From positions 1,365,501-1,429,500 of the forward strand of contig NZ_AP023367.1 in NCBI RefSeq assembly GCF_014218335.1: a stretch of 64,000 bases of DNA. Direction: 5' to 3'. The DNA comes from Anaerocolumna cellulosilytica. GTDB lineage: Bacteria > Bacillota > Clostridia > Lachnospirales > Lachnospiraceae. The position numbers and the translations under genes are program-made. Position 1 is the stretch's first letter. Each line of letters begins with the position of its first letter. This document shows positions 1-64,000 of this stretch, in pieces. The notes under the pieces were generated by a model, which worked only from the letters and a program-made list of their open reading frames with translations, did no database searches and was not told the DNA's origin.

Positions 1-2
1 GA

Positions 3-209
3 TTAAAAGCGATTACTATTAATGCTGCAAAAATTTGCAATGTTGCCAAGCATGTAGGCAGCTTAGAAGTTGGAAAAGATGCAGATATTGCTATATTTAC
101 AGGTAACCCCATGGAGGTATTCACCCATACTGTGTACACAATCATTAATGGAAAAATTATATACCAGTGGGCGGATGAGAGACATGAAAATCGTTCATAC
201 ACAAATTGA
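3..209 (+). CDS. Amidohydrolase, C-terminal fragment (cut by window edge)
   Basis: Sixty-eight residues of open frame enter from the left edge and end at TGA. The peptide contains LEVGKDADIAIFTGNP followed by a short beta-rich end with INGKIIYQ. This is the typical C-terminal composite-domain signature of metal-dependent amidohydrolases of the imidazolonepropionase or hydantoinase-like type. The metal-binding core lies outside the window, so the substrate cannot be named. The family call is good; the function is open. Confidence 0.75.
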   Translation, partial: LKAITINAAKICNVAKHVGSLEVGKDADIAIFTGNPMEVFTHTVYTIINGKIIYQWADERHENRSYTN

Positions 210-603
210 TAAGACTTTAATAGTATTCCTAAGTTAAAGGAAAAGTTTTAAATGAGATTTTTGATAATATCCAGTTAATATATAAAGATAGGTAATATTA
301 TACGAAGAATAAATAGATATAGAATACCTTGTAAAACGACTGGTCTGATATTTTTAACAAGATAAAATAGTTTGATTACTAGTTAGGATAAAAAAAGATA
401 CAAAATGCAAAAAAAAACAACATAATATTTGTTGGTTTTTATTGTATTGCCTGTGGGTTAATGCTAAAATGTTATTATCATACGCGAAATATGTAATAAT
501 GTGTAAATTTCGGTTGAGAAATTAAGGAAAATACAGTAAAGTTATATAAAGAGGAAAGGAAAATTATTCTAAATAACGGGCAAACAATGAAAAGGGTGGT
601 TGA
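210..603. other. Intergenic region, no gene seen
   Basis: About 390 AT-rich bases separate the amidohydrolase from the response regulator. No ORF with a ribosome site was found. A short hairpin near 412-437 (CAACA/TGTTG arms followed by TTTTTAT) could be a weak terminator for the upstream gene. No convincing promoter could be assigned. Confidence 0.5.
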
Positions 604-1725
604 ATGCTAAAAATAGTTATTGTAGATGATGAAAAACCTACACTATGTCTATTAAACAATTTAATAAAAAATATAGAAGGTATGGAAGTTATCGGTAAAT
701 ATACCTTACCATCTGAAGCGTATGTAGGTATCTTGACATTAAAACCGGATATTGTCTTCATGGATATTGAAATGCCGGGTATGAATGGAATCGAATTAGC
801 AGGCAAATTGTTAGAAAAAGATGAAGACCTGCAAATAGTCTATGTTACTGCCCATAAGCATTATGCATTAGACATTTTTAAAGTAAATTCTATTAATTTT
901 ATTATGAAACCGATTAATCCTGAGGAGCTAACAAAAACAGTAATACGCCTTGCAAAATTTAAAGGAATTCGGCAAAACAACATAGAAGAGAAAAATTATA
1001 TAAAATGTTTTGGAACCTTTGAAATTAGAGCAAAGAATGGTTCTAACATCAAATTAACCTCGAAAAAATCGGCAGAACTTTTAGCCTATTTTATTTTGAA
1101 TCGAAATCTGCAAATCGAAAAATGGAAAATCGGAGAAGCTTTATGGCCTGAGAATAACGAAAATCATGTTACTAGTAATTTTCACACAACCCTTTTTCGA
1201 TTACGTAAAACAATTGAAATGTTTTGCAGTTTTATTAACATTACTTCAATAAAGGGGAGCAAGGATGGATATTGCTGCCAGTTGCAGAATGTAGACTGTG
1301 ATTTGATACAGTTTGACAATTTTTATACAAAAAATCTTCCTCTTAATGCCGAAACGATTGGGGAATATGAAATAATCAGTCAGCTTTGTAAAGGAGAATT
1401 GTTCGAAGATTTTAATTATGAATGGTGTTATCCCTACAAGCAAAAGTATATTTCACGTATGGTAAAGGTATTAGAAGAAACTGCTGATTACTTCACTAAA
1501 ACAAAACAATATGAAAGAGCTTTAAGCTATTTGTATACAAGTCTGAAATTAGATAAGTTCAATGAAAGTACCAATCATAAAATAATGAAAATATACTACG
1601 AGCAAAAAGATAAAAACAAATTGTTAAAACATTTTCAATCCTTTCAGCATGTCTTGGAAAATGAACTAAATGTTCCGGTTGAAGGGGAAAATATGAGAAT
1701 ATATCAAAAGTATATCTTACAATAA
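604..1725 (+). CDS. Response regulator with SARP-type winged helix and BTAD domain
   Basis: The protein has 373 residues. Residues 1-120 form a receiver domain with acidic pair D8/D9, phospho-acceptor D54 in FMDIEMPGMNG, and the conserved Thr and Lys in YVTAH and IMKPI. Residues about 130-220 form a SARP-like winged helix (KKSAELLAYF, then LFRLRKTIE). The rest matches a bacterial transcriptional activator domain made of TPR-like helices. Regulators of this build bind direct repeats close to the -35 region. No sensor kinase lies beside it. Direct repeats with 11-bp spacing occur just downstream at 1746-1764, so it may control that promoter; this last point is inference. Confidence 0.85.
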   Translation: MLKIVIVDDEKPTLCLLNNLIKNIEGMEVIGKYTLPSEAYVGILTLKPDIVFMDIEMPGMNGIELAGKLLEKDEDLQIVYVTAHKHYALDIFKVNSINFIMKPINPEELTKTVIRLAKFKGIRQNNIEEKNYIKCFGTFEIRAKNGSNIKLTSKKSAELLAYFILNRNLQIEKWKIGEALWPENNENHVTSNFHTTLFRLRKTIEMFCSFINITSIKGSKDGYCCQLQNVDCDLIQFDNFYTKNLPLNAETIGEYEIISQLCKGELFEDFNYEWCYPYKQKYISRMVKVLEETADYFTKTKQYERALSYLYTSLKLDKFNESTNHKIMKIYYEQKDKNKLLKHFQSFQHVLENELNVPVEGENMRIYQKYILQ

Positions 1726-1745
1726 TTGTATTATTTTAAGAAGCA

Positions 1746-1780
1746 TTGTAAGAGGTTTGTAAGAAGGTAATAGTTATAAT
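1746..1780 (+). promoter_or_regulatory. Candidate promoter with 11-bp spaced direct repeats
   Basis: TTGTAAGA occurs at 1746-1753 and again at 1757-1764, exactly 11 bp apart, followed by a TATAAT box at 1775-1780. Heptamer repeats spaced by 11 bp upstream of the -10 box are the known arrangement for SARP/BTAD activators, and such a regulator is encoded immediately upstream. A looser series of TGTAAAAG-like words with a period near 10 bp follows at about 1897-1933. Confidence 0.4.
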
Positions 1781-2004
1781 AAAGTAACCAGATGATAATT
1801 AATTTTAACTAATTATTTAACAAAAGGTAAAATGAGAGGGACAACTTAGGTTAGACGATTTTTGCATAAATTTTAATTTTTATTCTTAGAAGTTAAGTGT
1901 AATCGTGTAAAAGACTTGAAAAGATTGTAAAAGCAGTATATAGTATTAGATAGAGAACTTGCTCAAGGAGCAAAGAATTGGAGGTTATGAATTAAATTAT
2001 TCTT

Positions 2005-2135
2005 GTAGGAGAGAATAAGATTGGTCTAATGGTTTTCTTGTTCCGATAGGAGGGAATAAGAATAATATACTTTAATTTCGGTAGGAGGAAATAAAGTTAT
2101 ATTAGCTTATTATTTATTGTAGGAGGGATAATAAG
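2005..2135 (+). repeat. Four spaced copies of a purine-rich GTAGGAGGGAATAAG motif
   Basis: Near-identical words occur at 2005-2019, 2046-2060, 2081-2096 and 2119-2135, about 36-41 bp apart. Each contains an AGGAG-type anti-16S core, but no credible reading frame follows any of them; after the first copy, ATG starts only a six-codon ORF. They lie in the roughly 550-base stretch before the Spo0E-like gene. Function unknown. Confidence 0.55.
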
Positions 2136-2324
2136 TTACAAGCATTCGTTTTAAGGTAATCATTTTCTATTTTCTTGTAGAAACAAAAAAGTTGGCAATT
2201 TTTATGTATATTGTATAATTATTAATTTTATCCTAAATTATCAATTATAGGAAGGCTTTGCTATGAATCTGTTAGTGTTGACTGCAATAAAAACAAATAA
2301 CGGAGATATGCAAGGAGGATACAC

Positions 2325-2576
2325 ATGATAAAAACGCACAAAAATGACAGAAAACAATTGCAGGAAGATGTACCAGAAATATGTTATTCTAGTTCTAATA
2401 TACAGTATTTCCATATTGAGAAACTTCGCTTGAACCTACACAAAATGATAAACCATAATGGAGGGATTATGGATGATGATGAAATTGTAAAGTTGGGACA
2501 GCGGTTCGACGAAGTAGTTATTGAATACTATAATGACAAAGTGTACAAAAACAAAGATTCAGGGTATCACAAGTAA
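2325..2576 (+). CDS. Spo0E-like aspartyl-phosphate phosphatase
   Basis: This is a small 83-residue protein. Residues about 30-74 match the two-helix Spo0E fold: LRLNLHKMI, then DDDEIVKLGQRFDEVVIEYY. The motif is GQRFD where family members usually have SQxLD, so the first position is changed. Spo0E proteins remove phosphate from Spo0A~P and delay sporulation. AAGGAGG lies about 8 bp before the ATG. It stands alone between a response regulator and a diguanylate cyclase. The family call is good; activity toward Spo0A is inferred. Confidence 0.75.
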   Translation: MIKTHKNDRKQLQEDVPEICYSSSNIQYFHIEKLRLNLHKMINHNGGIMDDDEIVKLGQRFDEVVIEYYNDKVYKNKDSGYHK

Positions 2577-2618
2577 ATGTGAAGAGTGAGAAAGACTATA
2601 GCAGGTTATTTATAGTTT

Positions 2619-2688
2619 GGGCTGTTACAAATTTTATTCCAGAGGCAGATGCCAGGAGGCTGAGAATAAATTTTGTAACAGCCCTTTT
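2619..2688 (+). terminator. Long hairpin terminator after the Spo0E-like gene
   Basis: Arms at 2619-2639 and 2663-2683 pair over 21 bases with a single mismatch (GGGCTGTTACA against TGTAACAGCCC). The loop is 23 nt and TTTT follows. Similar CTGTTACA-type terminators occur elsewhere in the window, for example at 23129-23182. Confidence 0.7.
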
Positions 2689-2860
2689 CCATCAAAAATG
2701 CATCACATCTATCACAGAGGTGTTATAGTTTTCACACAAACCACTACCCCTGCCCAAATCCCTCGTACTTTGTCGAAAGCTATAATCTTCCTAATATGAC
2801 TAAAATACCATAATTTTTTTTGTATAAAAATATTAAAGAGTAAAAACAAACTATAGGATA

Positions 2861-2889
2861 TTGTCATTTTTTCGAAAACATAATATAAT
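2861..2889 (+). promoter_or_regulatory. Sigma-A-type promoter of the GGDEF gene
   Basis: TTGTCA at 2861-2866 and TATAAT at 2884-2889 are separated by 17 bp. The predicted start is about 70 bases before the ATG of the diguanylate cyclase. Confidence 0.65.
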
Positions 2890-2964
2890 AACAATTATGA
2901 TTGCTATTATCTATTTTTTGACAGAGGATAAAGGAGCAAACCCAAGAATTCAAATGGGGGTTGT

Positions 2965-4023
2965 ATGTATAAAACTACAGAAATGCGTAAAAAAATATTT
3001 CGTTGGATTAATATAATGGGAATTACCGTTTCCGTTCTTTGTGTTATAGGGAATATAATAACGTCATATCCGGCCATATCTAATCTTAAATGGATATATC
3101 TATTTATATTATCTTTTATGACTATGAAAAAAACTAAAAAACTTCATAGTAGTTATTGGCAGCTTTTTTTTACCTTAAATATTATACTCATAATTTTGCC
3201 TATCGGCTGGTTTAATGGGGGAAAAGGTAATACAAATTCAACTGCCTATTTGTTCTTAATCATAATAGGCATTACATTTTTGTTCGAAAAAAAGGCAAGG
3301 GCATTACTTTTATTTATTCTTAGTCTGATGGTAGGCGCCCTGTTTTATATAGAGTATAAATATCCTACACTCTTAATGGATTACAGTGAGGAACTATTGT
3401 TCCGTGACAGAATGATACAGCTCCCCCTAACTTTAACAGCAGGATATCTGTTATTAAGACAATTTGCCAACACCTATATAGAGGAACAGCATAAACTGAA
3501 TCTATATAGCCGCAGACTACAGGAAGCGAATAAGAAACTGGAAAGTCTGGCTAATAAAGATACACTGACTGATATCTATAACCGCAGAGCATTTGATATT
3601 AAGCTTCGTGGAATTATACGTAGTAAGGAGCAGCTTGAAAAAGAAATATATATAATTTTATTTGATATTGATTTATTTAAAGAAATTAATGATACTCATG
3701 GACATAATGCCGGAGACAATGTTTTGTGCAGTGTGGCAGAAAAATTTATTAGTCAGTTGTCGGAAACAGATTTTTTTTCCAGGTGGGGAGGAGATGAATT
3801 TGCCATTATATATTATGGCAAACAGGAAGAAGTTATAAGTGTAATTGGATTATTAAATCAAAAGCTGTCAGAAATTGAACTTCCGGGAAAGCATAGGGTA
3901 ACCATCAGTATGGGAATCACTATGGTGAAAGAAAGCGATAGTATTAATGAAGTATTTAAGAGGGTTGATGACGGTTTATATAAATCAAAAGAAAACGGCA
4001 GAAACCAGTATACTTTTGTCTAG
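2965..4023 (+). CDS. Membrane-bound diguanylate cyclase (GGDEF)
   Basis: The 352-residue protein has about six hydrophobic segments in residues 10-165, resembling a compact membrane sensor. A short coiled linker (residues 170-195) leads to a C-terminal GGDEF domain. The catalytic motif RWGGDEF is intact, with GGDEF at about residues 275-279, so synthesis of c-di-GMP is expected. The upstream I-site position reads SETD instead of RxxD, so product inhibition through that site is probably absent. No EAL domain is attached. An HD-GYP protein at 10215-11246 could be the opposing phosphodiesterase, but no direct link is shown. Confidence 0.9.
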   Translation: MYKTTEMRKKIFRWINIMGITVSVLCVIGNIITSYPAISNLKWIYLFILSFMTMKKTKKLHSSYWQLFFTLNIILIILPIGWFNGGKGNTNSTAYLFLIIIGITFLFEKKARALLLFILSLMVGALFYIEYKYPTLLMDYSEELLFRDRMIQLPLTLTAGYLLLRQFANTYIEEQHKLNLYSRRLQEANKKLESLANKDTLTDIYNRRAFDIKLRGIIRSKEQLEKEIYIILFDIDLFKEINDTHGHNAGDNVLCSVAEKFISQLSETDFFSRWGGDEFAIIYYGKQEEVISVIGLLNQKLSEIELPGKHRVTISMGITMVKESDSINEVFKRVDDGLYKSKENGRNQYTFV

Positions 4024-4072
4024 GATCGTTTTATCGGCCAGGTCTGCCGTCTGAATATAATATAGTACGTAC

Positions 4073-4486
4073 TTAGGGGGAAGTCTTTCCCTCTTTTGTT
4101 TTGATTTTTGGGAAATCACTTTGAATATTGTTTTCTCTACGGTAAAGTTGTATCATTAATCCTTTTATGTAATCTTTATTTTCATCACTTAGACGATTGT
4201 AATAAGTTAGAGCATTACTTTCATCTTTATTAAAAGAGCTGTTAGCATAAGTAACAGATTCTTTTGTTAAATCACTTTGAAAACCAAAATCCTGATGACT
4301 AAAAAGAAAATCAATGGAAACATTAAAATAATCTGCCAGTTTTAATAGAACTTCAGGGTCAGGTGTACTAAAATTGCGTTCATAATTAGACATGGTAGAC
4401 TTGCTGACTCCAATAATATCAGCCAAAGATACTTGAGATAATCCATTTTGTTGTCTTAAAGAACGAATTTTTTTGCCAATATCCAA
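4073..4486 (-). CDS. XRE-family repressor 1
   Basis: The 137-residue protein has an N-terminal helix-turn-helix of the Cro/CI-SinR type (residues 4-60; LSQVSLADIIGVSKSTMSNYERN). The C-terminal half is charged and helical, with no known domain. The start is TTG at 4486, with AAGGAG about 8 bases upstream. The protein is a paralogue of the one at 4848-5264; 30 or so residues around the recognition helix are almost identical, so the two may share operators. Between them lies a strong divergent noncoding transcript. The target is unknown. Confidence 0.85.
   Translation of the reverse strand: MDIGKKIRSLRQQNGLSQVSLADIIGVSKSTMSNYERNFSTPDPEVLLKLADYFNVSIDFLFSHQDFGFQSDLTKESVTYANSSFNKDESNALTYYNRLSDENKDYIKGLMIQLYRRENNIQSDFPKIKTKEGKTSP
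4076..4100 (+). terminator. Probable terminator of the GGDEF gene
   Basis: GGGGAA and TTTCCC arms with a three-base loop are followed by CTCTTTTGTTTTG. The hairpin overlaps the 3' end of the convergent XRE gene. Confidence 0.45.
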
Positions 4487-4565
4487 AATATCACTCCTTA
4501 TCTTGCGTGTTTTATTGTAATTACTTAAAAAACTGTATTATTTTTGAAAATATATCCAAAAACAT

Positions 4566-4594
4566 TTGACAAATTACAAATAATTGGATATAAT
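4566..4594 (+). promoter_or_regulatory. Perfect consensus promoter of the candidate RNA gene
   Basis: TTGACA at 4566-4571 and TATAAT at 4589-4594 are separated by exactly 17 bp. Both hexamers match consensus completely, the only such case noted in this window. Start is expected near 4601, where the first hairpin begins. The promoter sits about 80 bp upstream of, and divergent from, XRE gene 1. Confidence 0.8.
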
Positions 4595-4600
4595 AATGTC

Positions 4601-4895
4601 GTAGTCACTTAGGTGGCTACAGGTGCTTAAAACCTTCGTATCATTTTTAATAAGGCATAGGGGTAAAAAAAAACTCCCCTCAAATAGTAATTAGGATTCC
4701 CTATGCCTTATTAAAAATCCTAGAATGGTAAGTAAGGGGAGCATCAGCCTACTAAATAGCAGAGCGTGAACAGGCTGAATAGGATGAACATCATACAGCA
4801 AAATAAATGAAAGATTTGCAATCTACCAATCCAGAAGCCTAATTAATTTAGTTCGGATTCGTTTTTGGATCTTCAAACCCCGGAAGATCTTTTTT
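4601..4895 (+). ncRNA. Candidate structured noncoding RNA, about 295 nt
   Basis: No reading frame is present. The predicted transcript starts with hairpin GUAGUCAC-UUAG-GUGGCUAC (4601-4620). Next is a perfect 20-bp helix with arms at 4643-4662 and 4699-4718 (left arm ATTTTTAATAAGGCATAGGG). A CAGCCT/AGGCTG stem follows at 4745-4777. An alternative pairing of CTCCCC (4675-4680) with GGGGAG (4736-4741) is possible. It ends at an intrinsic terminator (4868-4895) inside the 3' end of XRE gene 2, so the last ~48 nt are antisense to that mRNA. I do not recognise a known class; a 6S-like RNA cannot be excluded. Confidence 0.65.
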
Positions 4896-5264
4896 CTGCG
4901 AATTTTCCTGCATGAGCAGATGTACCATCTGACCTTTGATATAATCCTTATGCTCCTCGCTTAAACGCCTATAATATTGAATTACTTTACCCTCATCCTT
5001 ATTAATGGAAGAACTTCCGTTATTATAGGAGGAAGACTCCTTTAAGGCCTCATATTGGGCAATCGTATCAGCACCGCTGAATATGTAATCAATGGAGACA
5101 TTAAAATAAGTTGTTAGTTTTACCAAAGTATCTGGGTCTGGGGTACTAAAATTGCGTTCATAATTTGACATAGTAGACTTACTGACTCCAAGTATGTGAG
5201 CCAGGTCTATTTGACTTAGATTATTCTCTAGTCGAAGTCGTCTGATTTTTTTACCAATATCCAA
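4848..5264 (-). CDS. XRE-family repressor 2
   Basis: The 138-residue protein has an N-terminal helix-turn-helix (LSQIDLAHILGVSKSTMSNYERN) and a helical tail. A longer frame runs upstream, but the start is best placed at TTG 5264: the bases before it (AAGGAGTGATATTTTG) are identical to those before the TTG of XRE gene 1, including the ribosome site and spacing. The two genes are a clear duplication. The 3' end contains an intrinsic terminator reading the other way. DNA target and role are unknown; regulation of each other or of the RNA between them is a reasonable guess. Confidence 0.85.
   Translation of the reverse strand: MDIGKKIRRLRLENNLSQIDLAHILGVSKSTMSNYERNFSTPDPDTLVKLTTYFNVSIDYIFSGADTIAQYEALKESSSYNNGSSSINKDEGKVIQYYRRLSEEHKDYIKGQMVHLLMQENSQKKDLPGFEDPKTNPN
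4868..4895 (+). terminator. Intrinsic terminator within the 3' end of XRE gene 2
   Basis: GATCTTC (4868-4874) and GAAGATC (4883-4889) pair perfectly around an 8-nt loop and are followed by six T. It works only in the plus direction and has no plus-strand gene just upstream other than the candidate RNA. Confidence 0.7.
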
Positions 5265-5508
5265 AATATCACTCCTTGTTAAATTAAATACTATCACAAA
5301 TATAACAAATTGTAATAACAATTTTGAAATTCGAAAAGGAATCCAATAATATTTAACTTACAGACAATTTAATGGAAAACCATAACCTCCTGTTTTAATA
5401 ATGCATGAAACATGTTATAATGGCAATACATAGTAATAGATTTTATTTAACTTTGTCTTGAGTAAAAAGTAACGATTCACTTGATTATTAGCAGAGAGGA
5501 AGATTAAT

Positions 5509-6024
5509 ATGTTGAAACCTGAAGTAGTAAGATTACTGAACGAACAGATTAACAAAGAATTTTATTCGGCCTATCTCTATATGGATATGGCAAACTACTA
5601 CGCAGACCAAAGTTTAAACGGTTTTGAGAACTGGTTCTTTGTTCAGATGCAGGAAGAAAGAGACCATGCATTGTTATTCCGTCAATACCTTTTAAACAAT
5701 GGAGAATCTGTAATATTGTCGGAGATAGCAGCTCCTTTTAAAAAGTATGAAAACTTTCGGGAGCCATTAGTGGAAGCCTTAGAACATGAGCAGTACGTAA
5801 CAGCTTCTATTAATGCTATATATGAAGAAGCATATATAAACAAAGATTTCCGTACTATGCAGTTTTTAGATTGGTTTATTAAAGAGCAAGGTGAAGAAGA
5901 GAAGAATGCGGATGATAACATCAAAAAATTTGATTTATTTGCAGGAGACCCAAAAGGCTTATACATGCTTGATAATGAATTAAAAGCAAGAGTATACGCG
6001 GCACCTTCCCTTGTATTAGAATAA
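5509..6024 (+). CDS. ftnA: Bacterial ferritin
   Basis: The 171-residue protein has the length and four-helix pattern of non-heme bacterial ferritin, which oxidises Fe2+ and stores iron in a 24-subunit shell. Ferroxidase ligands E17, E50 and H53 are visible in NKEFYSAYLY and QEERDHA, with further acidic residues in the third and fourth helices. AGAGAGGAAG lies before the ATG. A TATAAT box at 5416-5421 is a possible -10. A strong terminator follows, so it is monocistronic. Confidence 0.93.
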   Translation: MLKPEVVRLLNEQINKEFYSAYLYMDMANYYADQSLNGFENWFFVQMQEERDHALLFRQYLLNNGESVILSEIAAPFKKYENFREPLVEALEHEQYVTASINAIYEEAYINKDFRTMQFLDWFIKEQGEEEKNADDNIKKFDLFAGDPKGLYMLDNELKARVYAAPSLVLE

Positions 6025-6032
6025 GATTATAT

Positions 6033-6070
6033 AAAAATAGCGCCTGGTTCTATTTTAGGCGCTATTTTTA
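6033..6070 (+). terminator. Intrinsic terminator of ferritin gene
   Basis: AAAAATAGCGCC and GGCGCTATTTTT pair perfectly across a 13-nt loop. The A and T tracts on both sides allow it to work in both directions. Confidence 0.85.
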
Positions 6071-6146
6071 GGTTTTCCTAAAGGCTGCATACGAAAAGTA
6101 TGACATTATAAATGTATCTATTTGGCGCATTCTGTGCTTGAAGATG

Positions 6147-6470
6147 TTAAGAATTGCGGATTTGAGTGACATATTCATGAATATTCATAAATATCAGATT
6201 CATGGCATCAAATTCTTCAGAGGGTATTATACTATTTTTTGCACCATATTCACAAAGAAAACTGGAATAAGCTACAAATCGCATATACTGTACCAGCAGA
6301 TTAAATTTCTCCTCCTCATAATATTTTTTAATAATACTATAATTATGCATAATTATTTCTTCTATAATTGCAACTTCGCTTTTGGCTAACTGTTCAGTCA
6401 ACTCATCAAACTTATTATTAACAAATAAGTCTTTCAAATCTGTATTAAAATTATTTACTTCTTCTGTCAT
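6147..6470 (-). CDS. Small helical protein of unknown function
   Basis: The 107-residue protein is acidic and predicted almost wholly helical, with no signal peptide or membrane segment. GAGG lies 7 bases before the ATG, and codon use is normal. No motif is recognised. It faces the ferritin gene across the shared bidirectional terminator. Confidence 0.6.
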   Translation of the reverse strand: MTEEVNNFNTDLKDLFVNNKFDELTEQLAKSEVAIIEEIIMHNYSIIKKYYEEEKFNLLVQYMRFVAYSSFLCEYGAKNSIIPSEEFDAMNLIFMNIHEYVTQIRNS

Positions 6471-6692
6471 AATCCAACCTCATTTTAATATTCATTCTAT
6501 GGTTTTTAAAGTGCTTAACTGACATTATAATTAAGTTTGTTAGTATAGTCAATGTTATAAATTTATAGAAGAGAAGAAGGGGTGATTGGCTCTCTGTATT
6601 AGTATAACGATTTAATTACTTTGAGACGGATTGGGACTAAATTGAATAGTACTGGTTAAAATCCCTGTGATATAATTATATATCCTATTTAT

Positions 6693-6737
6693 AAAAAGTG
6701 CTGCGCACCCTAAGATTGCGGGTTAGTGGTACTTTTT
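6693..6737 (+). terminator. Hairpin upstream of the ABC importer promoter
   Basis: AAAAAGT at 6693-6699 pairs with ACTTTTT at 6731-6737, and inner ACCC pairs with GGGT. There is no plus-strand gene upstream apart from a possible TATAAT box at 6671-6676, so this may be a leader-type terminator. The rest of 6471-6692 holds nothing recognisable. Confidence 0.4.
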
Positions 6738-6751
6738 CCTGTAAAAAAATA

Positions 6752-6780
6752 TTGACAAAAGTAGGTTTTCAGTGTAGACT
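6752..6780 (+). promoter_or_regulatory. Promoter of the ABC importer operon
   Basis: TTGACA at 6752-6757 and TAGACT at 6775-6780 are 17 bp apart. The leader to the first start codon is about 90 nt. Confidence 0.65.
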
Positions 6781-6875
6781 TTACCCATTAAAAGCGTTGA
6801 ACTTTATTACTTTAAAGTGGCTAAGCCCTGAAGTTAAAAGGGTGATGCGAAGATTTATTTAACAGGAGGGTATTT

Positions 6876-7859
6876 ATGAAAAAAATGAAAAAAGCAATTG
6901 CGATCTCATTAATAGCAATTTTGGCAAGTACATCTCTTTCAGGTTGTGGAACAAAGGAGACGAGTTCAGGGGATAAGGTATATCGTATCGGAGTAAGCCA
7001 GTTAGTGGAACATGCTGCACTGGATGCATCCTATCAGGGATTTGTAGATGCTCTAAAAGAGGCTGGTTATGTAGACGGAGAAAAAATTAAAATTGATTAT
7101 CAGAATGCGCAAAATGATTTGGCAAATACCAATACCATTGCAACAAAATTAGTAAATGACGGAAATGACTTGCTTTTAGGGATAGCAACACCTTCCGCGC
7201 AGGCACTTGTTAATGCCACGAAGGATATACCGATTCTGGTAACCGCAGTAACGGATCCGGTTGTTTCTGGTTTGATTGCTTCTAATGAAGCTCCCGGGGG
7301 AAATGTATCCGGTACTTCTGATTTAACGCCGGTAAAAGAGCAGATGGATTTGTTGGTTAAGTTGCTTCCGGATGCGAAAAAGATAGCAATACTTTATTCT
7401 TCCAGTGAAAGCAATTCAAAAATTCAGGCTGAAATGGCAAAAGAAGCAGCCACTGCTTTGGGACTTGAGACTATGGATGCAACGGTATCTAATACGAATG
7501 AAATCCAACAGGTAGTAGAATCCCTAATTAGTAAGGTCGATGCTATATATGCTCCCACTGATAATATGATTGCCTCCTCTATGACAACGGTATCTCAGGT
7601 TGCCAATGTGAATAACCTGCCGATAATCTGTGGTGAGGCAGGAATGGTAGAAAAAGGGGGACTTGCAACCTATGGAATCGATTATTATCAGTTAGGTGTC
7701 CTTACGGGCAAACAGGCGGTTAAGCTTATTGAAGGGACTGCAAAAACAGCAGACATGCCTATTGAATATCTATCTGCAGAGGAATGTACATTGACAATCA
7801 ATGAGGAAGTTGCAAAACAACTTGGCATTGAGATTCCGGAAGATTTACAACAAAAATAA
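6876..7859 (+). CDS. ABC importer substrate-binding lipoprotein, TrpX-like
   Basis: The 327-residue protein has a lipoprotein signal (hydrophobic residues 6-20, then LSGC with Cys24). The mature part matches the ABC_sub_bind family (PF04392), a periplasmic-binding fold with the typical YRIGVSQLVEH start and PILVTAVTDPV, GNVSGTSDL segments. Relatives in streptococci form the TrpXYZ system for aromatic amino acids. It heads an operon with a permease and ATPase. An intergenic hairpin after it probably raises binding-protein yield over the membrane parts. The substrate is not proved by sequence. Confidence 0.88.
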   Translation: MKKMKKAIAISLIAILASTSLSGCGTKETSSGDKVYRIGVSQLVEHAALDASYQGFVDALKEAGYVDGEKIKIDYQNAQNDLANTNTIATKLVNDGNDLLLGIATPSAQALVNATKDIPILVTAVTDPVVSGLIASNEAPGGNVSGTSDLTPVKEQMDLLVKLLPDAKKIAILYSSSESNSKIQAEMAKEAATALGLETMDATVSNTNEIQQVVESLISKVDAIYAPTDNMIASSMTTVSQVANVNNLPIICGEAGMVEKGGLATYGIDYYQLGVLTGKQAVKLIEGTAKTADMPIEYLSAEECTLTINEEVAKQLGIEIPEDLQQK

Positions 7860-7891
7860 GAATCAAAGTAAGATATCATAAAAAGAGGAAT

Positions 7892-7930
7892 CTGTTCCAA
7901 GTATTTATTCTTGCATTGGGACAGTTTTTT
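7892..7930 (+). terminator. Partial terminator between binding protein and permease
   Basis: CTGTTCCAA (7892-7900) pairs, with wobble, with TTGGGACAG (7916-7924), followed by six T. The operon continues downstream, so partial read-through is likely. Confidence 0.65.
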
Positions 7931-8025
7931 CTGTCTGAACCATATTGACCAGACAGTACTTTAAAAGGTTAATAAGGTACTTTTTTAGAAGATTGTTATG
8001 AGATAAGGGAAGGTAAGGTAAGTAT

Positions 8026-8964
8026 ATGAATATAGCAGCAATATTTCTGGCAATGCTAGGAGCTGTGTCACAAGGAATGTTTTGGGCTATACTGGCTGTA
8101 GGTGTTTATGTGGCATTTCGGATTTTGAATTTTGCGGATTTAACCAGTGAAGGCAGCTTTGCTTTAGGGGGAAGTGTCTGCGCATTATTAATAGTAGGAT
8201 TTGGGTGGAATCCGTTTATCAGTTTATTGATATCTTTACTTGCAGGTATGCTTTCAGGAGTAATTACCGGTGTGCTTCATACGAAATTAAAGATTCCTGC
8301 AATTCTCTCAGGAATATTAACCATGATAGCACTTTATTCAGTTAACCTTAGAATAATGGGACAATCCAACACGCCTCTTCTTGGAGAAACTACGATTCTT
8401 ACCATTATTAAATCTTTACTTCCATCTGCAACGGAGCTTGGCATACAGGATTCTGTTCTTCAGAATATTATATCAATTGGTATTGGTCTGGTATTTTCTA
8501 TTCTGGTAATAGTTATTTTATATTGGTTTTTTGGTACAGAAATTGGATGCGTCGTGAGAGCTACCGGTAATAATGAAGCCATGGTAAGAGCACAGGGGGC
8601 AAGCACAGACCTCACCAAAATTCTTGGTCTGGCAATTGGTAATGGTTTAATAGCTTTATCTGGTGGTCTGGTTGCCCAGACTCAAGGCTTTGCAGATGTA
8701 ACTATGGGGGTGGGTGCCATTGTAACCGGTTTAGCCTCTATTGTAATTGGAGAGGTTATTTTTCACCGTAGACGTTCCTTTGCCAGCAAGTTAATTGCAA
8801 TAGTTGTTGGTTCCATTCTATACCGTGTCATCATTGCAATTGTATTACAACTTGGTTTAAATACAAATGACTTGAAGTTGTTGACAGCAGTATTGGTCGC
8901 TGTAGCTTTATCTGTACCGGTATTAAGGAAGCAAAAGGTAAGACCCAGAAGGGAGGTTGGCTAA
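8026..8964 (+). CDS. ABC importer permease, TrpY-like
   Basis: The 312-residue, very hydrophobic protein has about eight to nine membrane helices and belongs to the branched-chain/ribose-type permease family (BPD_transp_2, PF02653). The segment GCVVRATGNNEAMVRAQG is the cytoplasmic coupling region. The stop overlaps the ATG of the ATPase gene by one base, so the two are translationally coupled. It serves as the membrane channel for the importer with the lipoprotein upstream. Confidence 0.9.
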   Translation: MNIAAIFLAMLGAVSQGMFWAILAVGVYVAFRILNFADLTSEGSFALGGSVCALLIVGFGWNPFISLLISLLAGMLSGVITGVLHTKLKIPAILSGILTMIALYSVNLRIMGQSNTPLLGETTILTIIKSLLPSATELGIQDSVLQNIISIGIGLVFSILVIVILYWFFGTEIGCVVRATGNNEAMVRAQGASTDLTKILGLAIGNGLIALSGGLVAQTQGFADVTMGVGAIVTGLASIVIGEVIFHRRRSFASKLIAIVVGSILYRVIIAIVLQLGLNTNDLKLLTAVLVAVALSVPVLRKQKVRPRREVG

Positions 8965-9758
8965 TGTTATCTATTAATAATTTGTATAAAACCTTTAATC
9001 CGGGTACTATTAATGAAAAAACAGTATTAAATGGGTTGAATTTGGAGTTACGACCTTCTGATTTTGTTTCCATTATAGGAGGAAATGGAGCTGGTAAGTC
9101 TACTATGCTTAATATGATTGCTGGTGTTCATTTTGCTGATGAGGGCGTTATTACGCTGGACGATGTCGATATAACTAGACTTTCAGAATTTAAGAGAGCG
9201 AAGTATTTGGGCAGGGTTTTTCAGGACCCAATGCTTGGAACAGCAGCAGATATGGAGATAGAAGAGAATCTTGCTCTGGCTTATAGAAGGGGAAAAAGAA
9301 GAAACTTTAGTTGGGGGATAACCAAGAAAGAAAAAGAAGAATATGTAGAGCTTCTAAAAACTCTTGACTTAGGTCTGGAAACCAGACTAACATCAAAAGT
9401 AGGGCTTTTATCAGGTGGACAAAGACAGGCTTTGACCTTGCTAATGGCAACATTGAAAAGTCCTAAGTTGTTATTACTCGATGAGCATACAGCGGCTCTC
9501 GATCCTAAAACGGCCAGAAAGGTACTGGAATTAACAGAGCAGATTATTGCGAAAAATTCCCTGACAGCTTTAATGGTAACCCACAATATGAAGAATGCTA
9601 TTGAGTACGGTAATCGTTTAATAATGATGCATGAAGGACGTGTTATTTATGATGTATCTGGTGAGGAAAAGAAAAAACTGGAAGTAAAAGACTTACTGGC
9701 CAAATTCGAAAGTGCCAGTGGTGGTGAATTCGCTAATGACCGTATGATATTAGCCTAG
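8964..9758 (+). CDS. ABC importer ATPase, TrpZ-like
   Basis: The 264-residue ATPase has Walker A GGNGAGKST at residues 39-47, signature LSGGQ, Walker B LLLLDEHTAALDP and the switch His in MVTHNM. Glu in the usual DEP is followed by His here (DEHTAALDP), which is common in this subfamily. It powers the importer with the two upstream products and ends the operon. Confidence 0.93.
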   Translation: MLSINNLYKTFNPGTINEKTVLNGLNLELRPSDFVSIIGGNGAGKSTMLNMIAGVHFADEGVITLDDVDITRLSEFKRAKYLGRVFQDPMLGTAADMEIEENLALAYRRGKRRNFSWGITKKEKEEYVELLKTLDLGLETRLTSKVGLLSGGQRQALTLLMATLKSPKLLLLDEHTAALDPKTARKVLELTEQIIAKNSLTALMVTHNMKNAIEYGNRLIMMHEGRVIYDVSGEEKKKLEVKDLLAKFESASGGEFANDRMILA

Positions 9759-9773
9759 AGTGTTTCTAATAAA

Positions 9774-9926
9774 TATATTGTGACATTCCGGCTGCTCCGC
9801 AATGTGACATATAGTTTTAAAGGTATATAGTATATCTAATATCATTGAAAAATATCATAAGAGTATCCTGACATCTTGCATTTATACAGACGTAAAAAAT
9901 TTTGTTAGGAATTCTTATGATATTTT
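9774..9926. terminator. Two hairpins after the ABC operon
   Basis: The first hairpin (about 9774-9814) has ACATT/AATGT arms extended by GTGACA-like sequence and is followed by TTTT. The second is a longer inverted repeat: 9849-9873 against 9903-9926 (AAATATCATAAGA core), followed by TTTATTT. Either could end the transcript. No gene is visible in 9759-10214. Confidence 0.5.
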
Positions 9927-10214
9927 ATTTAACCTAAGTATTTGCAAATGCTATCCTTACAAAGACACAAAAAGAAGTTTATTATCTGTCGAAACATAAA
10001 GGCCTGCATTCCGTGAAAATATACATATTTTTAATGTTTTGGGAATACTAATAATTAGGACAACTTATTTTATTATACCCTCTGCTTGCCAGTTTAAATC
10101 CTATTTGCCAAAATATTCATTTATTTCTAAAATAAAAAATGATATTATTATCTGACATAATATGCTATAATATATCAATTGCGATATATCATACATACGT
10201 GGAGGATTCAGCAG

Positions 10215-11246
10215 ATGAGATTTCTTTCTATAGATAGTGTGGCAGCGGGATCTAAACTAGGAAAGCCCCTGTATAGCGAACAGGGAATTGTGCTCTTGAG
10301 GGAAAATGCAGAACTGACAGAAAACATTTTGAGCCGATTAAAGACAATGGGATTTACAGGACTATATATTGAGGATGATATATCAGAAGGAATAATCATT
10401 CAAGATATAGTGGATGAAAGACTTCGCATGGAAGCTGCCTCTAGATTGGAAAATATCGTAAATAGCAATGGTAATATAGAAGAGATGGCACCTCTAATTT
10501 CGGATATTGTGGATAATATTATTCATAATAAGGATGTTGAGGTAAATATGAAGCATATGTGGGGACATCATGAATATACTTATCTGCATTGTGTAAATGT
10601 TGGGATATTGGCAGTGTGTGTTGGTATAAAGCTGAACTTCAGTCGTGATGAACTGTTATGTCTTGGAGCAGCAGGAATTCTTCACGATATTGGAAAAAAA
10701 TTCATTCCTATAGAGATATTAGACAAGCAGGGAAAGTTGACAGATGAGGAATTTGACATTATTAAAAACCACCCGGAACTAGGTTACGGAATACTTGCCA
10801 GTGCGATTGAATTAAGCAGCATAACGAAGGTGGGAATTTTGGAACATCACGAACGATATGATGGTTCCGGTTATCCGAGAGGTCTAAGAGGTGATGAAAT
10901 AACCGTATTTGGAAGAATTTTAGCAGTAGCGGATACCTATGATGCCATGACTTCAGACAGAGCCTATAGGAATGCGTTTTCTCCTTCTGAGACTGTAGAA
11001 TATCTCATGGGCAATGGCAACAAACTTTATGATTCTGCTATCATTGATACTTTTATTCGCTGTGTAACAATTTATCCCGTTGGAACCTGTGTAGAATTAA
11101 GTGACGGTACGCAGGGGATTATTATTAAAAACTACTCGGACTGCGTATTAAGACCTGTAATTCGAAATTTAACCACCAAAAAATTAGTAGACTTAAAAAA
11201 TGATAAAGATTATTATAATATTTGCATATCGAAATTAATCGTTTAA
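10215..11246 (+). CDS. HD-GYP domain protein, probable c-di-GMP phosphodiesterase
   Basis: The start is placed at ATG 10215 because GGAGG lies 9 bases upstream; an upstream ATG at 10179 lacks one. The 343-residue product has an N-terminal region of about 100 residues without a clear sensor domain. The HD-GYP domain follows, with HDIGK metal-binding motif, NHPELGYGIL and HHERYDGSGYPRGL containing the GYP signature. The DAMTSDRAYR segment is also characteristic. It is expected to hydrolyse c-di-GMP. A TATAAT box at 10166-10171 is a possible -10. A diguanylate cyclase lies 6 kb away. Confidence 0.9.
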   Translation: MRFLSIDSVAAGSKLGKPLYSEQGIVLLRENAELTENILSRLKTMGFTGLYIEDDISEGIIIQDIVDERLRMEAASRLENIVNSNGNIEEMAPLISDIVDNIIHNKDVEVNMKHMWGHHEYTYLHCVNVGILAVCVGIKLNFSRDELLCLGAAGILHDIGKKFIPIEILDKQGKLTDEEFDIIKNHPELGYGILASAIELSSITKVGILEHHERYDGSGYPRGLRGDEITVFGRILAVADTYDAMTSDRAYRNAFSPSETVEYLMGNGNKLYDSAIIDTFIRCVTIYPVGTCVELSDGTQGIIIKNYSDCVLRPVIRNLTTKKLVDLKNDKDYYNICISKLIV

Positions 11247-11273
11247 GGTAACTGTATGTATAAATTTAGTATA

Positions 11274-11311
11274 TTGACAAATAATATGTAGGCTGTTATC
11301 ATGATAACAGC
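11274..11311 (+). promoter_or_regulatory. glnA promoter with palindromic operator over the -10 box
   Basis: TTGACA (11274-11279) and TATCAT (11297-11302) are separated by 17 bp. The -10 box lies inside the perfect 20-bp palindrome GCTGTTATCATGATAACAGC (11292-11311). The palindrome resembles a GlnR/TnrA site (TGTNA...TNACA), but the spacer is 6 rather than the usual 7 bases. A repressor bound here would block the polymerase. Confidence 0.6.
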
Positions 11312-11314
11312 ATG

Positions 11315-11355
11315 GCGAAGGTGTTCTGTTCTTGGAATACTTTCGCTCCTTTTTT
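11315..11355 (+). terminator. Promoter-proximal terminator in the glnA leader
   Basis: GCGAAGGTGTTC and GAATACTTTCGC form a 12-bp stem with two G-U pairs and an 8-nt loop, followed by TCCTTTTTT. It begins only about 6 nt after the predicted glnA start, so it can act as an attenuator. It may also end HD-GYP transcription. Confidence 0.65.
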
Positions 11356-11439
11356 ATTTCATAAACATGATAGGAATATATTGTAAGCTAAAAAACCTGT
11401 TTAACAGGATAAAAATAATAACAAAGGGAGAGGTAAAAT

Positions 11440-12771
11440 ATGAGTCATTATTCAAAACAAGATATCATAAGGATGGTTGAAGAAGAGGATGTTGAATTTA
11501 TCAGACTGCAATTTACGGATATATTCGGCAACTTAAAGAATGTGGCGGTTACTACTAGCCAACTCGATAAAGTACTGGACAATAAATGCATGTTTGATGG
11601 GTCTTCTATTGAAGGATTTGTACGCATCGAAGAATCGGATATGTATTTATATCCAGATTTAGACACCTTTGAAATCTTCCCATGGAGGCCACAACAAGGT
11701 AAGGTTGCCAGATTCATATGTGACGTATACAGACCGGATGGAACACCCTTTGAAGGCGACCCAAGATATATTCTTAAGAAGGTAGTACAAGAGGCCAAGG
11801 AATTAGGTTATACCTTTAACGTAGGTCCGGAATGTGAATTTTTCTTATTTAATTCGAAGGACAATGGAGAACCCAGTACAGAATCCCTTGAACAGGGTGG
11901 TTACTTTGATGTGGGGCCATTAGATAATGGCGAAAATGCCAGACGTGAAATGGTATTAACTTTGGAGGATATGGGCTTTACTGTTGAAGCTTCTCATCAT
12001 GAAGTAGCGCCGGCGCAGCATGAGATAGATTTTAAATACGACCATGCTTTAAAAACCGCTGATAACATTATGACCTTTAAACTGGTAGTTAGAACTATTG
12101 CAAAAAGACATGGACTTCATGCAACCTTTATGCCAAAACCCAAATTTGGTATTAATGGTTCAGGTATGCACGTGAATATGTCTCTAAGTAAAGATGGAAA
12201 AAATATATTTGATGACCCCAATGGTAAGCTGGGTTTAAGCCAGGATGCTTACCACTTTATAGCAGGTATCATGAGACATATGGAGGGGATGGCTGCCATA
12301 ACCAATCCTTTAGTAAACTCTTATAAGAGATTAGTACCAGGATATGAAGCACCGGTTTATATTGCCTGGTCAGCAACGAACAGAAGTCCATTAATACGTA
12401 TTCCGGCAGCAAGAGGCAGTAGTGCAAGAGTGGAACTGAGATGTCCGGACCCGGCAGCAAATCCATATTTAGCGTTGGCGGTATGCCTTGCAGCAGGACT
12501 TGATGGTATTAAGAACAAATTAACACCTCCGGACAGTGTAGACAAAAATATATTTGTAATGACACAGGAAGAAAAGGCTTCTCTTGGAATAAAGAGTCTT
12601 CCGGTTAATTTAAAAGAAGCTTTAGTAGCACTGGAACAGAACCAACTCATAAAAGACGTACTAGGTGAACATACAACTAAGAAGTATCTGGAAGCTAAAT
12701 ATCTGGAATGGAATCAGTATGAGCTTCAGGTTTCACAGTGGGAAATCGATCAATACTTACATCGCATTTAA
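11440..12771 (+). CDS. glnA: Glutamine synthetase, type I
   Basis: The 443-residue length fits GlnA of the GSI-alpha class found in Firmicutes. Conserved elements are FDGSSIEGF near residue 50, the metal-binding region [17 protein letters not shown], and the ATP/glutamate site [27 protein letters not shown]. The adenylylation Tyr region of the beta class is absent, so control is expected by feedback and by transcription. It makes glutamine from glutamate and ammonia with ATP. GGGAGAGG precedes the ATG. The next gene, 60 bp downstream, is an ANTAR regulator. Confidence 0.97.
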
Positions 12772-12830
12772 AGTAGCAAAGTGGAAGAATCCGCTGAGTG
12801 AAAAAAATAAAGCGATGGAGGTGATCGGAT

Positions 12831-13373
12831 GTGTTGAGTATAATAATAGCTTTCCCTAAGATTGATGATGCTAACAATATGAAAAATGCCCTAATTAGAA
12901 ACGGTTTTGAGGTAAATGCCATCTGTACCACCGGGGCCCAAGTGGTAAGCATTGCAAATGAATTAGATGACGGAATTGTAATATGCGGTTACCGTTTTTC
13001 AGATATGCATTATAGTGAATTAAATAATTATCTCCCTAAAGGGTTTGAAATGCTTCTGATTGCATCTGCCACTAAGTTGGAAGAATGTACAGATAACAAC
13101 ATTGTCTGTCTTAGTATGCCTATCAAGATGCATGACTTATTGAATACTTTACAGATGATGAGTTATAATTATGTAAGGCGCAAAAAGAAAGAAAAAGACA
13201 AACCGAAGCTCAGATCACAAGAAGATAAAGCCGTGATTACCAAAGCTAAGCTAGTTCTTATGGAACGAAATAATATGACAGAGGATGAGGCACACCGATA
13301 CATACAGAAAAACAGTATGGACAGTGGAACCAACATGGTAGAAATGGCTGAAATGATATTAAGCTTAATGTAG
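12831..13373 (+). CDS. ANTAR-domain response regulator, NitR-like antiterminator
   Basis: The start is GTG 12831 with GGAGG 9 bases upstream. Residues 1-115 form a degenerate receiver-like domain: the usual acidic pocket is missing (MLSIIIAFPKIDDA), so phosphorylation is unlikely. Residues about 130-180 form an ANTAR RNA-binding domain (KAKLVLMERNNMTEDEAHRYIQK). ANTAR proteins prevent early termination in leader RNAs. In solventogenic clostridia an ANTAR gene (nitR) also follows glnA and controls nitrogen genes. Likely targets here are the terminators before glnA and gltB; that is inference. Confidence 0.85.
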   Translation: MLSIIIAFPKIDDANNMKNALIRNGFEVNAICTTGAQVVSIANELDDGIVICGYRFSDMHYSELNNYLPKGFEMLLIASATKLEECTDNNIVCLSMPIKMHDLLNTLQMMSYNYVRRKKKEKDKPKLRSQEDKAVITKAKLVLMERNNMTEDEAHRYIQKNSMDSGTNMVEMAEMILSLM

Positions 13374-13446
13374 ATTGAGGATGCTCTAGAGTGTATCTGA
13401 AAATACTTCTGTCGGATTGAATGTTTCGTATACGTTCTGGGTTCAT

Positions 13447-13540
13447 GGACTATGTAATTTACAAAACAACATTACGTCATGCTTGTATATACAGGCAATT
13501 CCCCTGGCAGATGTATTTTGTAAGCTGCATAGTTCCTTTT
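13447..13540 (+). terminator. Large imperfect hairpin after the glnA operon
   Basis: The arms 13447-13472 and 13511-13536 pair over about 22 bases with a few mismatches (GGACTATG and CATAGTTCC ends). The loop contains a near-perfect palindrome, GCTTGTATATACAGGC (13481-13496). TTCCTTTT follows. It probably ends the glnA transcript but is unusually elaborate. Confidence 0.5.
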
Positions 13541-13655
13541 ATGCCATTCCTGCAAAGTAAGAGTGTAAGGGAAAGGGAATGTTACACAATAAAGTCAGGC
13601 ATATCAGCATAGGCGAATCTCACGGGAGTAAGCGCGATAAATTAGGGAAAAGAGC

Positions 13656-13684
13656 TTTACCCAACACCTAGTATTTGTTATAAT
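13656..13684 (+). promoter_or_regulatory. Probable dapF promoter
   Basis: TTTACC (13656-13661) and TATAAT (13679-13684) are 17 bp apart. The resulting leader is nearly 300 nt long and contains a copy of the hairpin repeat unit. No lysine riboswitch signature was found in it. Confidence 0.45.
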
Positions 13685-13814
13685 GTTTTTTAGACGGTGT
13701 CTTACTAAATTAAGGCAGGAAGATAGTTAATAGCAGTAGCGTGAAATAGCATTATATGCAATATAGAAAGCATTATATTGGTTTTTCTGTTAAATAATGT
13801 TCTGTAGAATACTA

Positions 13815-13896
13815 GTGTGAAATAAAAAGCAATTTCACACCCTGATTAGAGGCAGTGCTGCATCAGCCTAAGATGTGGTATGCAATAGGAACTAGA
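13815..13896 (+). repeat. Hairpin repeat unit upstream of dapF
   Basis: The first stem is a perfect GTGTGAAAT/ATTTCACAC pair (13815-13840). A CCCTGATTAGAGGCA linker follows, then a second stem (GTGCTGCATC with GATGTGGTAT) and the tail ATGCAATAGGAAC. The same order recurs between dapF and dapL and upstream of gltB. Confidence 0.6.
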
Positions 13897-13984
13897 GAAC
13901 AGAAAAATATAAGAGTATTCTTAGTTGGTAAAATAGGTAGTGTTTGATAACAGGAATACATGGTAAGAAAGGGATTAAAATCGT

Positions 13985-14821
13985 ATGAAATTCACAAAAA
14001 TGCATGGGTGCGGTAATGATTATGTATATGTAAACTGCTTTGTAGAGCAGGTAGCGGATGCTCCTTATCTTTCTAGAGTTGTCAGCGACAGACATTTTGG
14101 TATCGGATCGGATGGGCTTATATTGATTAAGCCATCTGAAAAGGCGGACTTTACTATGGATATGTACAATGCGGACGGTTCTAATTCCCAGATGTGCGGA
14201 AATGGTATTCGCTGTGTTGCAAAATATGTCTATGATTACGGTCTAACAGATAAGAAAAATATAACAGTTGAATCTGGCGGAAGTGTAAAATATCTGGATT
14301 TGAACGTAACAGATGGGAAAGTGACTGAGGTTACTGTAAATATGGGAACACCTATTACAAAACCAGGCCTTATACCAGTCATTAGTGATAAAAAACAAGT
14401 AATTGCTGAACCGCTTTTAATTGACGGCAATACTTATGAAATAACTTGTGTTTCTATGGGGAATCCTCATGCCGTTGTATTTGTTGAAGATACAAAGGCA
14501 GTTGAAATTGAAAAGATAGGACCATTATTTGAGCATAATGAAATTTTCCCGGAGCGAACAAATACGGAATTTATTCATGTTATTGACAGAAAAACCATTG
14601 ATATGAGAGTATGGGAGAGAGGCTCAGGAGAGACATTGGCTTGCGGTACCGGTGCCTGTGCCAGCGTTTATGCCTGCATTTTAAATGGTTATACCGAAGA
14701 TACAGTTACCGTAAGGCTTTTAGGGGGAGAACTTAAGATTCAATATGACAGGGAGAAGCATACAATCTTCATGACTGGACCTGCTGTTACGGTTTTTGAT
14801 GGGGAATTAAATGTGAATTAA
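13985..14821 (+). CDS. dapF: Diaminopimelate epimerase
   Basis: The 278-residue enzyme converts LL- to meso-diaminopimelate for lysine and peptidoglycan. Both catalytic cysteines are visible: Cys71 in MCGNGIRC and the second in ACGTGACAS, preceded by ERGSGET. The start motif MKFTKMHGCGNDY is typical. It is followed by dapL, so the two make the last shared steps of the aminotransferase variant of the pathway. Confidence 0.96.
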   Translation: MKFTKMHGCGNDYVYVNCFVEQVADAPYLSRVVSDRHFGIGSDGLILIKPSEKADFTMDMYNADGSNSQMCGNGIRCVAKYVYDYGLTDKKNITVESGGSVKYLDLNVTDGKVTEVTVNMGTPITKPGLIPVISDKKQVIAEPLLIDGNTYEITCVSMGNPHAVVFVEDTKAVEIEKIGPLFEHNEIFPERTNTEFIHVIDRKTIDMRVWERGSGETLACGTGACASVYACILNGYTEDTVTVRLLGGELKIQYDREKHTIFMTGPAVTVFDGELNVN

Positions 14822-14825
14822 AGCA

Positions 14826-14942
14826 GTATCGCAAGGATACTTACGATATGCAGTGGGAGCGAATGTGAATTAAAAAGCATAATTCCCACCCTGAATTATA
14901 ATAGTATAGCTAGGAGACTTGCAATATGTAATGTAAGCGAAC
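14826..14942 (+). repeat. Tandem pair of hairpin repeat elements between dapF and dapL
   Basis: The first element (14826-14862) reads GTATCGC, a hairpin, then ATATGCAGTGGGAGCGA. It is followed by a GTGAATT/AATTCCCAC stem, a CCCTGAATTA linker and a second hairpin (14904-14942) ending GCAATATGTAATGTAAGC. The order matches the units at 13815-13896 and 25964-26080. Confidence 0.6.
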
Positions 14943-14967
14943 CTATAGAAAAAAAGGAGTGGACAAC

Positions 14968-16197
14968 ATGTTTAAAATCAACGAAAATTATCTGAAATTA
15001 CCTGGAAGCTATCTGTTTTCTGATATTGCAAAGAAGGTTAAAGCTTTTACTGATGCGAATCCCGATAATAAAATTATTCGTTTAGGTATTGGTGATGTTA
15101 CCTTGCCGTTAGCACCTGCTGTCATTGAGGCGCTTCATAAGGCAACGGATGAAATGGCTGTAAAGGAGAACTTTAAGGGATATGCACCAGATTTAGGTTA
15201 TGAATTCTTAAGATCTGCAATCGCTCTTCATGATTTTAAAGCCAGAGGTGTTGATATTGCAATTGATGAAATTTTTATTAGTGACGGTGCAAAAAGCGAT
15301 TCTGGTAATATCGGAGATATTTTTGATGTAAACAATAAAATAGCTGTTTGTGACCCTGTATACCCGGTATATGTAGATACGAATGCTATGAGTGGCAGAA
15401 CGGGTGAATATCAGCCTGATTTAGGTAAATGGAGCAATGTTATTTATATGCCTTGTACTATTGAGAATAATTTTGCACCTCAGTTGCCCGAGGAGACACC
15501 AGATATTATCTATCTTTGCTTCCCTAACAATCCCACCGGTTCTACCATTAACAAGGCAGAACTTCAAAAATGGGTTGATTATGCCAATAAAGTCGGCGCT
15601 GTTATCATTTATGATGCAGCTTACGAAGCATATATTTCTGAAGCCGATGTTCCTCACAGTATCTATGAATGTGACGGAGCGAAAACCTGTGCTATTGAGC
15701 TTCGAAGTTTTTCTAAGAATGCTGGTTTTACTGGTACCAGATTAGGTTTTACAGTAATTCCAAAGGAGTTAAAGTGTGGCGAAGTAATGGTTAACAGCCT
15801 CTGGGCAAGACGTCAAGGTACCAAATTCAATGGAGCACCCTATATTATACAGGTAGCCGGAACAGCAGTTTATTCAGAGGAAGGTAAAAAACAGACAAAA
15901 GAGCAGATCGCCTATTATATGAACAATGCAAAAGTCATCAAAGATGGATTGCTCGACGCCGGTTACAGTGTATCAGGAGGTGTCAACGCACCCTATATCT
16001 GGTTAAAGACACCGGATAAGATGACTTCTTGGGAATTCTTTGATTATCTGTTAAATGAGGCAAATGTAGTCGGTACGCCGGGTTCAGGCTTTGGCCCAAG
16101 CGGGGAAGGGTACTTCCGTCTGACTGCTTTTGGTACTTATGAAAATACCTTAGAAGCAATTGAACGTATTAAAAAACTTGGCTCTGTCACAACATAA
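14968..16197 (+). CDS. dapL: LL-diaminopimelate aminotransferase
   Basis: The start is ATG 14968, with AAAGGAG 8 bases upstream; a GTG at 14959 directly abuts the ribosome site and is less likely. The 409-residue product is a fold-type I PLP enzyme with [17 protein letters not shown] and the PLP-lysine motif [14 protein letters not shown]. DapL turns tetrahydrodipicolinate directly into LL-diaminopimelate, bypassing the acyl steps. Together with dapF it gives meso-diaminopimelate. Confidence 0.95.
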
Positions 16198-16253
16198 AGA
16201 GTTATCTTAAAATAGAAGAATAATTAAACTATTGGATAGAATGGAGGGTATAT

Positions 16254-16564
16254 ATGTTTGAATTGACATTTCTGGTCCTAATAGGGTTATTTTTAGTTTC
16301 GTAGGGTGGTGTATCTGGAAAAAAGAGCAGATAACACTAATCCATGATTACCACTATACGAAAGTGATTGAAAAGGATAAGAAACCATACACTGAAAAAA
16401 TGGGTAAAGCATGTATTGTAATGGGATGCGGAATGATATTGACAGGTACAGTAGATTTTATAACAAATACGTTTTATGGATGGGTATTCTTTGGAGTCTG
16501 CTTTATTAGTGGCTTAATTAGTATGATTTTTACTCAATTAAAGTATAATGGTGGGCTATTCTAA
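16254..16564 (+). pseudogene. DUF3784-like membrane protein gene with a 1-base frameshift
   Basis: GGAGG precedes ATG 16254. The frame MFELTFLVLIG runs into a stop after a T5 tract (16290-16294). If one T is restored, the reading becomes LFFSFVGWCIWKKEQITLIHDY and continues in the downstream frame to 16564. The repaired product would have about 103 residues with three membrane segments and the IWKKE...YHYT...DKKPYTEKMGK pattern of DUF3784 proteins. Explanations are a recent mutation, phase variation at the T tract, or a sequencing error. Confidence 0.65.
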
Positions 16565-16609
16565 CAATCAACAATATATTGTGACAGAGCCAAAAACTTT
16601 AATATAACT

Positions 16610-16650
16610 AAAACTCTGTTCTTTCTGCAACATATAGGGACAGAGTTTTT
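16610..16650 (+). terminator. Intrinsic terminator after the DUF3784-like gene
   Basis: AAACTCTGTTC and GGGACAGAGTTTTT form the stem, followed by a T tract. Confidence 0.7.
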
Positions 16651-16714
16651 CAATTACTAAAAATAATAGTAGGGCTTTTGATATCCTAATCAAAAAAAAT
16701 AGCAAGCATTTGCA

Positions 16715-16840
16715 AAACTGTTATTTTATGTGTCGGAACCAGTCAAAATCACTAAAAACAGGTTGCGATTATTGGAAAGTCACCTTTATTTTGGTGATTT
16801 TACCTACTTCCAACCTCTAGACTTATCGTTTCGTAATCGC
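16715..16840 (+). repeat. 126-bp dispersed element, copy 1
   Basis: The sequence is about 90% identical to 63532-63658. It starts AAACTGTTATTTTATGTGTC and ends with TTATCGTTTCGTAATCGC. Inside are the complementary words AAAATCAC and GGTGATTTT, which allow a hairpin. It lies directly upstream of the S66 peptidase gene and is open in that frame, but the gene has its own ribosome site further down. No transposase is linked. Confidence 0.75.
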
Positions 16841-16870
16841 CCCAAAATAATAGTTTGGAAAGGAGCTGAC

Positions 16871-17884
16871 ATGATATATCCAGAGTTTTTATCCTCCGGC
16901 TGTGCAATAGGAATAACTGCGCCTTCTGACGGTAATAAAAAGGATACGGATTTTATCCGGTTAGATAACGGAATCAAGAAATTTAACGAGCTAGGTTATC
17001 AGGTATTGGAAACATCTCTTGTAAGAAACAGTGTAAAGGGAAGAAGCGGCGCCGCTGATTTAAGAGCTAAGGAATTAGAGGAGTTAATTACAAATCCAGA
17101 GGTGAAGTGGATTATTTCGGCAAAGGGCGGCGATTTTTTAATGGAAGTTCTGCCTCACCTTGATTTTGAGAAGTTAAAGAAATATCCGACCTGGTTTCAG
17201 GGATATTCCGATAATACAGGGATTACATTTACTGTCACTACCAATTGTGACATAGCAACGTTATATGGCTGTAATTTTAACGATTTTGGAATGGCAGAGT
17301 GGCATGAGGCATTAATAGCTAATCTTGCGTTGTTAGAAGGGGAAGATGTAATTTTTAAGAGCTTTCCAAAATATGAAGACGGTTTTTTTGACAAGGTAAC
17401 CGGTTCTGAAGGGTATGTATTAGAAAAGCCAGTATGCTGGAATATTATAACAGGGCAAGAGGAAGTAACCGTATCCGGCAGACTTCTTGGGGGATGCCTT
17501 GACGTATTGTTGAATATGGCAGGTACAAAATACGATAACACCAGGAATTTCATTAGGAACTATAAACAGGATGGTATCCTGTGGTATTTAGAGAGCTTTG
17601 CTCTAAACAGTGATGCTTTAATGAGAGGACTTTGGCAGCTAAGGGAAGCAGGCTGGTTTGAAGGGGCGAAGGGCTTTATATTCGGAAGACCTGCCTTTTT
17701 TGATGAGAACTATGAAATTAGTTATGAAGAAGCTGTATTGTCAGTATTAGAAGAGTTAAATTTGCCTATAATATTGGATGCAGACGTTGGGCATAAAGCC
17801 CCCCAGATGACCATGATAAATGGTGCTGTTGCAGAATTATACAGTAAAGACGGTAAGGGAAGATTAAAATATTTGTTAAAATAA
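16871..17884 (+). CDS. S66-family LD-carboxypeptidase / MccF-like peptidase
   Basis: The start is ATG 16871, with AAAGGAG 5 bases upstream. An in-frame extension begins inside the 126-bp repeat and is not part of the gene. The 337-residue protein has the S66 layout: nucleophile Ser113 in QGYSDNTG, a central Glu, and a C-terminal His in ADVGHKAPQ. Members trim L,D-peptide bonds of muropeptides (LdcA) or hydrolyse peptide-nucleotide antibiotics (MccF). No signal peptide is present, so it acts in the cytoplasm. The choice between the two roles is not possible here. Confidence 0.85.
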   Translation: MIYPEFLSSGCAIGITAPSDGNKKDTDFIRLDNGIKKFNELGYQVLETSLVRNSVKGRSGAADLRAKELEELITNPEVKWIISAKGGDFLMEVLPHLDFEKLKKYPTWFQGYSDNTGITFTVTTNCDIATLYGCNFNDFGMAEWHEALIANLALLEGEDVIFKSFPKYEDGFFDKVTGSEGYVLEKPVCWNIITGQEEVTVSGRLLGGCLDVLLNMAGTKYDNTRNFIRNYKQDGILWYLESFALNSDALMRGLWQLREAGWFEGAKGFIFGRPAFFDENYEISYEEAVLSVLEELNLPIILDADVGHKAPQMTMINGAVAELYSKDGKGRLKYLLK

Positions 17885-18120
17885 TTTTTGGTTAGCCCTT
17901 GCCAGATATAAAAATCTGTGTTAATATAAGTCAACAGTTTGAAAATCAATGGTTATCACACTGGTGTCAAGTGAGAAGTCCCAGACACATTTATAAATCT
18001 GATTAAGTTAATACAAAAATGGAAGTGTAATATTAATCTATTCTATGTATTTTTATAAATGAATAAATGAACAGCTATGAAAGAGACTAACCTGTATGTA
18101 TGCACGGAATAACAGGAATG

Positions 18121-18347
18121 GCGTGTCACCGACTGAGAGCATGCCTATTGTGATAAGTACTGGAAGGAACACTCTGGAGCTCATAGGTCGAATGGAATCC
18201 TTAAGTAAATGGAACCTAAGTAGGCTTATGCGTGACACGCGTTAAGTGTAAGAGAGGAAAGTATTACTTTCAATGCGGGTGGTACCGCGGGCTATTCTAA
18301 ATATCCCGTCCCGGACATATATGAAAATATGTGTCCGGGACTTTTTT
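18121..18347 (+). promoter_or_regulatory. T-box riboswitch controlling aspS2-gatCAB
   Basis: The T-box core GGGTGGTACCGCGG is at 18277-18290 and is followed by a strong terminator (18308-18347). Stem I closes by GCGTGTCAC (18121-18129) with GTGACACGC (18232-18240), then GCAT and GCCTA (18139-18147) with TAGGC and ATGC (18221-18231). Just above that helix the 3' strand reads GGAACCTAAG (18211-18220), the expected position of the specifier. AAC (Asn, 18213-18215) and GAA (Glu, 18212-18214) overlap there. A stem III hairpin, GAAAGTATTACTTTC, precedes the T-box. A short extra hairpin lies upstream at about 18092-18117. Confidence 0.93.
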
Positions 18348-18398
18348 GCGTAACACGGATGATTTTATCGTAAGAAAAAGCAAACAGGAGGCAATAAT

Positions 18399-19739
18399 AT
18401 GGATTTTATTAAAGGATTAAGCCAAAAAGAAACCGTAGAAATCAGCGATATTTTAAAAGGTGAATACAGTGGCAGGAAGGTTACCTTAAAAGGTGCTGTC
18501 CATACCATTCGTGATATGAGTGAATTTTCTTTTGTAGTGTTGAGAAAACAGGATGGACTGGTGCAATGTGTATATGAGGAGGGAACAGTGCAGGGTTTTG
18601 ATATCAAAAGCCTTAGAGAAGGTTCTACTGTTGAAGTAAAAGGAACTGTTAATACAGAGGAGCGTGCTCCTAACGGTTTTGAAATCCGCTTAACCTGTAT
18701 TAAAGTATTGTCAGAACCTGCAAAAGATTCTACTATGCCCCTAGCTATCAGCAAATGGAAGTTAAACACTTCGTTGGAGACAAAACTTTCTCTTCGCCCG
18801 ATATCTTTAAGAAATGTAAGGGAGCGTGCCATCTTTAAAATCCAAGAAGGTATTGTTAGAGCTTTTCGTGATTTTATGTTCTCCAAGAATTTTACAGAGG
18901 TTAGAACACCTAAAATCGTAGCTGGCAATGCAGAAGGTGGTGCAAATGTATTTAAACTTGAGTACTTTGGTAAAAAGGCATTCTTAGCTCAAAGCCCCCA
19001 GTTTTATAAACAAACAATGGTTGGGGTATATGATAGAGTATTTGAAGCGGCTCCTGTCTTCCGTGCAGAAAAGCATAACACTACAAGACATATAAATGAA
19101 TATACCAGCCTTGATTTTGAAATGGGTTATATTGATAGTTTTGAAGATATTATGGAAATGGAAGCTGCTATGTTACATTATACGTTTCAATTCTTATCCG
19201 AAGAATATGCAAAAGAAATCAAGTTGTTAGGAATTACTCTTCCGGATGTAACAAAATTTCCGACGGTACGCTTTGATGAAGCAAAACAATTGGTTTCAGA
19301 AAAATATAACCGTAAAATTAAGAATCCATATGATTTGGAACCGGAAGAAGAAATATTAATTGGTAAATACTTTAAAGAAGAACATAATAGTGATTTTGTA
19401 TTTGTTACTCACTATCCTTCTAAAAAACGTCCGTTTTATGCAATGGATGACCCAAAAAATTCAAAATTCACCTTAAGCTTTGACCTCTTGTTTAAAGGCA
19501 TGGAGGTAACCACCGGAGGACAGAGAATTCATTCTTATGAAGAGCTGGTAGCGAAAATGATTGCTAGAGGAATGGATGTTGCAGACTTTATGAACTATCT
19601 TATGATATTTAAACATGGCATGCCGCCTCACGGTGGACTGGGAATTGGACTGGAACGTCTTACTATGAAGCTATTAGATGAACAGAATGTTAGAGAAACA
19701 ACGTTATTCCCAAGAGATGTATCCAGACTGGAGCCCTAA
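18399..19739 (+). CDS. aspS2: Aspartyl-tRNA synthetase, archaeal type, probably non-discriminating
   Basis: The 446-residue protein has an N-terminal OB-fold anticodon domain (residues about 15-110) and a class II core with motif 2 FRAEKHNTTRHINEYTSLDFEMG and motif 3 GLGIGLERL. The HNTTRH segment marks the archaeal/eukaryal-type AspRS rather than AsnRS or the long bacterial AspRS. Its position directly before gatCAB suggests that it charges tRNA-Asn with Asp, which GatCAB then amidates to Asn-tRNA. Clostridium acetobutylicum has the same arrangement. AGGAGG precedes the ATG. Confidence 0.9.
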   Translation: MDFIKGLSQKETVEISDILKGEYSGRKVTLKGAVHTIRDMSEFSFVVLRKQDGLVQCVYEEGTVQGFDIKSLREGSTVEVKGTVNTEERAPNGFEIRLTCIKVLSEPAKDSTMPLAISKWKLNTSLETKLSLRPISLRNVRERAIFKIQEGIVRAFRDFMFSKNFTEVRTPKIVAGNAEGGANVFKLEYFGKKAFLAQSPQFYKQTMVGVYDRVFEAAPVFRAEKHNTTRHINEYTSLDFEMGYIDSFEDIMEMEAAMLHYTFQFLSEEYAKEIKLLGITLPDVTKFPTVRFDEAKQLVSEKYNRKIKNPYDLEPEEEILIGKYFKEEHNSDFVFVTHYPSKKRPFYAMDDPKNSKFTLSFDLLFKGMEVTTGGQRIHSYEELVAKMIARGMDVADFMNYLMIFKHGMPPHGGLGIGLERLTMKLLDEQNVRETTLFPRDVSRLEP

Positions 19740-19786
19740 TTAAGTAATTGATTTTTATTGTGAGAATGAAAGGAATGAGTTAAAAT

Positions 19787-20074
19787 ATGGAAATTACAGA
19801 CAGTACAATAGATTATGTAGCAGCACTGGCTAAACTTGAGCTAAGCAGTGAAGAAAAGGAAAAGGCAAAAAAAGACTTGGGCAGCATATTGGATTATATG
19901 GCTACCATGAATGAGTTGGATACGGATGGTATAGAACCGATGTCCCATGTATTCCCCATCCGTAATGTATTTAGAGAAGATGTTGTGACTAACCAAAATA
20001 ATCGTGAGGCATTACTACAGAATGCACCGGAAAAAAAGGACGGTTGTTTTAAGGTGCCTAAAACGGTGGAATAA
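19787..20074 (+). CDS. gatC: Asp/Glu-tRNA amidotransferase subunit C
   Basis: The 95-residue length and sequence ([16 protein letters not shown] near the start, [19 protein letters not shown] in the middle) are typical of GatC, which wraps around and stabilises GatA. It is the second gene of the T-box-controlled operon, 47 bp after aspS2. Confidence 0.95.
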
Positions 20075-20094
20075 ATTCAGAAATAGTAAGATTT

Positions 20095-20125
20095 GTACGC
20101 GACCTAAAGTCGCAGATGGGAGCTA
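20095..20125 (+). repeat. Hairpin/GGGAGC element supplying the gatA ribosome site
   Basis: GTAC is followed by GCGAC-CTAAA-GTCGC and then AGATGGGAGCTA. GGGAG lies 6 bases before the gatA ATG, so the element tail is the ribosome site. It matches the family described at dapF, gltB and the GH28 gene. Confidence 0.55.
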
Positions 20126-20128
20126 AAA

Positions 20129-21568
20129 ATGGATATAACAACATTGTCTGCCCTGAAGGTGGGCAAAAAGATAAAACAAAAAGAGCTATCTGTAACAGAA
20201 GCAGTAAAAGCTCAATTAGATAAAATCAAAAGTCAGGATGCAAGTTACAACTGTTACATTAGCCTTTTAGAAGAAGAAGCTCTGTCACAGGCAATAGAAG
20301 TACAAAAAAGACTAGAGGCAGGAGAATGGAAAGAGTCTCCATTAGCCGGTGTTCCCGTAGCAGTTAAAGATAATATCTGTACGAAAGGTGTTAAAACTAC
20401 TTGTGCTTCTAAAATACTTCATAATTTTGTTCCACCTTATGAAGCGACGGTAATAGAAAGACTAAAGGCAGCAGGAGCCGTAATTATCGGAAAAACCAAT
20501 ATGGATGAGTTTGCCATGGGAAGTACCACAGAGACCTCGTTTTTTGGAGTAACAAAAAATCCTAGAAATACAGCACATGTACCGGGAGGATCTAGTGGAG
20601 GTTCTGCGGCTGCTGTGGCAGCAGATGAAGCTTTTTATGCCTTAGGATCAGATACCGGCGGTTCTATTCGTCAGCCAAGTGCTTTCTGCGGAGTAACCGG
20701 TATTAAGCCAACTTATGGTACTGTATCCAGATATGGTCTTGTAGCCTATGCATCCTCACTGGATCAGATTGGGCCTATCGGTAAAGATGTTGCGGATTGT
20801 GCGGCAGCACTTGATATAATCTCCGGGTATGATAGGAAGGATTCAACTTCTGTTAAGAAGGATAATTATGACTACTCCAAAGCTTTGGTAGATGATGTAA
20901 AAGGAATGCGAATTGGTATACCAAGAGGATATTTGGGTAAAGGTCTTGATGATGAAGTCAGAGTGAGTATTCTGGCGGCAGCTAAAGAATTAGAGAAAAA
21001 AGGTGCAACTGTTGAAGAATTTGACTTGGAAGCCATTGATTATGCAATACCGGCATATTATGTTATCGCATCAGCAGAAGCTAGTTCAAATCTTTCAAGA
21101 TATGACGGTATAAAATATGGTTTTAGAACTGAAGCCTTTGAAGGTCTTCAAGAGGTGTACAAACAGACCAGGAGTGAAGGTTTTGGTATGGAGGTTAAGC
21201 GAAGAATGATGATTGGTGCCTTTGTATTAAGTTCCGGTTACTATGACGCTTACTACAACAAAGCATTAAAGGTAAAGGCATTGATTAAGCAAGGATTTGA
21301 TAAGGCCTTTGAAAAATATGATATTATTCTTGGACCCACGGCACCCTCAACAGCACCAAAGCTTTCTGAAAGCTTGTCCGACCCGTTAAAAATGTATCTG
21401 GATGACATTTATACGGTATCTGTAAATCTTACGGGTCTTCCTGCAATCAGTGTTCCTTGCGGCAATGACAGTGCTGGACTTCCAATCGGAATGCAATTAA
21501 TTGGAAGACATTTTGGAGAAAAGGATATAATCCGTGCGGCATATAGTTTTGAGCGTACAAAAGCCTAA
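20129..21568 (+). CDS. gatA: Asp/Glu-tRNA amidotransferase subunit A
   Basis: The 479-residue amidase-signature enzyme releases ammonia from glutamine for transamidation. The Ser-cisSer-Lys triad is present: Lys in PVAVKDNICT, Ser in PGGSSGGSAAAVAA and the nucleophile in GSDTGGSIRQP. It lies between gatC and gatB in the aspS2 operon. The ribosome site comes from a small hairpin repeat. Confidence 0.97.
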   Translation: MDITTLSALKVGKKIKQKELSVTEAVKAQLDKIKSQDASYNCYISLLEEEALSQAIEVQKRLEAGEWKESPLAGVPVAVKDNICTKGVKTTCASKILHNFVPPYEATVIERLKAAGAVIIGKTNMDEFAMGSTTETSFFGVTKNPRNTAHVPGGSSGGSAAAVAADEAFYALGSDTGGSIRQPSAFCGVTGIKPTYGTVSRYGLVAYASSLDQIGPIGKDVADCAAALDIISGYDRKDSTSVKKDNYDYSKALVDDVKGMRIGIPRGYLGKGLDDEVRVSILAAAKELEKKGATVEEFDLEAIDYAIPAYYVIASAEASSNLSRYDGIKYGFRTEAFEGLQEVYKQTRSEGFGMEVKRRMMIGAFVLSSGYYDAYYNKALKVKALIKQGFDKAFEKYDIILGPTAPSTAPKLSESLSDPLKMYLDDIYTVSVNLTGLPAISVPCGNDSAGLPIGMQLIGRHFGEKDIIRAAYSFERTKA

Positions 21569-21585
21569 AGAAAGGAATGCAAAGT

Positions 21586-23016
21586 ATGAAATCATATGAA
21601 ACCGTCATTGGTCTGGAAGTGCATGTGGAGCTTGCAACAGCTACCAAAATATTCTGTGGCTGTACCACACAATTTGGTGGAGATCCCAACACACACTGCT
21701 GTCCTGTGTGTACCGGAATGCCTGGTACACTGCCAGTATTAAATAAAAAGGTAGTAGAATATGCAATTGCTGCAGGACTTGCAACGAATTGCAGTATTAA
21801 CCAAAATTGTAAATTTGACCGTAAAAATTATTTTTATCCAGATCTTCCAAAGGCATATCAAGTATCCCAGCTTTATCTTCCGATTTGTCACAACGGAGGA
21901 ATTGAGATAGATGTAAACGGCGTTAAGAAAGTAATCGGTATTCATGAAATCCACATGGAAGAAGATGCCGGTAAGCTGATACATGATCCTTGGGAAGACT
22001 GTACCCTGGTGGATTATAATCGATGTGGTGTTCCACTAATAGAAATAGTAAGTGAGCCAGATATGCGCTCAGCGGATGAAGTAATTGCTTATCTGGAAAA
22101 ATTAAAATTAATCCTGCAATATTTGGGTGTGTCAGATTGTAAGATGCAGGAAGGTTCCCTTCGTGCGGATATCAACCTATCTATACGTGAGGTAGGAGCA
22201 GAGGAATTCGGAACTAGAACAGAAATGAAAAATATGAACTCTTTTAAAGCTATTGCAAGAGCCATTGAAGGAGAAAGAAAGCGCCAGATTGAACTTTTAG
22301 AATATGGAAAAGTTGTCGTACAGGAAACCAGGCGCTGGGATGATAATAAAGATACCAGTTTTGCTATGCGTTCTAAGGAAGATGCGCAGGATTACAGATA
22401 TTTTCCGGAACCCGACTTAGTACCTATTGAAATTAGTGATGAATGGCTAGGAGAAATAAAAAACCGTCAACCGGAACTTAGGGATGAAAAAATGCTACGT
22501 TACGAATCAGAATACGATATACCTGTTTATGATGCAGGTATTATTACCGGTTCTAAACGTCTGGCAGATTTATTCGAGGAAACGGTAGCAATCTGTAACA
22601 AACCCAAGGAAGTTTCCAACTGGTTGATGGTTGAAACTATGAGATTGTTAAAGGAAGAAGAGATGGAACCGGAAAGCATCCGGTTTTCTGCCCAAAATCT
22701 GGCAAAACTCATTATTCTTATTGGTGAAGGAAAGATTAATAGAACCGTTGCTAAGGAAGTATTTGAAAAAATATTCAAAGAAGATATAGACCCTGTGAAA
22801 TATGTAGAAGAAAATGGACTCTCCATGGTCAGTGACGAGGGATTATTAAAGACTACCATTGAGCGGATTGTGGAAACGAATCCTGCATCTGTACAGGATT
22901 ACCGCAGTGGTAAGGAAAAAGCACTTGGTTTCTTAGTAGGTCAGACCATGAAAGAAATGAAAGGGAAAGCCGACCCCGGTGCTATTAATCGTATCTTAAA
23001 AGAGATATTATCATAG
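21586..23016 (+). CDS. gatB: Asp/Glu-tRNA amidotransferase subunit B
   Basis: The start is ATG 21586, 9 bases after AAGGA; an ATG at 21577 abuts the ribosome site. The 476-residue protein has YETVIGLEVHVEL, a CGC...CCPVC zinc-type cluster, the kinase-like DRKNYFYPDLPKAYQ and the C-terminal YqeY-like tRNA-binding tail. GatB phosphorylates the misacylated Asp- or Glu-tRNA for amidation. It is the last gene of the operon; a truncated 126-bp element and a terminator follow. Confidence 0.97.
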   Translation: MKSYETVIGLEVHVELATATKIFCGCTTQFGGDPNTHCCPVCTGMPGTLPVLNKKVVEYAIAAGLATNCSINQNCKFDRKNYFYPDLPKAYQVSQLYLPICHNGGIEIDVNGVKKVIGIHEIHMEEDAGKLIHDPWEDCTLVDYNRCGVPLIEIVSEPDMRSADEVIAYLEKLKLILQYLGVSDCKMQEGSLRADINLSIREVGAEEFGTRTEMKNMNSFKAIARAIEGERKRQIELLEYGKVVVQETRRWDDNKDTSFAMRSKEDAQDYRYFPEPDLVPIEISDEWLGEIKNRQPELRDEKMLRYESEYDIPVYDAGIITGSKRLADLFEETVAICNKPKEVSNWLMVETMRLLKEEEMEPESIRFSAQNLAKLIILIGEGKINRTVAKEVFEKIFKEDIDPVKYVEENGLSMVSDEGLLKTTIERIVETNPASVQDYRSGKEKALGFLVGQTMKEMKGKADPGAINRILKEILS

Positions 23017-23024
23017 TAATGACG

Positions 23025-23107
23025 AAACTGTTATTTTATCGGTCGGAACTAGTTAAAACAACGATTGCACCTGCTTCCTTATTTTAAACAAAGAGTTTCG
23101 CATTGCC
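23025..23107 (+). repeat. Reduced copy of the 126-bp dispersed element
   Basis: The first 33 bases (AAACTGTTATTTTAT...GGAACTAGTTAAAA) match the two full copies with few changes, and the end GTTTCGCATTGCC resembles their 3' end. The middle is missing or diverged. It lies 9 bp after the gatB stop. Confidence 0.5.
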
Positions 23108-23128
23108 TAGTATAATTAATATAAAAAA

Positions 23129-23182
23129 GACTGTTCTAACACGCTGGTTTTAAAATCAGCGAAGTTAGTAACAGCCCTTTTA
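23129..23182 (+). terminator. Terminator of the aspS2-gatCAB operon
   Basis: GACTGTTCTAAC and GTTAGTAACAGCC form the outer stem, with inner GCTG/CAGC, followed by CTTTTATTT. Confidence 0.7.
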
Positions 23183-23214
23183 TTTATTAATAAGCGTTAG
23201 TATATACCTTTATG

Positions 23215-23376
23215 TTATAGAAGTTGTCGTACAGCCTCTTCTATCGAAGTAAGATTATTGCGTCCGATTAAATTAACCAGGGAGTCAGAAGTTACACTGG
23301 CCCACCCATTAGCAAAAGCCGGCTGGAATGCAGAGGAGTCATAGAGCATCTGCTCCGGTGTAAGTCCTGTTTCCAT
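23215..23376 (-). pseudogene. Orphan 53-codon ORF, possible gene fragment
   Basis: The frame METGLTPEQMLYDSSAFQ to IEEAVRQLL has protein-like composition and ends at TAA. No ribosome site precedes the ATG, and an in-frame stop lies five codons upstream. It may be the C-terminal remnant of a lost gene. I do not recognise the family. Confidence 0.35.
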
Positions 23377-23450
23377 ATTAGTATACAATTAGGGTTAAAC
23401 GCAGAAAGATAGATAAAAAAGTATTGTACGTTTTTAATCGTTCTATACCA

Positions 23451-23472
23451 GTATTGCAAGCAATGGGAGCTA
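23451..23472 (+). repeat. Short GTATTGCAAGCAATGGGAGC element
   Basis: This is the shortest member of the hairpin/GGGAGC family, with only a small TTGC/GCAA stem. It lies just after the stop of the FliK-like gene on the opposite strand, with no start codon to serve. Confidence 0.4.
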
Positions 23473-23477
23473 ATATA

Positions 23478-25391
23478 CTATGCCCTTATATCAAAATTAT
23501 TAGGAAGTTTCACTTTTAAATCTGCTTCTCTGTTCATAAAATCTTCCATAATGTCAATGGATTTTTCTCTGGTTAAGAATTCCGTTTTGAATTGATAGCC
23601 CTTTTGGATCAATTTTTCTTCTAGTTCATTTATATTAGAAGATACAAAATCCCTAATTTCAGTACTCTCAAGGTAGAACTTGCCTATAAGTTGATTTTTT
23701 ACTAAATCAAGGTATATATCCAGCGGTCCTAAATGTGTCATATCCAAATGCAATAAGATACTGATACCTTCTTCTTTAGTACTTCTTTCTGATTTCCTCT
23801 TTGAATAGACATACAGTTCGCCTCCACTGTACTGGTTTTTTAACTTTAAAGGAAGCTGTATATAGGTAAATAAATGATTCAAGGAATTCATAAAATGAAT
23901 ATTTTCCTGTAGGTTGTTTACTTGACCTTGTGCATTTAAGGTTGTAGAGGAGGCATGCTCTGAAAAAGCTTTTACATCCTGAAGCTGTCTTAATAGACCT
24001 TCAAAAAGTTGTTTTACAGCATCCGGCTTTTTTAAATCCTCAGGGGAAAGTGACCATTTCGATAACAGTTCATCTTTTAAAAGCGTTGTAAACTCTTTTG
24101 AAGTTAACAACTCCTTAGCAGCGGTTTCTAAAAAGGCAGCAGCTTCTTGTGATTGAATGGAGGATAATGACTCTAAGGTATCCTTGATATACTGAAGTAT
24201 TTCATTACTAGAGCTTTCTCCGGTTAAGATACTATTAGCAAGGGATGCAGGGAGTGGTTCTTGTGTAAGAGTGCGTATATTATTTATTAGGGTATTCCGT
24301 TCCTCATAACTTAGAGGGAGGGTAGGGTTTGCATCAGGCGGGTTAACATTCAAGCTATGAGCACTGTACGGAGTGTTTAGCGGCGATAAAATCATTCCGT
24401 CAACTTGTCCATTTACCTCGGAAGAAGGTAAGGTATGCTCAAGGTTTTTTGTGATTGCCTGCATTAATTTCAGGTGTTGAAATTCTTCTGATACAGTAAT
24501 TGTGTCAATGTTTTTGTTGAAGTTATCTGTCAATAGTAGTAAATCATGATTGGAGAAAGCCCCACTCTTTAAGGAAAGAAGCAATTCGTCCGAAATAACG
24601 TTCTTCAGTTCAGGTACTGTCTCTATATAATTTAAAAAATCAGTAACATCCTTTTGCGAAAGCTGTCCGGCTATAGTAGAGTCAACAGGCGGGTTAGCTA
24701 TAGGTGAGAGCAGCTTATGAAGAAAAATACGGCTTATTTCGGAATAGCTGCCATCTTGTAGGGATTCCTGAAAGATAGTGCTTATGGCATCTGACAGGTC
24801 ATTAATCTGTGCGGCAATTTTATTTTCGGAATTCCTCATACTGTTTAAGAATTCAAGACTGGCTTCTGTCACAGGCAGGTTATTTTTATTCATAAACACT
24901 AAGGTCTCAATGGATACTTCTTTAAATTGCAGAGATTGCTTCAGAATCAAAGAGATGGTATTTTTATCAATGGGCATCTGTTGGTTCAACAATTCTCTGA
25001 CGATGGTTTTATTTTTGTCAGTCTTACTTAGACCGGCCGCTTCCAAGGCTTTATCAATTGTATTATAAGCAGTCTGATTCATACCCGGGACTATCTTTAA
25101 GACAAGGGTTTTAGCACTTACCTCTTCAACAGAAAATACTACCCGGCTTCCAATGGATAAAGAGGTATTATCTTCGAGTCGTCCTGTTATAACACTTCCA
25201 TCTTCTAACTTTACAGTAACTTCATTGCTTCTAAGGTCAACGACTTCTCCACGAAGTAATTGCCCTTTTTCAATGCCTGTATAACCACTGGAAGCGGAGG
25301 CAGAAATGGCGTGAGAGGATGCTGTAGAAGCAGCCTTAGAAGATAGGGAGGATTTTCCTGTAGTTCCTGTTGTAATGGGTTGGTTAATCAT
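23478..25391 (-). CDS. FliK-like flagellar hook-length control family protein
   Basis: The start is ATG 25391, with GGAGG 5 bases upstream. The 637-residue protein has a Ser/Ala-rich start, a beta-rich segment at about residues 45-95 (LLRGEVVDLRSNEVTVKLEDG), a long helical middle and a C-terminal region with LPLKLKNQYSGGELYVYSK and LDMTHLGPLDIYLDLVKNQL. The last part matches the Flg_hook domain (PF02120). Similar large stand-alone proteins occur in clostridia. No other flagellar gene is nearby, so a role in hook length is uncertain. Confidence 0.65.
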   Translation of the reverse strand: MINQPITTGTTGKSSLSSKAASTASSHAISASASSGYTGIEKGQLLRGEVVDLRSNEVTVKLEDGSVITGRLEDNTSLSIGSRVVFSVEEVSAKTLVLKIVPGMNQTAYNTIDKALEAAGLSKTDKNKTIVRELLNQQMPIDKNTISLILKQSLQFKEVSIETLVFMNKNNLPVTEASLEFLNSMRNSENKIAAQINDLSDAISTIFQESLQDGSYSEISRIFLHKLLSPIANPPVDSTIAGQLSQKDVTDFLNYIETVPELKNVISDELLLSLKSGAFSNHDLLLLTDNFNKNIDTITVSEEFQHLKLMQAITKNLEHTLPSSEVNGQVDGMILSPLNTPYSAHSLNVNPPDANPTLPLSYEERNTLINNIRTLTQEPLPASLANSILTGESSSNEILQYIKDTLESLSSIQSQEAAAFLETAAKELLTSKEFTTLLKDELLSKWSLSPEDLKKPDAVKQLFEGLLRQLQDVKAFSEHASSTTLNAQGQVNNLQENIHFMNSLNHLFTYIQLPLKLKNQYSGGELYVYSKRKSERSTKEEGISILLHLDMTHLGPLDIYLDLVKNQLIGKFYLESTEIRDFVSSNINELEEKLIQKGYQFKTEFLTREKSIDIMEDFMNREADLKVKLPNNFDIRA

Positions 25392-25715
25392 GTGTACCTC
25401 CAATCAGTATTCTAAGTTTTTAGTTAAATTTTACGAGCTTAATAAAACTAAGGACAGGTTTTGATATAATACAGTAGATTATAAAGGTATATTATATCTA
25501 AGATTTAGTGGTGTAATAAAAGGTTAACTGTATAATTTATCGGAACAGTATGTATAAATTCAATGTTATTCAATGAAGACTAGATAGAGAATCAGTTCTT
25601 AAGTATGGATATTTATTATATATCGGCAAAAGGAGCTGAAAAATCAATGAAACTTAATAAAATAACGAAATAGCATTGAATTAGTTAATAAAAATAATTA
25701 TTTTGCAAAAAAAGA
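25392..25715. other. Intergenic region between the FliK-like gene and the gltB promoter
   Basis: This AT-rich stretch should hold the minus-strand promoter of the FliK-like gene. A plus-strand AAAGGAGCTGAAAAATCA precedes a seven-residue ORF (25647-25673, MKLNKITK), which may be a remnant. No other gene is visible. Confidence 0.4.
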
Positions 25716-25744
25716 TTGCTTTTGTAATGAATCTATATTATAAT
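25716..25744 (+). promoter_or_regulatory. gltB promoter
   Basis: TTGCTT (25716-25721) and TATAAT (25739-25744) are 17 bp apart. The upstream gene runs the other way, so this promoter can only serve gltBD. The predicted start is immediately followed by a terminator. Confidence 0.6.
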
Positions 25745-25757
25745 CTCAATCAGAACA

Positions 25758-25797
25758 AAGACGTTCCCATGCAGGTTTCTGCACAGGGACGTCTTTT
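25758..25797 (+). terminator. Promoter-proximal terminator in the gltB leader
   Basis: GACGTTCCC and GGGACGTC pair, with an inner GCAG/CTGC stem, followed by TTTTTT. It lies within the first 50 nt of the predicted transcript and more than 300 nt before gltB, which fits an attenuator. Confidence 0.65.
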
Positions 25798-25963
25798 TTG
25801 TATTGTATAAGGAAAATATTTCCTGCATAAAAATTGAAGCTGTACCATTTTAACAGATTTTGAAGTAGGAAGTAAAGTGTTATAATTTTGCATAAAACAA
25901 AAAGTTCTGTCAGACGGATACAAGTTAAAAATACACTGCATTTTTAATCTTCCTATTTAAGCA

Positions 25964-26080
25964 GTATCACAAGCAAGCTTGCAATATACATGGGATTGGT
26001 GTGAATAAAGGACTTTTTTACAAACTGACTTGAGATAGTGCCACATCTGTAAGCAGATTTGGCATGTAATGGGAGCTATA
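25964..26080 (+). repeat. Tandem pair of hairpin repeat elements upstream of gltB
   Basis: The first element (25964-26000) reads GTATCA, stem CAAGC/GCTTG, then ATACATGGGATTG. A GTGTGAATAAA segment and a CTGACTT linker follow. The second hairpin (26038-26080) has TGCCA...ATCTG-TAAG-CAGAT...TGGCA and ends ATGTAATGGGAGCTATA. The stem sequences differ from other copies, but the pairing and tail are kept. Confidence 0.6.
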
Positions 26081-26127
26081 GTATCCGGTTGGGAACAAGA
26101 CTAAAATATAAGAAAAGAGGCGTGCTA

Positions 26128-29100
26128 ATGAACAAACATGGATTAGAAGAAACAAAGCGTACCATACAAGGCCTGTATGACCCAAGGTTTGAACATGATA
26201 ACTGCGGTATTGGTGCAGTTGTCAATATTAAAGGTATCAAAACCCATGAAACTGTTGCCAATGCTTTAAAAATTGTAGAAAATCTAGAACATCGTGCGGG
26301 TAAAGATGCAGAAGGTAAGACCGGAGATGGTGTAGGAATTTTATTGCAGATATCCCATAAGTTTTTCTCAAAAGAAGCAAAATCCTTAAATATAGCTCTG
26401 GGTGATGAGCGGGATTACGGTATCGGTATGTTCTTTTTCCCTCAAGATGAACTTCATAGAAACCAAGCTAAAAAAATGTTTGAAATAATTGTTGAAAAGG
26501 AAGGTATGGAATTCCTTGGATGGCGGAATGTTCCTGTAGTACCGGGTATTCTGGGACAGAAAGCAGTAGAGTGTATGCCATGTATTATGCAGGGATTTGT
26601 AAAAAGACCTTCGGGTGTTGATAAAGGGTTGGATTTTGACCGTAAGTTATATATTGCCAGAAGAACATTTGAACAAAGCAATGATAATACCTATGTAGTG
26701 TCCTTATCCAGCAGAACCATTGTATATAAAGGTATGTTTCTAGTAAATCAGCTTCGCATGTTCTTTCAGGATCTACAGGATAAAGATTACGATTCAGCCA
26801 TCGCTACGGTACATTCCAGATTTAGTACCAATACAAACCCAAGCTGGCAGAGAGCGCATCCCAACCGTTTCATTGTGCACAATGGGGAGATTAATACCAT
26901 TCGAGGCAATGCGGATAAAATGTTAGCAAGAGAAGAAACCATGGAATCCAAATATCTTGCAGGAGAACTTCATAAAGTACTTCCGGTTATCAATGCAGAA
27001 GGCTCTGATTCGGCAATGCTAGACAATGCACTTGAGTTTTTAGTTATGAGTGGCATGGAATTGCCCCTTGCTGTTATGATTACGATTCCGGAACCTTGGA
27101 GTAACGACCAAAACATAAGTCAGGAGAAAAAAGATTTCTATCAATATTATGCAACTATGATGGAACCTTGGGATGGTCCGGCTTCCATTCTATTTAGTGA
27201 TGGTGATATTATGGGTGCAGTACTTGACCGTAACGGTTTAAGGCCTTCCAGATATTATATCACCAGTGATGACCACCTGGTATTATCCTCAGAAGTAGGG
27301 GTACTGGATATCCCGGCAGAGAACATTGTAAGAAAAGAAAGACTTCGCCCGGGAAAGATGCTGCTAGTTGATACCATAAAAGGATGTCTTATTGATGATG
27401 AAGACTTAAAGAACAGCTATGCAAAACGAAGTCCTTATGGAGAGTGGTTAGATAGCAATCTGGTAAAATTAAAAGAACTCCATATACCAAATAAAAAAGT
27501 TTGGGAATACGATGATGATGAAAGAGCAAAGCTTCAGAAGGCTTTTGGTTATACGTATGAAGATTATAAGACTACCATTCTTCCTATGGCGAAAGTAGGA
27601 GGAGAACCAGTTGCAGCTATGGGAGCTGACAGTCCGCTTCCTATACTTTCAAAGAATAATCCTCCTATGTTCAGTTATTTCAGGCAGTTATTTGCACAAG
27701 TAACCAATCCTCCAATTGATGCCATCCGGGAAGAAATTGTTACTTCCACAGATGTATACATTGGGGAAGACGGCAACTTATTAGAAGAATGTGCTGAAAA
27801 CTGTAAAGTTTTAAAAATACACAATCCTATCTTAACCAGTACGGATTTATTAAAAATCAAATCCATGAAGATACCAGGTTTTAAGGTAGAAACCATTCCT
27901 ATCATCTATTACAAAAACACTTCCTTGGAACGTGCCATTGACCATATTTTTGTGGAAGCTGACCGCGCCTATAAGGAAGGAGCAAATATATTAATACTTT
28001 CCGATCGTGGTGTGGATGAAAATCATGTGGCAATTCCTTCTCTTTTGGCAGTATCTGCCATGCAGCAGCATCTGGTAAGAACGAAGAAGAGAACTGCGGT
28101 AGCTATGATTTTAGAAAGTGCAGAACCAAGAGAAGTACATCATTTTGCGACCTTGTTAGGCTATGGTGCATGTGCGGTTAATCCTTATCTTGCACAGGAA
28201 TCCATAAAGCAGCTTATCAACAGCAATATGCTTGATAAGGATTACTATGCAGCCGTGAATGATTACAATAAAGCTGTGTTAAAAGGTATTGTGAAAATTG
28301 CATCCAAAATGGGTATCTCTACCATTCAATCCTACCAAGGCTCTAAAATATTTGAAGCCATAGGTATCGGTAAAGAAGTTATTGATAAATATTTTACAGA
28401 TACAGTAAGCCGCATTGGCGGAATCACTATTAAAGATATTGAAAAACAGGTGGATGAACTGCATACCAAGGCTTTTGACCCTCTTGGACTGAATGTTGAC
28501 TTAACTCTTGATAATAACGGAAATCATAAATTTAGAAGCGGAAAAGATGAACATCTATATAACCCTAAGACGATACACATGTTGCAAAAGGCAACTCGTA
28601 CCGGAGATTATTCATCCTTTAAAGAGTATTCAAAAATGATTGAAACAGAGGAAGAAGGAATTAACCTGCGAGGTCTCTTAGACTTTAAATTCCCTGAAAA
28701 AGGAATTCCGTTAGAAGAAGTAGAAAGTGTAGCTTCTATAGTGAAGCGCTTTAAAACGGGTGCTATGTCCTATGGATCTATCTCTCAGGAAGCCCATGAG
28801 ACCTTAGCGATTGCTATGAACATGCTTGGCGGTAAGTCAAACAGCGGAGAAGGCGGCGAAAGCTTAGAACGTTTAAGCCTTGGAAAGGATGGTTTGAACC
28901 GTTGTTCTGCCATTAAGCAAGTAGCTTCCGGGCGCTTTGGTGTTACCAGTGAATATTTAGTAAGTGCAAAAGAAATCCAGATAAAGATGGCACAGGGAGC
29001 AAAACCCGGAGAAGGCGGACAGTTACCCGCAGAAAAAGTCTATCCATGGGTTGCTAAAACCAGACATTCAACCCCTGGCGTAGGGCTTATTTCTCCTCCG

Positions 29101-30687
29101 CCTCATCATGACATTTATTCCATTGAGGATTTAGCACAATTAATATATGATTTAAAGAATTCCAATAAACAAGCTAGAATATCTGTTAAATTAGTATCGG
29201 AGGCAGGGGTAGGAACGGTTGCGGCTGGTGTTGCAAAAGCAGGTGCAGGTGTAATTTTAATCTCCGGCTTTGATGGTGGTACAGGAGCAGCACCAAGAAA
29301 TTCCATCCACAATGCCGGACTTCCCTGGGAATTAGGTCTTGCAGAAACTCATCAAACGTTAATTATGAATGGTCTTAGAGGTAAAGTAGTGGTAGAGACA
29401 GACGGTAAGCTCATGAACGGACGGGATGTATTAATTGCCGCTTTATTGGGCGCAGAAGAATTTGGTTTTGCAACCGCTCCTCTTGTGACTGTTGGTTGTG
29501 TTATGATGCGTGTATGTAACCTGGATACCTGCCCGGTAGGAGTTGCAACCCAAAATCCTGAACTCCGTAAGAACTTTAAGGGAAAAGCGGAGTATGTAGT
29601 TAATTTTATGCAGTTTATCGCAGAAGAACTTCGTGAATATATGGCTAAGCTAGGCATTAAAACAATAGATGAACTGGTAGGCCGTACTGATTTATTAAAG
29701 GTAAAAGAAAGTGCCATAACCGGAAAAGCACAAAGAATTGATTTGTCTAAGATTTTAAATAATTCTTATGTGGGAACAGATATAGATTTCCGTTTTGACC
29801 CGAAGAAGATTTATGATTTTGAACTGGAAAAGACCATTGATGAACGCATTCTGCTAAAGAAATTACAAAATGCAATCAATACAAAACAGTCAAAAACCAT
29901 TGAAGTGGAAGTCAGCAATGTTGATCGTGCTTTTGGTACTATCCTTGGTTCTGAAATTACAAAAGCTCATGGAACTACACTGGAAGATGATACTTATGTT
30001 GTAAAAGGAACCGGCAGCGGTGGTCAGAGCTTTGGTGCTTTTATACCAAAAGGTCTTACCCTTACTTTAAGCGGTGATAGTAACGATTACTTCGGAAAAG
30101 GTTTATCAGGAGGTAAGCTGGTAGTATATCCTCCAAAGGGCAGTAAGTTTGTAGCAGAAGATAATATTATTATCGGTAATGTCGCATTATATGGAGCAAC
30201 CAGTGGTAAGGTGTTTATTAATGGTGTCGCTGGAGAACGTTTCTGTGTCCGAAATTCAGGTGCGACGGCTGTTGTAGAAGGCCTTGGTGACCATGGTTGT
30301 GAATATATGACTGGAGGCCGTGTGGTTGTCCTTGGTAAAACCGGAAAGAACTTTGCAGCAGGTATGAGCGGTGGTATTGCCTTTGTATATGACGAAGCCT
30401 CCGACCTTTATAAGAAGCTTAATAAGGAACTGGTATCCATGGAAGCAGTAACAGATAAATATGATGTGCTGGAATTAAAGAATATGATTGAAGAACATGT
30501 AAACCATACAAATTCCGCAAAGGGAAAAGAAATCCTTAATAACTTTATGGAACACCTTCCTAAATTCAAAAAGATTATACCGCATGACTATAGACGTATG
30601 CTTATGACCATTGTCCAGATGGAAGAAAAAGGCTTAAGCAGTGAACAGGCACAAATAGAGGCATTTTTTGCCAACACCAGAGGCTAG
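26128..30687 (+). CDS. gltB: Glutamate synthase, large subunit
   Basis: The start is ATG 26128 behind AGAGG. The 1519-residue product has an N-terminal class II glutaminase whose nucleophile is Cys26 (HDNCGIG) after a short propeptide. A central domain and an FMN-binding synthase domain follow (GGKSNSGEGGE, HDIYSIEDLAQLIYDL). The 3Fe-4S cysteines are in CVMMRVCNLDTCPVG, and a C-terminal GXGXG beta-helix ends the protein. It transfers the amide of glutamine to 2-oxoglutarate. It pairs with gltD, 10 bp downstream, and functionally with glnA. Confidence 0.97.
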   Translation: MNKHGLEETKRTIQGLYDPRFEHDNCGIGAVVNIKGIKTHETVANALKIVENLEHRAGKDAEGKTGDGVGILLQISHKFFSKEAKSLNIALGDERDYGIGMFFFPQDELHRNQAKKMFEIIVEKEGMEFLGWRNVPVVPGILGQKAVECMPCIMQGFVKRPSGVDKGLDFDRKLYIARRTFEQSNDNTYVVSLSSRTIVYKGMFLVNQLRMFFQDLQDKDYDSAIATVHSRFSTNTNPSWQRAHPNRFIVHNGEINTIRGNADKMLAREETMESKYLAGELHKVLPVINAEGSDSAMLDNALEFLVMSGMELPLAVMITIPEPWSNDQNISQEKKDFYQYYATMMEPWDGPASILFSDGDIMGAVLDRNGLRPSRYYITSDDHLVLSSEVGVLDIPAENIVRKERLRPGKMLLVDTIKGCLIDDEDLKNSYAKRSPYGEWLDSNLVKLKELHIPNKKVWEYDDDERAKLQKAFGYTYEDYKTTILPMAKVGGEPVAAMGADSPLPILSKNNPPMFSYFRQLFAQVTNPPIDAIREEIVTSTDVYIGEDGNLLEECAENCKVLKIHNPILTSTDLLKIKSMKIPGFKVETIPIIYYKNTSLERAIDHIFVEADRAYKEGANILILSDRGVDENHVAIPSLLAVSAMQQHLVRTKKRTAVAMILESAEPREVHHFATLLGYGACAVNPYLAQESIKQLINSNMLDKDYYAAVNDYNKAVLKGIVKIASKMGISTIQSYQGSKIFEAIGIGKEVIDKYFTDTVSRIGGITIKDIEKQVDELHTKAFDPLGLNVDLTLDNNGNHKFRSGKDEHLYNPKTIHMLQKATRTGDYSSFKEYSKMIETEEEGINLRGLLDFKFPEKGIPLEEVESVASIVKRFKTGAMSYGSISQEAHETLAIAMNMLGGKSNSGEGGESLERLSLGKDGLNRCSAIKQVASGRFGVTSEYLVSAKEIQIKMAQGAKPGEGGQLPAEKVYPWVAKTRHSTPGVGLISPPPHHDIYSIEDLAQLIYDLKNSNKQARISVKLVSEAGVGTVAAGVAKAGAGVILISGFDGGTGAAPRNSIHNAGLPWELGLAETHQTLIMNGLRGKVVVETDGKLMNGRDVLIAALLGAEEFGFATAPLVTVGCVMMRVCNLDTCPVGVATQNPELRKNFKGKAEYVVNFMQFIAEELREYMAKLGIKTIDELVGRTDLLKVKESAITGKAQRIDLSKILNNSYVGTDIDFRFDPKKIYDFELEKTIDERILLKKLQNAINTKQSKTIEVEVSNVDRAFGTILGSEITKAHGTTLEDDTYVVKGTGSGGQSFGAFIPKGLTLTLSGDSNDYFGKGLSGGKLVVYPPKGSKFVAEDNIIIGNVALYGATSGKVFINGVAGERFCVRNSGATAVVEGLGDHGCEYMTGGRVVVLGKTGKNFAAGMSGGIAFVYDEASDLYKKLNKELVSMEAVTDKYDVLELKNMIEEHVNHTNSAKGKEILNNFMEHLPKFKKIIPHDYRRMLMTIVQMEEKGLSSEQAQIEAFFANTRG

Positions 30688-30697
30688 GAGGTAAGGT

Positions 30698-32185
30698 ATG
30701 GGAAAACCAACAGGATTTATGGATTATGACAGAAAGCTGAGTCTGGAGGTAAAACCGAAGGATCGTATTAAAAATTTTAATGAGTTCCATATACCTCTGC
30801 CCAAGGAAGAACGGAAAATACAAGGCGCAAGATGTATGGATTGCGGTGTTCCCTTCTGCCAGTCGGGCGTTATCTTAAGCGGAATGACCTCGGGATGTCC
30901 TTTAAATAACTTAATTCCGGAATGGAATGATTTATTATACAATGATAACATGAGTCAGGCGTTAAACCGTTTATTTAAAACCAACAATTTTCCGGAATTT
31001 ACAGGCAGGGTATGCCCTGCCCCTTGTGAACCGGCTTGTACTTGCAATGTGACAACAGATCCCGTTGCTATCAAAGAAAATGAGCTAGGAATTATTGAAT
31101 ACGGATATGAAGCAGGTTATGTAAAGGCAGAACCGCCAAAGGTTAGAACCGGTAAAAAAATAGCCGTTATCGGTTCCGGTCCTTCCGGACTTGCGGCAGC
31201 GGACCAGTTAAATAAGAGAGGACATTTTGTAACCGTGTTTGAGCGTTCCGACAGGATAGGCGGTTTATTAATGTACGGAATTCCGAATATGAAGCTTGAG
31301 AAGCATATTATTGATCGTAAGATTAATCTGATGAAGGAAGAAGGCATTACTTTTATAACCGGAGCTGATGTGGGAAAAAATTATAATGCTGCTAAGATTA
31401 AGAAAGAGTATGACTGTGTTATCTTAGCCTGTGGTGCGTCCAATCCAAGAGACATTAAAGTTTCTGGAAGAGACGCAAAAGGTATCTACTTTGCAGTGGA
31501 TTACTTAAAAGGTGTAACCAAGAGTTTATTGGATTCAGAGTTTGAAGATGGGGCATGTATCAGTGCAAAAGGCAAAAAGGTTCTGGTTATCGGCGGTGGT
31601 GATACCGGCAATGACTGTGTAGGAACGTCCATCAGGCAAGGTGCGAAATCTGTGGTGCAATTGGAAATGATGCCCAAATTACCGGAAAGCAGAAGTGAAG
31701 ATAATCCTTGGCCGGAGTGGCCGAAGGTATGCAAGACAGATTATGGTCAGGAGGAAGCCATTGCAGTATTTGGAGATGATCCTAGGGTATATCAGTCTAC
31801 TGTTAAAGAATTCATCGCAGACAAAGGCGGAAAGCTGATTAAGGCTAAGATTATAAAGCTTCAAAATAGATATAATGAAGAGGCTAAAAGATATCAAATA
31901 GAAGAAATTCAGGGAAGTGAATATGAAATTGAAGTAGATTTAGTATTTATAGCCGCAGGATTTTTGGGAACCGAGAACTATATAGCCAAAGCCTTTGGTG
32001 TGGCGTTAAATGCTCGTACCAATGTTCAAACAAAGGAAGGAAACTATCAGACCAGTGTGGAAAATGTCTTTGTGACAGGTGATATGCATAGAGGACAATC
32101 ACTAGTGGTATGGGCAATCAGAGAAGGAAGAGAAGCAGCGAAAGCTGTGGATACTCATCTGATGGGATATAGCAATCTGGAATAG
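30698..32185 (+). CDS. gltD: Glutamate synthase, small subunit
   Basis: The 495-residue flavoprotein supplies electrons from NADPH to GltB. The N-terminal cysteine clusters CMDCGVPFC, CPLNN and CPAPCEPACTC bind 4Fe-4S centres. FAD-binding GSGPSGLAAADQL is at about residue 155, and the NADPH-binding GGGDTGNDC lies near residue 300. It forms an operon with gltB. Confidence 0.97.
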   Translation: MGKPTGFMDYDRKLSLEVKPKDRIKNFNEFHIPLPKEERKIQGARCMDCGVPFCQSGVILSGMTSGCPLNNLIPEWNDLLYNDNMSQALNRLFKTNNFPEFTGRVCPAPCEPACTCNVTTDPVAIKENELGIIEYGYEAGYVKAEPPKVRTGKKIAVIGSGPSGLAAADQLNKRGHFVTVFERSDRIGGLLMYGIPNMKLEKHIIDRKINLMKEEGITFITGADVGKNYNAAKIKKEYDCVILACGASNPRDIKVSGRDAKGIYFAVDYLKGVTKSLLDSEFEDGACISAKGKKVLVIGGGDTGNDCVGTSIRQGAKSVVQLEMMPKLPESRSEDNPWPEWPKVCKTDYGQEEAIAVFGDDPRVYQSTVKEFIADKGGKLIKAKIIKLQNRYNEEAKRYQIEEIQGSEYEIEVDLVFIAAGFLGTENYIAKAFGVALNARTNVQTKEGNYQTSVENVFVTGDMHRGQSLVVWAIREGREAAKAVDTHLMGYSNLE

Positions 32186-32347
32186 TTAAGGATTAGGTAA
32201 TGTGAAACACTTTATCAATAGGAAGTGGATAAAATTACCAAGGCAAAGGTAACTTGCCAATAACCATAATTCATATTTGGGGATTTAGACTGGTTTCGTC
32301 ATATAAAATAGATGTTTCACAATACAATAATAAATTAGAATAGGATG

Positions 32348-32392
32348 GAGGGTGTATCAAAAGAAGTTTTCACCGACTTTTGGTACACCCTC
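32348..32392 (+). terminator. Terminator of gltBD
   Basis: GAGGGTGTA..CAAAAG and CTTTTGGTACACCCTC pair over about 17 bases around a short loop; only a weak T-rich tail follows. Between gltD and here, an outer GTGAAACA/TGTTTCAC pair (about 32198-32321) encloses a GGCAAAGGTAACTTGCC hairpin of unknown role. Confidence 0.6.
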
Positions 32393-32465
32393 ATTGATAT
32401 TTATTTATCAAGCAGGAGATAAATATACGCCTGCTTATAAGGCGTACTTATTTATTAAAGTGAGA

Positions 32466-32499
32466 AATATAACTTTATAACCGGACAGATTTATGGTAT
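32466..32499 (+). promoter_or_regulatory. Probable glyA promoter
   Basis: TTTATA and TATACT are 17 bp apart in TTTATAACCGGACAGATTTA...TATACT, about 110 bp before the gene. No THF or glycine riboswitch signature was recognised. Confidence 0.4.
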
Positions 32500-32611
32500 A
32501 CTACCAATAGACAAGTTTACTGTAAAACATTAACGTGTTACATTTAAAGGCTCTATTAATATACGAATAACAATGCAGTGTCAGGAAGATACAGCAGGAA
32601 AGAGGTAAGAG

Positions 32612-33850
32612 ATGTATTCATTCGATGATATTCAGGTTTTTGACCCGGAACTTGCAGAAGCAATTAGTAAAGAAATAGGAAGGCAGAATGATCATATTGA
32701 ATTAATTGCTTCCGAAAATTTTGTAAGTAAAGCGGTAATGGCAGCAATGGGAAGTCCTCTGACGAATAAATATGCGGAGGGATATCCGGCAAAGAGATAC
32801 TATGGCGGTTGTGAATATGTTGATATTGCTGAGAATCTGGCAATTGAGAGAGCTAAAGAATTGTTTGGTTGTACTTATGCCAATGTTCAGCCTCATTCAG
32901 GTGCCCAAGCCAATATGGCAGTATTTTTTGCATTAATAAAACCGGGTGATACTGTTATGGGAATGAATCTGGCACATGGCGGTCATTTAACCCATGGAAG
33001 TCCCGTGAATATGTCAGGAAGCTACTATAATATCATACCTTACGGCGTGAATGAAGAAGGTTTTATCGATTATGAGGAAGTAAGACGGATAGCACTAGAA
33101 TGTAAACCGAAGCTGATTGTAGCAGGTGCAAGTGCCTATGCCAGAAAGATAGATTTTAAGAAATTCAGAGAAATTGCTGACGAAGTGGGAGCATTTTTAA
33201 TGGTAGACATGGCACATATCGCAGGTCTTGTAGCAGCAGGCCATCATGAAAGTCCAATACCTTATGCCCATGTAACAACTACAACAACGCATAAAACCCT
33301 TAGAGGTCCAAGGGGGGGAATGATTTTATCCAGTGCTGAATTTGCAGAAGAATATAAACTAAATAAAGCAATTTTCCCGGGAATTCAGGGAGGACCATTA
33401 ATGCATGTGATCGCAGCCAAGGCAGTTTGCTTTAAGGAAGCTCTGGACCCATCTTTTAAGGAATATGCAGGTAAAGTAATTGAGAATGCCCAGGCACTTT
33501 CCAATGGATTAATCAATCGTGGTTTTAACATTGTATCAGGTGGTACGGATAATCACTTAATGTTAGTAGATTTACAGAACAAAGGTGTGACCGGTAAGGA
33601 AACAGAAAAACTATTGGATGCAGCAAATATTACCTGTAATAAAAATACCGTTCCCAACGATCCTGCTTCACCATTTGTAACAAGCGGTATCCGTTTGGGT
33701 ACACCTGCTGTAACAACAAGAGGTATGAATACAGAAGACATGGATACCATCGCAGAAGCGATTGCCATATTGATTGAAGATGTAGACGTGAATAAGGCGA
33801 AGGCTATGGAAATAGTGAGGAATTTAACGAAAAAATATCCTTTGTATTAG
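32612..33850 (+). CDS. glyA: Serine hydroxymethyltransferase
   Basis: The 412-residue PLP enzyme interconverts serine and glycine with tetrahydrofolate, feeding one-carbon metabolism. Conserved parts are [36 protein letters not shown] and the PLP-lysine motif [23 protein letters not shown] precedes the ATG. It stands alone, with a strong terminator after it. Confidence 0.97.
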
Positions 33851-33918
33851 ACTGCTAAAGTTAAGGATTTCTGCCAATCTACTAAGGTAAGTAGAAGAAA
33901 ATGATAAATCATTTAAAT

Positions 33919-33968
33919 AAAAAGCATCATAGACAAGGAATGAGTTTCCCTTATCTATGATGCTTTTA
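33919..33968 (+). terminator. Terminator of glyA
   Basis: AAAAGCATCATAGACAAGG and CCTTATCTATGATGCTTTT form an almost perfect 19-bp stem with A and T tracts. Confidence 0.85.
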
Positions 33969-34435
33969 TACTCTATTAATAATTCTACCTTTTATATTGA
34001 AAGTGATTTGAATAGTAAATTACGCAATCGAACTGTATTATTATAATGATGTATCTAATGGTATTTATTCGATAATAATCCTATTAAGTACATATTGTTA
34101 TTGAAACCAAGTAATAAGCGGTTATAGTTCAGTATGAAAAATATTTAAATATATGAAATATTTAATTAAGATATTTACTCTTTCCTAATCATTTAAAGGA
34201 TGAGATCTCTGATTCTTGAGCAGAACATCGATGTGAACCTTATCTAGTTGATATGAAAACGGTAAACCGAATCCTTATCAAAGGTGGGAGTATTTCGTAC
34301 GTAAAGTAAGTTTATATACATGCTTTTATTTTAAAAATCAAAAGAAATAGGTACTGATATATCAGTTACAGAAATACCTTTCATTTTTATATATGGTGCA
34401 AAAATAAATTCTGGTATAAATTTTTACGAGGTTAA
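33969..34435. other. AT-rich region before the IS element
   Basis: No gene with a ribosome site is visible. A short frame at about 34200 (MRSLILEQNIDVNLI) may be a remnant. A CTGATATATCAG palindrome lies inside an AGGTA/TACCT hairpin near 34350-34380. Nothing else is recognised. Confidence 0.35.
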
Positions 34436-36190
34436 TTGTAAAATGAAACGCAACCCTCTCCACTACAAGTAACAGTTTTTGAGTTACAAAATATATATCT
34501 GCTAAGAGGTTGCATCTTAGCTTACAAAAGATTGGTGTATGTCACAAACACCGGTCTTTTAGTTTGCACTTTTTTATACATTCCTTTATTCTGAAGCTGT
34601 TGGCGGCAGATTGGAGGGAATTATGTCAGCATTTTTTAGTTATGAAGAGAGACTTCACCTACAAAGTAACCTAAAGGAAGGTCTTTCATTTAAAGAAATC
34701 AGCCGTAGATTAGGCAAGGATCCTAGCACCATATTCAGGGAAGTTCGCAAGTATTCCTGCGAGATTGCCACTGGATATCCAGGTCAGACTCATAATACTT
34801 GTAGAAACCGTAGGACCTGTAATAGAAGACGTTTTTGTGGAGAGAATTGTTCCCGTAAACTTATGTACTGTAAGTATTGCAACCAATGCAATGCAAGCTG
34901 CCCTGACTATATAGAAGAAATCTGCCTAGCCAGATTCCGTGCTCCTTACATATGTAATGTATGCACAGAGATAGGAAAGTGTTCTTTGGTAAAGAACTTT
35001 TATGATGCAGAAAAGGCACATATCAAGGCACATAAAATCATCTCGGAATCTAGGAGTGGATTATGTATTAATGAGCAGGAAGTAGTTTGTATGAATCAAC
35101 TGCTATCCCCTCTAGTACAACAAGGGCAGTCCTTACACCAGATTTATATTCATCATAAGGATGAATTGATGTGTAGTGAAAAGACCATGTATAACTACAT
35201 AGATGCCTGTCTGTTTGATATCAGAAACATTGATCTACCAAGGAAAGTAAGGTTTCGTGAACGTTATAAAAAGCCAGAATTCAAGGTAGACAAAAGCTGT
35301 CGTGTTGGTCGAACTTACGAGGCATTCGAGAAGTTTATGGAGGATAATCCAGACACAGCAGTAGTACAGATGGACTCTGTAATTGGTAGCAAAGGTGGGA
35401 AATGTTTATTGACCATTCACTTCGTAGATACCAGTTTTATGTTAGCATTTCTTCGGGATGCGAACACTTCAAAATCAGTGACGGATATCTTCGCCTATCT
35501 CTACGAAGTATTAGGTGACCAAACCTTTAAAGACCTGTTTCCTGTCATACTAACTGACAATGGAAGCGAGTTTTCTAACCCAAAAGCGATAGAAGAGCCA
35601 GATCCACTGTCAGGAAGGAAAACAAGGGTATTCTACTGTGATGCTGGCAAGCCTTATCAAAAGGGAGCCATCGAGGTCAACCATGAACTGATACGTCGCA
35701 TACTTCCAAAGGGAAGCAGCTTTGATAAACTGACACAGGAAGACATTAATCTAATGATGAATCACATTAATTCCTACAAAAGAAAAAAGCTAAACAATCG
35801 TAGTCCCTACGAAACGTTCAGCTTCTACCACGGAGAAGAGGTTTTAGAGAAACTTGGATGTGCACCAGTAGCCGCTGGTGACATCCTACTAAAACCTTCT
35901 CTCCTTAAAAAGTAACCTGTAAACTGTAAAGCCGCCACAACCTGTCCATAACCACACAAACAGGGGTAGATTCTCCGATTACAAAAAAAACGAGCGGGAG
36001 TCGACCTCCCTTTGGCATGCAGTTCTATAAGTATAATACGCCGGATTTAAGTAAAAATCAAACCGCATTTTGGTTACAAAAGAAGATTCTCGTTTACAAA
36101 CAGGGGTTAAAGATGCGTTTCGTTTACAAAAAATGATTCTAAGGTACAAAGACTGCATCTTGGCTTACAAAAATGCATCTCGTTTTACAA
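34436..36190 (+). mobile_element. IS30-family insertion sequence, about 1.75 kb
   Basis: Imperfect terminal inverted repeats were found: TTGTAAAATGAAACGCA (34436-34452) against TGCATCTCGTTTTACAA (36174-36190). One transposase fills the middle. Both subterminal regions carry repeated TTACAAA words; the right end has five in about 125 bp, and TGCATCTT[A/G]GCTTACAAAA occurs in direct orientation at both ends (about 34512 and 36154). These look like transposase binding sites. No clear target duplication was seen, so the exact ends are provisional. Confidence 0.7.
34623..35915 (+). CDS. IS30-family transposase
   Basis: The start is ATG 34623, with GGAGGG upstream. The 430-residue protein has an N-terminal helix-turn-helix (SFKEISRRLGKDPSTIFREVRKY) and an unusual Cys-rich segment, residues about 60-120, with CxxC pairs that may bind zinc. 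The DDE catalytic core has D251 in QMDSVIG, D312 in LTDNGSEF and E351 in KGAIEVNHELIRRILPKGS. All three residues and the frame are intact, so the element may still be active. Confidence 0.9.
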   Translation: MSAFFSYEERLHLQSNLKEGLSFKEISRRLGKDPSTIFREVRKYSCEIATGYPGQTHNTCRNRRTCNRRRFCGENCSRKLMYCKYCNQCNASCPDYIEEICLARFRAPYICNVCTEIGKCSLVKNFYDAEKAHIKAHKIISESRSGLCINEQEVVCMNQLLSPLVQQGQSLHQIYIHHKDELMCSEKTMYNYIDACLFDIRNIDLPRKVRFRERYKKPEFKVDKSCRVGRTYEAFEKFMEDNPDTAVVQMDSVIGSKGGKCLLTIHFVDTSFMLAFLRDANTSKSVTDIFAYLYEVLGDQTFKDLFPVILTDNGSEFSNPKAIEEPDPLSGRKTRVFYCDAGKPYQKGAIEVNHELIRRILPKGSSFDKLTQEDINLMMNHINSYKRKKLNNRSPYETFSFYHGEEVLEKLGCAPVAAGDILLKPSLLKK

Positions 36191-36232
36191 CTCACCAAAA
36201 CATTGCGCATATAGTAAAATATTACTTTTTAA

Positions 36233-36261
36233 TTGACAAATGAGTGAAAATATGTAATAAT
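36233..36261 (+). promoter_or_regulatory. Promoter of the secreted-protein gene pair
   Basis: TTGACA (36233-36238) and AATAAT (36256-36261) are 17 bp apart. It lies about 40 bp beyond the right end of the IS element. Confidence 0.55.
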
Positions 36262-36385
36262 ATGTAAAATAAATACATTCTACACAAAAAAGGAGGATAA
36301 ATAATAAATGTAATAAAGGCGATAAACACTGATTAGTAGTAACTTTAATACTAAAAATTATGAAATAATTGTGAAAGGGGAAAAT

Positions 36386-37429
36386 ATGAACAAAAAAATA
36401 TTAAAAAAAGCTATATCGATTTTCATCTGTATAATTTTGGTACTATTACCTAATATAAATTATGCAAATGCGGCTTCCAGTAAAGAACTCGTTGATAATT
36501 TAGATTACTTGAAACTTAATAAGAAAATATTAAATGAAATAGATAACAATACAGCACCTGAAGTAATAATAGAAAATCTTAGCGTAGATGAAATTAATAT
36601 CCTTCAAAGTGCATATGAAACGAGTACAGAAAGTACCTACACAGGTTTCAATGGAGAAGTAACAAATAATCCTGAAATTCAAATAATTGATAACTTGGCT
36701 TCGGAATATTATGAGTATTATGTTGTATATGGTGAATTGCCGAAAATAGATAGCGAATATACTCCGTTAGCAGATAATTATTTAATGGATAACAACACAT
36801 TTATAACCACAAATTCCTATGCAGGAGATTATTCAGAATTGATGAAACAACTAGGGTATACATTTACACTAAGCGATATTGCTATGCATTTGGTGCAAAT
36901 AGGAAATTATTTAAATATTGGTAGTGCATTACCCTTTTTAAATCTCGTTGCACTAATTGTTGGGATGGGGTTTATTGTAATTGGAACAATAGCGATAGCA
37001 TATTCGGCTGTGGCAGTGGGGGCTAATAACTTAATTTTACAATGGTATACTAATGCATCAGTTAATTTAACACTTGCTAGGCAAAATACAGCAGCAATCA
37101 TTGCTCAGAGAGAAAATGGTGCTAAATATTGGAGGGCTTACTTAGCCAACTGGGGAGGTTTGGGAGGAATTAGAGTAGGTGATCCAATATCATTAGAAAC
37201 AGCTGCATCATTAATACGAGTAAATACAATGAGTACGAATGTATTTACATATGATTATTTCTACGCTATTACTGCAGCTAATGCAGCTTATGGTTATGGC
37301 GCATCAGGCCCTGAATGCCATAATAGTGTATATCTATTGAATTTTCAACATGTACATGCGCTATTGAGCCCCAATATAAATCATCATGGAAAAAGCCATA
37401 TATTCTTTGCTTTTCCAGTATACTTTTAA
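36386..37429 (+). CDS. Secreted protein of unknown function, possible toxin
   Basis: The start is ATG 36386 behind AAAGGGG. The 347-residue product has a signal peptide (KK-rich start, hydrophobic residues 9-25, ANAAS cleavage region). A charged region follows, then a long hydrophobic stretch at about residues 185-215, and a C-terminal part rich in Gly, Asn and His. The last 40 residues (CHNSVYLLNFQHVHALL, then NHHGKSHIFF) resemble the HxH...H-phi-FFG ends of putative secreted toxins of Firmicutes. It is followed 19 bp later by a cytosolic partner. No family was firmly recognised. Confidence 0.6.
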   Translation: MNKKILKKAISIFICIILVLLPNINYANAASSKELVDNLDYLKLNKKILNEIDNNTAPEVIIENLSVDEINILQSAYETSTESTYTGFNGEVTNNPEIQIIDNLASEYYEYYVVYGELPKIDSEYTPLADNYLMDNNTFITTNSYAGDYSELMKQLGYTFTLSDIAMHLVQIGNYLNIGSALPFLNLVALIVGMGFIVIGTIAIAYSAVAVGANNLILQWYTNASVNLTLARQNTAAIIAQRENGAKYWRAYLANWGGLGGIRVGDPISLETAASLIRVNTMSTNVFTYDYFYAITAANAAYGYGASGPECHNSVYLLNFQHVHALLSPNINHHGKSHIFFAFPVYF

Positions 37430-37448
37430 GCTTTCACGAGGAATTGAA

Positions 37449-38138
37449 ATGATAAATCTAGAATTACAATATTTGGGTGATATTTGTTCCGTTCTATTTA
37501 CGATAGATAAGGAATTAAAGGAAGTTTATGGAGAATATATAAAAAACAATATACTTTATGTTAAGCCGGATTTTAGTTGTAATGATGTAGAACATAATAA
37601 GTTTCTAAAAGAGAGATTATTGAATTTACAATCACACTTATATTTAAATAAAGGTGAATATAAATCAATCTTTGATTATAAAAGATTGACATCACTTTTA
37701 CAATATATGTATCAGATAAAATCTATGTCAAAAACACAAGAAAAAGTACAACTAAACAAATACAGTATTCCTGATTTAATAGGCTTTGAATTTTGTGATG
37801 GACACTTATTTAAAGTGGAACTTGATAAAAATGAGAATACTTGTAAAGTATGTATAGGTGATGTGTTAAGTTATGATGATAAAAGACGTATGAAACAAAC
37901 TGATGTTGAGATCAATAATATAGAGTTGAAATTCAATAATGTTAAGTTTATTAAAATTAACAAAAAAATAGAAACTAAAGAGTCAAGTTATAATAAAATA
38001 CGAGAGTGGTGTACCTATAAAAATATGGATGACAATTATGTATTTGATTTAGTTTGCTTGACAGTAGATGAACCACTTTATATGACAATAGTATTCTCAG
38101 ATGTAGCAGTGTCATATTTTAATCGGGCAGTTAATTAA
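37449..38138 (+). CDS. Cytosolic protein of unknown function, possible immunity partner
   Basis: The start is ATG 37449, with GAGGAATTG upstream; an earlier ATG overlaps the preceding gene and has no ribosome site. The 229-residue product has no signal or membrane segment and is rich in Lys, Asp, Asn and Tyr. A helical N-terminal part precedes a mostly beta C-terminal half. The close linkage, order and contrasting location fit an immunity protein for the secreted product upstream. No homologue is recognised, so the role is inferred from context only. Confidence 0.6.
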   Translation: MINLELQYLGDICSVLFTIDKELKEVYGEYIKNNILYVKPDFSCNDVEHNKFLKERLLNLQSHLYLNKGEYKSIFDYKRLTSLLQYMYQIKSMSKTQEKVQLNKYSIPDLIGFEFCDGHLFKVELDKNENTCKVCIGDVLSYDDKRRMKQTDVEINNIELKFNNVKFIKINKKIETKESSYNKIREWCTYKNMDDNYVFDLVCLTVDEPLYMTIVFSDVAVSYFNRAVN

Positions 38139-38189
38139 AATGAAATAACTCAATATATGTCTTTAACTGTTAGGTAAGCAAAGATTTTT

Positions 38190-38225
38190 ATGTACCGCCA
38201 ATTACAATTGTAGTTGGCGGTACAT
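38190..38225. terminator. Strong terminator after the gene pair
   Basis: ATGTACCGCCAA and TTGGCGGTACAT pair perfectly around a 12-nt loop. AAATTTTTC follows on the plus strand, and T-rich sequence precedes it, so both directions may be served. Confidence 0.8.
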
Positions 38226-38267
38226 AAATTTTTCTTAAACTATAATCCATTATAAAAAATTACTATA

Positions 38268-38417
38268 CTATTTGTTATTTGCAAAAAGCTTGCCAATGCA
38301 ATTTGTTACAAAGACAATGGTAACAATAAGTACTCCGGCAATGCAAACATACTTTACTATCTTTGTCACATCTACATTTACAGAACTTCCTGTTGAAAGA
38401 TTACATTTTTCTGACAT
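38268..38417 (-). CDS. Small membrane protein, 49 residues
   Basis: AAAGGAGG lies 5 bases before the ATG at 38417, one of the best ribosome sites in the window. The product starts MSEKCNLSTGSSVNVDVTK and has one membrane helix (about residues 20-38, IVKYVCIAGVLIVTIVF). It ends IGKLFANNK. Cys residues lie at 5, 25 and 40. It sits just after the LUD-domain gene on the same strand and could be co-transcribed with it. Function unknown. Confidence 0.7.
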   Translation of the reverse strand: MSEKCNLSTGSSVNVDVTKIVKYVCIAGVLIVTIVFVTNCIGKLFANNK

Positions 38418-38474
38418 AAGTTACCTCCTTTACTTTTCCTGTATTATGTCAATATTAAGCCTATATTATATTAG

Positions 38475-39110
38475 TTAAAAACCAAGTTCTTCTCCAACCA
38501 GAATGACTTTTATCCTGCCGGGGATGCGTGATTTTCTGGTTATGACTATTTCACAACAGATACAGTCTTCACTTAAACAGTTGGCACACCTGCCAAGTTC
38601 TGCGCAGGGTGTTTTTAAGGAAAGCCTGACCGTATTTGGAGGAGTTGCCATATTACGTACCCGCTCAATTCCAGTATTTACGTCTGTTACAATTTTATTC
38701 ATACCGGCGATGATGATGACGTTTTTAGGACCGGTAATAAGACAGGCAACCCGGTTACCGCCTCCGTCAATATTTATTAACTGACCGTCCAGTGTAATTG
38801 CATTGGAGCTCATAAAGTAATAATCAGAAGTAACAATTTTGGCATATAATTTGTCTCTCTCTTCCGGTGACTGTATGGAAAACCTATCGTACAATATGTA
38901 GTCTGAAGCTTTTAAATCATCTAGAAGGCCAATTTCACTTAAAGTTTCTGAACCACCCCAGGAGATGGAACAATCCGGTGTAAGAAAGCGCTTCGCCATT
39001 GCCAAAGCTTCTGTACGGTTATCACAATAATAACCTTCAATTCCTCTTAAGTTGAATTTTTCAATTAAGCTGTCAGAGAGATTCTCATAATACTGCTTTT
39101 TAGGTGACAT
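38475..39110 (-). CDS. LUD-domain protein (LutC/YkgG-like)
   Basis: The start is ATG 39110, with GGAGG 5 bases upstream. The 211-residue protein matches the LUD domain (DUF162, PF02589) with SISWGGSETLSEIG, DGQLINIDGGGNRVA and GPKNVIIIAGMNKIV. A Cys-rich segment near the C-terminus (CAELGRCANCLSEDCICC) could hold an Fe-S or zinc site. Relatives belong to lactate utilisation complexes, but no lutA or lutB partners are here. It is probably a stand-alone member, common in clostridia. Confidence 0.85.
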   Translation of the reverse strand: MSPKKQYYENLSDSLIEKFNLRGIEGYYCDNRTEALAMAKRFLTPDCSISWGGSETLSEIGLLDDLKASDYILYDRFSIQSPEERDKLYAKIVTSDYYFMSSNAITLDGQLINIDGGGNRVACLITGPKNVIIIAGMNKIVTDVNTGIERVRNMATPPNTVRLSLKTPCAELGRCANCLSEDCICCEIVITRKSRIPGRIKVILVGEELGF

Positions 39111-39283
39111 AATATCCTCCATTTTTATTCTAAAATTTTCTATATAGAAATTTCGATGCATTCATTGCATACTTTATTGTAACAAAGCTTATGCTTTCAT
39201 GGGTAAGAACACGTAGTTCCTCAATATGTGATATTAACCCATTACTTTAAATAAGTCAGGAGAGTATCTAAAAGTACCAGCTA

Positions 39284-40168
39284 TTATCTGTCATATTTGC
39301 GTATAAAACAGACACCTACTGCACCAGGTCCAGTATAGGTTCCAATGGTTACTCCGATTTGAAATAAAGGATAGTCGATGTTTCGTCCAATTAATTCTTC
39401 AACCTGGCTCTTTACATAGAGTGAATCTTCTTCTGTTGTAGCATTAGCAATACAAAAATCGTAATCGTCATATTTTTCGCCGGTTTCATTGAAGTATTCA
39501 ACAGTCATATCAAGAATCTTTTGTAAGGATTTTTTTCGGCCTCTTACATTGGAATAAGGTATTAATTCTGCATCTTTTAATTGAATCAGAGGCTTTAAAT
39601 TGAGCATAGCACCTGCTAAAGAGGTTACCTTCCCGATACGCCCTCCCTTTGTAAGGTATTCCAAGGTATCTACAGTAAACATAATTCTAGCAGTCTGCTT
39701 AATTTTATTCAGCCTTTCTATATTTTGCTCTAAAGTATATCCAGCTTGTTTCATATATGCAGCCTGCATAAGTACAATTCCTTCGCCTCCGGTTGCCTGG
39801 ATGGAATCTAGTATTTCAATAACGGCATCGGGATATTTTTCATTAAGAATAAGCTTTGCATTTACCGCAGACTGATAGGAACCACTGAATTTTTGAGTCA
39901 GGCATAAACAAAAGACATCTTTGCCTTCTTTTAAAACAGGTTCAAAGGAATTTATATAGTCCTGTACAGAAGGAAGAGAAGTCTTTGGAAAAACTTTTTC
40001 GTTAAGAAGTACATCATAAAACTTCCGATTGCTGATTTCTACATTTTCTTTAAAGTAATTTTCTTTGTCAAAAGTGATGTAGAAAGGTATCAGAGTTATA
40101 TTATGAAGCTTTAGTAATTCTTCCGGGGTATCACAAGAGGAATCACTGAATATATGATAATCGCGCAT
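39284..40168 (-). CDS. DegV family fatty-acid-binding protein
   Basis: The 294-residue protein has the DegV pattern: IFSDSSCDTPEELL at the start, FPKTSLPSVQDYIN, the TQKFSGSYQSA loop, TLEYLTKGGRIGKV and a C-terminal FQIGVTIGTYTGPGAVGV. DegV (FakB) proteins bind fatty acids for phosphorylation by FakA. No fakA gene is in the window. AAGGAG precedes the ATG. Confidence 0.93.
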   Translation of the reverse strand: MRDYHIFSDSSCDTPEELLKLHNITLIPFYITFDKENYFKENVEISNRKFYDVLLNEKVFPKTSLPSVQDYINSFEPVLKEGKDVFCLCLTQKFSGSYQSAVNAKLILNEKYPDAVIEILDSIQATGGEGIVLMQAAYMKQAGYTLEQNIERLNKIKQTARIMFTVDTLEYLTKGGRIGKVTSLAGAMLNLKPLIQLKDAELIPYSNVRGRKKSLQKILDMTVEYFNETGEKYDDYDFCIANATTEEDSLYVKSQVEELIGRNIDYPLFQIGVTIGTYTGPGAVGVCFIRKYDR

Positions 40169-40432
40169 GGTTATCTCCTTGTTGTTGTTTTCTAAACAAT
40201 ATTCTATACACTATTATAGCGAATCCCTGTTTAAATGTACAGTGGTAATCTGCCGAACTTAAATGCTAAAACACTTTGCGGCAAATTGTTAACTCTTTAA
40301 AAAAGTATAAAATTATGTTATCATTATATGAATGAAATTATGATCAGTGATATATAGTCAGGTAATTATAATCAGTGTTAGTAATTAAACAGCCTGCTAA
40401 AGGCAGGACTAGATTGGAAAGTTGGATATTAC

Positions 40433-42553
40433 ATGTCAAAAAGTTTATACATATCAGAAAAACCAAGTGTAGCACAGGAATTTGCAAAAGCCCTGAAGGA
40501 AAACTTTAAAAAACACGATGGGTATATGGAGTCGGATTCCGCAATTGTTACCTGGTGTGTAGGACATCTTGTTACCATGAGTTATCCGGAAAGTTATGAT
40601 CCCGCACTAAAGCGCTGGAGTCTTGAGACGATTCCTTTTTTGCCAAAAGAATTCCGGTATGAGATTATTCCGAATGTAAAAAAGCAATTTCAGACTGTAA
40701 AAGACCTGCTAAACCGTAAGGATGTTAGCTGCATATATGTATGTACTGACTCCGGGCGCGAAGGGGAATACATATACAGGCTGGTAGACCAGTTAGCTAA
40801 GGTACCTGCCGGAAAAGAAAAACGCAGAGTATGGATTGATTCCCAGACAGAGGAAGAAATTCTAAGAGGAATCAAGGAAGCCAAGGACTTGTCCGCGTAT
40901 GATAACTTATCCGATGCCGCTTATCTGAGGGCAAAGGAGGATTATCTCATGGGTATTAATTTCTCAAGGGTTCTGACTTTAAAATATGGGCAGAATGTAA
41001 CCAATTATCTGGGAAGTCAGAAACGCTCAGCAATCTCTGTGGGTAGAGTAATGACCTGTGTTCTTGGTATGGTGGTACGCAGAGAGCGTGAGATCAGAGA
41101 ATTTGTTAAGACGCCCTTCTACCGTGTGCTAAACACTCTGGATGCTTCCGGTAGAAGCTTTGAGGGAGAATTTCGGGCAGTTGAAGGTTCTAAATACTTC
41201 AATTCTCTTCTATTATATAAGGAAAACGGTTTTAAAGAGCAAAAGGATGCAAAGAATTTAATCGGAGAACTCTTAGACAGAGAACCAAATCTCCTTGAAA
41301 AACAGGAGAATAGCAAAAACAGTTATGTGGATACCATTTCAGACGAGGAGAACCAGGAAGCGGAAATAACGAACCTGGAAAAGAAGAAAGAGAATAAAAA
41401 TCCCCCTTTATTATTTAATCTGGCTGAATTGCAGAATGAATGTTCCAGACTGTTTAAAATCAGTCCGGATGAAACACTTAAAATAACACAGGAATTATAT
41501 GAAAAGAAATTGGTGACCTATCCAAGAACAGATGCCAGAGTATTATCGACTGCTGTCAGTAAGGAGATACATAAAAATATTGGGGGACTTAAGGGGTATG
41601 TACACAGCAGAGAGTATGCTTTGGAAATCCTGACGAAAGGCAGCTATAAAAATATTGCAAAAACCAGATATGTAAACGATAAGCAAATAACGGATCATTA
41701 TGCTATTATTCCTACTGGCCAAGGTTTAAACAGCTTAAATTCTCTGTCGGCAACGGCGGCCAAAGTATATGAGGTAATTGTAAGAAGATTCTTGTGCATA
41801 TTTTATCCGCCTGCGGTTTATCAAAAGATAAATCTTACGACCAGGATGAAAACAGAGTCTTTTTTCTCCTCCTTTAAAGTGTTACTGGATGAAGGCTACT
41901 TAAGAGTTGCCATCAATTCCTTTGACAAACGTCAGGAAAAGGCGGGTCAGGTAAATAAAGAAAACCCATCAATAGAAGCAGGTAATACTTCTGAGAAGGA
42001 GAATTCTGGTGAGGAAAGCTTTGATACTGATTTTATGGACATTATAAAAGGATTAAAAAAAGGAATGCAACTACCTGTTAAAGCCATGACTATCAAAGAA
42101 GGGGAAACTGCTCCGCCAAAGCGTTATAGCTCCGGTTCTATGATTCTTGCGATGGAAAATGCAGGGCAATTAATTGAGGATGAAGAACTAAGGGCGCAGA
42201 TAAAAGGAAGTGGAATCGGAACCAGTGCGACCAGGGCAGAAATACTTAATAAACTTGTAAAAATTGAATATTTGGCCTTGAATAAGAAGACACAGATTGT
42301 TACCCCTACTCTTTTTGGAGAAATGATTTACGATGTAGTAAATTCCTCTATAAGGTCTTTGTTAAATCCAGAATTAACTGCAAGCTGGGAAAAAGGCCTT
42401 ACCATGGTTTCTGACGGAAGTATTACGAAAGAAGAATACATGGAGAAGTTAGAAGGATTTGTAAGCCGCCTCACGAACGGCGTAAAGGGACTGAATAACC
42501 AGTACGTATTAAATGCCTGTTTTAAAGAGATATCTGCTAATTATAAAAAGTAA
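40433..42553 (+). CDS. topB: DNA topoisomerase III
   Basis: The 706-residue type IA topoisomerase has an N-terminal Toprim domain (LYISEKPSVAQEFA, CTDSGREGEYIYR) and active-site Tyr363 in TYPRTDAR. The C-terminal part has GTSATRAEILNKL and no zinc fingers, as usual for TopB of Firmicutes. A charged, low-complexity insertion lies at about residues 500-530. It relaxes and decatenates DNA. The next gene, 42 bp downstream, may be co-transcribed. Confidence 0.93.
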   Translation: MSKSLYISEKPSVAQEFAKALKENFKKHDGYMESDSAIVTWCVGHLVTMSYPESYDPALKRWSLETIPFLPKEFRYEIIPNVKKQFQTVKDLLNRKDVSCIYVCTDSGREGEYIYRLVDQLAKVPAGKEKRRVWIDSQTEEEILRGIKEAKDLSAYDNLSDAAYLRAKEDYLMGINFSRVLTLKYGQNVTNYLGSQKRSAISVGRVMTCVLGMVVRREREIREFVKTPFYRVLNTLDASGRSFEGEFRAVEGSKYFNSLLLYKENGFKEQKDAKNLIGELLDREPNLLEKQENSKNSYVDTISDEENQEAEITNLEKKKENKNPPLLFNLAELQNECSRLFKISPDETLKITQELYEKKLVTYPRTDARVLSTAVSKEIHKNIGGLKGYVHSREYALEILTKGSYKNIAKTRYVNDKQITDHYAIIPTGQGLNSLNSLSATAAKVYEVIVRRFLCIFYPPAVYQKINLTTRMKTESFFSSFKVLLDEGYLRVAINSFDKRQEKAGQVNKENPSIEAGNTSEKENSGEESFDTDFMDIIKGLKKGMQLPVKAMTIKEGETAPPKRYSSGSMILAMENAGQLIEDEELRAQIKGSGIGTSATRAEILNKLVKIEYLALNKKTQIVTPTLFGEMIYDVVNSSIRSLLNPELTASWEKGLTMVSDGSITKEEYMEKLEGFVSRLTNGVKGLNNQYVLNACFKEISANYKK

Positions 42554-42595
42554 GAAGGTAAAAACAAACTTATTATAGAAAGGATAGTGCAGAAC

Positions 42596-43270
42596 ATGTA
42601 TAATAAGATGCTTATAAAAGAAAATTATGATTTGACAAAGACCATTGCAGCAAAGCTATTGGAGGAAGCGGACTATCCATGGGAAGTTCTTCCGCGTATT
42701 GGTGAATTCATACTATCCTTGGGAAAGGAACTTCCAGAAGAGGAATATGAAAAAAGAGGAGAAGATGTTTGGATTGCAAAAAGCGCTAAAGTAGCCCCTT
42801 CCGCTTTTATTAATGGTCCTGCCATAATTGGTAAAAATTCTGAAATCAGGCACTGTGCTTACATCCGAGGTAATGCAATTGTGGGTGAAGGTGCTGTAGT
42901 AGGCAATTCTACAGAAATAAAAAATGTTATACTATTTGATAAGGTGCAGGTACCACATTATAATTACGTCGGTGATTCTATATTGGGGTATAAAGCGCAT
43001 ATGGGTGCAGGTTCCATCACTTCTAATGTAAAATCAGACAAAACACTGGTAACTATTAATTGTGAGGGGGAAAAGGTAGTAACCGGTCTTAAAAAGATGG
43101 GAGCTATGCTTGGGGATAACGTTGAAATTGGCTGTAACAGTGTTTTAAATCCGGGAACGGTGGTAGGACATGGTGCACAAGTGTATCCCCTTTCTATGGT
43201 AAGAGGTTTTGTTAAGGCTGATAGTATATATAAAAAACAGGGTGAAATAGTAGAAATTAAAAATAGATAG
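42596..43270 (+). CDS. Left-handed beta-helix acyltransferase-like protein
   Basis: The start is ATG 42596, 10 bases after AAAGGAT. The 224-residue protein has a helical N-terminal segment (residues 1-50). Hexapeptide repeats follow (VAPSAFINGPAIIGKNSEIRH, YIRGNAIVGEGAVVGNST), as in the C-terminal half of GlmU-type and sugar acetyltransferases. The nucleotidyltransferase domain is absent. Such clostridial proteins are often annotated as UDP-N-acetylglucosamine pyrophosphorylase-related. The substrate is unknown. Confidence 0.8.
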   Translation: MYNKMLIKENYDLTKTIAAKLLEEADYPWEVLPRIGEFILSLGKELPEEEYEKRGEDVWIAKSAKVAPSAFINGPAIIGKNSEIRHCAYIRGNAIVGEGAVVGNSTEIKNVILFDKVQVPHYNYVGDSILGYKAHMGAGSITSNVKSDKTLVTINCEGEKVVTGLKKMGAMLGDNVEIGCNSVLNPGTVVGHGAQVYPLSMVRGFVKADSIYKKQGEIVEIKNR

Positions 43271-43348
43271 CGAGAGTTGACTAGATTAATTCATACATGA
43301 TCTAAAGTTTTATAAGCTGTGACTTAGAAGTTTATATTGATAAGGTGA

Positions 43349-43450
43349 ATACGGGGACTCGCGTGGTCCCTGTATTTTTTAAAACTGAATTTTATCTGTC
43401 TTAAGCTGTAAGGATATAAAATACAAGGTTTTTGTATATTTTATCCTTAA
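43349..43450 (+). terminator. Tandem terminators after the beta-helix gene
   Basis: The first (43349-43380) has ATACGGGGAC and GTCCCTGTAT arms with TTTTTT. The second (about 43411-43447) pairs GGATATAAAATACAA with TTGTATATTTTATCC. They insulate the pectin locus that follows. Confidence 0.75.
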
Positions 43451-43478
43451 AAAAGGAGGTAAATACATCATTTAGGAT

Positions 43479-43532
43479 AAAATGAACTATGAAAAAAATG
43501 AATCTTTCTTTTTTTAGGATAATTAGTATAAT
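43479..43532 (+). promoter_or_regulatory. Pectin-locus operator and promoter, copy 1
   Basis: A 29-bp sequence (43479-43507) is repeated exactly at 49727-49755. It contains the direct repeat AATGAAC-N9-AATGAAT, a typical AraC-type layout. TATAAT at 43527-43532 lies 48 bp after its start, so the operator abuts the -35 region as expected for an activator. It precedes the GH105 gene. Confidence 0.7.
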
Positions 43533-43663
43533 GAAATAGCAGAAATAAACTCAATAATTGGAGTTGTCATAGTTGTTATAAATTAATATCTACATCTTCG
43601 AAATCGAATAAGAACTTAGATGTATGTATCATGTAAGGTATATGATAATTCTACAGAGAAGGG

Positions 43664-44776
43664 ATGAATTGGCACGTGAATACGGAAAAATTGAATCGGT
43701 ATATTAAAGAATACTTGATGGATTATAAACGATACAGAGAAAAAGAATGGTGTTATGAAGATGGCTGTGTTTATATTGGGGCAAAAGCTATGTATGAAGC
43801 TACAAAAGATGAATTCTATATTAATTTTTTAATAAAGAACATAGATACTTTTATAGCTGAGGATGGTGAAATTCAAGGTTACGATTTAATGACTTATAAT
43901 TTGGACAACATGAATGCCGGAAAAATTTTATTTTTTTTATATGACCATACGGGCAAGGAAAAATATAGAAAAGCCATAGAGACTATGATGAACCAGTTGA
44001 AAGTACAACCCAGAACAGAATGTGGGAACTTCTGGCATAAAAAAATATATCCTAACCAAATATGGTTGGATGGACTTTATATGGCACAACCTTTTTACAT
44101 GGAATATGAAACGAGATATAATAAACAGGAAAACTACGCGGATATCGTAAAACAATTTAAAAATGTACGATATCTGTTGTATAATGAATCAAAGCAATTA
44201 TATTATCATGCATATGATGAAACCCGAACCAGAATCTGGGCAAATCCAGCAAACGGTTGCTCTCCTAACTTCTGGCTGCGTTCTATGGGATGGTATTTAA
44301 TGGCATTAATAGATACATATGATAAGGCTTCCGAACAGATATACGAACACTACAGAGTGTTTAAAGACCTGCTAAAAGAAGCACTACAGGGCATATTAAA
44401 ATACCAGGACTCTAGTACCAAGCTATTCTATCAGTTAATTGATTTACCGGAACAAGAGGGTAATTATCTGGAAACTTCAGGCAGTATTATGATTGGTTAT
44501 GCCTTACTTAAGGGAAGCCGCTTAGAGGCATTGCTATCGGAAAAATACCGCTATAGAGGAGAAGAAATATTAGATTCTCTTATTGAAAATCGAATAGTGG
44601 AGCGTGATGGTAAGCTTCATCTTACCCAGATATGTGCGGTAGCGGGACTAGGACCTGATAAGGAAAGAGATGGAAGTATCGCCTATTACCTGTCTGAGCC
44701 AATTAATGAAGATGATCAGAAGGCAGCAGGACCACTTATGATGTTGTATAGTGAGTATTTGAAACTGAATCAATAA
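43664..44776 (+). CDS. GH88/GH105 unsaturated rhamnogalacturonyl hydrolase (YteR-like)
   Basis: The 370-residue protein is a six-hairpin glycosidase of the YteR/YesR type. The WLDGLYMAQPF segment holds the expected catalytic Asp, and SPNFWLRSMGWYLMALIDTYD is also typical. It removes the unsaturated galacturonyl end from rhamnogalacturonan oligomers. No signal peptide is present, so it works in the cytoplasm. The start is uncertain: ATG 43664 is close to GAAGGG, and GTG 43676 is an alternative. It is the first gene of the pectin operon. Confidence 0.88.
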   Translation: MNWHVNTEKLNRYIKEYLMDYKRYREKEWCYEDGCVYIGAKAMYEATKDEFYINFLIKNIDTFIAEDGEIQGYDLMTYNLDNMNAGKILFFLYDHTGKEKYRKAIETMMNQLKVQPRTECGNFWHKKIYPNQIWLDGLYMAQPFYMEYETRYNKQENYADIVKQFKNVRYLLYNESKQLYYHAYDETRTRIWANPANGCSPNFWLRSMGWYLMALIDTYDKASEQIYEHYRVFKDLLKEALQGILKYQDSSTKLFYQLIDLPEQEGNYLETSGSIMIGYALLKGSRLEALLSEKYRYRGEEILDSLIENRIVERDGKLHLTQICAVAGLGPDKERDGSIAYYLSEPINEDDQKAAGPLMMLYSEYLKLNQ

Positions 44777-44781
44777 AGGAA

Positions 44782-44878
44782 GGCATGCAATAGGAGCCAG
44801 ATAGAACAATGAGTTATATTTTTTATTCTTCTGTTTGGAAGTATGGCAAGCAAGCTTGCGGTATGCATGGAGTATTAG
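44782..44878 (+). repeat. Hairpin/GGAG repeat pair before the GH28 gene
   Basis: A partial tail GGCATGCAATAGGAGCCA (44782-44799) is followed by a complete element (44841-44878): GTATG, stem GCAAGC/GCTTGC, then GGTATGCATGGAGTATT. GGAG of the second tail lies 7 bases before the ATG of the GH28 gene. Confidence 0.55.
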
Positions 44879-44879
44879 A

Positions 44880-46436
44880 ATGAAAGCAGAAATTATATTT
44901 AAATCTACAAGAAATGCGGTTCTTGAGATAACCGGATTTGGTAAGTACAAAACGATAAGTGAATATGAATTATATATAAATGACTCCTTTCGAATGAAAA
45001 GTAACAAGGCAGTTCAGACAATAAATGGTCTAACACCGGATACTGAATATACGCTAATAATTAAAACGAATGAGGGAGAACAAAAATGTCTTGACTTTCG
45101 TACAGAATATGAATTTGTTACTCTTGATGTAACGAAATTCGGTGCAAAAGGTGACGGAATCAGCGACGACACCATATTTATCCAGACTGCTATAAACTGT
45201 TGTCCAAAAAACGGCAGGGTGTTGGTACCGGCAGGAACCTTCCGCATAAGCTCCTTATTCTTAAAGGATAATCTTCATCTGGAAATAGCAAAAGATGCAG
45301 TTGTTCTGGCTTTTACTGAAAAAGAAAAATTCCCTGTTTTACCGGGTAATATTGAAAGCTATGATGAAATAGAGGATTATAACTTAGGTAGCTGGGAGGG
45401 AAATCCTCTTCCCATGTATGCCAGTATACTGACAGGTATTAGTGTATCTAATATTGTTATTACTGGTGAAGGAATTTTAGACGGTGGCGCCAGTTTTGAT
45501 AACTGGTGGAGTTATAAAAGAGAAAAGCCGATGCCATTTCGTCCCCGTATGTTGTTTTTAAATCATTGCAGCAATGTTACGGTACATGGAATAACGGTTA
45601 GAAACAGCCCTTCCTGGACATTGCATCCATACTTTTCTACGGACTTAAAGTTTATTGATCTTAAGATTCAAAATCCGGCCGATTCCCCGAATACGGACGG
45701 AATGGATCCGGAATCCTGCAAAAATGTTGATATTATTGGTATACATTTTACCGTAGGGGATGACTGTATTGCCGTAAAGTCCGGGAAAATATATATGGGT
45801 TCCAAACATAAAACGCCTTGTGAGAACATAATTATACGGAATTGTCTGATGGAAAGTGGTCATGGAGCTGTTACCCTTGGAAGTGAAATGGCAGGTGGAG
45901 TTAAGAATCTTTTGGTTAAGGATTGCGTCTTCTTAGATACGGACAGGGGACTTAGAATTAAAACCAGAAGAGGAAGAGGACAGGATGCTATTTTGGATGA
46001 AATCATATTCGAAGACATCGAAATGGATGAAGTGAAAACTCCGTTTGTCATTAATTCCTTCTATTTTTGTGACCCTGACGGACATACGGAATATGTAAGA
46101 ACTAAGAATACCCTTCCTGTGGATGAGAGAACACCGGATATCAGGACACTGGCATTCCGTAATATTGAAGCAAAAAACTGCCATGTTGCAGCCTTTTTCC
46201 TGTACGGATTACCCGAGAAGAAAATAGGCAGAGTGGAATTAAGTAATATAAATGTTACCTATTCACCGAATGCCAAGGCCGGCTATCCAGCCATGATGGA
46301 AGAACTAGATCCGGTTTCTAAAATGGGATTATATGCGAATAATATTACTGAATTACAAATACAAAATGTTACAATAACAGGTTCAGAGTATGAGCCGTTT
46401 ATAATTAAGAATATCGAACATTTTATAAAGGAGTAA
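44880..46436 (+). CDS. Polygalacturonase-type glycoside hydrolase, GH28
   Basis: The start is ATG 44880 behind TGGAG, which comes from a hairpin repeat; an upstream ATG at 44835 has no site. The 518-residue protein begins with a beta domain resembling fibronectin III (residues 1-80). A right-handed beta-helix follows with the GH28 residues SPNTDGMDP, VGDDCIAVK, SGHGAVTLGSE and RIKTRRGRG. It splits galacturonan or rhamnogalacturonan oligomers. No signal peptide is visible, so it probably acts on imported oligosaccharides together with the GH105 and pectinesterase. Confidence 0.9.
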   Translation: MKAEIIFKSTRNAVLEITGFGKYKTISEYELYINDSFRMKSNKAVQTINGLTPDTEYTLIIKTNEGEQKCLDFRTEYEFVTLDVTKFGAKGDGISDDTIFIQTAINCCPKNGRVLVPAGTFRISSLFLKDNLHLEIAKDAVVLAFTEKEKFPVLPGNIESYDEIEDYNLGSWEGNPLPMYASILTGISVSNIVITGEGILDGGASFDNWWSYKREKPMPFRPRMLFLNHCSNVTVHGITVRNSPSWTLHPYFSTDLKFIDLKIQNPADSPNTDGMDPESCKNVDIIGIHFTVGDDCIAVKSGKIYMGSKHKTPCENIIIRNCLMESGHGAVTLGSEMAGGVKNLLVKDCVFLDTDRGLRIKTRRGRGQDAILDEIIFEDIEMDEVKTPFVINSFYFCDPDGHTEYVRTKNTLPVDERTPDIRTLAFRNIEAKNCHVAAFFLYGLPEKKIGRVELSNINVTYSPNAKAGYPAMMEELDPVSKMGLYANNITELQIQNVTITGSEYEPFIIKNIEHFIKE

Positions 46437-46439
46437 GTA

Positions 46440-47411
46440 ATGAAGCAAAATGCGGTTATACTTAATGTATCAAAAGAAAAAGAGGGGTGTTTTGCGACTT
46501 TCGGTGAGGCAGTCAAAGCAGCAGAAGCAATGGAGGCAACCCATGTAACAATACAGCTTGATAAAGGAATCTATAAAGAGAAAGTAACCATTAAAAAGAA
46601 TAATCTAACCTTGCTTGGTATTTCACCGGAGGAAACCATTATTACTTTTGATGATTATGGCTTAGAGATTTTAGAGGATGGAGAAAAAAGAGGAACTTTT
46701 CGTACTCCCACGCTGTTTATCGATGCAAGTGATTTTACAGCGAAAAATATTACTTTTGAAAACAGTGCGGGACCTGGCAAAAAGGTAGGACAGGCACTTG
46801 CACTTTATGTAGACGGTGACCGCATGATTTTTGAAAACTGTAGGCTGTTAGGCGGACAGGATACCTTATTTACGGCGCCCCTTCCTCCTAAAGCCTACGA
46901 AAAAAATGGTTTTAGAGGACCGAAGGAATTTGCACCCAGAACACATGGCAGACATCTTTACAAGGATTGCTTTATCTGCGGGGATGTTGATTTTATCTTT
47001 GGCGGAGCGACTGCTTATTTTGAAAATTGTGAAATCTTTTCCAATAACTTGGGACAAGAGGTAAATGGTTATGTAACTGCTGCTTCGACCTTGGAAGATG
47101 TACCGGGATATGTCTTTTATCAATGCAGATTCACAAGTGACTGTGCACCAAAAAGTGTATATCTTGGCAGACCATGGAGAAATTATGCCAAAGTAGCTAT
47201 TTTAAATTCAGAAATTGGGGAACATATCAAAGAAGAAGGTTGGCATGACTGGGATAAACCAGACGCCAGAGAAACGGTTATTTTTGCAGAATATAATAAT
47301 TTTGGGGCAGGTGCCGATACCAAAGCCAGACCATCTTGGGTTAAAATTTTGACAAAAGAAGAAGCAGATGCTTATACCAAGGAGAAAATACTGGGAGACT
47401 GGTATATTTAG
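46440..47411 (+). CDS. Pectinesterase, CE8
   Basis: The 323-residue parallel beta-helix enzyme has the CE8 residues: GQAxAL-type GQALALYVDGD, LGGQDTLF, GDVDFIFGGATAYFENC and YLGRPWRNYAKV. It removes methyl esters from galacturonan. There is no signal peptide, so it acts on methylated oligomers in the cytoplasm. AAAGGAG lies before the ATG, 3 bp after the GH28 stop, so the genes are coupled. Confidence 0.93.
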   Translation: MKQNAVILNVSKEKEGCFATFGEAVKAAEAMEATHVTIQLDKGIYKEKVTIKKNNLTLLGISPEETIITFDDYGLEILEDGEKRGTFRTPTLFIDASDFTAKNITFENSAGPGKKVGQALALYVDGDRMIFENCRLLGGQDTLFTAPLPPKAYEKNGFRGPKEFAPRTHGRHLYKDCFICGDVDFIFGGATAYFENCEIFSNNLGQEVNGYVTAASTLEDVPGYVFYQCRFTSDCAPKSVYLGRPWRNYAKVAILNSEIGEHIKEEGWHDWDKPDARETVIFAEYNNFGAGADTKARPSWVKILTKEEADAYTKEKILGDWYI

Positions 47412-47443
47412 TTACGATAGAGCTTAAGTTAGGAGCGGGTGTA

Positions 47444-49627
47444 GTGAAAAAAGAAAGCCTAAGCCACTTAAAAAGTAAATTGTTTGTAAAACTTTTTATG
47501 TCTTACTTAATTATAATTACTTTATTTTTTGCAATATTTTCAGGACTGATAATTTATGATGCCACTTCCGTGTATCGAAGTAAGAAGTATCAGGAGTATA
47601 ATCTTAAGATACAGGCTTATACCAATTCCATGGATTTACAGATACTAAGTGCTAAGCACATAATATCAAGTGTAAACAGTTCTGAAACCATTCGAAAAAT
47701 GTATTCCAGTGTAGTAGTGGAAAATAAAAGTATGGACCCTTATTTATTTTATCAAGGCTTGGGGGAGTTAAAGAAAATTAAGAATCTAAGTAATAATTTT
47801 GATATTTTTAATATAATTGTATTGTTTAAAGGGTACAACAGAGCATATACGGCCTCAACTACGATTCTGTTAGATGAAAATTTTAGCAGTATTCTTTCCT
47901 ATGCTCCTTTTTATGAAATTGGTACGGCTGGTGAAGTACTTGGACTGCCAAACAAAAATGAGCTTACATTTAATAAGGAAAGTATTATATATGGAGATAA
48001 TTATTATTACTCCTCCTCATCAGGTGTTGTAAATGGAACTATATTGGTCATGTTTCAAAAGAAAAGTCTGGAAACCAAGCTTAGAAATATCGTTGGTGAA
48101 TATAACGGAATGACGCTTCATTACAAAGGGGAATTGATTACAGAATATGGGGAACCGGAGGGCATGGTATTTCAATGTGCTTCGTCTGTGAATCGTGATT
48201 TGGTGTATAAAATATTTGTTAGTAAATCAGCGTTTCAGATGGGATTTCAAACTTCTGTATACATCGGTTTAGGAATCGGATTGCTTATTAGTGTATTTTT
48301 TGTGTTTACGGCTTATATAGTTTCAAAAAGATATTACTCACCGATTGGGAATATTGCGAGAATCGTTGAACCTGTCCAGGCAGAAGGGGATGAGATTGAG
48401 AACATAATCAGTGGAATTCAGACCTTAATCGGAGAACGAAATGGTTACCGTGAAAAGATGGTCACCATATCACCTTATGCCAGACAGGGAATGCTTCACG
48501 GTATTCTCAATGGAAACATGGAACAGGAACGATTAAAAATATTAAGCGATAGTAATTTTATTGATTTGAAGAAACCCTATTTTGAGATTGCCATTGCCAA
48601 CATTGATTATAAAGGGAGTAATCCAATCAGTGAAATCCACTACAGAGATATCATTGACATTATTCAAACTGTATGCAGCATTATGTCCACGGAAGAAACG
48701 CAGATATTATGCTATATTAAAGATAATAAAAACCTGTTTCTGATCGTAAACAGTGAGGAAGAGGAACAGCTTGAGAATACCTTCTATACTCTTCATCAGG
48801 CTATATTAAAAGAAATTGATGATGAGGATTTTATGATTACCTTTGGTGTCAGTAAGGTAGAAGATAATATGAACCGCTTAAAAGAAGCCTGCCAGGAAGC
48901 TATGGATGCACTTGACAATATGCTGACAGGAGGAAGAAATGCGGTTTACTTTTATGAGAATTCCCGCTCACTGGACAAGAAGGAATATTATTTTCCTAAG
49001 GATGCCATAAGACGAGTGGCAAAAGACTTAAAGGACAGAAATATTGATGATTTAAGAAAATTTTTAGACGAAATCTACAAAAACAATATGGATAAATATG
49101 ATGCAGCACCAAGAACCATAAGACTTTTAGTGGACGAGCTTCATATTGTAACGCTAAATGCTCTTAAAATTAACAATGTTTTTAATACCACACAGATACA
49201 GATTGATAAGATGGAAAGTAATGTTACTCTGGATGAAATTTTTCATTACTATTATGCCATCTATGAAACCATATGCAATCAATTGGAGGACTTGGTAACT
49301 CCGGGTAAAGATATTGAAAAGCTGAACCAGGATATTATTGACTATATGAATGAGAATTTTAGGAATACAGAAATTTCTTTAGCGCATATTGGTGAACTAT
49401 TTGGTGTCAGCAATAAATACATTTCTCTTATGTGTAAGAATAATCTAGGGGTATCGTATCTTCAGTATATACAGGAAAAGCGGATTGAGTATGCAAGGAC
49501 TTTATTGCAGACCACAGAATTCTCCTTAGAGCAGATTGCAGGTATGAGTGGATACAGCAACATGCTTACCTTTCGGAGAAATTTTAAGTCTATTATGGGA
49601 ATGAATCCGAGTGATTATAGACAATAA
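47444..49627 (+). CDS. Membrane-anchored AraC-family regulator
   Basis: The start is GTG with AGGAG upstream. The 727-residue protein has a membrane helix at about residues 14-38, an extracellular sensing region (about 40-270, Cache-like) and a second helix at about 272-298. A cytoplasmic linker follows, then a C-terminal AraC double helix-turn-helix (residues about 625-727: SLAHIGELFGVSNKYISLMCKNNLGVSYLQYI and FSLEQIAGMSGYSNMLTFRRNFKSIMGMNPSDYR). Such one-component proteins sense sugars outside the cell. Its best candidate sites are the two identical 29-bp operators in this locus. Confidence 0.88.
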   Translation: MKKESLSHLKSKLFVKLFMSYLIIITLFFAIFSGLIIYDATSVYRSKKYQEYNLKIQAYTNSMDLQILSAKHIISSVNSSETIRKMYSSVVVENKSMDPYLFYQGLGELKKIKNLSNNFDIFNIIVLFKGYNRAYTASTTILLDENFSSILSYAPFYEIGTAGEVLGLPNKNELTFNKESIIYGDNYYYSSSSGVVNGTILVMFQKKSLETKLRNIVGEYNGMTLHYKGELITEYGEPEGMVFQCASSVNRDLVYKIFVSKSAFQMGFQTSVYIGLGIGLLISVFFVFTAYIVSKRYYSPIGNIARIVEPVQAEGDEIENIISGIQTLIGERNGYREKMVTISPYARQGMLHGILNGNMEQERLKILSDSNFIDLKKPYFEIAIANIDYKGSNPISEIHYRDIIDIIQTVCSIMSTEETQILCYIKDNKNLFLIVNSEEEEQLENTFYTLHQAILKEIDDEDFMITFGVSKVEDNMNRLKEACQEAMDALDNMLTGGRNAVYFYENSRSLDKKEYYFPKDAIRRVAKDLKDRNIDDLRKFLDEIYKNNMDKYDAAPRTIRLLVDELHIVTLNALKINNVFNTTQIQIDKMESNVTLDEIFHYYYAIYETICNQLEDLVTPGKDIEKLNQDIIDYMNENFRNTEISLAHIGELFGVSNKYISLMCKNNLGVSYLQYIQEKRIEYARTLLQTTEFSLEQIAGMSGYSNMLTFRRNFKSIMGMNPSDYRQ

Positions 49628-49633
49628 AATAGC

Positions 49634-49692
49634 AGAGACTGTTGCGAATACATCGGAAAAAAATGAACCTTTGCAGCAGTCTCTATTTTTTT
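49634..49692 (+). terminator. Terminator after the AraC-family gene
   Basis: AGAGACTGTTGC and GCAGCAGTCTCT pair around a 34-nt loop and are followed by ATTTTTTT. The loop contains AAATGAACCTTT, similar to half of the nearby operator. Confidence 0.75.
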
Positions 49693-49726
49693 GCACTTTT
49701 TTCGTGAGAAATAGAGAAAAATGCCT

Positions 49727-49781
49727 AAAATGAACTATGAAAAAAATGAATCTTTTTGATTTTATGTGCAAGTAGTACAAT
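49727..49781 (+). promoter_or_regulatory. Pectin-locus operator and promoter, copy 2
   Basis: The 29-bp sequence at 49727-49755 is identical to 43479-43507. TACAAT at 49776-49781 lies 49 bp after its start, nearly the same geometry as in copy 1. It precedes the importer genes. Confidence 0.7.
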
Positions 49782-49881
49782 TAGCTCATGGATTTCGACT
49801 GTTTTGAGAGGAAAATATACAAATCAAAAAAACGATGATTTCTAGCCATTATAAATTATGACAAGGAGTGATTAAAAAAGA

Positions 49882-50841
49882 ATGGTAAAAAAAAGTAATG
49901 TTGTAAAATTGACGAAAGAAGAAAAACGTCGGATGTTCAAGAAGAATTTAAAAAGAGATAAATATCTTCTAATAATGTTCCTTCCGGTTGCGTTATATTA
50001 TCTTATTTTTTGCTATTTACCCATGACCGGTTTGGTTATGGCATTTCAGAATTTCAAACCCGGTAATGGATTAATAGGAATCTACACGGGTGAATGGGTC
50101 GGACTAAAGTGGTTTCAACAGTTTTTTACTTCTGCTTTTGCATGGAAACTAATCAGGAATACCTTTTTACTTTCCTTCTATTCTTTAATATTCGGATTTC
50201 CGATTCCGATTATATTTGCTATATGTATTACCCAATTAAAGAATAAGCATATTCAGAGAGGTGCCCAAGTTATTACCTACCTGCCTTACTTTATTTCTAC
50301 GGTAGTAATTGTTGGTATGATGACAAACTTCCTATCTCCATCAAATGGTATTATTAATCAGTTTATAACAAAGCTTGGAGGTAATCCGATTAACTTTATG
50401 AATACACCAAGTTGGTTCCGTCCTTTGTATGTAATTTCTGGTTCCTGGCAGACCTTTGGATTTAATTCGATTATATTCGTAGCTGCAATTATGGGGATAT
50501 CACCTGAATTATATGAAGCCATGCGTGTGGATGGAGCAAATAAAAGGGAACAGATTCGATATCTGGTACTCCCAATGATAAAATCAACGATTATTCTGTT
50601 ATTAATCATGTCTTTGGGAAGCTTATTAAGTGTAGGATTTGAAAAAGTATACTTAATGTATAACCCAGCAGTATATGATACGGCGGATGTTATTTCTACC
50701 TATGTATACAGACAAGGTATTGAAAATAAAAACTTTAGTTATGCAACGGCTGTTGGTTTATTTAACTCCCTGATTGGATTTACAATTGTAAGTGTATCCA
50801 ACTGGTTCAGTCGTAAATTTAACGAAACATCCATTTGGTAA
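49882..50841 (+). CDS. Oligosaccharide ABC importer permease, LplB-like
   Basis: The 319-residue protein has six membrane helices and the binding-protein-dependent permease loop EAMRVDGANKREQIRYLVLPMI (the EAA motif). The KRDKYLLIMFLPVALYYLIFCYLPM start is typical of the LplB/YtcP-associated group, which imports complex plant oligosaccharides. AAGGAG is 13 bases before the ATG, a rather long spacing. No ATPase gene is in the locus, so a shared MsmK-type ATPase is expected. Confidence 0.9.
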   Translation: MVKKSNVVKLTKEEKRRMFKKNLKRDKYLLIMFLPVALYYLIFCYLPMTGLVMAFQNFKPGNGLIGIYTGEWVGLKWFQQFFTSAFAWKLIRNTFLLSFYSLIFGFPIPIIFAICITQLKNKHIQRGAQVITYLPYFISTVVIVGMMTNFLSPSNGIINQFITKLGGNPINFMNTPSWFRPLYVISGSWQTFGFNSIIFVAAIMGISPELYEAMRVDGANKREQIRYLVLPMIKSTIILLLIMSLGSLLSVGFEKVYLMYNPAVYDTADVISTYVYRQGIENKNFSYATAVGLFNSLIGFTIVSVSNWFSRKFNETSIW

Positions 50842-50851
50842 AGGAGTATTC

Positions 50852-51775
50852 ATGAAAAGTCAAACAATGAAAAAAAAGAGTTATTTTAGTGAATTCAGAA
50901 ATGAAGGCTTTGGTGATAAAGTATTTGATATATGTGTGTGGTTCTTGATATTACTGGCGGTCTGTGTAACCCTGTATCCCTTCGTTTATGTAATAAGTGT
51001 ATCGGTTAGTTCAGGGACGGCGGTATCAAGAGGAGATGTAGTATTATTTCCGAAAGGTTTTAACTTGGATGCGTATGGAATGGTAACCCAGTATAAACAG
51101 TTGTGGATATCCTATGGTAATACTTTCTTCTATACAATAGTAGGTACTTTTTTGAATATTGTATTTACCTGCCTTGCTGCATATCCGTTATCAAGAAAAG
51201 AGTTTTTCTTAAGAAAAAAATTAAATTTCTTTCTTGCCTTTACTATGTATTTTAGTGGTGGCTTAATTCCTGGTTATATGGTAGTAACAGGTCTTGGCTT
51301 TTACAACAGCAGATGGGCAATGATTATTCCTTTTCTGTTAAGTGCTTACAATGTTATGATATGCAGGTCTGCGATGGAAGCAATTCCAGAAGACTTATTT
51401 GAAAATGCTGCCTTAGAGGGAGCCAATGATTTTATAATTCTAACTAAAATAGCAATTCCTTTAGTAAAACCTACACTTGCCGTATTAACACTTTATTATG
51501 CAGTGGCAAGATACAATGATTTCTTTAATGCAATGTTATATTTAGGAAAGAGCCAGCTGCAACCTTTACAGATGTTTTTAAGAAGAGTCCTTATTATAGC
51601 TTCTTCCGAGATACTACAGTCTGCAGGTTCTACAGGAGCGGCGGCAGCAGCACAGTCAACTTTACAAATTCGTTATGTCTGTATTGTATTGGCTACCATT
51701 CCTATTATATGTATTTGTCCATTTATTCAAAAGTATTTGGTAAAGGGCACCATGCTTGGAGCAGTGAAAGCATAA
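50852..51775 (+). CDS. Oligosaccharide ABC importer permease, YtcP-like
   Basis: The start is ATG 50852, with AAAGGAG 5 bases upstream; a longer frame overlaps the LplB gene. The 307-residue protein has six membrane helices and the coupling motif ENAALEGANDFIILTKIAIPLVKP. It pairs with the LplB-like permease 10 bp upstream. Confidence 0.92.
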   Translation: MKSQTMKKKSYFSEFRNEGFGDKVFDICVWFLILLAVCVTLYPFVYVISVSVSSGTAVSRGDVVLFPKGFNLDAYGMVTQYKQLWISYGNTFFYTIVGTFLNIVFTCLAAYPLSRKEFFLRKKLNFFLAFTMYFSGGLIPGYMVVTGLGFYNSRWAMIIPFLLSAYNVMICRSAMEAIPEDLFENAALEGANDFIILTKIAIPLVKPTLAVLTLYYAVARYNDFFNAMLYLGKSQLQPLQMFLRRVLIIASSEILQSAGSTGAAAAAQSTLQIRYVCIVLATIPIICICPFIQKYLVKGTMLGAVKA

Positions 51776-51924
51776 GTTTAGCACAGTGCATTTATCACAA
51801 TGCGTTTAAAAGAGATGTAGTTCATCTCAAACAGATGGTTATAATCAGAAATGATTACATGACATATTGTTGAGTTGTCATTTCGATTCATAATAAATTA
51901 AACATTATATGGAGGGTTTATTTC

Positions 51925-53535
51925 ATGAAAAAAGTTAAAAAATTAACAGCACTTTTTCTTTCCTTTACGCTAGCCGCTTCTTTATTGGCAGGTTGTTCAG
52001 GAAACAAAAGCAACACACCAGTTGAGGGAGGAGATAACACAGGAAGTACAGATAGTTATACTTATACCGGTGCAGGTCCCATTACTGATAAAGAAGGGGC
52101 TCAATTAAGTATTTTGGCAACCAACTCTTGGTACTCAACAGTAGACTTAACAAGCAATGATGCTTTAATTGTTAAAGAAGTAGAAAAAAGAGCAGGTGTT
52201 ACTGTAGATTGGACAATGATTGATCCTACAACCTATACAGATGCAGTTAGCCCTATGCTTGCATCCGGTTCTGATCTTCAGGATATTGTATACTTACCGG
52301 ATCTTGACTTAAATTCTTCTTACATTAACTCCGGTTTATTCGAACCACTGGATGAACACTTTGATTCAATGCCTAACTATAAAGCATTTTTAGATGCGAA
52401 TCCTACGATTAAAGCGTCCTTAACCGCTGAGGATGGTCACATCTATTATGTTCCTATCGTAGGTCTTACTGATAATTATCTGCCTAATGTTATGTATAAC
52501 GTAAAATGGTTAGAACAGCTTAGTATGGAACAACCTAAGACTTTGGATGAACTTGTAACAGTATTAAGAGCATTCCGTGATAATGATATGAACGGTAATG
52601 GCGATACTACAGATGAAATTCCTATGAGTATTGAGTCTAAACAGCTGCCTTTTATGTTTGGACCTGCTTTTGGACTTGATTTAGTAAATGGGTTCTATGC
52701 AGACGATAATGGAACGGTACATTACTCTTATTACGAAAGCGAGAATTACAAAGAGTACTTAAGCTTTTTAAATAGCCTATACGAAGAGGGATTACTTGAA
52801 GTAGAATATACTTCCTTAACCCGTGACCAGATTACAGAGCGATTTGCACAAAATCTTACTGGTGTTACTTTTGATTTTAGCTGGCAGATGTCTCAGTTAT
52901 ACAGTAAACAGTTCCCAGAATATGATGGAACTACAGGAATTATCGTTGGTGGAGAACCATTATCCGGTAATTATCCAGGTGCATATACTGGCGGAAATCC
53001 TGTTAAAGGTATCTTTGGAGTTACAAAAGCCGGAAAAAATTTAGAGCTTGCAGTTAGATTCTTAGATTTTGCAGTAAGTGAAGAATGCCAGGATTTATAT
53101 GTTTGGGGTATTGAAGGTGAGTCTTATGTTGTGAATGCTGATAATTCAAAATCCTTTACAGAAAAAGCTTTAACTGATAATTTATGGCTGCAGGGATTAG
53201 GAATTAATCCTCCTTGTCTTCCATTCCGCAATAGTATTCCGGCAACCAATGTATTATTACCTCAGTGGCATGTAGAGGTTGATACAAAACTTGCTACTAT
53301 GACAAAACCTTCTTGGCCACAGATTTATGCAACTTCTGAGGAAACTAGTACTCTTTCTCAATATCTTGTTGATATTCAGACCTATGTAGAGCAGATGGCA
53401 GTAGCCTTTATCTCTGGTAATACAAGCCTTAATGAATTTGATAGCTACATTTCAACTTTAAAAAATATGAATGTAGAAGAAATTATTAAGATTAAACAAG
53501 CTCAATATGACAGATTCTCAAGTGCATTAAAATAA
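51925..53535 (+). CDS. Oligosaccharide-binding lipoprotein, LipO-like
   Basis: The 536-residue protein has a lipoprotein signal with LLAGC (Cys24) and a Ser/Gly-rich linker. A large extracellular solute-binding domain of family 1 follows (FRDNDMNGNGDTTDEIP is a calcium-like loop typical of this LplA/LipO group). It captures pectin-derived oligomers for the two permeases upstream. GGAGGG precedes the ATG. Small hairpins (GAGATG/CATCTC and ATGACA/TGTCAT) in the 150-bp gap before it may stabilise or separate expression. Confidence 0.92.
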   Translation: MKKVKKLTALFLSFTLAASLLAGCSGNKSNTPVEGGDNTGSTDSYTYTGAGPITDKEGAQLSILATNSWYSTVDLTSNDALIVKEVEKRAGVTVDWTMIDPTTYTDAVSPMLASGSDLQDIVYLPDLDLNSSYINSGLFEPLDEHFDSMPNYKAFLDANPTIKASLTAEDGHIYYVPIVGLTDNYLPNVMYNVKWLEQLSMEQPKTLDELVTVLRAFRDNDMNGNGDTTDEIPMSIESKQLPFMFGPAFGLDLVNGFYADDNGTVHYSYYESENYKEYLSFLNSLYEEGLLEVEYTSLTRDQITERFAQNLTGVTFDFSWQMSQLYSKQFPEYDGTTGIIVGGEPLSGNYPGAYTGGNPVKGIFGVTKAGKNLELAVRFLDFAVSEECQDLYVWGIEGESYVVNADNSKSFTEKALTDNLWLQGLGINPPCLPFRNSIPATNVLLPQWHVEVDTKLATMTKPSWPQIYATSEETSTLSQYLVDIQTYVEQMAVAFISGNTSLNEFDSYISTLKNMNVEEIIKIKQAQYDRFSSALK

Positions 53536-53551
53536 GTATTATTAATAAAGT

Positions 53552-53588
53552 TAGTGGGGCTGCTGTAACAAAATTGCAGCAGTCCCAT
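53552..53588 (+). terminator. Terminator after the importer operon
   Basis: GGGGCTGCTG and CAGCAGTCCC pair around an 11-nt loop; a T-rich tail follows. Confidence 0.75.
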
Positions 53589-53654
53589 TTACTTTTTGTA
53601 TGGTTTCAGGTAGTATGAAATATAAAATAAAAGTTTGTTGACAGCGGAAAGGGT

Positions 53655-54737
53655 ATGGTCTTAAGTGGAATGAATCGTATTATTAATATTAAAAAATATT
53701 ATACCTGTAAGGAACATCTGGATAAGAAGTTTGATTCCGGAAGAAAAAGCAGGCTCAAGGCTGAGACAAAAGAAGAGTATCTAAAATGGAAAGAAGAAAC
53801 CAGAACGTTATTAAAAAAAGTAATCGGCCTTGACAAGATGGAAACCTGTGAACTAAATCCGGAGACACTAGAAGTAATCAGACTAGAAAATGGTATTACT
53901 CGTGAAAAGGTAGTAATACAGGTTGAACCTGATGTATATATGCCCTTTTATATCTTAATTCCGCCTGTGATAAAAACAGATGAAATTCAATGCTTTCTTG
54001 CATTGCCGGGACATTCTGGAGCTGGAAAGTATTCTATAGCAGGTTGCTATGAGATTCCTGCTGTTGCAGATAAGATAAAGGAATTCAATTACGATTATGG
54101 CATGCAGTTAGCTCTCTTAGGATATGTGGTGCTGTGCCCGGATATCCGTGGTTTTGGAGAAAGAAGAGAAGAAGCACTCCAAACAGATGACGAATCTGCA
54201 TTCATAAACAGCACCTGTTTTCATTTGTCACATATGGCAGAGCCTTTGGGACAAACAGTTACCGGTATGAACACCTGGGATATGATGAGACTGCTTGATT
54301 ACCTGAAAAAGCGGAACGAATGGAAGTATGATAAGGTCGGCTGCGTAGGATTTTCAGGAGGAGGCATGTTAACACTCTGGCTGTCGGCTTTAGACGACAG
54401 AATACAACAAGCTATTATCAGTGGTTATCTATATGGCTATAAGGATTCACTTTTAACACTGAATGGTAATTGCAGCTGCAATTATATTCCCCATCTTTGG
54501 GAGTATGTGGATATGGGAGATATAGGTGCACTGTTAGCACCCAGGCAGGTAATGATTCAATCCTGTAGGGATGACCATTTGAACGGACCAAGAGGACTCA
54601 TTAATGTATATGAACAGCTTGAAATTATGAAAAAGGCTTATCGGTTGTTTGGAGCAGAAGAGAATATCAAGCATGATATCAGAGAAGGCGGACACCGCTT
54701 TCATAATGAAGTATTTCCACTTTTCTTTCACTGTTAA
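53655..54737 (+). CDS. Alpha/beta-hydrolase, probable carbohydrate esterase
   Basis: The 360-residue protein is a dienelactone-hydrolase/abhydrolase-type esterase. The nucleophile is in GFSGGGM, the acid is likely in SCRDDHLNGPRG and the His in REGGHRFHNE. A lid-like N-terminal helical part precedes the core. No signal peptide is seen. Placed at the end of the pectin locus, it may remove acetyl groups from imported oligomers. The start is uncertain: ATG 53655 is very close to GAAAGGG, and ATG 53670 is an alternative. Confidence 0.8.
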   Translation: MVLSGMNRIINIKKYYTCKEHLDKKFDSGRKSRLKAETKEEYLKWKEETRTLLKKVIGLDKMETCELNPETLEVIRLENGITREKVVIQVEPDVYMPFYILIPPVIKTDEIQCFLALPGHSGAGKYSIAGCYEIPAVADKIKEFNYDYGMQLALLGYVVLCPDIRGFGERREEALQTDDESAFINSTCFHLSHMAEPLGQTVTGMNTWDMMRLLDYLKKRNEWKYDKVGCVGFSGGGMLTLWLSALDDRIQQAIISGYLYGYKDSLLTLNGNCSCNYIPHLWEYVDMGDIGALLAPRQVMIQSCRDDHLNGPRGLINVYEQLEIMKKAYRLFGAEENIKHDIREGGHRFHNEVFPLFFHC

Positions 54738-54778
54738 TAATTATTTGAGGCCGTTACAAAACTAAATAAATGCTAGAT

Positions 54779-54846
54779 GAAGCCCTTGGGTTTTCCTGCA
54801 TTCAATCTGAGATTGGTGTGTGAAGAAAAACTTAAGGGCTTCTTGC
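54779..54846. terminator. Convergent terminator hairpin
   Basis: GAAGCCCTTGGGTTTT and AAAACTTAAGGGCTTC pair around a 34-nt loop, followed by TTG. It lies between convergent genes. Confidence 0.65.
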
Positions 54847-54876
54847 TGCAATACAGGAAATAAGGAAAGGGAGAAA

Positions 54877-55383
54877 CTATAACTGGCTATATTCCTTCCA
54901 CTGACAAGATTGTTCTAGAATACGGACAACCTCCTCAAGTCCTTCCTTATCAAGCGTATCAAACCTTCCGGTAATGGGGCTGTCAATATCTAGAACACCA
55001 ACAATATGTCCATCAACCCGGATTGGCACAACGATTTCTGAACGGGAAGCACTGTCACAGGCAATATGCCCGGGAAATGCAAGAACATCATAAATCAGCT
55101 GCGTTTCATCTTTTAAAACGGCTGTACCACAGACACCTTTTCCAATCTTTATATGCACACAGGCTGTTTTACCCTGAAAAGGACCTAAAAGGAGTTCATT
55201 GTTATGTATTAAGTAAAAGCCCACCCAATTGATATTTTTAAGTGCTCCGTTAAGTAGTGCAGAAGCATTGCTTAAGTTTGGTATTACGTAGGGTTCATTT
55301 TCTAAAAGAGCTTTTAATTGGCTATGAATAAGCTGATAACAATCTGTTTTATCAGCGGGATATAAGCTGTCTAATTCTTGCAT
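54877..55383 (-). CDS. Free methionine-R-sulfoxide reductase (GAF domain)
   Basis: The start is ATG 55383, with GGAG upstream; an ATG 54 bases earlier has no site. The 168-residue GAF protein has the three fRMsr cysteines in TACVHIKIGKGVCGTAV and HIACDSASRSEIVVP, and NWVGFYLI at the pocket. It reduces free methionine-R-sulfoxide, part of oxidative-damage repair. Confidence 0.9.
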   Translation of the reverse strand: MQELDSLYPADKTDCYQLIHSQLKALLENEPYVIPNLSNASALLNGALKNINWVGFYLIHNNELLLGPFQGKTACVHIKIGKGVCGTAVLKDETQLIYDVLAFPGHIACDSASRSEIVVPIRVDGHIVGVLDIDSPITGRFDTLDKEGLEEVVRILEQSCQWKEYSQL

Positions 55384-55489
55384 GGTAATCTCCGTTCTAT
55401 TATTTTTTAAATGGGATATACTAAAAGTATATCCCATTTAAAAAAAATCTTCAACTATTTCTGGTGCCAGCCCTTATCTGGGAATAAAC

Positions 55490-55705
55490 TTAATGAAAAC
55501 TATTTTCATTGGTAAGATTAGAAACATATTGTCTCATTTCTGATTTGGAACGTACACCATGGGTTCCATCAATGACAGCCTGTTTTTGACTGTTATCCAG
55601 AGAAGAAAAGTAATTCATAGCTTCATAATTTTGAGCAAGTGCCATTCCAAAACCTAATGGAATTCCGTAACCGTCCACATAATTTTTATCAAAATTGTTA
55701 TCCAT
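55490..55705 (-). CDS. Small conserved protein (GIPLGFGMALAQN motif)
   Basis: The 71-residue soluble protein has the pattern YGIPLGFGMALAQNYEAMNYFSSLDNSQKQAVIDGTHGVRSKSEMRQYV (shown in parts: GIPLGFGMALAQN, then SKSEMRQYV). Similar short proteins occur widely in Firmicutes without known function. It lies 107 bp upstream of the fRMsr gene on the same strand. AAAGG is 14 bases before the ATG, a weak arrangement. Confidence 0.7.
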   Translation of the reverse strand: MDNNFDKNYVDGYGIPLGFGMALAQNYEAMNYFSSLDNSQKQAVIDGTHGVRSKSEMRQYVSNLTNENSFH

Positions 55706-55968
55706 CGCTAGCTACCAACCTTTCTAGGAATATACTCTAGGTTAATCTTTTTAGTGCCTATTACTAAGAGTATTTGTTGTTACAGGTTTAGTATTTGCAC
55801 TTAGAATGGGTTTATGTTCTGCAATTACTGTAAAACTTATTTATAGCTATAATCAAAAAAAGGGTTCACAAATTTTTAATTATAAGTAAGCTGTATATAG
55901 TGTAAGAAGTATAAGATTATAAAATTAGGTGAAAATAATAAGTACGAAATAGTAAAGCATGGCTATTC

Positions 55969-56030
55969 GTGTGAAAGAAAATTTAGAAAAAGAAAGGAAT
56001 GCCACTTATTAATTCTTTCACACTTTTTTT
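55969..56030 (+). terminator. Terminator-like hairpin in the rubredoxin leader
   Basis: GTGTGAAAGAA (55969-55979) and TTCTTTCACAC (56013-56023) pair perfectly, followed by seven T. It lies 48 bases before the rubredoxin start with no plus-strand gene upstream, so it may be an attenuator. The rest of 55706-55968 holds no visible gene. Confidence 0.6.
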
Positions 56031-56077
56031 GTGGCAGTAGCACATTTTTGAACAAGTGTGCTATCAGTGGTATTACA

Positions 56078-56242
56078 ATGAAAAAATATATTTGTATTGT
56101 ATGTGGTTATATATATGACCCGGAAGTTGGTGATGCAGATGGAGGAGTTGAACCAGGTACTGCATTCGAAGATATCCCGGAGGATTGGGTATGCCCCTTA
56201 TGTGGTGTTGGGAAAGAAGATTTTGAAGAATACACAGAATAA
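56078..56242 (+). CDS. Rubredoxin
   Basis: The 54-residue protein binds one iron through CIVCGY and CPLCGVGK and carries electrons in anaerobic redox and oxygen defence. The start is ATG 56078, which gives the standard length; the ribosome site is weak. An upstream in-frame ATG would add ten atypical residues. Confidence 0.95.
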
Positions 56243-56426
56243 AATTAAGTTTATTCGTAATAAGATGAATGCATAGTTTTAATACTATAAAAACTTATTT
56301 CGACAAAATGTGTTAACTATTGATTTACTTGGTATATCTTACATGTTATAATGATTCGCACAAGAGGTTATATTGCATAAGAAAATGCTACAAGAATGTA
56401 ATAGGAATCATTTAGGGAGGTATACC

Positions 56427-58430
56427 ATGAAATCAATTAAGTTTTTTAAATCAATGAAATTTACTTTAATGGCGGCTATGATTCTAATGGCAGTCTTGCC
56501 TTTGACCGGCTTTTGTATCTTTCAATTAAGACAATTTGACAAAACAATAACCAATAACATTAAATCGAATGAAGTAGAGTTAGCTAAAGTGAATGCCGAC
56601 AGGATTGAGAGTTGGGTAAATACAAAAGTGTCTCAGTTAACAAAAATTTACGAAGCACATCCGGAATTTAAAAATATGGATGTGAAGTACATAACGAACG
56701 TGCTGTCGTCCGTGCTGGAAAGTGATTCGGAGCTTGACACCTTTACGGCTGCTGACGCTGCCGGTAATTCTATTAGTATCGTAGATAATTCTATTGTTTC
56801 CGTAGCAGAGAGAGAGTATTTTATCAAGGCTAGGGAAACGAAAGAAATGGTTATTACAGATGTCTTTGTAAGTAAAATAACCGGAAACCGTGTTATCGCC
56901 ATATCCTTACCAATTCTTGAGGGAAATGAATTTAAAGGGATTTTATTCAGTATGGTAGATATAAAGGAGCTGGAGGGTTATCTTCGTAACATAAAATTAG
57001 AAGAAACCGGCTATGCATATATGTTGGCAGAAGATGATACGTATATTTCACATCCTGATACGGAGCGAATCGGTAAAAGCCAAAATGATTACATAACAGA
57101 TGTTAAAATGGAGAATAAGAAGGAGGAAGGACAAGGGGCAGCAGGCTTTTTCTCTTATAATAATGAAAAAAATGAAGCTGAGTTAGGGGCTTACGCCATT
57201 GTTCCAACGACAAATTGGAAAGTAATTGTTACAGCTCCAAACAGCGAAGTTTATACAGAATATAATCAAGCTCTATATACTGCACTTTTAATAGGAGCTG
57301 TTGCAATTGTAATTATGATAATTATTTCAGTCGTAGTTGCAGGTGTAATCGCCAATCCCATAAATATTGCTGCAAATCAGATTAATCAGATAGCAGACGG
57401 TGATTTTACAGTTCAGGTTGGCAGTAAACTTTTAAAGCGGGAAGATGAGTTAGGTACTCTGGTCAGGTCTATTGATATGATGACTACTTCTATTCGAGCT
57501 TTATTAAAAGAAGTAATAAATGAAGCAAACGGTGTACAAACGAACTTATCCATATCATCAACGAACCTTGCGGAGTTGTCAAGTAACATTGAAGAAGTGT
57601 CAGCTACTACAGAAGAACTTTCTGCAGGAATGGAAGAAACTGCAGCTTCTGCTGAGGAAATGAACGCATCTTCTATTGAAATTGACGGAGCAGTGGAGTC
57701 TATTGCTGTTAAGGCACGTAATGGTTCTGAACTTGCTAGGGAAATCAGTAAAAGAGCGCAGGATTTAAAAGCGCAGGCCGTTGTATCTGAGAAGACAGCC
57801 CGTGAAATTCAGGAAGAAATTCAAGCAGATATGAGAAGTTCCAGAGAAGAATCAAAAGCAGTAGAGCAAATCGATGTATTGACAGACTCTATACTACAGA
57901 TAACGTCCCAAACAAATCTTCTTGCTTTAAATGCTGCAATAGAAGCAGCAAGAGCCGGTGAGGCCGGTAAAGGGTTTGCAGTAGTAGCAGATGAAATACG
58001 TAAACTGGCAGAGGATTCCACCAACACAGTAACAGAAATTCAGGAGATTACAAAGTTAGTGGTGGCAGCCGTATCCAGTTTAATAAATAGCTCTGAAAAG
58101 GCGCTTGAATTCATTGATACTACGGTTATCAAAGATTATAAATCTATGGTTGATATCGGAGAACAATATTATAGTGATGCTACAGAGATACAGGAATTGG
58201 TCACTGATTTTAGTGCCACTGCCGGAGAGCTATCGGTAACGATTCAGAACATGATTCAAGCAATACAGGAAGTAACCGTTTCTAATAATGAAGAAGCAGA
58301 AGGCACGCAAAATATTGCGGAGAAAGCAGCGGAGATTATGACCAAAGCCTCTGAGGTTATGACACTTATGCAGCAGACTGAAGAAAATTCAAAAATGTTA
58401 ATGGAAACTATTATGATATTTAAGTTATAA
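56427..58430 (+). CDS. Methyl-accepting chemotaxis protein with Cache sensor
   Basis: The start is ATG 56427, with GGGAGG 6 bases upstream. The 667-residue receptor has a membrane helix at about residues 12-32, a dCache extracellular domain (33-290; [17 protein letters not shown] is typical), a second helix (about 292-315), a HAMP domain (about 316-370) and a signalling domain. The hairpin tip [38 protein letters not shown] is conserved. It reports a small-molecule stimulus to CheA. The ligand is unknown. Confidence 0.95.
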
Positions 58431-58460
58431 GATACTATAGTTAATGTCTCTTATATAATG

Positions 58461-58530
58461 AAAGCCCGGCTTTCTTGGTTACTGCATGCCATAACAGCAG
58501 GTTATGAAGCATCTAAGAAGGCGGGGCTTT
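58461..58530. terminator. Terminator between the receptor and TerC-like genes
   Basis: AAAGCCCGGCTTTCTT and AAGAAGGCGGGGCTTT pair over 16 bases with few mismatches. It serves two convergent genes. Confidence 0.75.
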
Positions 58531-58557
58531 ATTATGCAAAACTTTTCATGCAAATGT

Positions 58558-59286
58558 TTAGGGGGCTTTGGTATCCTTGGATTCGCATATCTGTGTGGTA
58601 GAAGAGGACTTTTTAACCATGTAAAGTCCATATAGCACTACAAATACAGAGAAGAAGCGGGGAATAAGTGAAGCAATGATTCTGGGAATATAGGGTGCAA
58701 TCACCTGATAGGATAGAATCATTTCTATAGCGGTATAAATCAGAATGGCACCGCTTATATAAAGAAATATACGTTGTCTTTCTATTAATCGCAGAATGTA
58801 TTTGCAGGTAGTCAGGATTAGAGGTAAGCTGAGTAATAGACCAAAGGTAATGATTTCTATATTACCATCCGCAGCGCCTGCTATAGCCAGTATATTGTCA
58901 AAGCTAAAGGAGAGGCTGATGATAGTGATTTTCGCAATTGCAGAAGGTAAACTCATAGCGGATGTCAACCGTTTTATATTTTCATCCCCAGAAGCATTCA
59001 TAGTGTGTTCTTGCTTTAACAGCTCATAAGTCATCTTTAGTAATAAGATACCACCTAACAACTGGACGGGAAGCCATTGTATTTCCATAATGATACTAAT
59101 AATAGAGGTAAAAAAGATAGTACAAAAAACAGAAATGGATAGTCCGGTCATATAGGCTTTCTTCCTATATTTTTTGGGCAGTTTCCTTGACATTACTGCA
59201 ATTACACTTATACTATCAAAGCTTAGTATGATATTTAACAGCATGATATGAATCATCTTTATTAGAATTTGCATAAAATCCTGCAT
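58558..59286 (-). CDS. TerC-family integral membrane protein
   Basis: The start is ATG 59286, with AGGAGG 4 bases upstream. The 242-residue protein has about seven membrane helices and two acidic motifs, LNIILSFDSISVIAV and SLSFSFDNILAIAGA, as in the TerC/YjbE family. Members are linked to metal efflux (often manganese) and tellurite resistance. No yybP-ykoY riboswitch was seen upstream. Confidence 0.85.
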   Translation of the reverse strand: MQDFMQILIKMIHIMLLNIILSFDSISVIAVMSRKLPKKYRKKAYMTGLSISVFCTIFFTSIISIIMEIQWLPVQLLGGILLLKMTYELLKQEHTMNASGDENIKRLTSAMSLPSAIAKITIISLSFSFDNILAIAGAADGNIEIITFGLLLSLPLILTTCKYILRLIERQRIFLYISGAILIYTAIEMILSYQVIAPYIPRIIASLIPRFFSVFVVLYGLYMVKKSSSTTQICESKDTKAP

Positions 59287-59404
59287 ATGTCCTCCTGTCA
59301 TATTTATTGAGAGCTCTTTATATAGTATTCAGGCAGGTATTTGGGGTGACTAAAAAAGAGATATTCTCTCAATAAAAAACGGATTATGTAAAGTCCGTTG
59401 GAAA

Positions 59405-60835
59405 TTAAGGAAGAAGCGGTAAACGTAGTTCAGCGTAAAAACCCCTGTTTTTTTCACCTGGAGCGTCTGTTATAAAAGTGGAAGTTGATACGGTGGAGGC
59501 ATTGGAGGAAAGAATCAATTCTCCCTGGTGGGCTTTGGCAATTCTATGGGCCATAGGAAGCCCAAGTCCATGACCATTGGAGCGAATTTGTTTTCTTTTA
59601 ACTGAATAGGGCAGTTCTAAGAGGTCAGATAAATCAACATCTATAAGTCCTCTTCCTGTATCCCATACCACGAAAGAGCAGCTTGCGGTTTCAAGATTGG
59701 TTAAGGCTTCAATGTGTATAGTGCAGCCCTCCGGATTATGTTTCATACTATTATGAATTAAGTTGGTACCAGCCCTAAGCAGTAGTCTTTCATCGGCATA
59801 TACTTGTGTGCGTTCATTGTCGATATGAATCTCAATTTGGTATTTGTCGTCCAGTCCATGATTTAAAAAGTCAGAAGCAAGGTGTCTTACTAGAGCGGCA
59901 AGTCGTATGGGCTTCTTAGCTAGGGGCTGCATTTCATATTCAAGCATAGAAACAAGGTTTAGGTCATTGACTAAAGCGCGAAGATGCTCTCCCTGCTTTC
60001 TGATAATACCTGCTTGCTGCTGCTGTTCCTCTGAAAGCATTTCATTCTCTTCCAAATCACTGGCATAGCCTAATACCATGGATAAAGGAGTACGGATGTC
60101 ATGAGAAATACCTGCAATCCAGTTGGAGCGTGCTTCATCTCTTGCTTTTAGTGCATCACCTCTTTGCTGTAAAAGCAGCGAGGCTCGATTAATACTATCG
60201 GACAAGTCTGAAAGGATACCTTTCGGTTCTAAAGTAACTTGTTTATCTTCCCCCAGTGCTTCAATTCCGTTTGTAAGTGGGCGGATAGAACGAATTAATC
60301 TTGAGCCGATTAACAGTGAGAGTAACAAAGCAAGGGCAAAATTACCAAGTAACAAAGCTACCAGCCTAACGGGGAGGGAAGAAACTAAGTGTATGGGAAG
60401 AATATACTGATATTTGGCAAGGGTATGCTGTGGATATCCAACAACAACAATACCCTCCTCCCGTTCCCAAACGAATACAGGGTAATCTTTTAGATAACCT
60501 TTTGTAAACTTGGCAACATCAGTTAAGGAATAAGCCTTATAAAGTTCTGGAGGTAATTTATAGCTCCACATAACCTTCCCTTCATTGCTAAGGAGCATAC
60601 CAAAGGCACGGTTATGCTCTAGTAATTCCTGTGATTTAGGTGGCAATGAATAGGTACTATTTTTCAAATTTAAGTCCTCCGCGACTTTTTTAACGACGAA
60701 GGAGGGAGAACTTCCGGCATTGATTCCCCGTAACACCCAGGCAGCCAGAATAAAAAAGTTTATGGTTAATAGAAATGCAGATATAACCATGGTGGAACTG
60801 ATGAAGCGTTTTAGGATACGTAGAGTACTCTTCAT
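59405..60835 (-). CDS. Sensor histidine kinase
   Basis: The 476-residue kinase has two membrane helices (about 15-35 and 150-175) with an extracellular loop between them. A HAMP-like linker follows. The HisKA box is WIAGISHDIRTPLSMVLGYASDLEE, and the ATPase domain has LIHNSMKHNP (N box), WDTGRGL and NGHGLGLPMAHRIAKAHQG. Its start overlaps the response regulator stop by 4 bases (ATGA). It probably controls the divergent ABC exporter at 61822 onward. Confidence 0.93.
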   Translation of the reverse strand: MKSTLRILKRFISSTMVISAFLLTINFFILAAWVLRGINAGSSPSFVVKKVAEDLNLKNSTYSLPPKSQELLEHNRAFGMLLSNEGKVMWSYKLPPELYKAYSLTDVAKFTKGYLKDYPVFVWEREEGIVVVGYPQHTLAKYQYILPIHLVSSLPVRLVALLLGNFALALLLSLLIGSRLIRSIRPLTNGIEALGEDKQVTLEPKGILSDLSDSINRASLLLQQRGDALKARDEARSNWIAGISHDIRTPLSMVLGYASDLEENEMLSEEQQQQAGIIRKQGEHLRALVNDLNLVSMLEYEMQPLAKKPIRLAALVRHLASDFLNHGLDDKYQIEIHIDNERTQVYADERLLLRAGTNLIHNSMKHNPEGCTIHIEALTNLETASCSFVVWDTGRGLIDVDLSDLLELPYSVKRKQIRSNGHGLGLPMAHRIAKAHQGELILSSNASTVSTSTFITDAPGEKNRGFYAELRLPLLP

Positions 60836-61566
60836 AAGGTATCCTCTCCTTTCTGATTTATCAACTTATATCCAAGTCCACGTATGGTAAGTAGATATTC
60901 AGGGCTAGAGGGATTCGGCTCAATTTTTTCGCGGATACGTCTGATATGTACCATCAGAGTATTTTCATAACCGTAATAATCATCACCCCATGCGGCCTGA
61001 CAGAGAGCATCACTGGTAACAATGCGGTTTTGATTTTCATACAGCTTATGAAGCAGTAATAGTTCTTTCGCCGTTAGAGGTAATTCTTTCTCTTGTCTTT
61101 TTACAATGCCACTATCTAAATCAATTAGGGAAGCGCCAATGTAAAAGCTTGTACGTTGTTCTACGGTTTTGTAAGCATATGTTCTTCTAAGGATTGCGGA
61201 TAATCGCAACACCAGTTCTTTGGGGAGAAAGGGCTTTACCATGTAGTCATCCGCACCAAGCAAAAGACCCAGCAGGCGGTCTTCGTCTTCCCCTCTTGCT
61301 GTAACGAATAAAATAGGCACTGCTGAAATACTCCGTAGCAAGGGGAGGAGGGTAAATCCATCGCCATCCGGCAGCATAACATCTAGTATAATGAGGTCAG
61401 GCTTTGTCTGCCGACAGATTGAGAGTGCTTCTTCACAACTGCCTGCCTGATAAATTCTTGTATAACCTTCTTTGCGAAGAAAGGTTTGTATCATGTCTCT
61501 GATTTCACGTTCATCGTCTACTATCAGCAGTTTTTTAGTTTTTAAATTATCTATCATAACTATCAT
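60832..61566 (-). CDS. Response regulator, OmpR family
   Basis: The 244-residue protein has a receiver domain (acidic pair in IVDDERE, phospho-acceptor D62 in IILDVMLPDGDG, Lys in MVKPFLPKELV) and a winged-helix DNA-binding domain (ELPLTAKELLLLHKLYENQNRIVT to VHIRRIREKIEPNP). AAGGA precedes the ATG. It is co-transcribed with the sensor kinase and divergent from an ABC exporter of the bacitracin/lantibiotic type, the usual arrangement for antimicrobial-peptide response modules. Confidence 0.94.
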   Translation of the reverse strand: MIVMIDNLKTKKLLIVDDEREIRDMIQTFLRKEGYTRIYQAGSCEEALSICRQTKPDLIILDVMLPDGDGFTLLPLLRSISAVPILFVTARGEDEDRLLGLLLGADDYMVKPFLPKELVLRLSAILRRTYAYKTVEQRTSFYIGASLIDLDSGIVKRQEKELPLTAKELLLLHKLYENQNRIVTSDALCQAAWGDDYYGYENTLMVHIRRIREKIEPNPSSPEYLLTIRGLGYKLINQKGEDTL

Positions 61567-61821
61567 TTCTTTCCTTATATTTTTTTGTTCCTTAAGAAAC
61601 GACTATCAAAAGCCTATTTATGGAAAGGGCAGTTTGCATATAGCCTAACGGCTCATGCCTTAAGTTCATTATAGCTTTTTCTATACCCCAATTCAATGGA
61701 TTCTATACCAAAGGATAAGATTTAAGGTTCATGTAAGGTTTAGTTTAGTTTCGTGAAAGGTAACCATGTTATATTGCTTTTATAAGGAGATAAACCAAAC
61801 AAATTGAATGGAGTGAATCTT

Positions 61822-62736
61822 ATGAGTCAGATTATTAAAACCAATAGTCTTTCCAAGCGTTATGGAAGTGTTTACCGTGTAAAGGCGGTAAATTTAGACG
61901 TTCAGGAAGGAGATATTTATGGATTCTTAGGACCGAATGGTGCAGGGAAATCCACTACACTTAAAATGATACTTGGACTGGCTAAGCCTACCGAGGGGCA
62001 GGTAAGCGTATTCGGTAAGGAATTTGAACAGAATAGAGGATTTATCTTAAGTCAAACCGGTTCACTAATTGAGGCACCCTCCTATTACGGACATTTAACT
62101 GGACTTGAAAACCTTAGAGTGGTTCAAAAGTTAAGAGAAGTACCGGATAAGAATGTGAAAGAAGTATTAAGCATTGTAAGGCTTATAAATCAGAAGGATA
62201 AGAAAGTATCGCAATATTCACTGGGAATGAAACAAAGGCTTGGCATTGCCATGGCGTTATTATCCTTTCCGAAGCTTTTGATTCTGGATGAACCTACCAA
62301 TGGTTTAGACCCCTCTGGTATCGGAGAGATTCGAGAGTTAATCAAATCTTTACCATCACGTTATGGAATGACAGTACTTATATCCAGTCATCTGCTTTCG
62401 GAAATAGAGCAGATTGCCACTACACTAGGAATCATAAATGATGGTACGCTAGGTTTTCAAGGCAGCTTAAAGAAGCTGCAAGAGATGGGAAGCTCAGAGT
62501 TCACCATAAAAACCAGAGATAACCAGAGTGCATTAGCTTTGCTTAAGTATCATGGATTTTTAGCTGATTTACAGGGGGAAGAGCTGATAATCGGAAGGAA
62601 TCTTAGGGAGGAGCAGGTGGTACAAGCTAACAGGTTGTTGGTATCAGAAGAGATTGGGGTATATCGAATCGAGGAGCATAAGAAAAACCTCGAGAGTATA
62701 TTTCTTGATATGACCGGAAAGGAGCAGACGCTATAA
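61822..62736 (+). CDS. ABC exporter ATPase, BcrA/lantibiotic-immunity type
   Basis: The start is ATG 61822, with GGAG 8 bases upstream. The 304-residue ATPase has Walker A GPNGAGKST at residues 37-45, the signature YSLGMKQR, Walker B LLILDEPTNGLDPSG and switch SSHLLSE. The C-terminal 90 residues are typical of BcrA/SpaF/NisF proteins. It stops overlapping the permease start (TAATG). Expected role: export of antimicrobial peptides or maintenance of the envelope. Confidence 0.92.
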   Translation: MSQIIKTNSLSKRYGSVYRVKAVNLDVQEGDIYGFLGPNGAGKSTTLKMILGLAKPTEGQVSVFGKEFEQNRGFILSQTGSLIEAPSYYGHLTGLENLRVVQKLREVPDKNVKEVLSIVRLINQKDKKVSQYSLGMKQRLGIAMALLSFPKLLILDEPTNGLDPSGIGEIRELIKSLPSRYGMTVLISSHLLSEIEQIATTLGIINDGTLGFQGSLKKLQEMGSSEFTIKTRDNQSALALLKYHGFLADLQGEELIIGRNLREEQVVQANRLLVSEEIGVYRIEEHKKNLESIFLDMTGKEQTL

Positions 62737-63491
62737 TGAAGGAGATTCATTTAGAATTTTATAAATTACGTCATAAGCATTTGCTCTTGATGATAACAGG
62801 ATTTTTAGGAGTAGAAATTTTGTGGGCATTTATGGCAATATCTATGTCCATATCCCGTAATCCGGACGCAGGAGGCTGGGAGCCGCTGTTATTGATGCTA
62901 AGCTCCATGAACGGATTGTTTATACCTATACTGACGGCAGTATGTGTGTCACGGATTTGTGATATGGAACACAAAGGGAATACATGGAAGATGTTAACCT
63001 CATTGTCAGTAAAGCGAAGCAGACTTTACTTTGCCAAATTCGTATGTGCAGCAGGTTTTTTATGTTACGTTTTTCTATTACAAACCGCTGCTATCTGGTT
63101 TTTTGGCAGTGTTAACCACTTTTTACAGCCAGTGCCTTATGAGTTGTTAGTTCGTTCTTTTCTCGGAAGCTTTTTAACGAGTCTTGTAGTAGCTGCGTTA
63201 CAGCAATGGATATCTTTAGCGATTAAGAATCAGGCCTTTGCTCTGTGCCTTGGTATGGCAGGAGGCTTTGTCGGGTTGGCAGCAGATTTATTTCCGGAGG
63301 GGGTTAGGAGAATCTTTATCTGGTCTTATTTTACAGGCTTAAGCCCAGTGGTACAAACCTATACCGGAGAAACCATGGTATTTCATATACAGAAAGCAGT
63401 TGAAATACTGCCTCTTATGGGTGTGGCGGCAATGATGGGAGTACTGCTATTTTGGCTGGGAAATATGCATATATCCTATAAGGATATTTAG
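62736..63491 (+). CDS. ABC-2 type permease, SpaE/MutE-like
   Basis: The 251-residue protein has six membrane helices, starts with the typical EIHLEFYKLRHKHLLL, and contains EHKGNTWKMLTSLSVKR in the first cytoplasmic loop. This pattern is shared by lantibiotic-immunity permeases (NisE/SpaE/MutE). It is translationally coupled to the ATPase and works as a heteromer with the permease that begins at 63695. Confidence 0.9.
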   Translation: MKEIHLEFYKLRHKHLLLMITGFLGVEILWAFMAISMSISRNPDAGGWEPLLLMLSSMNGLFIPILTAVCVSRICDMEHKGNTWKMLTSLSVKRSRLYFAKFVCAAGFLCYVFLLQTAAIWFFGSVNHFLQPVPYELLVRSFLGSFLTSLVVAALQQWISLAIKNQAFALCLGMAGGFVGLAADLFPEGVRRIFIWSYFTGLSPVVQTYTGETMVFHIQKAVEILPLMGVAAMMGVLLFWLGNMHISYKDI

Positions 63492-63531
63492 AACCACCCT
63501 AATCCTGAATAGGAAATAATAGGCAATTGAG

Positions 63532-63658
63532 AAACTGTTATTTTATGTGTCGGAACCAGTCAAAATCACCAAAAACAGGTTCCGATGTGGTGGCAAGTCA
63601 CCTTTATTTTGGTGATTTTGCCTATTACCAACCTCTAGACTTATCGTTTCGCAATCGC
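63532..63658 (+). repeat. 126-bp dispersed element, copy 2
   Basis: About 90% identical to 16715-16840. Here GGAACC pairs with GGTTCC and AAAATCACC with GGTGATTTT, so the RNA can fold. It sits between two genes of one operon and is therefore transcribed. Confidence 0.75.
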
Positions 63659-63694
63659 TTATTAATAGGAAATAAAAAGAGAGGAAAAAATACA

Positions 63695-64000
63695 ATGTTA
63701 AAACGATGTGTGTCAGCCGAATGGCTGAAATTAAAGCATTCACATATATGGATACTTATAATGATATTGCCGGTTATCAGTGTTTTAATTGGGTGCGGTA
63801 ATTTTTATATGAATCAGGGAGTACTAAGGAAAGAGTGGTACAGCCTTTGGTCACAGGTGGGGCTATTCTACGGAGAATTCTTTTTTCCGGTACTGATAGC
63901 AATACTCTGTGCAACCATATGCCGACTCGAGCACTTTAACAAGAACTGGAATCTGGTAATGACAGCTCCGGTACCGGTTTCCGCTGTTTATTTGGCAAAA
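63695..64000 (+). CDS. Second ABC-2 permease, MutG/SpaG-like (cut by window edge)
   Basis: AGAGG precedes ATG 63695. The first 102 residues (MLKRCVSAEWLKLKHSHIWI, then MILPVISVLIGCGNFYMNQG and EHFNKNWNLVMTAPVPVSAVY) match the partner permease of lantibiotic-immunity exporters. The rest lies beyond the window. Confidence 0.85.
   Translation, partial: MLKRCVSAEWLKLKHSHIWILIMILPVISVLIGCGNFYMNQGVLRKEWYSLWSQVGLFYGEFFFPVLIAILCATICRLEHFNKNWNLVMTAPVPVSAVYLAK

Follow-up and report, generated by a model that had tools for sequence, protein, structure and literature searches.

A predicted XRE-linked small RNA gene with an invariant C-rich loop in the genus Anaerocolumna

The window that we have analysed, i.e. 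the whole 64-kb stretch at positions 1,365,501-1,429,500 of the one-contig, 5.43-Mb genome of Anaerocolumna cellulosilytica (labelled G000), contains two paralogous XRE genes that are followed by a ferritin gene; the features of the locus, together with those of the related loci that are described further below, are listed in the table. The list of open reading frames has none of at least 60 amino acids between the two XRE genes, in agreement with the earlier note on this DNA, and the region between them contains the promoter that was described there as perfect: it scores 12/12, and it is the sole 12/12 site in the 2.5 kb scanned, where the number of promoter-like sites is ordinary (9 against 11.2 expected). 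Behind the promoter, we have found a 5' hairpin (8 bp, one G-U), the long helix, whose 20 bp are perfect as had been claimed, and the intrinsic terminator, located on the plus strand within the 3' end of XRE2, also as described. The self-matches from the search of the window's genome are exactly the two 20-mers of this helix, and the folding energy of the 295-nt RNA is -77.9 kcal/mol (z -3.5), a value that 0 of 200 shuffles reach. Within positions 4540-4600, the possible places for the binding of an XRE protein, as judged from the letters, are the imperfect dyad, whose counterpart is TGGAATTATTCCA in G002, G004, G010 and G013, and the TTTGACAAAT stretch.

Table. Features of the window, and of related loci (locus or genome handle given before the positions).
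Feature	Position	Strand	Remarks
XRE1	4073..4486	-	HTH_3 repressor-like protein of 137 aa with a TTG start; sRNA divergent
Imperfect dyad TTGAAAATATATCCAA	4544..4559		possible operator for XRE; 5' of the -35 box
sRNA promoter, TTGACA-N17-TATAAT	4566..4594	+
5' hairpin	4601..4620	+	at predicted RNA start; sequence not conserved
5' arm of long conserved helix	4643..4662	+
Apical loop motif ACUCCCCUCA	4673..4682	+	proposed seed; CCCCUCA = 4676-4682
CTCCCC	4674-4679		partner of GGGGAG
3' arm of long conserved helix	4699..4718	+
GGGGAG	4736..4741	+	able to pair with the loop
Intrinsic terminator	4867..4895	+	hairpin 4867-4890, T run to 4895; within XRE2 3' end
XRE2	4848..5264	-	XRE1 paralogue, 60% identity; start codon set by likeness to XRE1
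AATCCAATAATATTTAACT	5340..5358	+	5' of XRE2; possible decayed sRNA promoter
Ferritin	5509..6024	+
sRNA2	L082:1435-1562	+	46-nt core
sRNA2, window's genome	G000:C1:5006337-5006463		46-nt core
~600-nt type B presumptive RNA	L031:980-1650, L033:990-1640, L023:1035-1650		between XRE gene and large serine recombinase
Type C hairpin	L040:1501-1621	+	promoter-like TTGACT just upstream
Type C hairpin	L043:1501-1610	-	promoter-like TTGACT just upstream

The search of the 64-kb window against Rfam 15 has returned 0 matches at gathering score, so that 6S RNA and the other families of that release have been rejected as identities, just as the earlier note could not assign the RNA to a known class; in a permissive scan of positions 4300-5300, the best match is the miRNA model MIR1514 (25.8 bits against a cut-off of 90). 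The pemK RNA (RF02913, gathering score 34.8 bits) has likewise been rejected, as it does not match the window RNA, and neither the gathering nor the permissive scan gave a family for the relatives of the window RNA. A repeat or MITE has been rejected as well, as the genome holds three copies only.

The search at the DNA level in the 15 genomes of the genus has returned matches that mostly cover the promoter only, while one other match (L013) belongs to the 3' portion of the RNA; at the loci of five relatives, a long hairpin with an identical loop lies behind the promoter, and at a sixth promoter-like match (L011) no such hairpin is found behind it. A covariance model trained on six sequences, i.e. 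the window and the five relatives, has produced matches beyond the training sequences in G003 (7e-18), in G002 (4e-8) and in G010, G004 and G013 (2-3e-5). Its 37 rows comprise 17 described loci (11 of type A, 4 of type B and 2 of type C), 13 opposite-strand rows, which are the same near-palindromic loci read on the other strand, and 7 rows that were set aside; CCCCUCA does not occur in the five of these seven that were inspected. Type A denotes a locus that has the XRE gene, the divergent promoter and the hairpin together, and by inspection this unit of XRE gene, divergent TTGACA-N17 promoter and long hairpin occurs at 11 loci in 10 of the 15 Anaerocolumna genomes. With stricter filters, the hairpin model has matched two of 397 sampled Lachnospiraceae genomes, both of them Anaerocolumna.

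The comparison of the 11 type A loci separates the constant parts of the unit from those that are particular to the window. TTGACA and the 17-nt spacer are present at all 11 loci, followed by TATAAT in nine and by TACAAT in two, and the loop CCCCUCA is invariant (11/11), with varying bases before it. The 5'-terminal hairpin that had been placed at the predicted start is indeed present in the window, but only three of the 11 loci have one at or below -5 kcal/mol (window -11.0, G011 -6.9, G002 -5.8), and their sequences are unrelated. Of the proposed pairing switch, both GGGGAG and CTCCCC exist in the window, but GGGGAG occurs within 330 nt 3' of the loop at this locus only (1/11). The terminator is clear in the window, and a T-rich stretch 3' of the hairpin is seen in some relatives only. 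The promoter, the main helix and the loop are, by this comparison, the conserved parts.

The covariation of the helix, which the earlier note had proposed to check across 4643-4718 in related genomes, has been assessed in the 11 hairpins, aligned with MAFFT (29 pairs, 319 cells), against 500 shuffles: the helix is kept and the stems re-pair, with 92.2% of the 319 cells paired, double changes in 17 of the 29 pairs (50 cells) and a covariation score of 0.452. Four of the five covariation measures are reached by 0 of the 500 shuffles; the fifth, the number of further pair types, is ordinary (31 against 29.7 in the shuffles, with 176 of the 500 as high). When the partners are slid, 39-49% pair. 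The proportion of cells paired is a favoured measure, because the structure that is tested is the RNAalifold consensus of the alignment itself. In the same alignment, G-U occurs in 22 cells against 3 for A-C, and since G-U stands far above A-C, the plus strand is favoured as the RNA. The same counts bear on the reading of the region as a DNA element, i.e. an operator, a cruciform or a transposon remnant, which would suit its near-palindromic sequence and the position of a hairpin relative beside recombinases in mobile elements; the excess of G-U, the promoter at a fixed spacing just upstream, the loop that is kept while the stems change, and the presence of three copies in the window's genome, which do not amount to a repeat family, all stand against it, and we consider it highly improbable. 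On the sequence evidence, the region is a conserved RNA gene that has no Rfam match, and the earlier suggestion of a noncoding RNA gene is thus backed by conservation, by covariation and by the co-occurrence with XRE; it would represent an RNA family that is missing from Rfam 15.

Orthologues of XRE1 (54-65% identity) adjoin the other ten type A hairpins, and the XRE orthologue and the type A hairpin occur in an identical set of 10 genomes; in the remaining five of the 15 genus genomes, the XRE orthologue was not found at E 1e-15. As four of these five genomes are 63-91% complete, the absence is firm in G001 only, and the co-occurrence amounts to less than ten independent events, because the genomes are related and four of the five absences come from incomplete genomes. 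Three genomes have a further XRE paralogue, whose divergent region lacks such a hairpin. The RNA gene had been described as lying between twin XRE repressors: an XRE gene does stand beside it throughout, but the second, convergent one is found at the window only (1/11). The same count weakens the proposal that the 3' end of the RNA acts as an antisense to the XRE2 mRNA, as the 48-nt overlap (4848-4895) exists in the window but a downstream XRE-like gene on the minus strand is present at no other locus. The stretch 5' of XRE2, AATCCAATAATATTTAACT, is similar to G002 in the region of the operator and the -35 box: by eye, 16 of its 19 positions agree with the letters that lead up to and into that box. 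On account of this resemblance, XRE2 may be the remnant of a second copy of the unit, from which the RNA has disappeared.

The ferritin gene lies downstream at nine of the 11 loci, while both loci of G005 have other genes there, so that XRE, and not ferritin, is the constant partner; a conserved ferritin motif is found 238-884 nt from the loop at the seven loci where it was located, and two more were found besides. A leader or attenuator of ferritin, in which the hairpin would act in cis on read-through transcripts, draws on this position on the same strand, but in the window XRE2, encoded on the other strand, and the terminator intervene, the two copies of G005 precede other genes, at the loci viewed by eye ferritin appears to be preceded by a TATAAT of its own, and the ribosome-binding site of the window's ferritin ranks 188/358 as a partner of the loop; we regard such a leader as decidedly unlikely.

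The loop of the window RNA shares a 13-nt motif, UAUACUCCCCUCA, with the invariant, unpaired core of a second C-rich RNA, which we call sRNA2 and which was found through the pattern TATACTCCCCT as a locus in 11 genomes, with a variant in G007. On the sense strand, sRNA2 consists of a promoter, a hairpin, the core CACUAUAUAACCCCUUAUUAAU-(U/G)-AUUUAUACUCCCCUCAUCGAAAC and a terminator hairpin with a C-rich loop; apart from the one variable base, the core is identical at 11 of 11 genus loci. Its covariation is modest: the terminator cells are all paired and double changes are seen in two pairs, a count also attained by 307 of 500 shuffles, while the covariation score is matched by 0. The sRNA2 model has matched 12 of the 15 genus genomes (G007 at 0.0065 only), 181 of 397 sampled genomes of the family, in 152 of 334 genera, and 42 of 295 genomes in a sample of the order, 19 of them from other families, with at most three matches per genome. 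Its neighbour at 10 of the 11 loci looked at is what we take to be a rhodanese-like gene, mostly together with a presumed rlmL-like gene, and the other flank carries, at 8 of the 11, what is presumably a DUF1700-like gene; the locus L108 has other near neighbours. Rfam holds no family for sRNA2, i.e. an RNA that is far more widespread than the window RNA is likewise absent from that database.

Relatives of the hairpin also occur in two other contexts. In type B, found in G000 (at 1,358.5 kb), G002 and G013, the hairpin relative forms the end of a conserved, ~600-nt presumptive RNA, which is divergent from an XRE gene and 5' of a large serine recombinase (the Pfam search covered all three XRE proteins and two of the recombinases); by eye, genes appear to be interrupted at the ends of the element. 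A fourth copy in G000 (L038) has the hairpin and the recombinase, with only a small piece of what lies upstream in the others, a part of the stretch being masked. The type B RNA of L033 scores 24.8 bits as pemK RNA, below the cut-off of 34.8, and loci with pemK RNA scores of 64-69 bits contain the type B core; the ~600-nt RNA may represent a large RNA that has yet to be described. For the type B RNA at L023, blastn has given no match in phages and plasmids, and an exact 24-mer of the type B RNA has none in genome and viral contigs, a set possibly devoid of near relatives of the window's genome. As a side observation, the pemK RNA at L097, L098 and L099 looks like a part of a longer conserved leader, and the genes downstream of these leaders are presumably PemK-like and resolvase-domain genes. 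Type C comprises two loci (G010 and G004) in which the loop is kept but the stem, GGGGTTAC, is a different one; both lie on the 3' side of another XRE gene. By its sequence, the 5' arm of type C seems to be complementary to AACCCCUU, a motif of the C-rich sRNA.

These contexts allow for a broader reading, which we put forward as speculative and rather unlikely: a mobile 'seed-mimic' class, in which repressor-hairpin units that belong to serine-recombinase elements, and have settled in the chromosome, copy onto a long stem the seed of the C-rich sRNA that is the core one in the host family, and thereby put the core regulon under the repressor of the element. If the shared motif does mean shared targets, RNAs that are linked to repressors and to mobile elements would plug into the sRNA network of the host.

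In our target tests, the background of ribosome-binding sites is a sample from three genomes, with start codons picked roughly; against it, the window loop pairs at or below -12 kcal/mol with 60 of 972 sites, compared with 8 control stretches from coding and 4 from upstream sequence, and the reversed loop pairs with 56 of 972, about as many as the true one. The sRNA2 motif scores 96 against 120 for its reversal, which is therefore the better of the two, and only the second motif of sRNA2 (34 against 16) and the type B loop (126 against 87) exceed their reversals. Upstream of ATG, the strict anti-seed shows no enrichment in the 15 genomes (21 hits against 23 control hits), and the pattern TATACTCCCCT, with 59 hits against 41 in the control across the same number of genomes (36 of the 59 looked at), falls to background level when the 13 sRNA2 rows and 7 hairpin rows are subtracted (39). 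A target conserved across the genus was not found. A response-regulator gene with the anti-seed recurs in G013, G004 and G010 (L252, L255 and L257) with an identical leader, TGAGGGGAGGGTATTATATG; this leader makes it a candidate for regulation by the C-rich RNAs.

The mRNAs of XRE and ferritin have been rejected as special targets, as their ranks are ordinary against the background: the loop ranks 200/358 on its own XRE site in the window (for both XRE genes), 163/307 and 39/339, and the sRNA2 motif ranks 260/358, 45/307 and 131/339. These ranks weigh on a closed switch, in which XRE would repress the RNA and the RNA would block the translation of XRE, as the divergent arrangement and the co-occurrence of the two might suggest; some XRE ribosome-binding sites (AAGGGAGTGTTAT, GAGGGGAGTG) do resemble the anti-seed, but the sites vary by species (GGAGAGGTGAT in G013; by eye, also G004 and G010), and we consider such a switch very unlikely. 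The failure of the target tests to return a specific target, the long maintained helix and the recurrence of the same motif in different RNAs would suit an RNA that serves as a decoy or scaffold, its loop bound by a protein or its helix being a substrate of RNase III. No candidate protein partner is known to us, and unpaired C-rich motifs of Gram-positive sRNAs have Shine-Dalgarno targets according to two reports (PMC4132741, PMC9217828); the decoy or scaffold is, in our judgement, unlikely.

The reading that we prefer, and which we hold to be evenly poised between right and wrong, is that of a trans-acting sRNA that is linked to XRE and blocks Shine-Dalgarno sequences through its C-rich loop, in the manner of LhrC and RsaE. 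The sRNA would be transcribed from about position 4601 on the plus strand, probably under the control of the adjacent, divergent XRE repressor; its long maintained helix would expose the C-rich loop ACUCCCCUCA, which would pair with the G-rich Shine-Dalgarno sequences of mRNAs and block their translation. Since the loop repeats the sRNA2 motif UAUACUCCCCUCA, the window sRNA and sRNA2 probably act on overlapping targets, in which case sRNA2 would be the core regulator and the window sRNA an XRE-gated input. Comparative evidence from the genomes supports the gene, the helix, the strand, the invariant loop, the linkage to XRE and the shared motif. The window loop and sRNA2 fit the plan of LhrC and RsaE, and this class of mechanism, i.e. 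Shine-Dalgarno pairing by a C-rich loop, is plausible, although our tests of it are weak.

A narrow search of the literature for sRNAs in Anaerocolumna, or for intergenic small RNAs of Lachnospiraceae found by covariance model, has returned no report, a negative of little weight. A study of the transcription starts of C. phytofermentans describes novel transcripts (PMC5171806), none of which, supplements aside and in the accessible portion of the article, can be matched to the window RNA or to sRNA2; a search of PMC8040213 by terms has given no match.

Among known systems, loci that score as pemK RNA (RF02913) have a core in common with the presumptive ~600-nt type B RNA, at whose end lies the relative of the window hairpin, but the pemK RNA does not match the window RNA, and the type B RNA itself scores below the pemK cut-off. 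The csRNAs of streptococci follow a plan of complementarity to Shine-Dalgarno sequences. As proposed for the window RNA, they are small RNAs under one regulator (CiaR), but this is a response regulator and not an XRE protein, and they are five highly similar copies rather than different RNAs that share a motif. In RsaE of S. aureus, a UCCCC motif binds Shine-Dalgarno sequences, and GGGG stretches of a second RNA, RsaI, pair with this UCCCC seed (PMC9217828); the window RNA has a GGGGAG that is able to pair with its motif in a similar way, at one of the 11 loci only. LhrC of Listeria has three UCCC sites, located in a loop, in a single strand and in the terminator loop, which bind Shine-Dalgarno sequences (PMC4132741). 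Neither LhrC nor RsaE has kinship with the window RNA through Rfam; LhrC is tied to LisRK and the window RNA to XRE, and the latter has a single motif on a helix of ~30 pairs. What the window RNA has in common with LhrC is an unpaired C-rich motif that could lie opposite G-rich Shine-Dalgarno sequences, conserved in the apical loop region at 11 of 11 loci, and the presence of the motif on more than one RNA per cell, while sRNA2 resembles LhrC in its plan, i.e. a hairpin, single-stranded C-rich stretches and a terminator with a C-rich loop.
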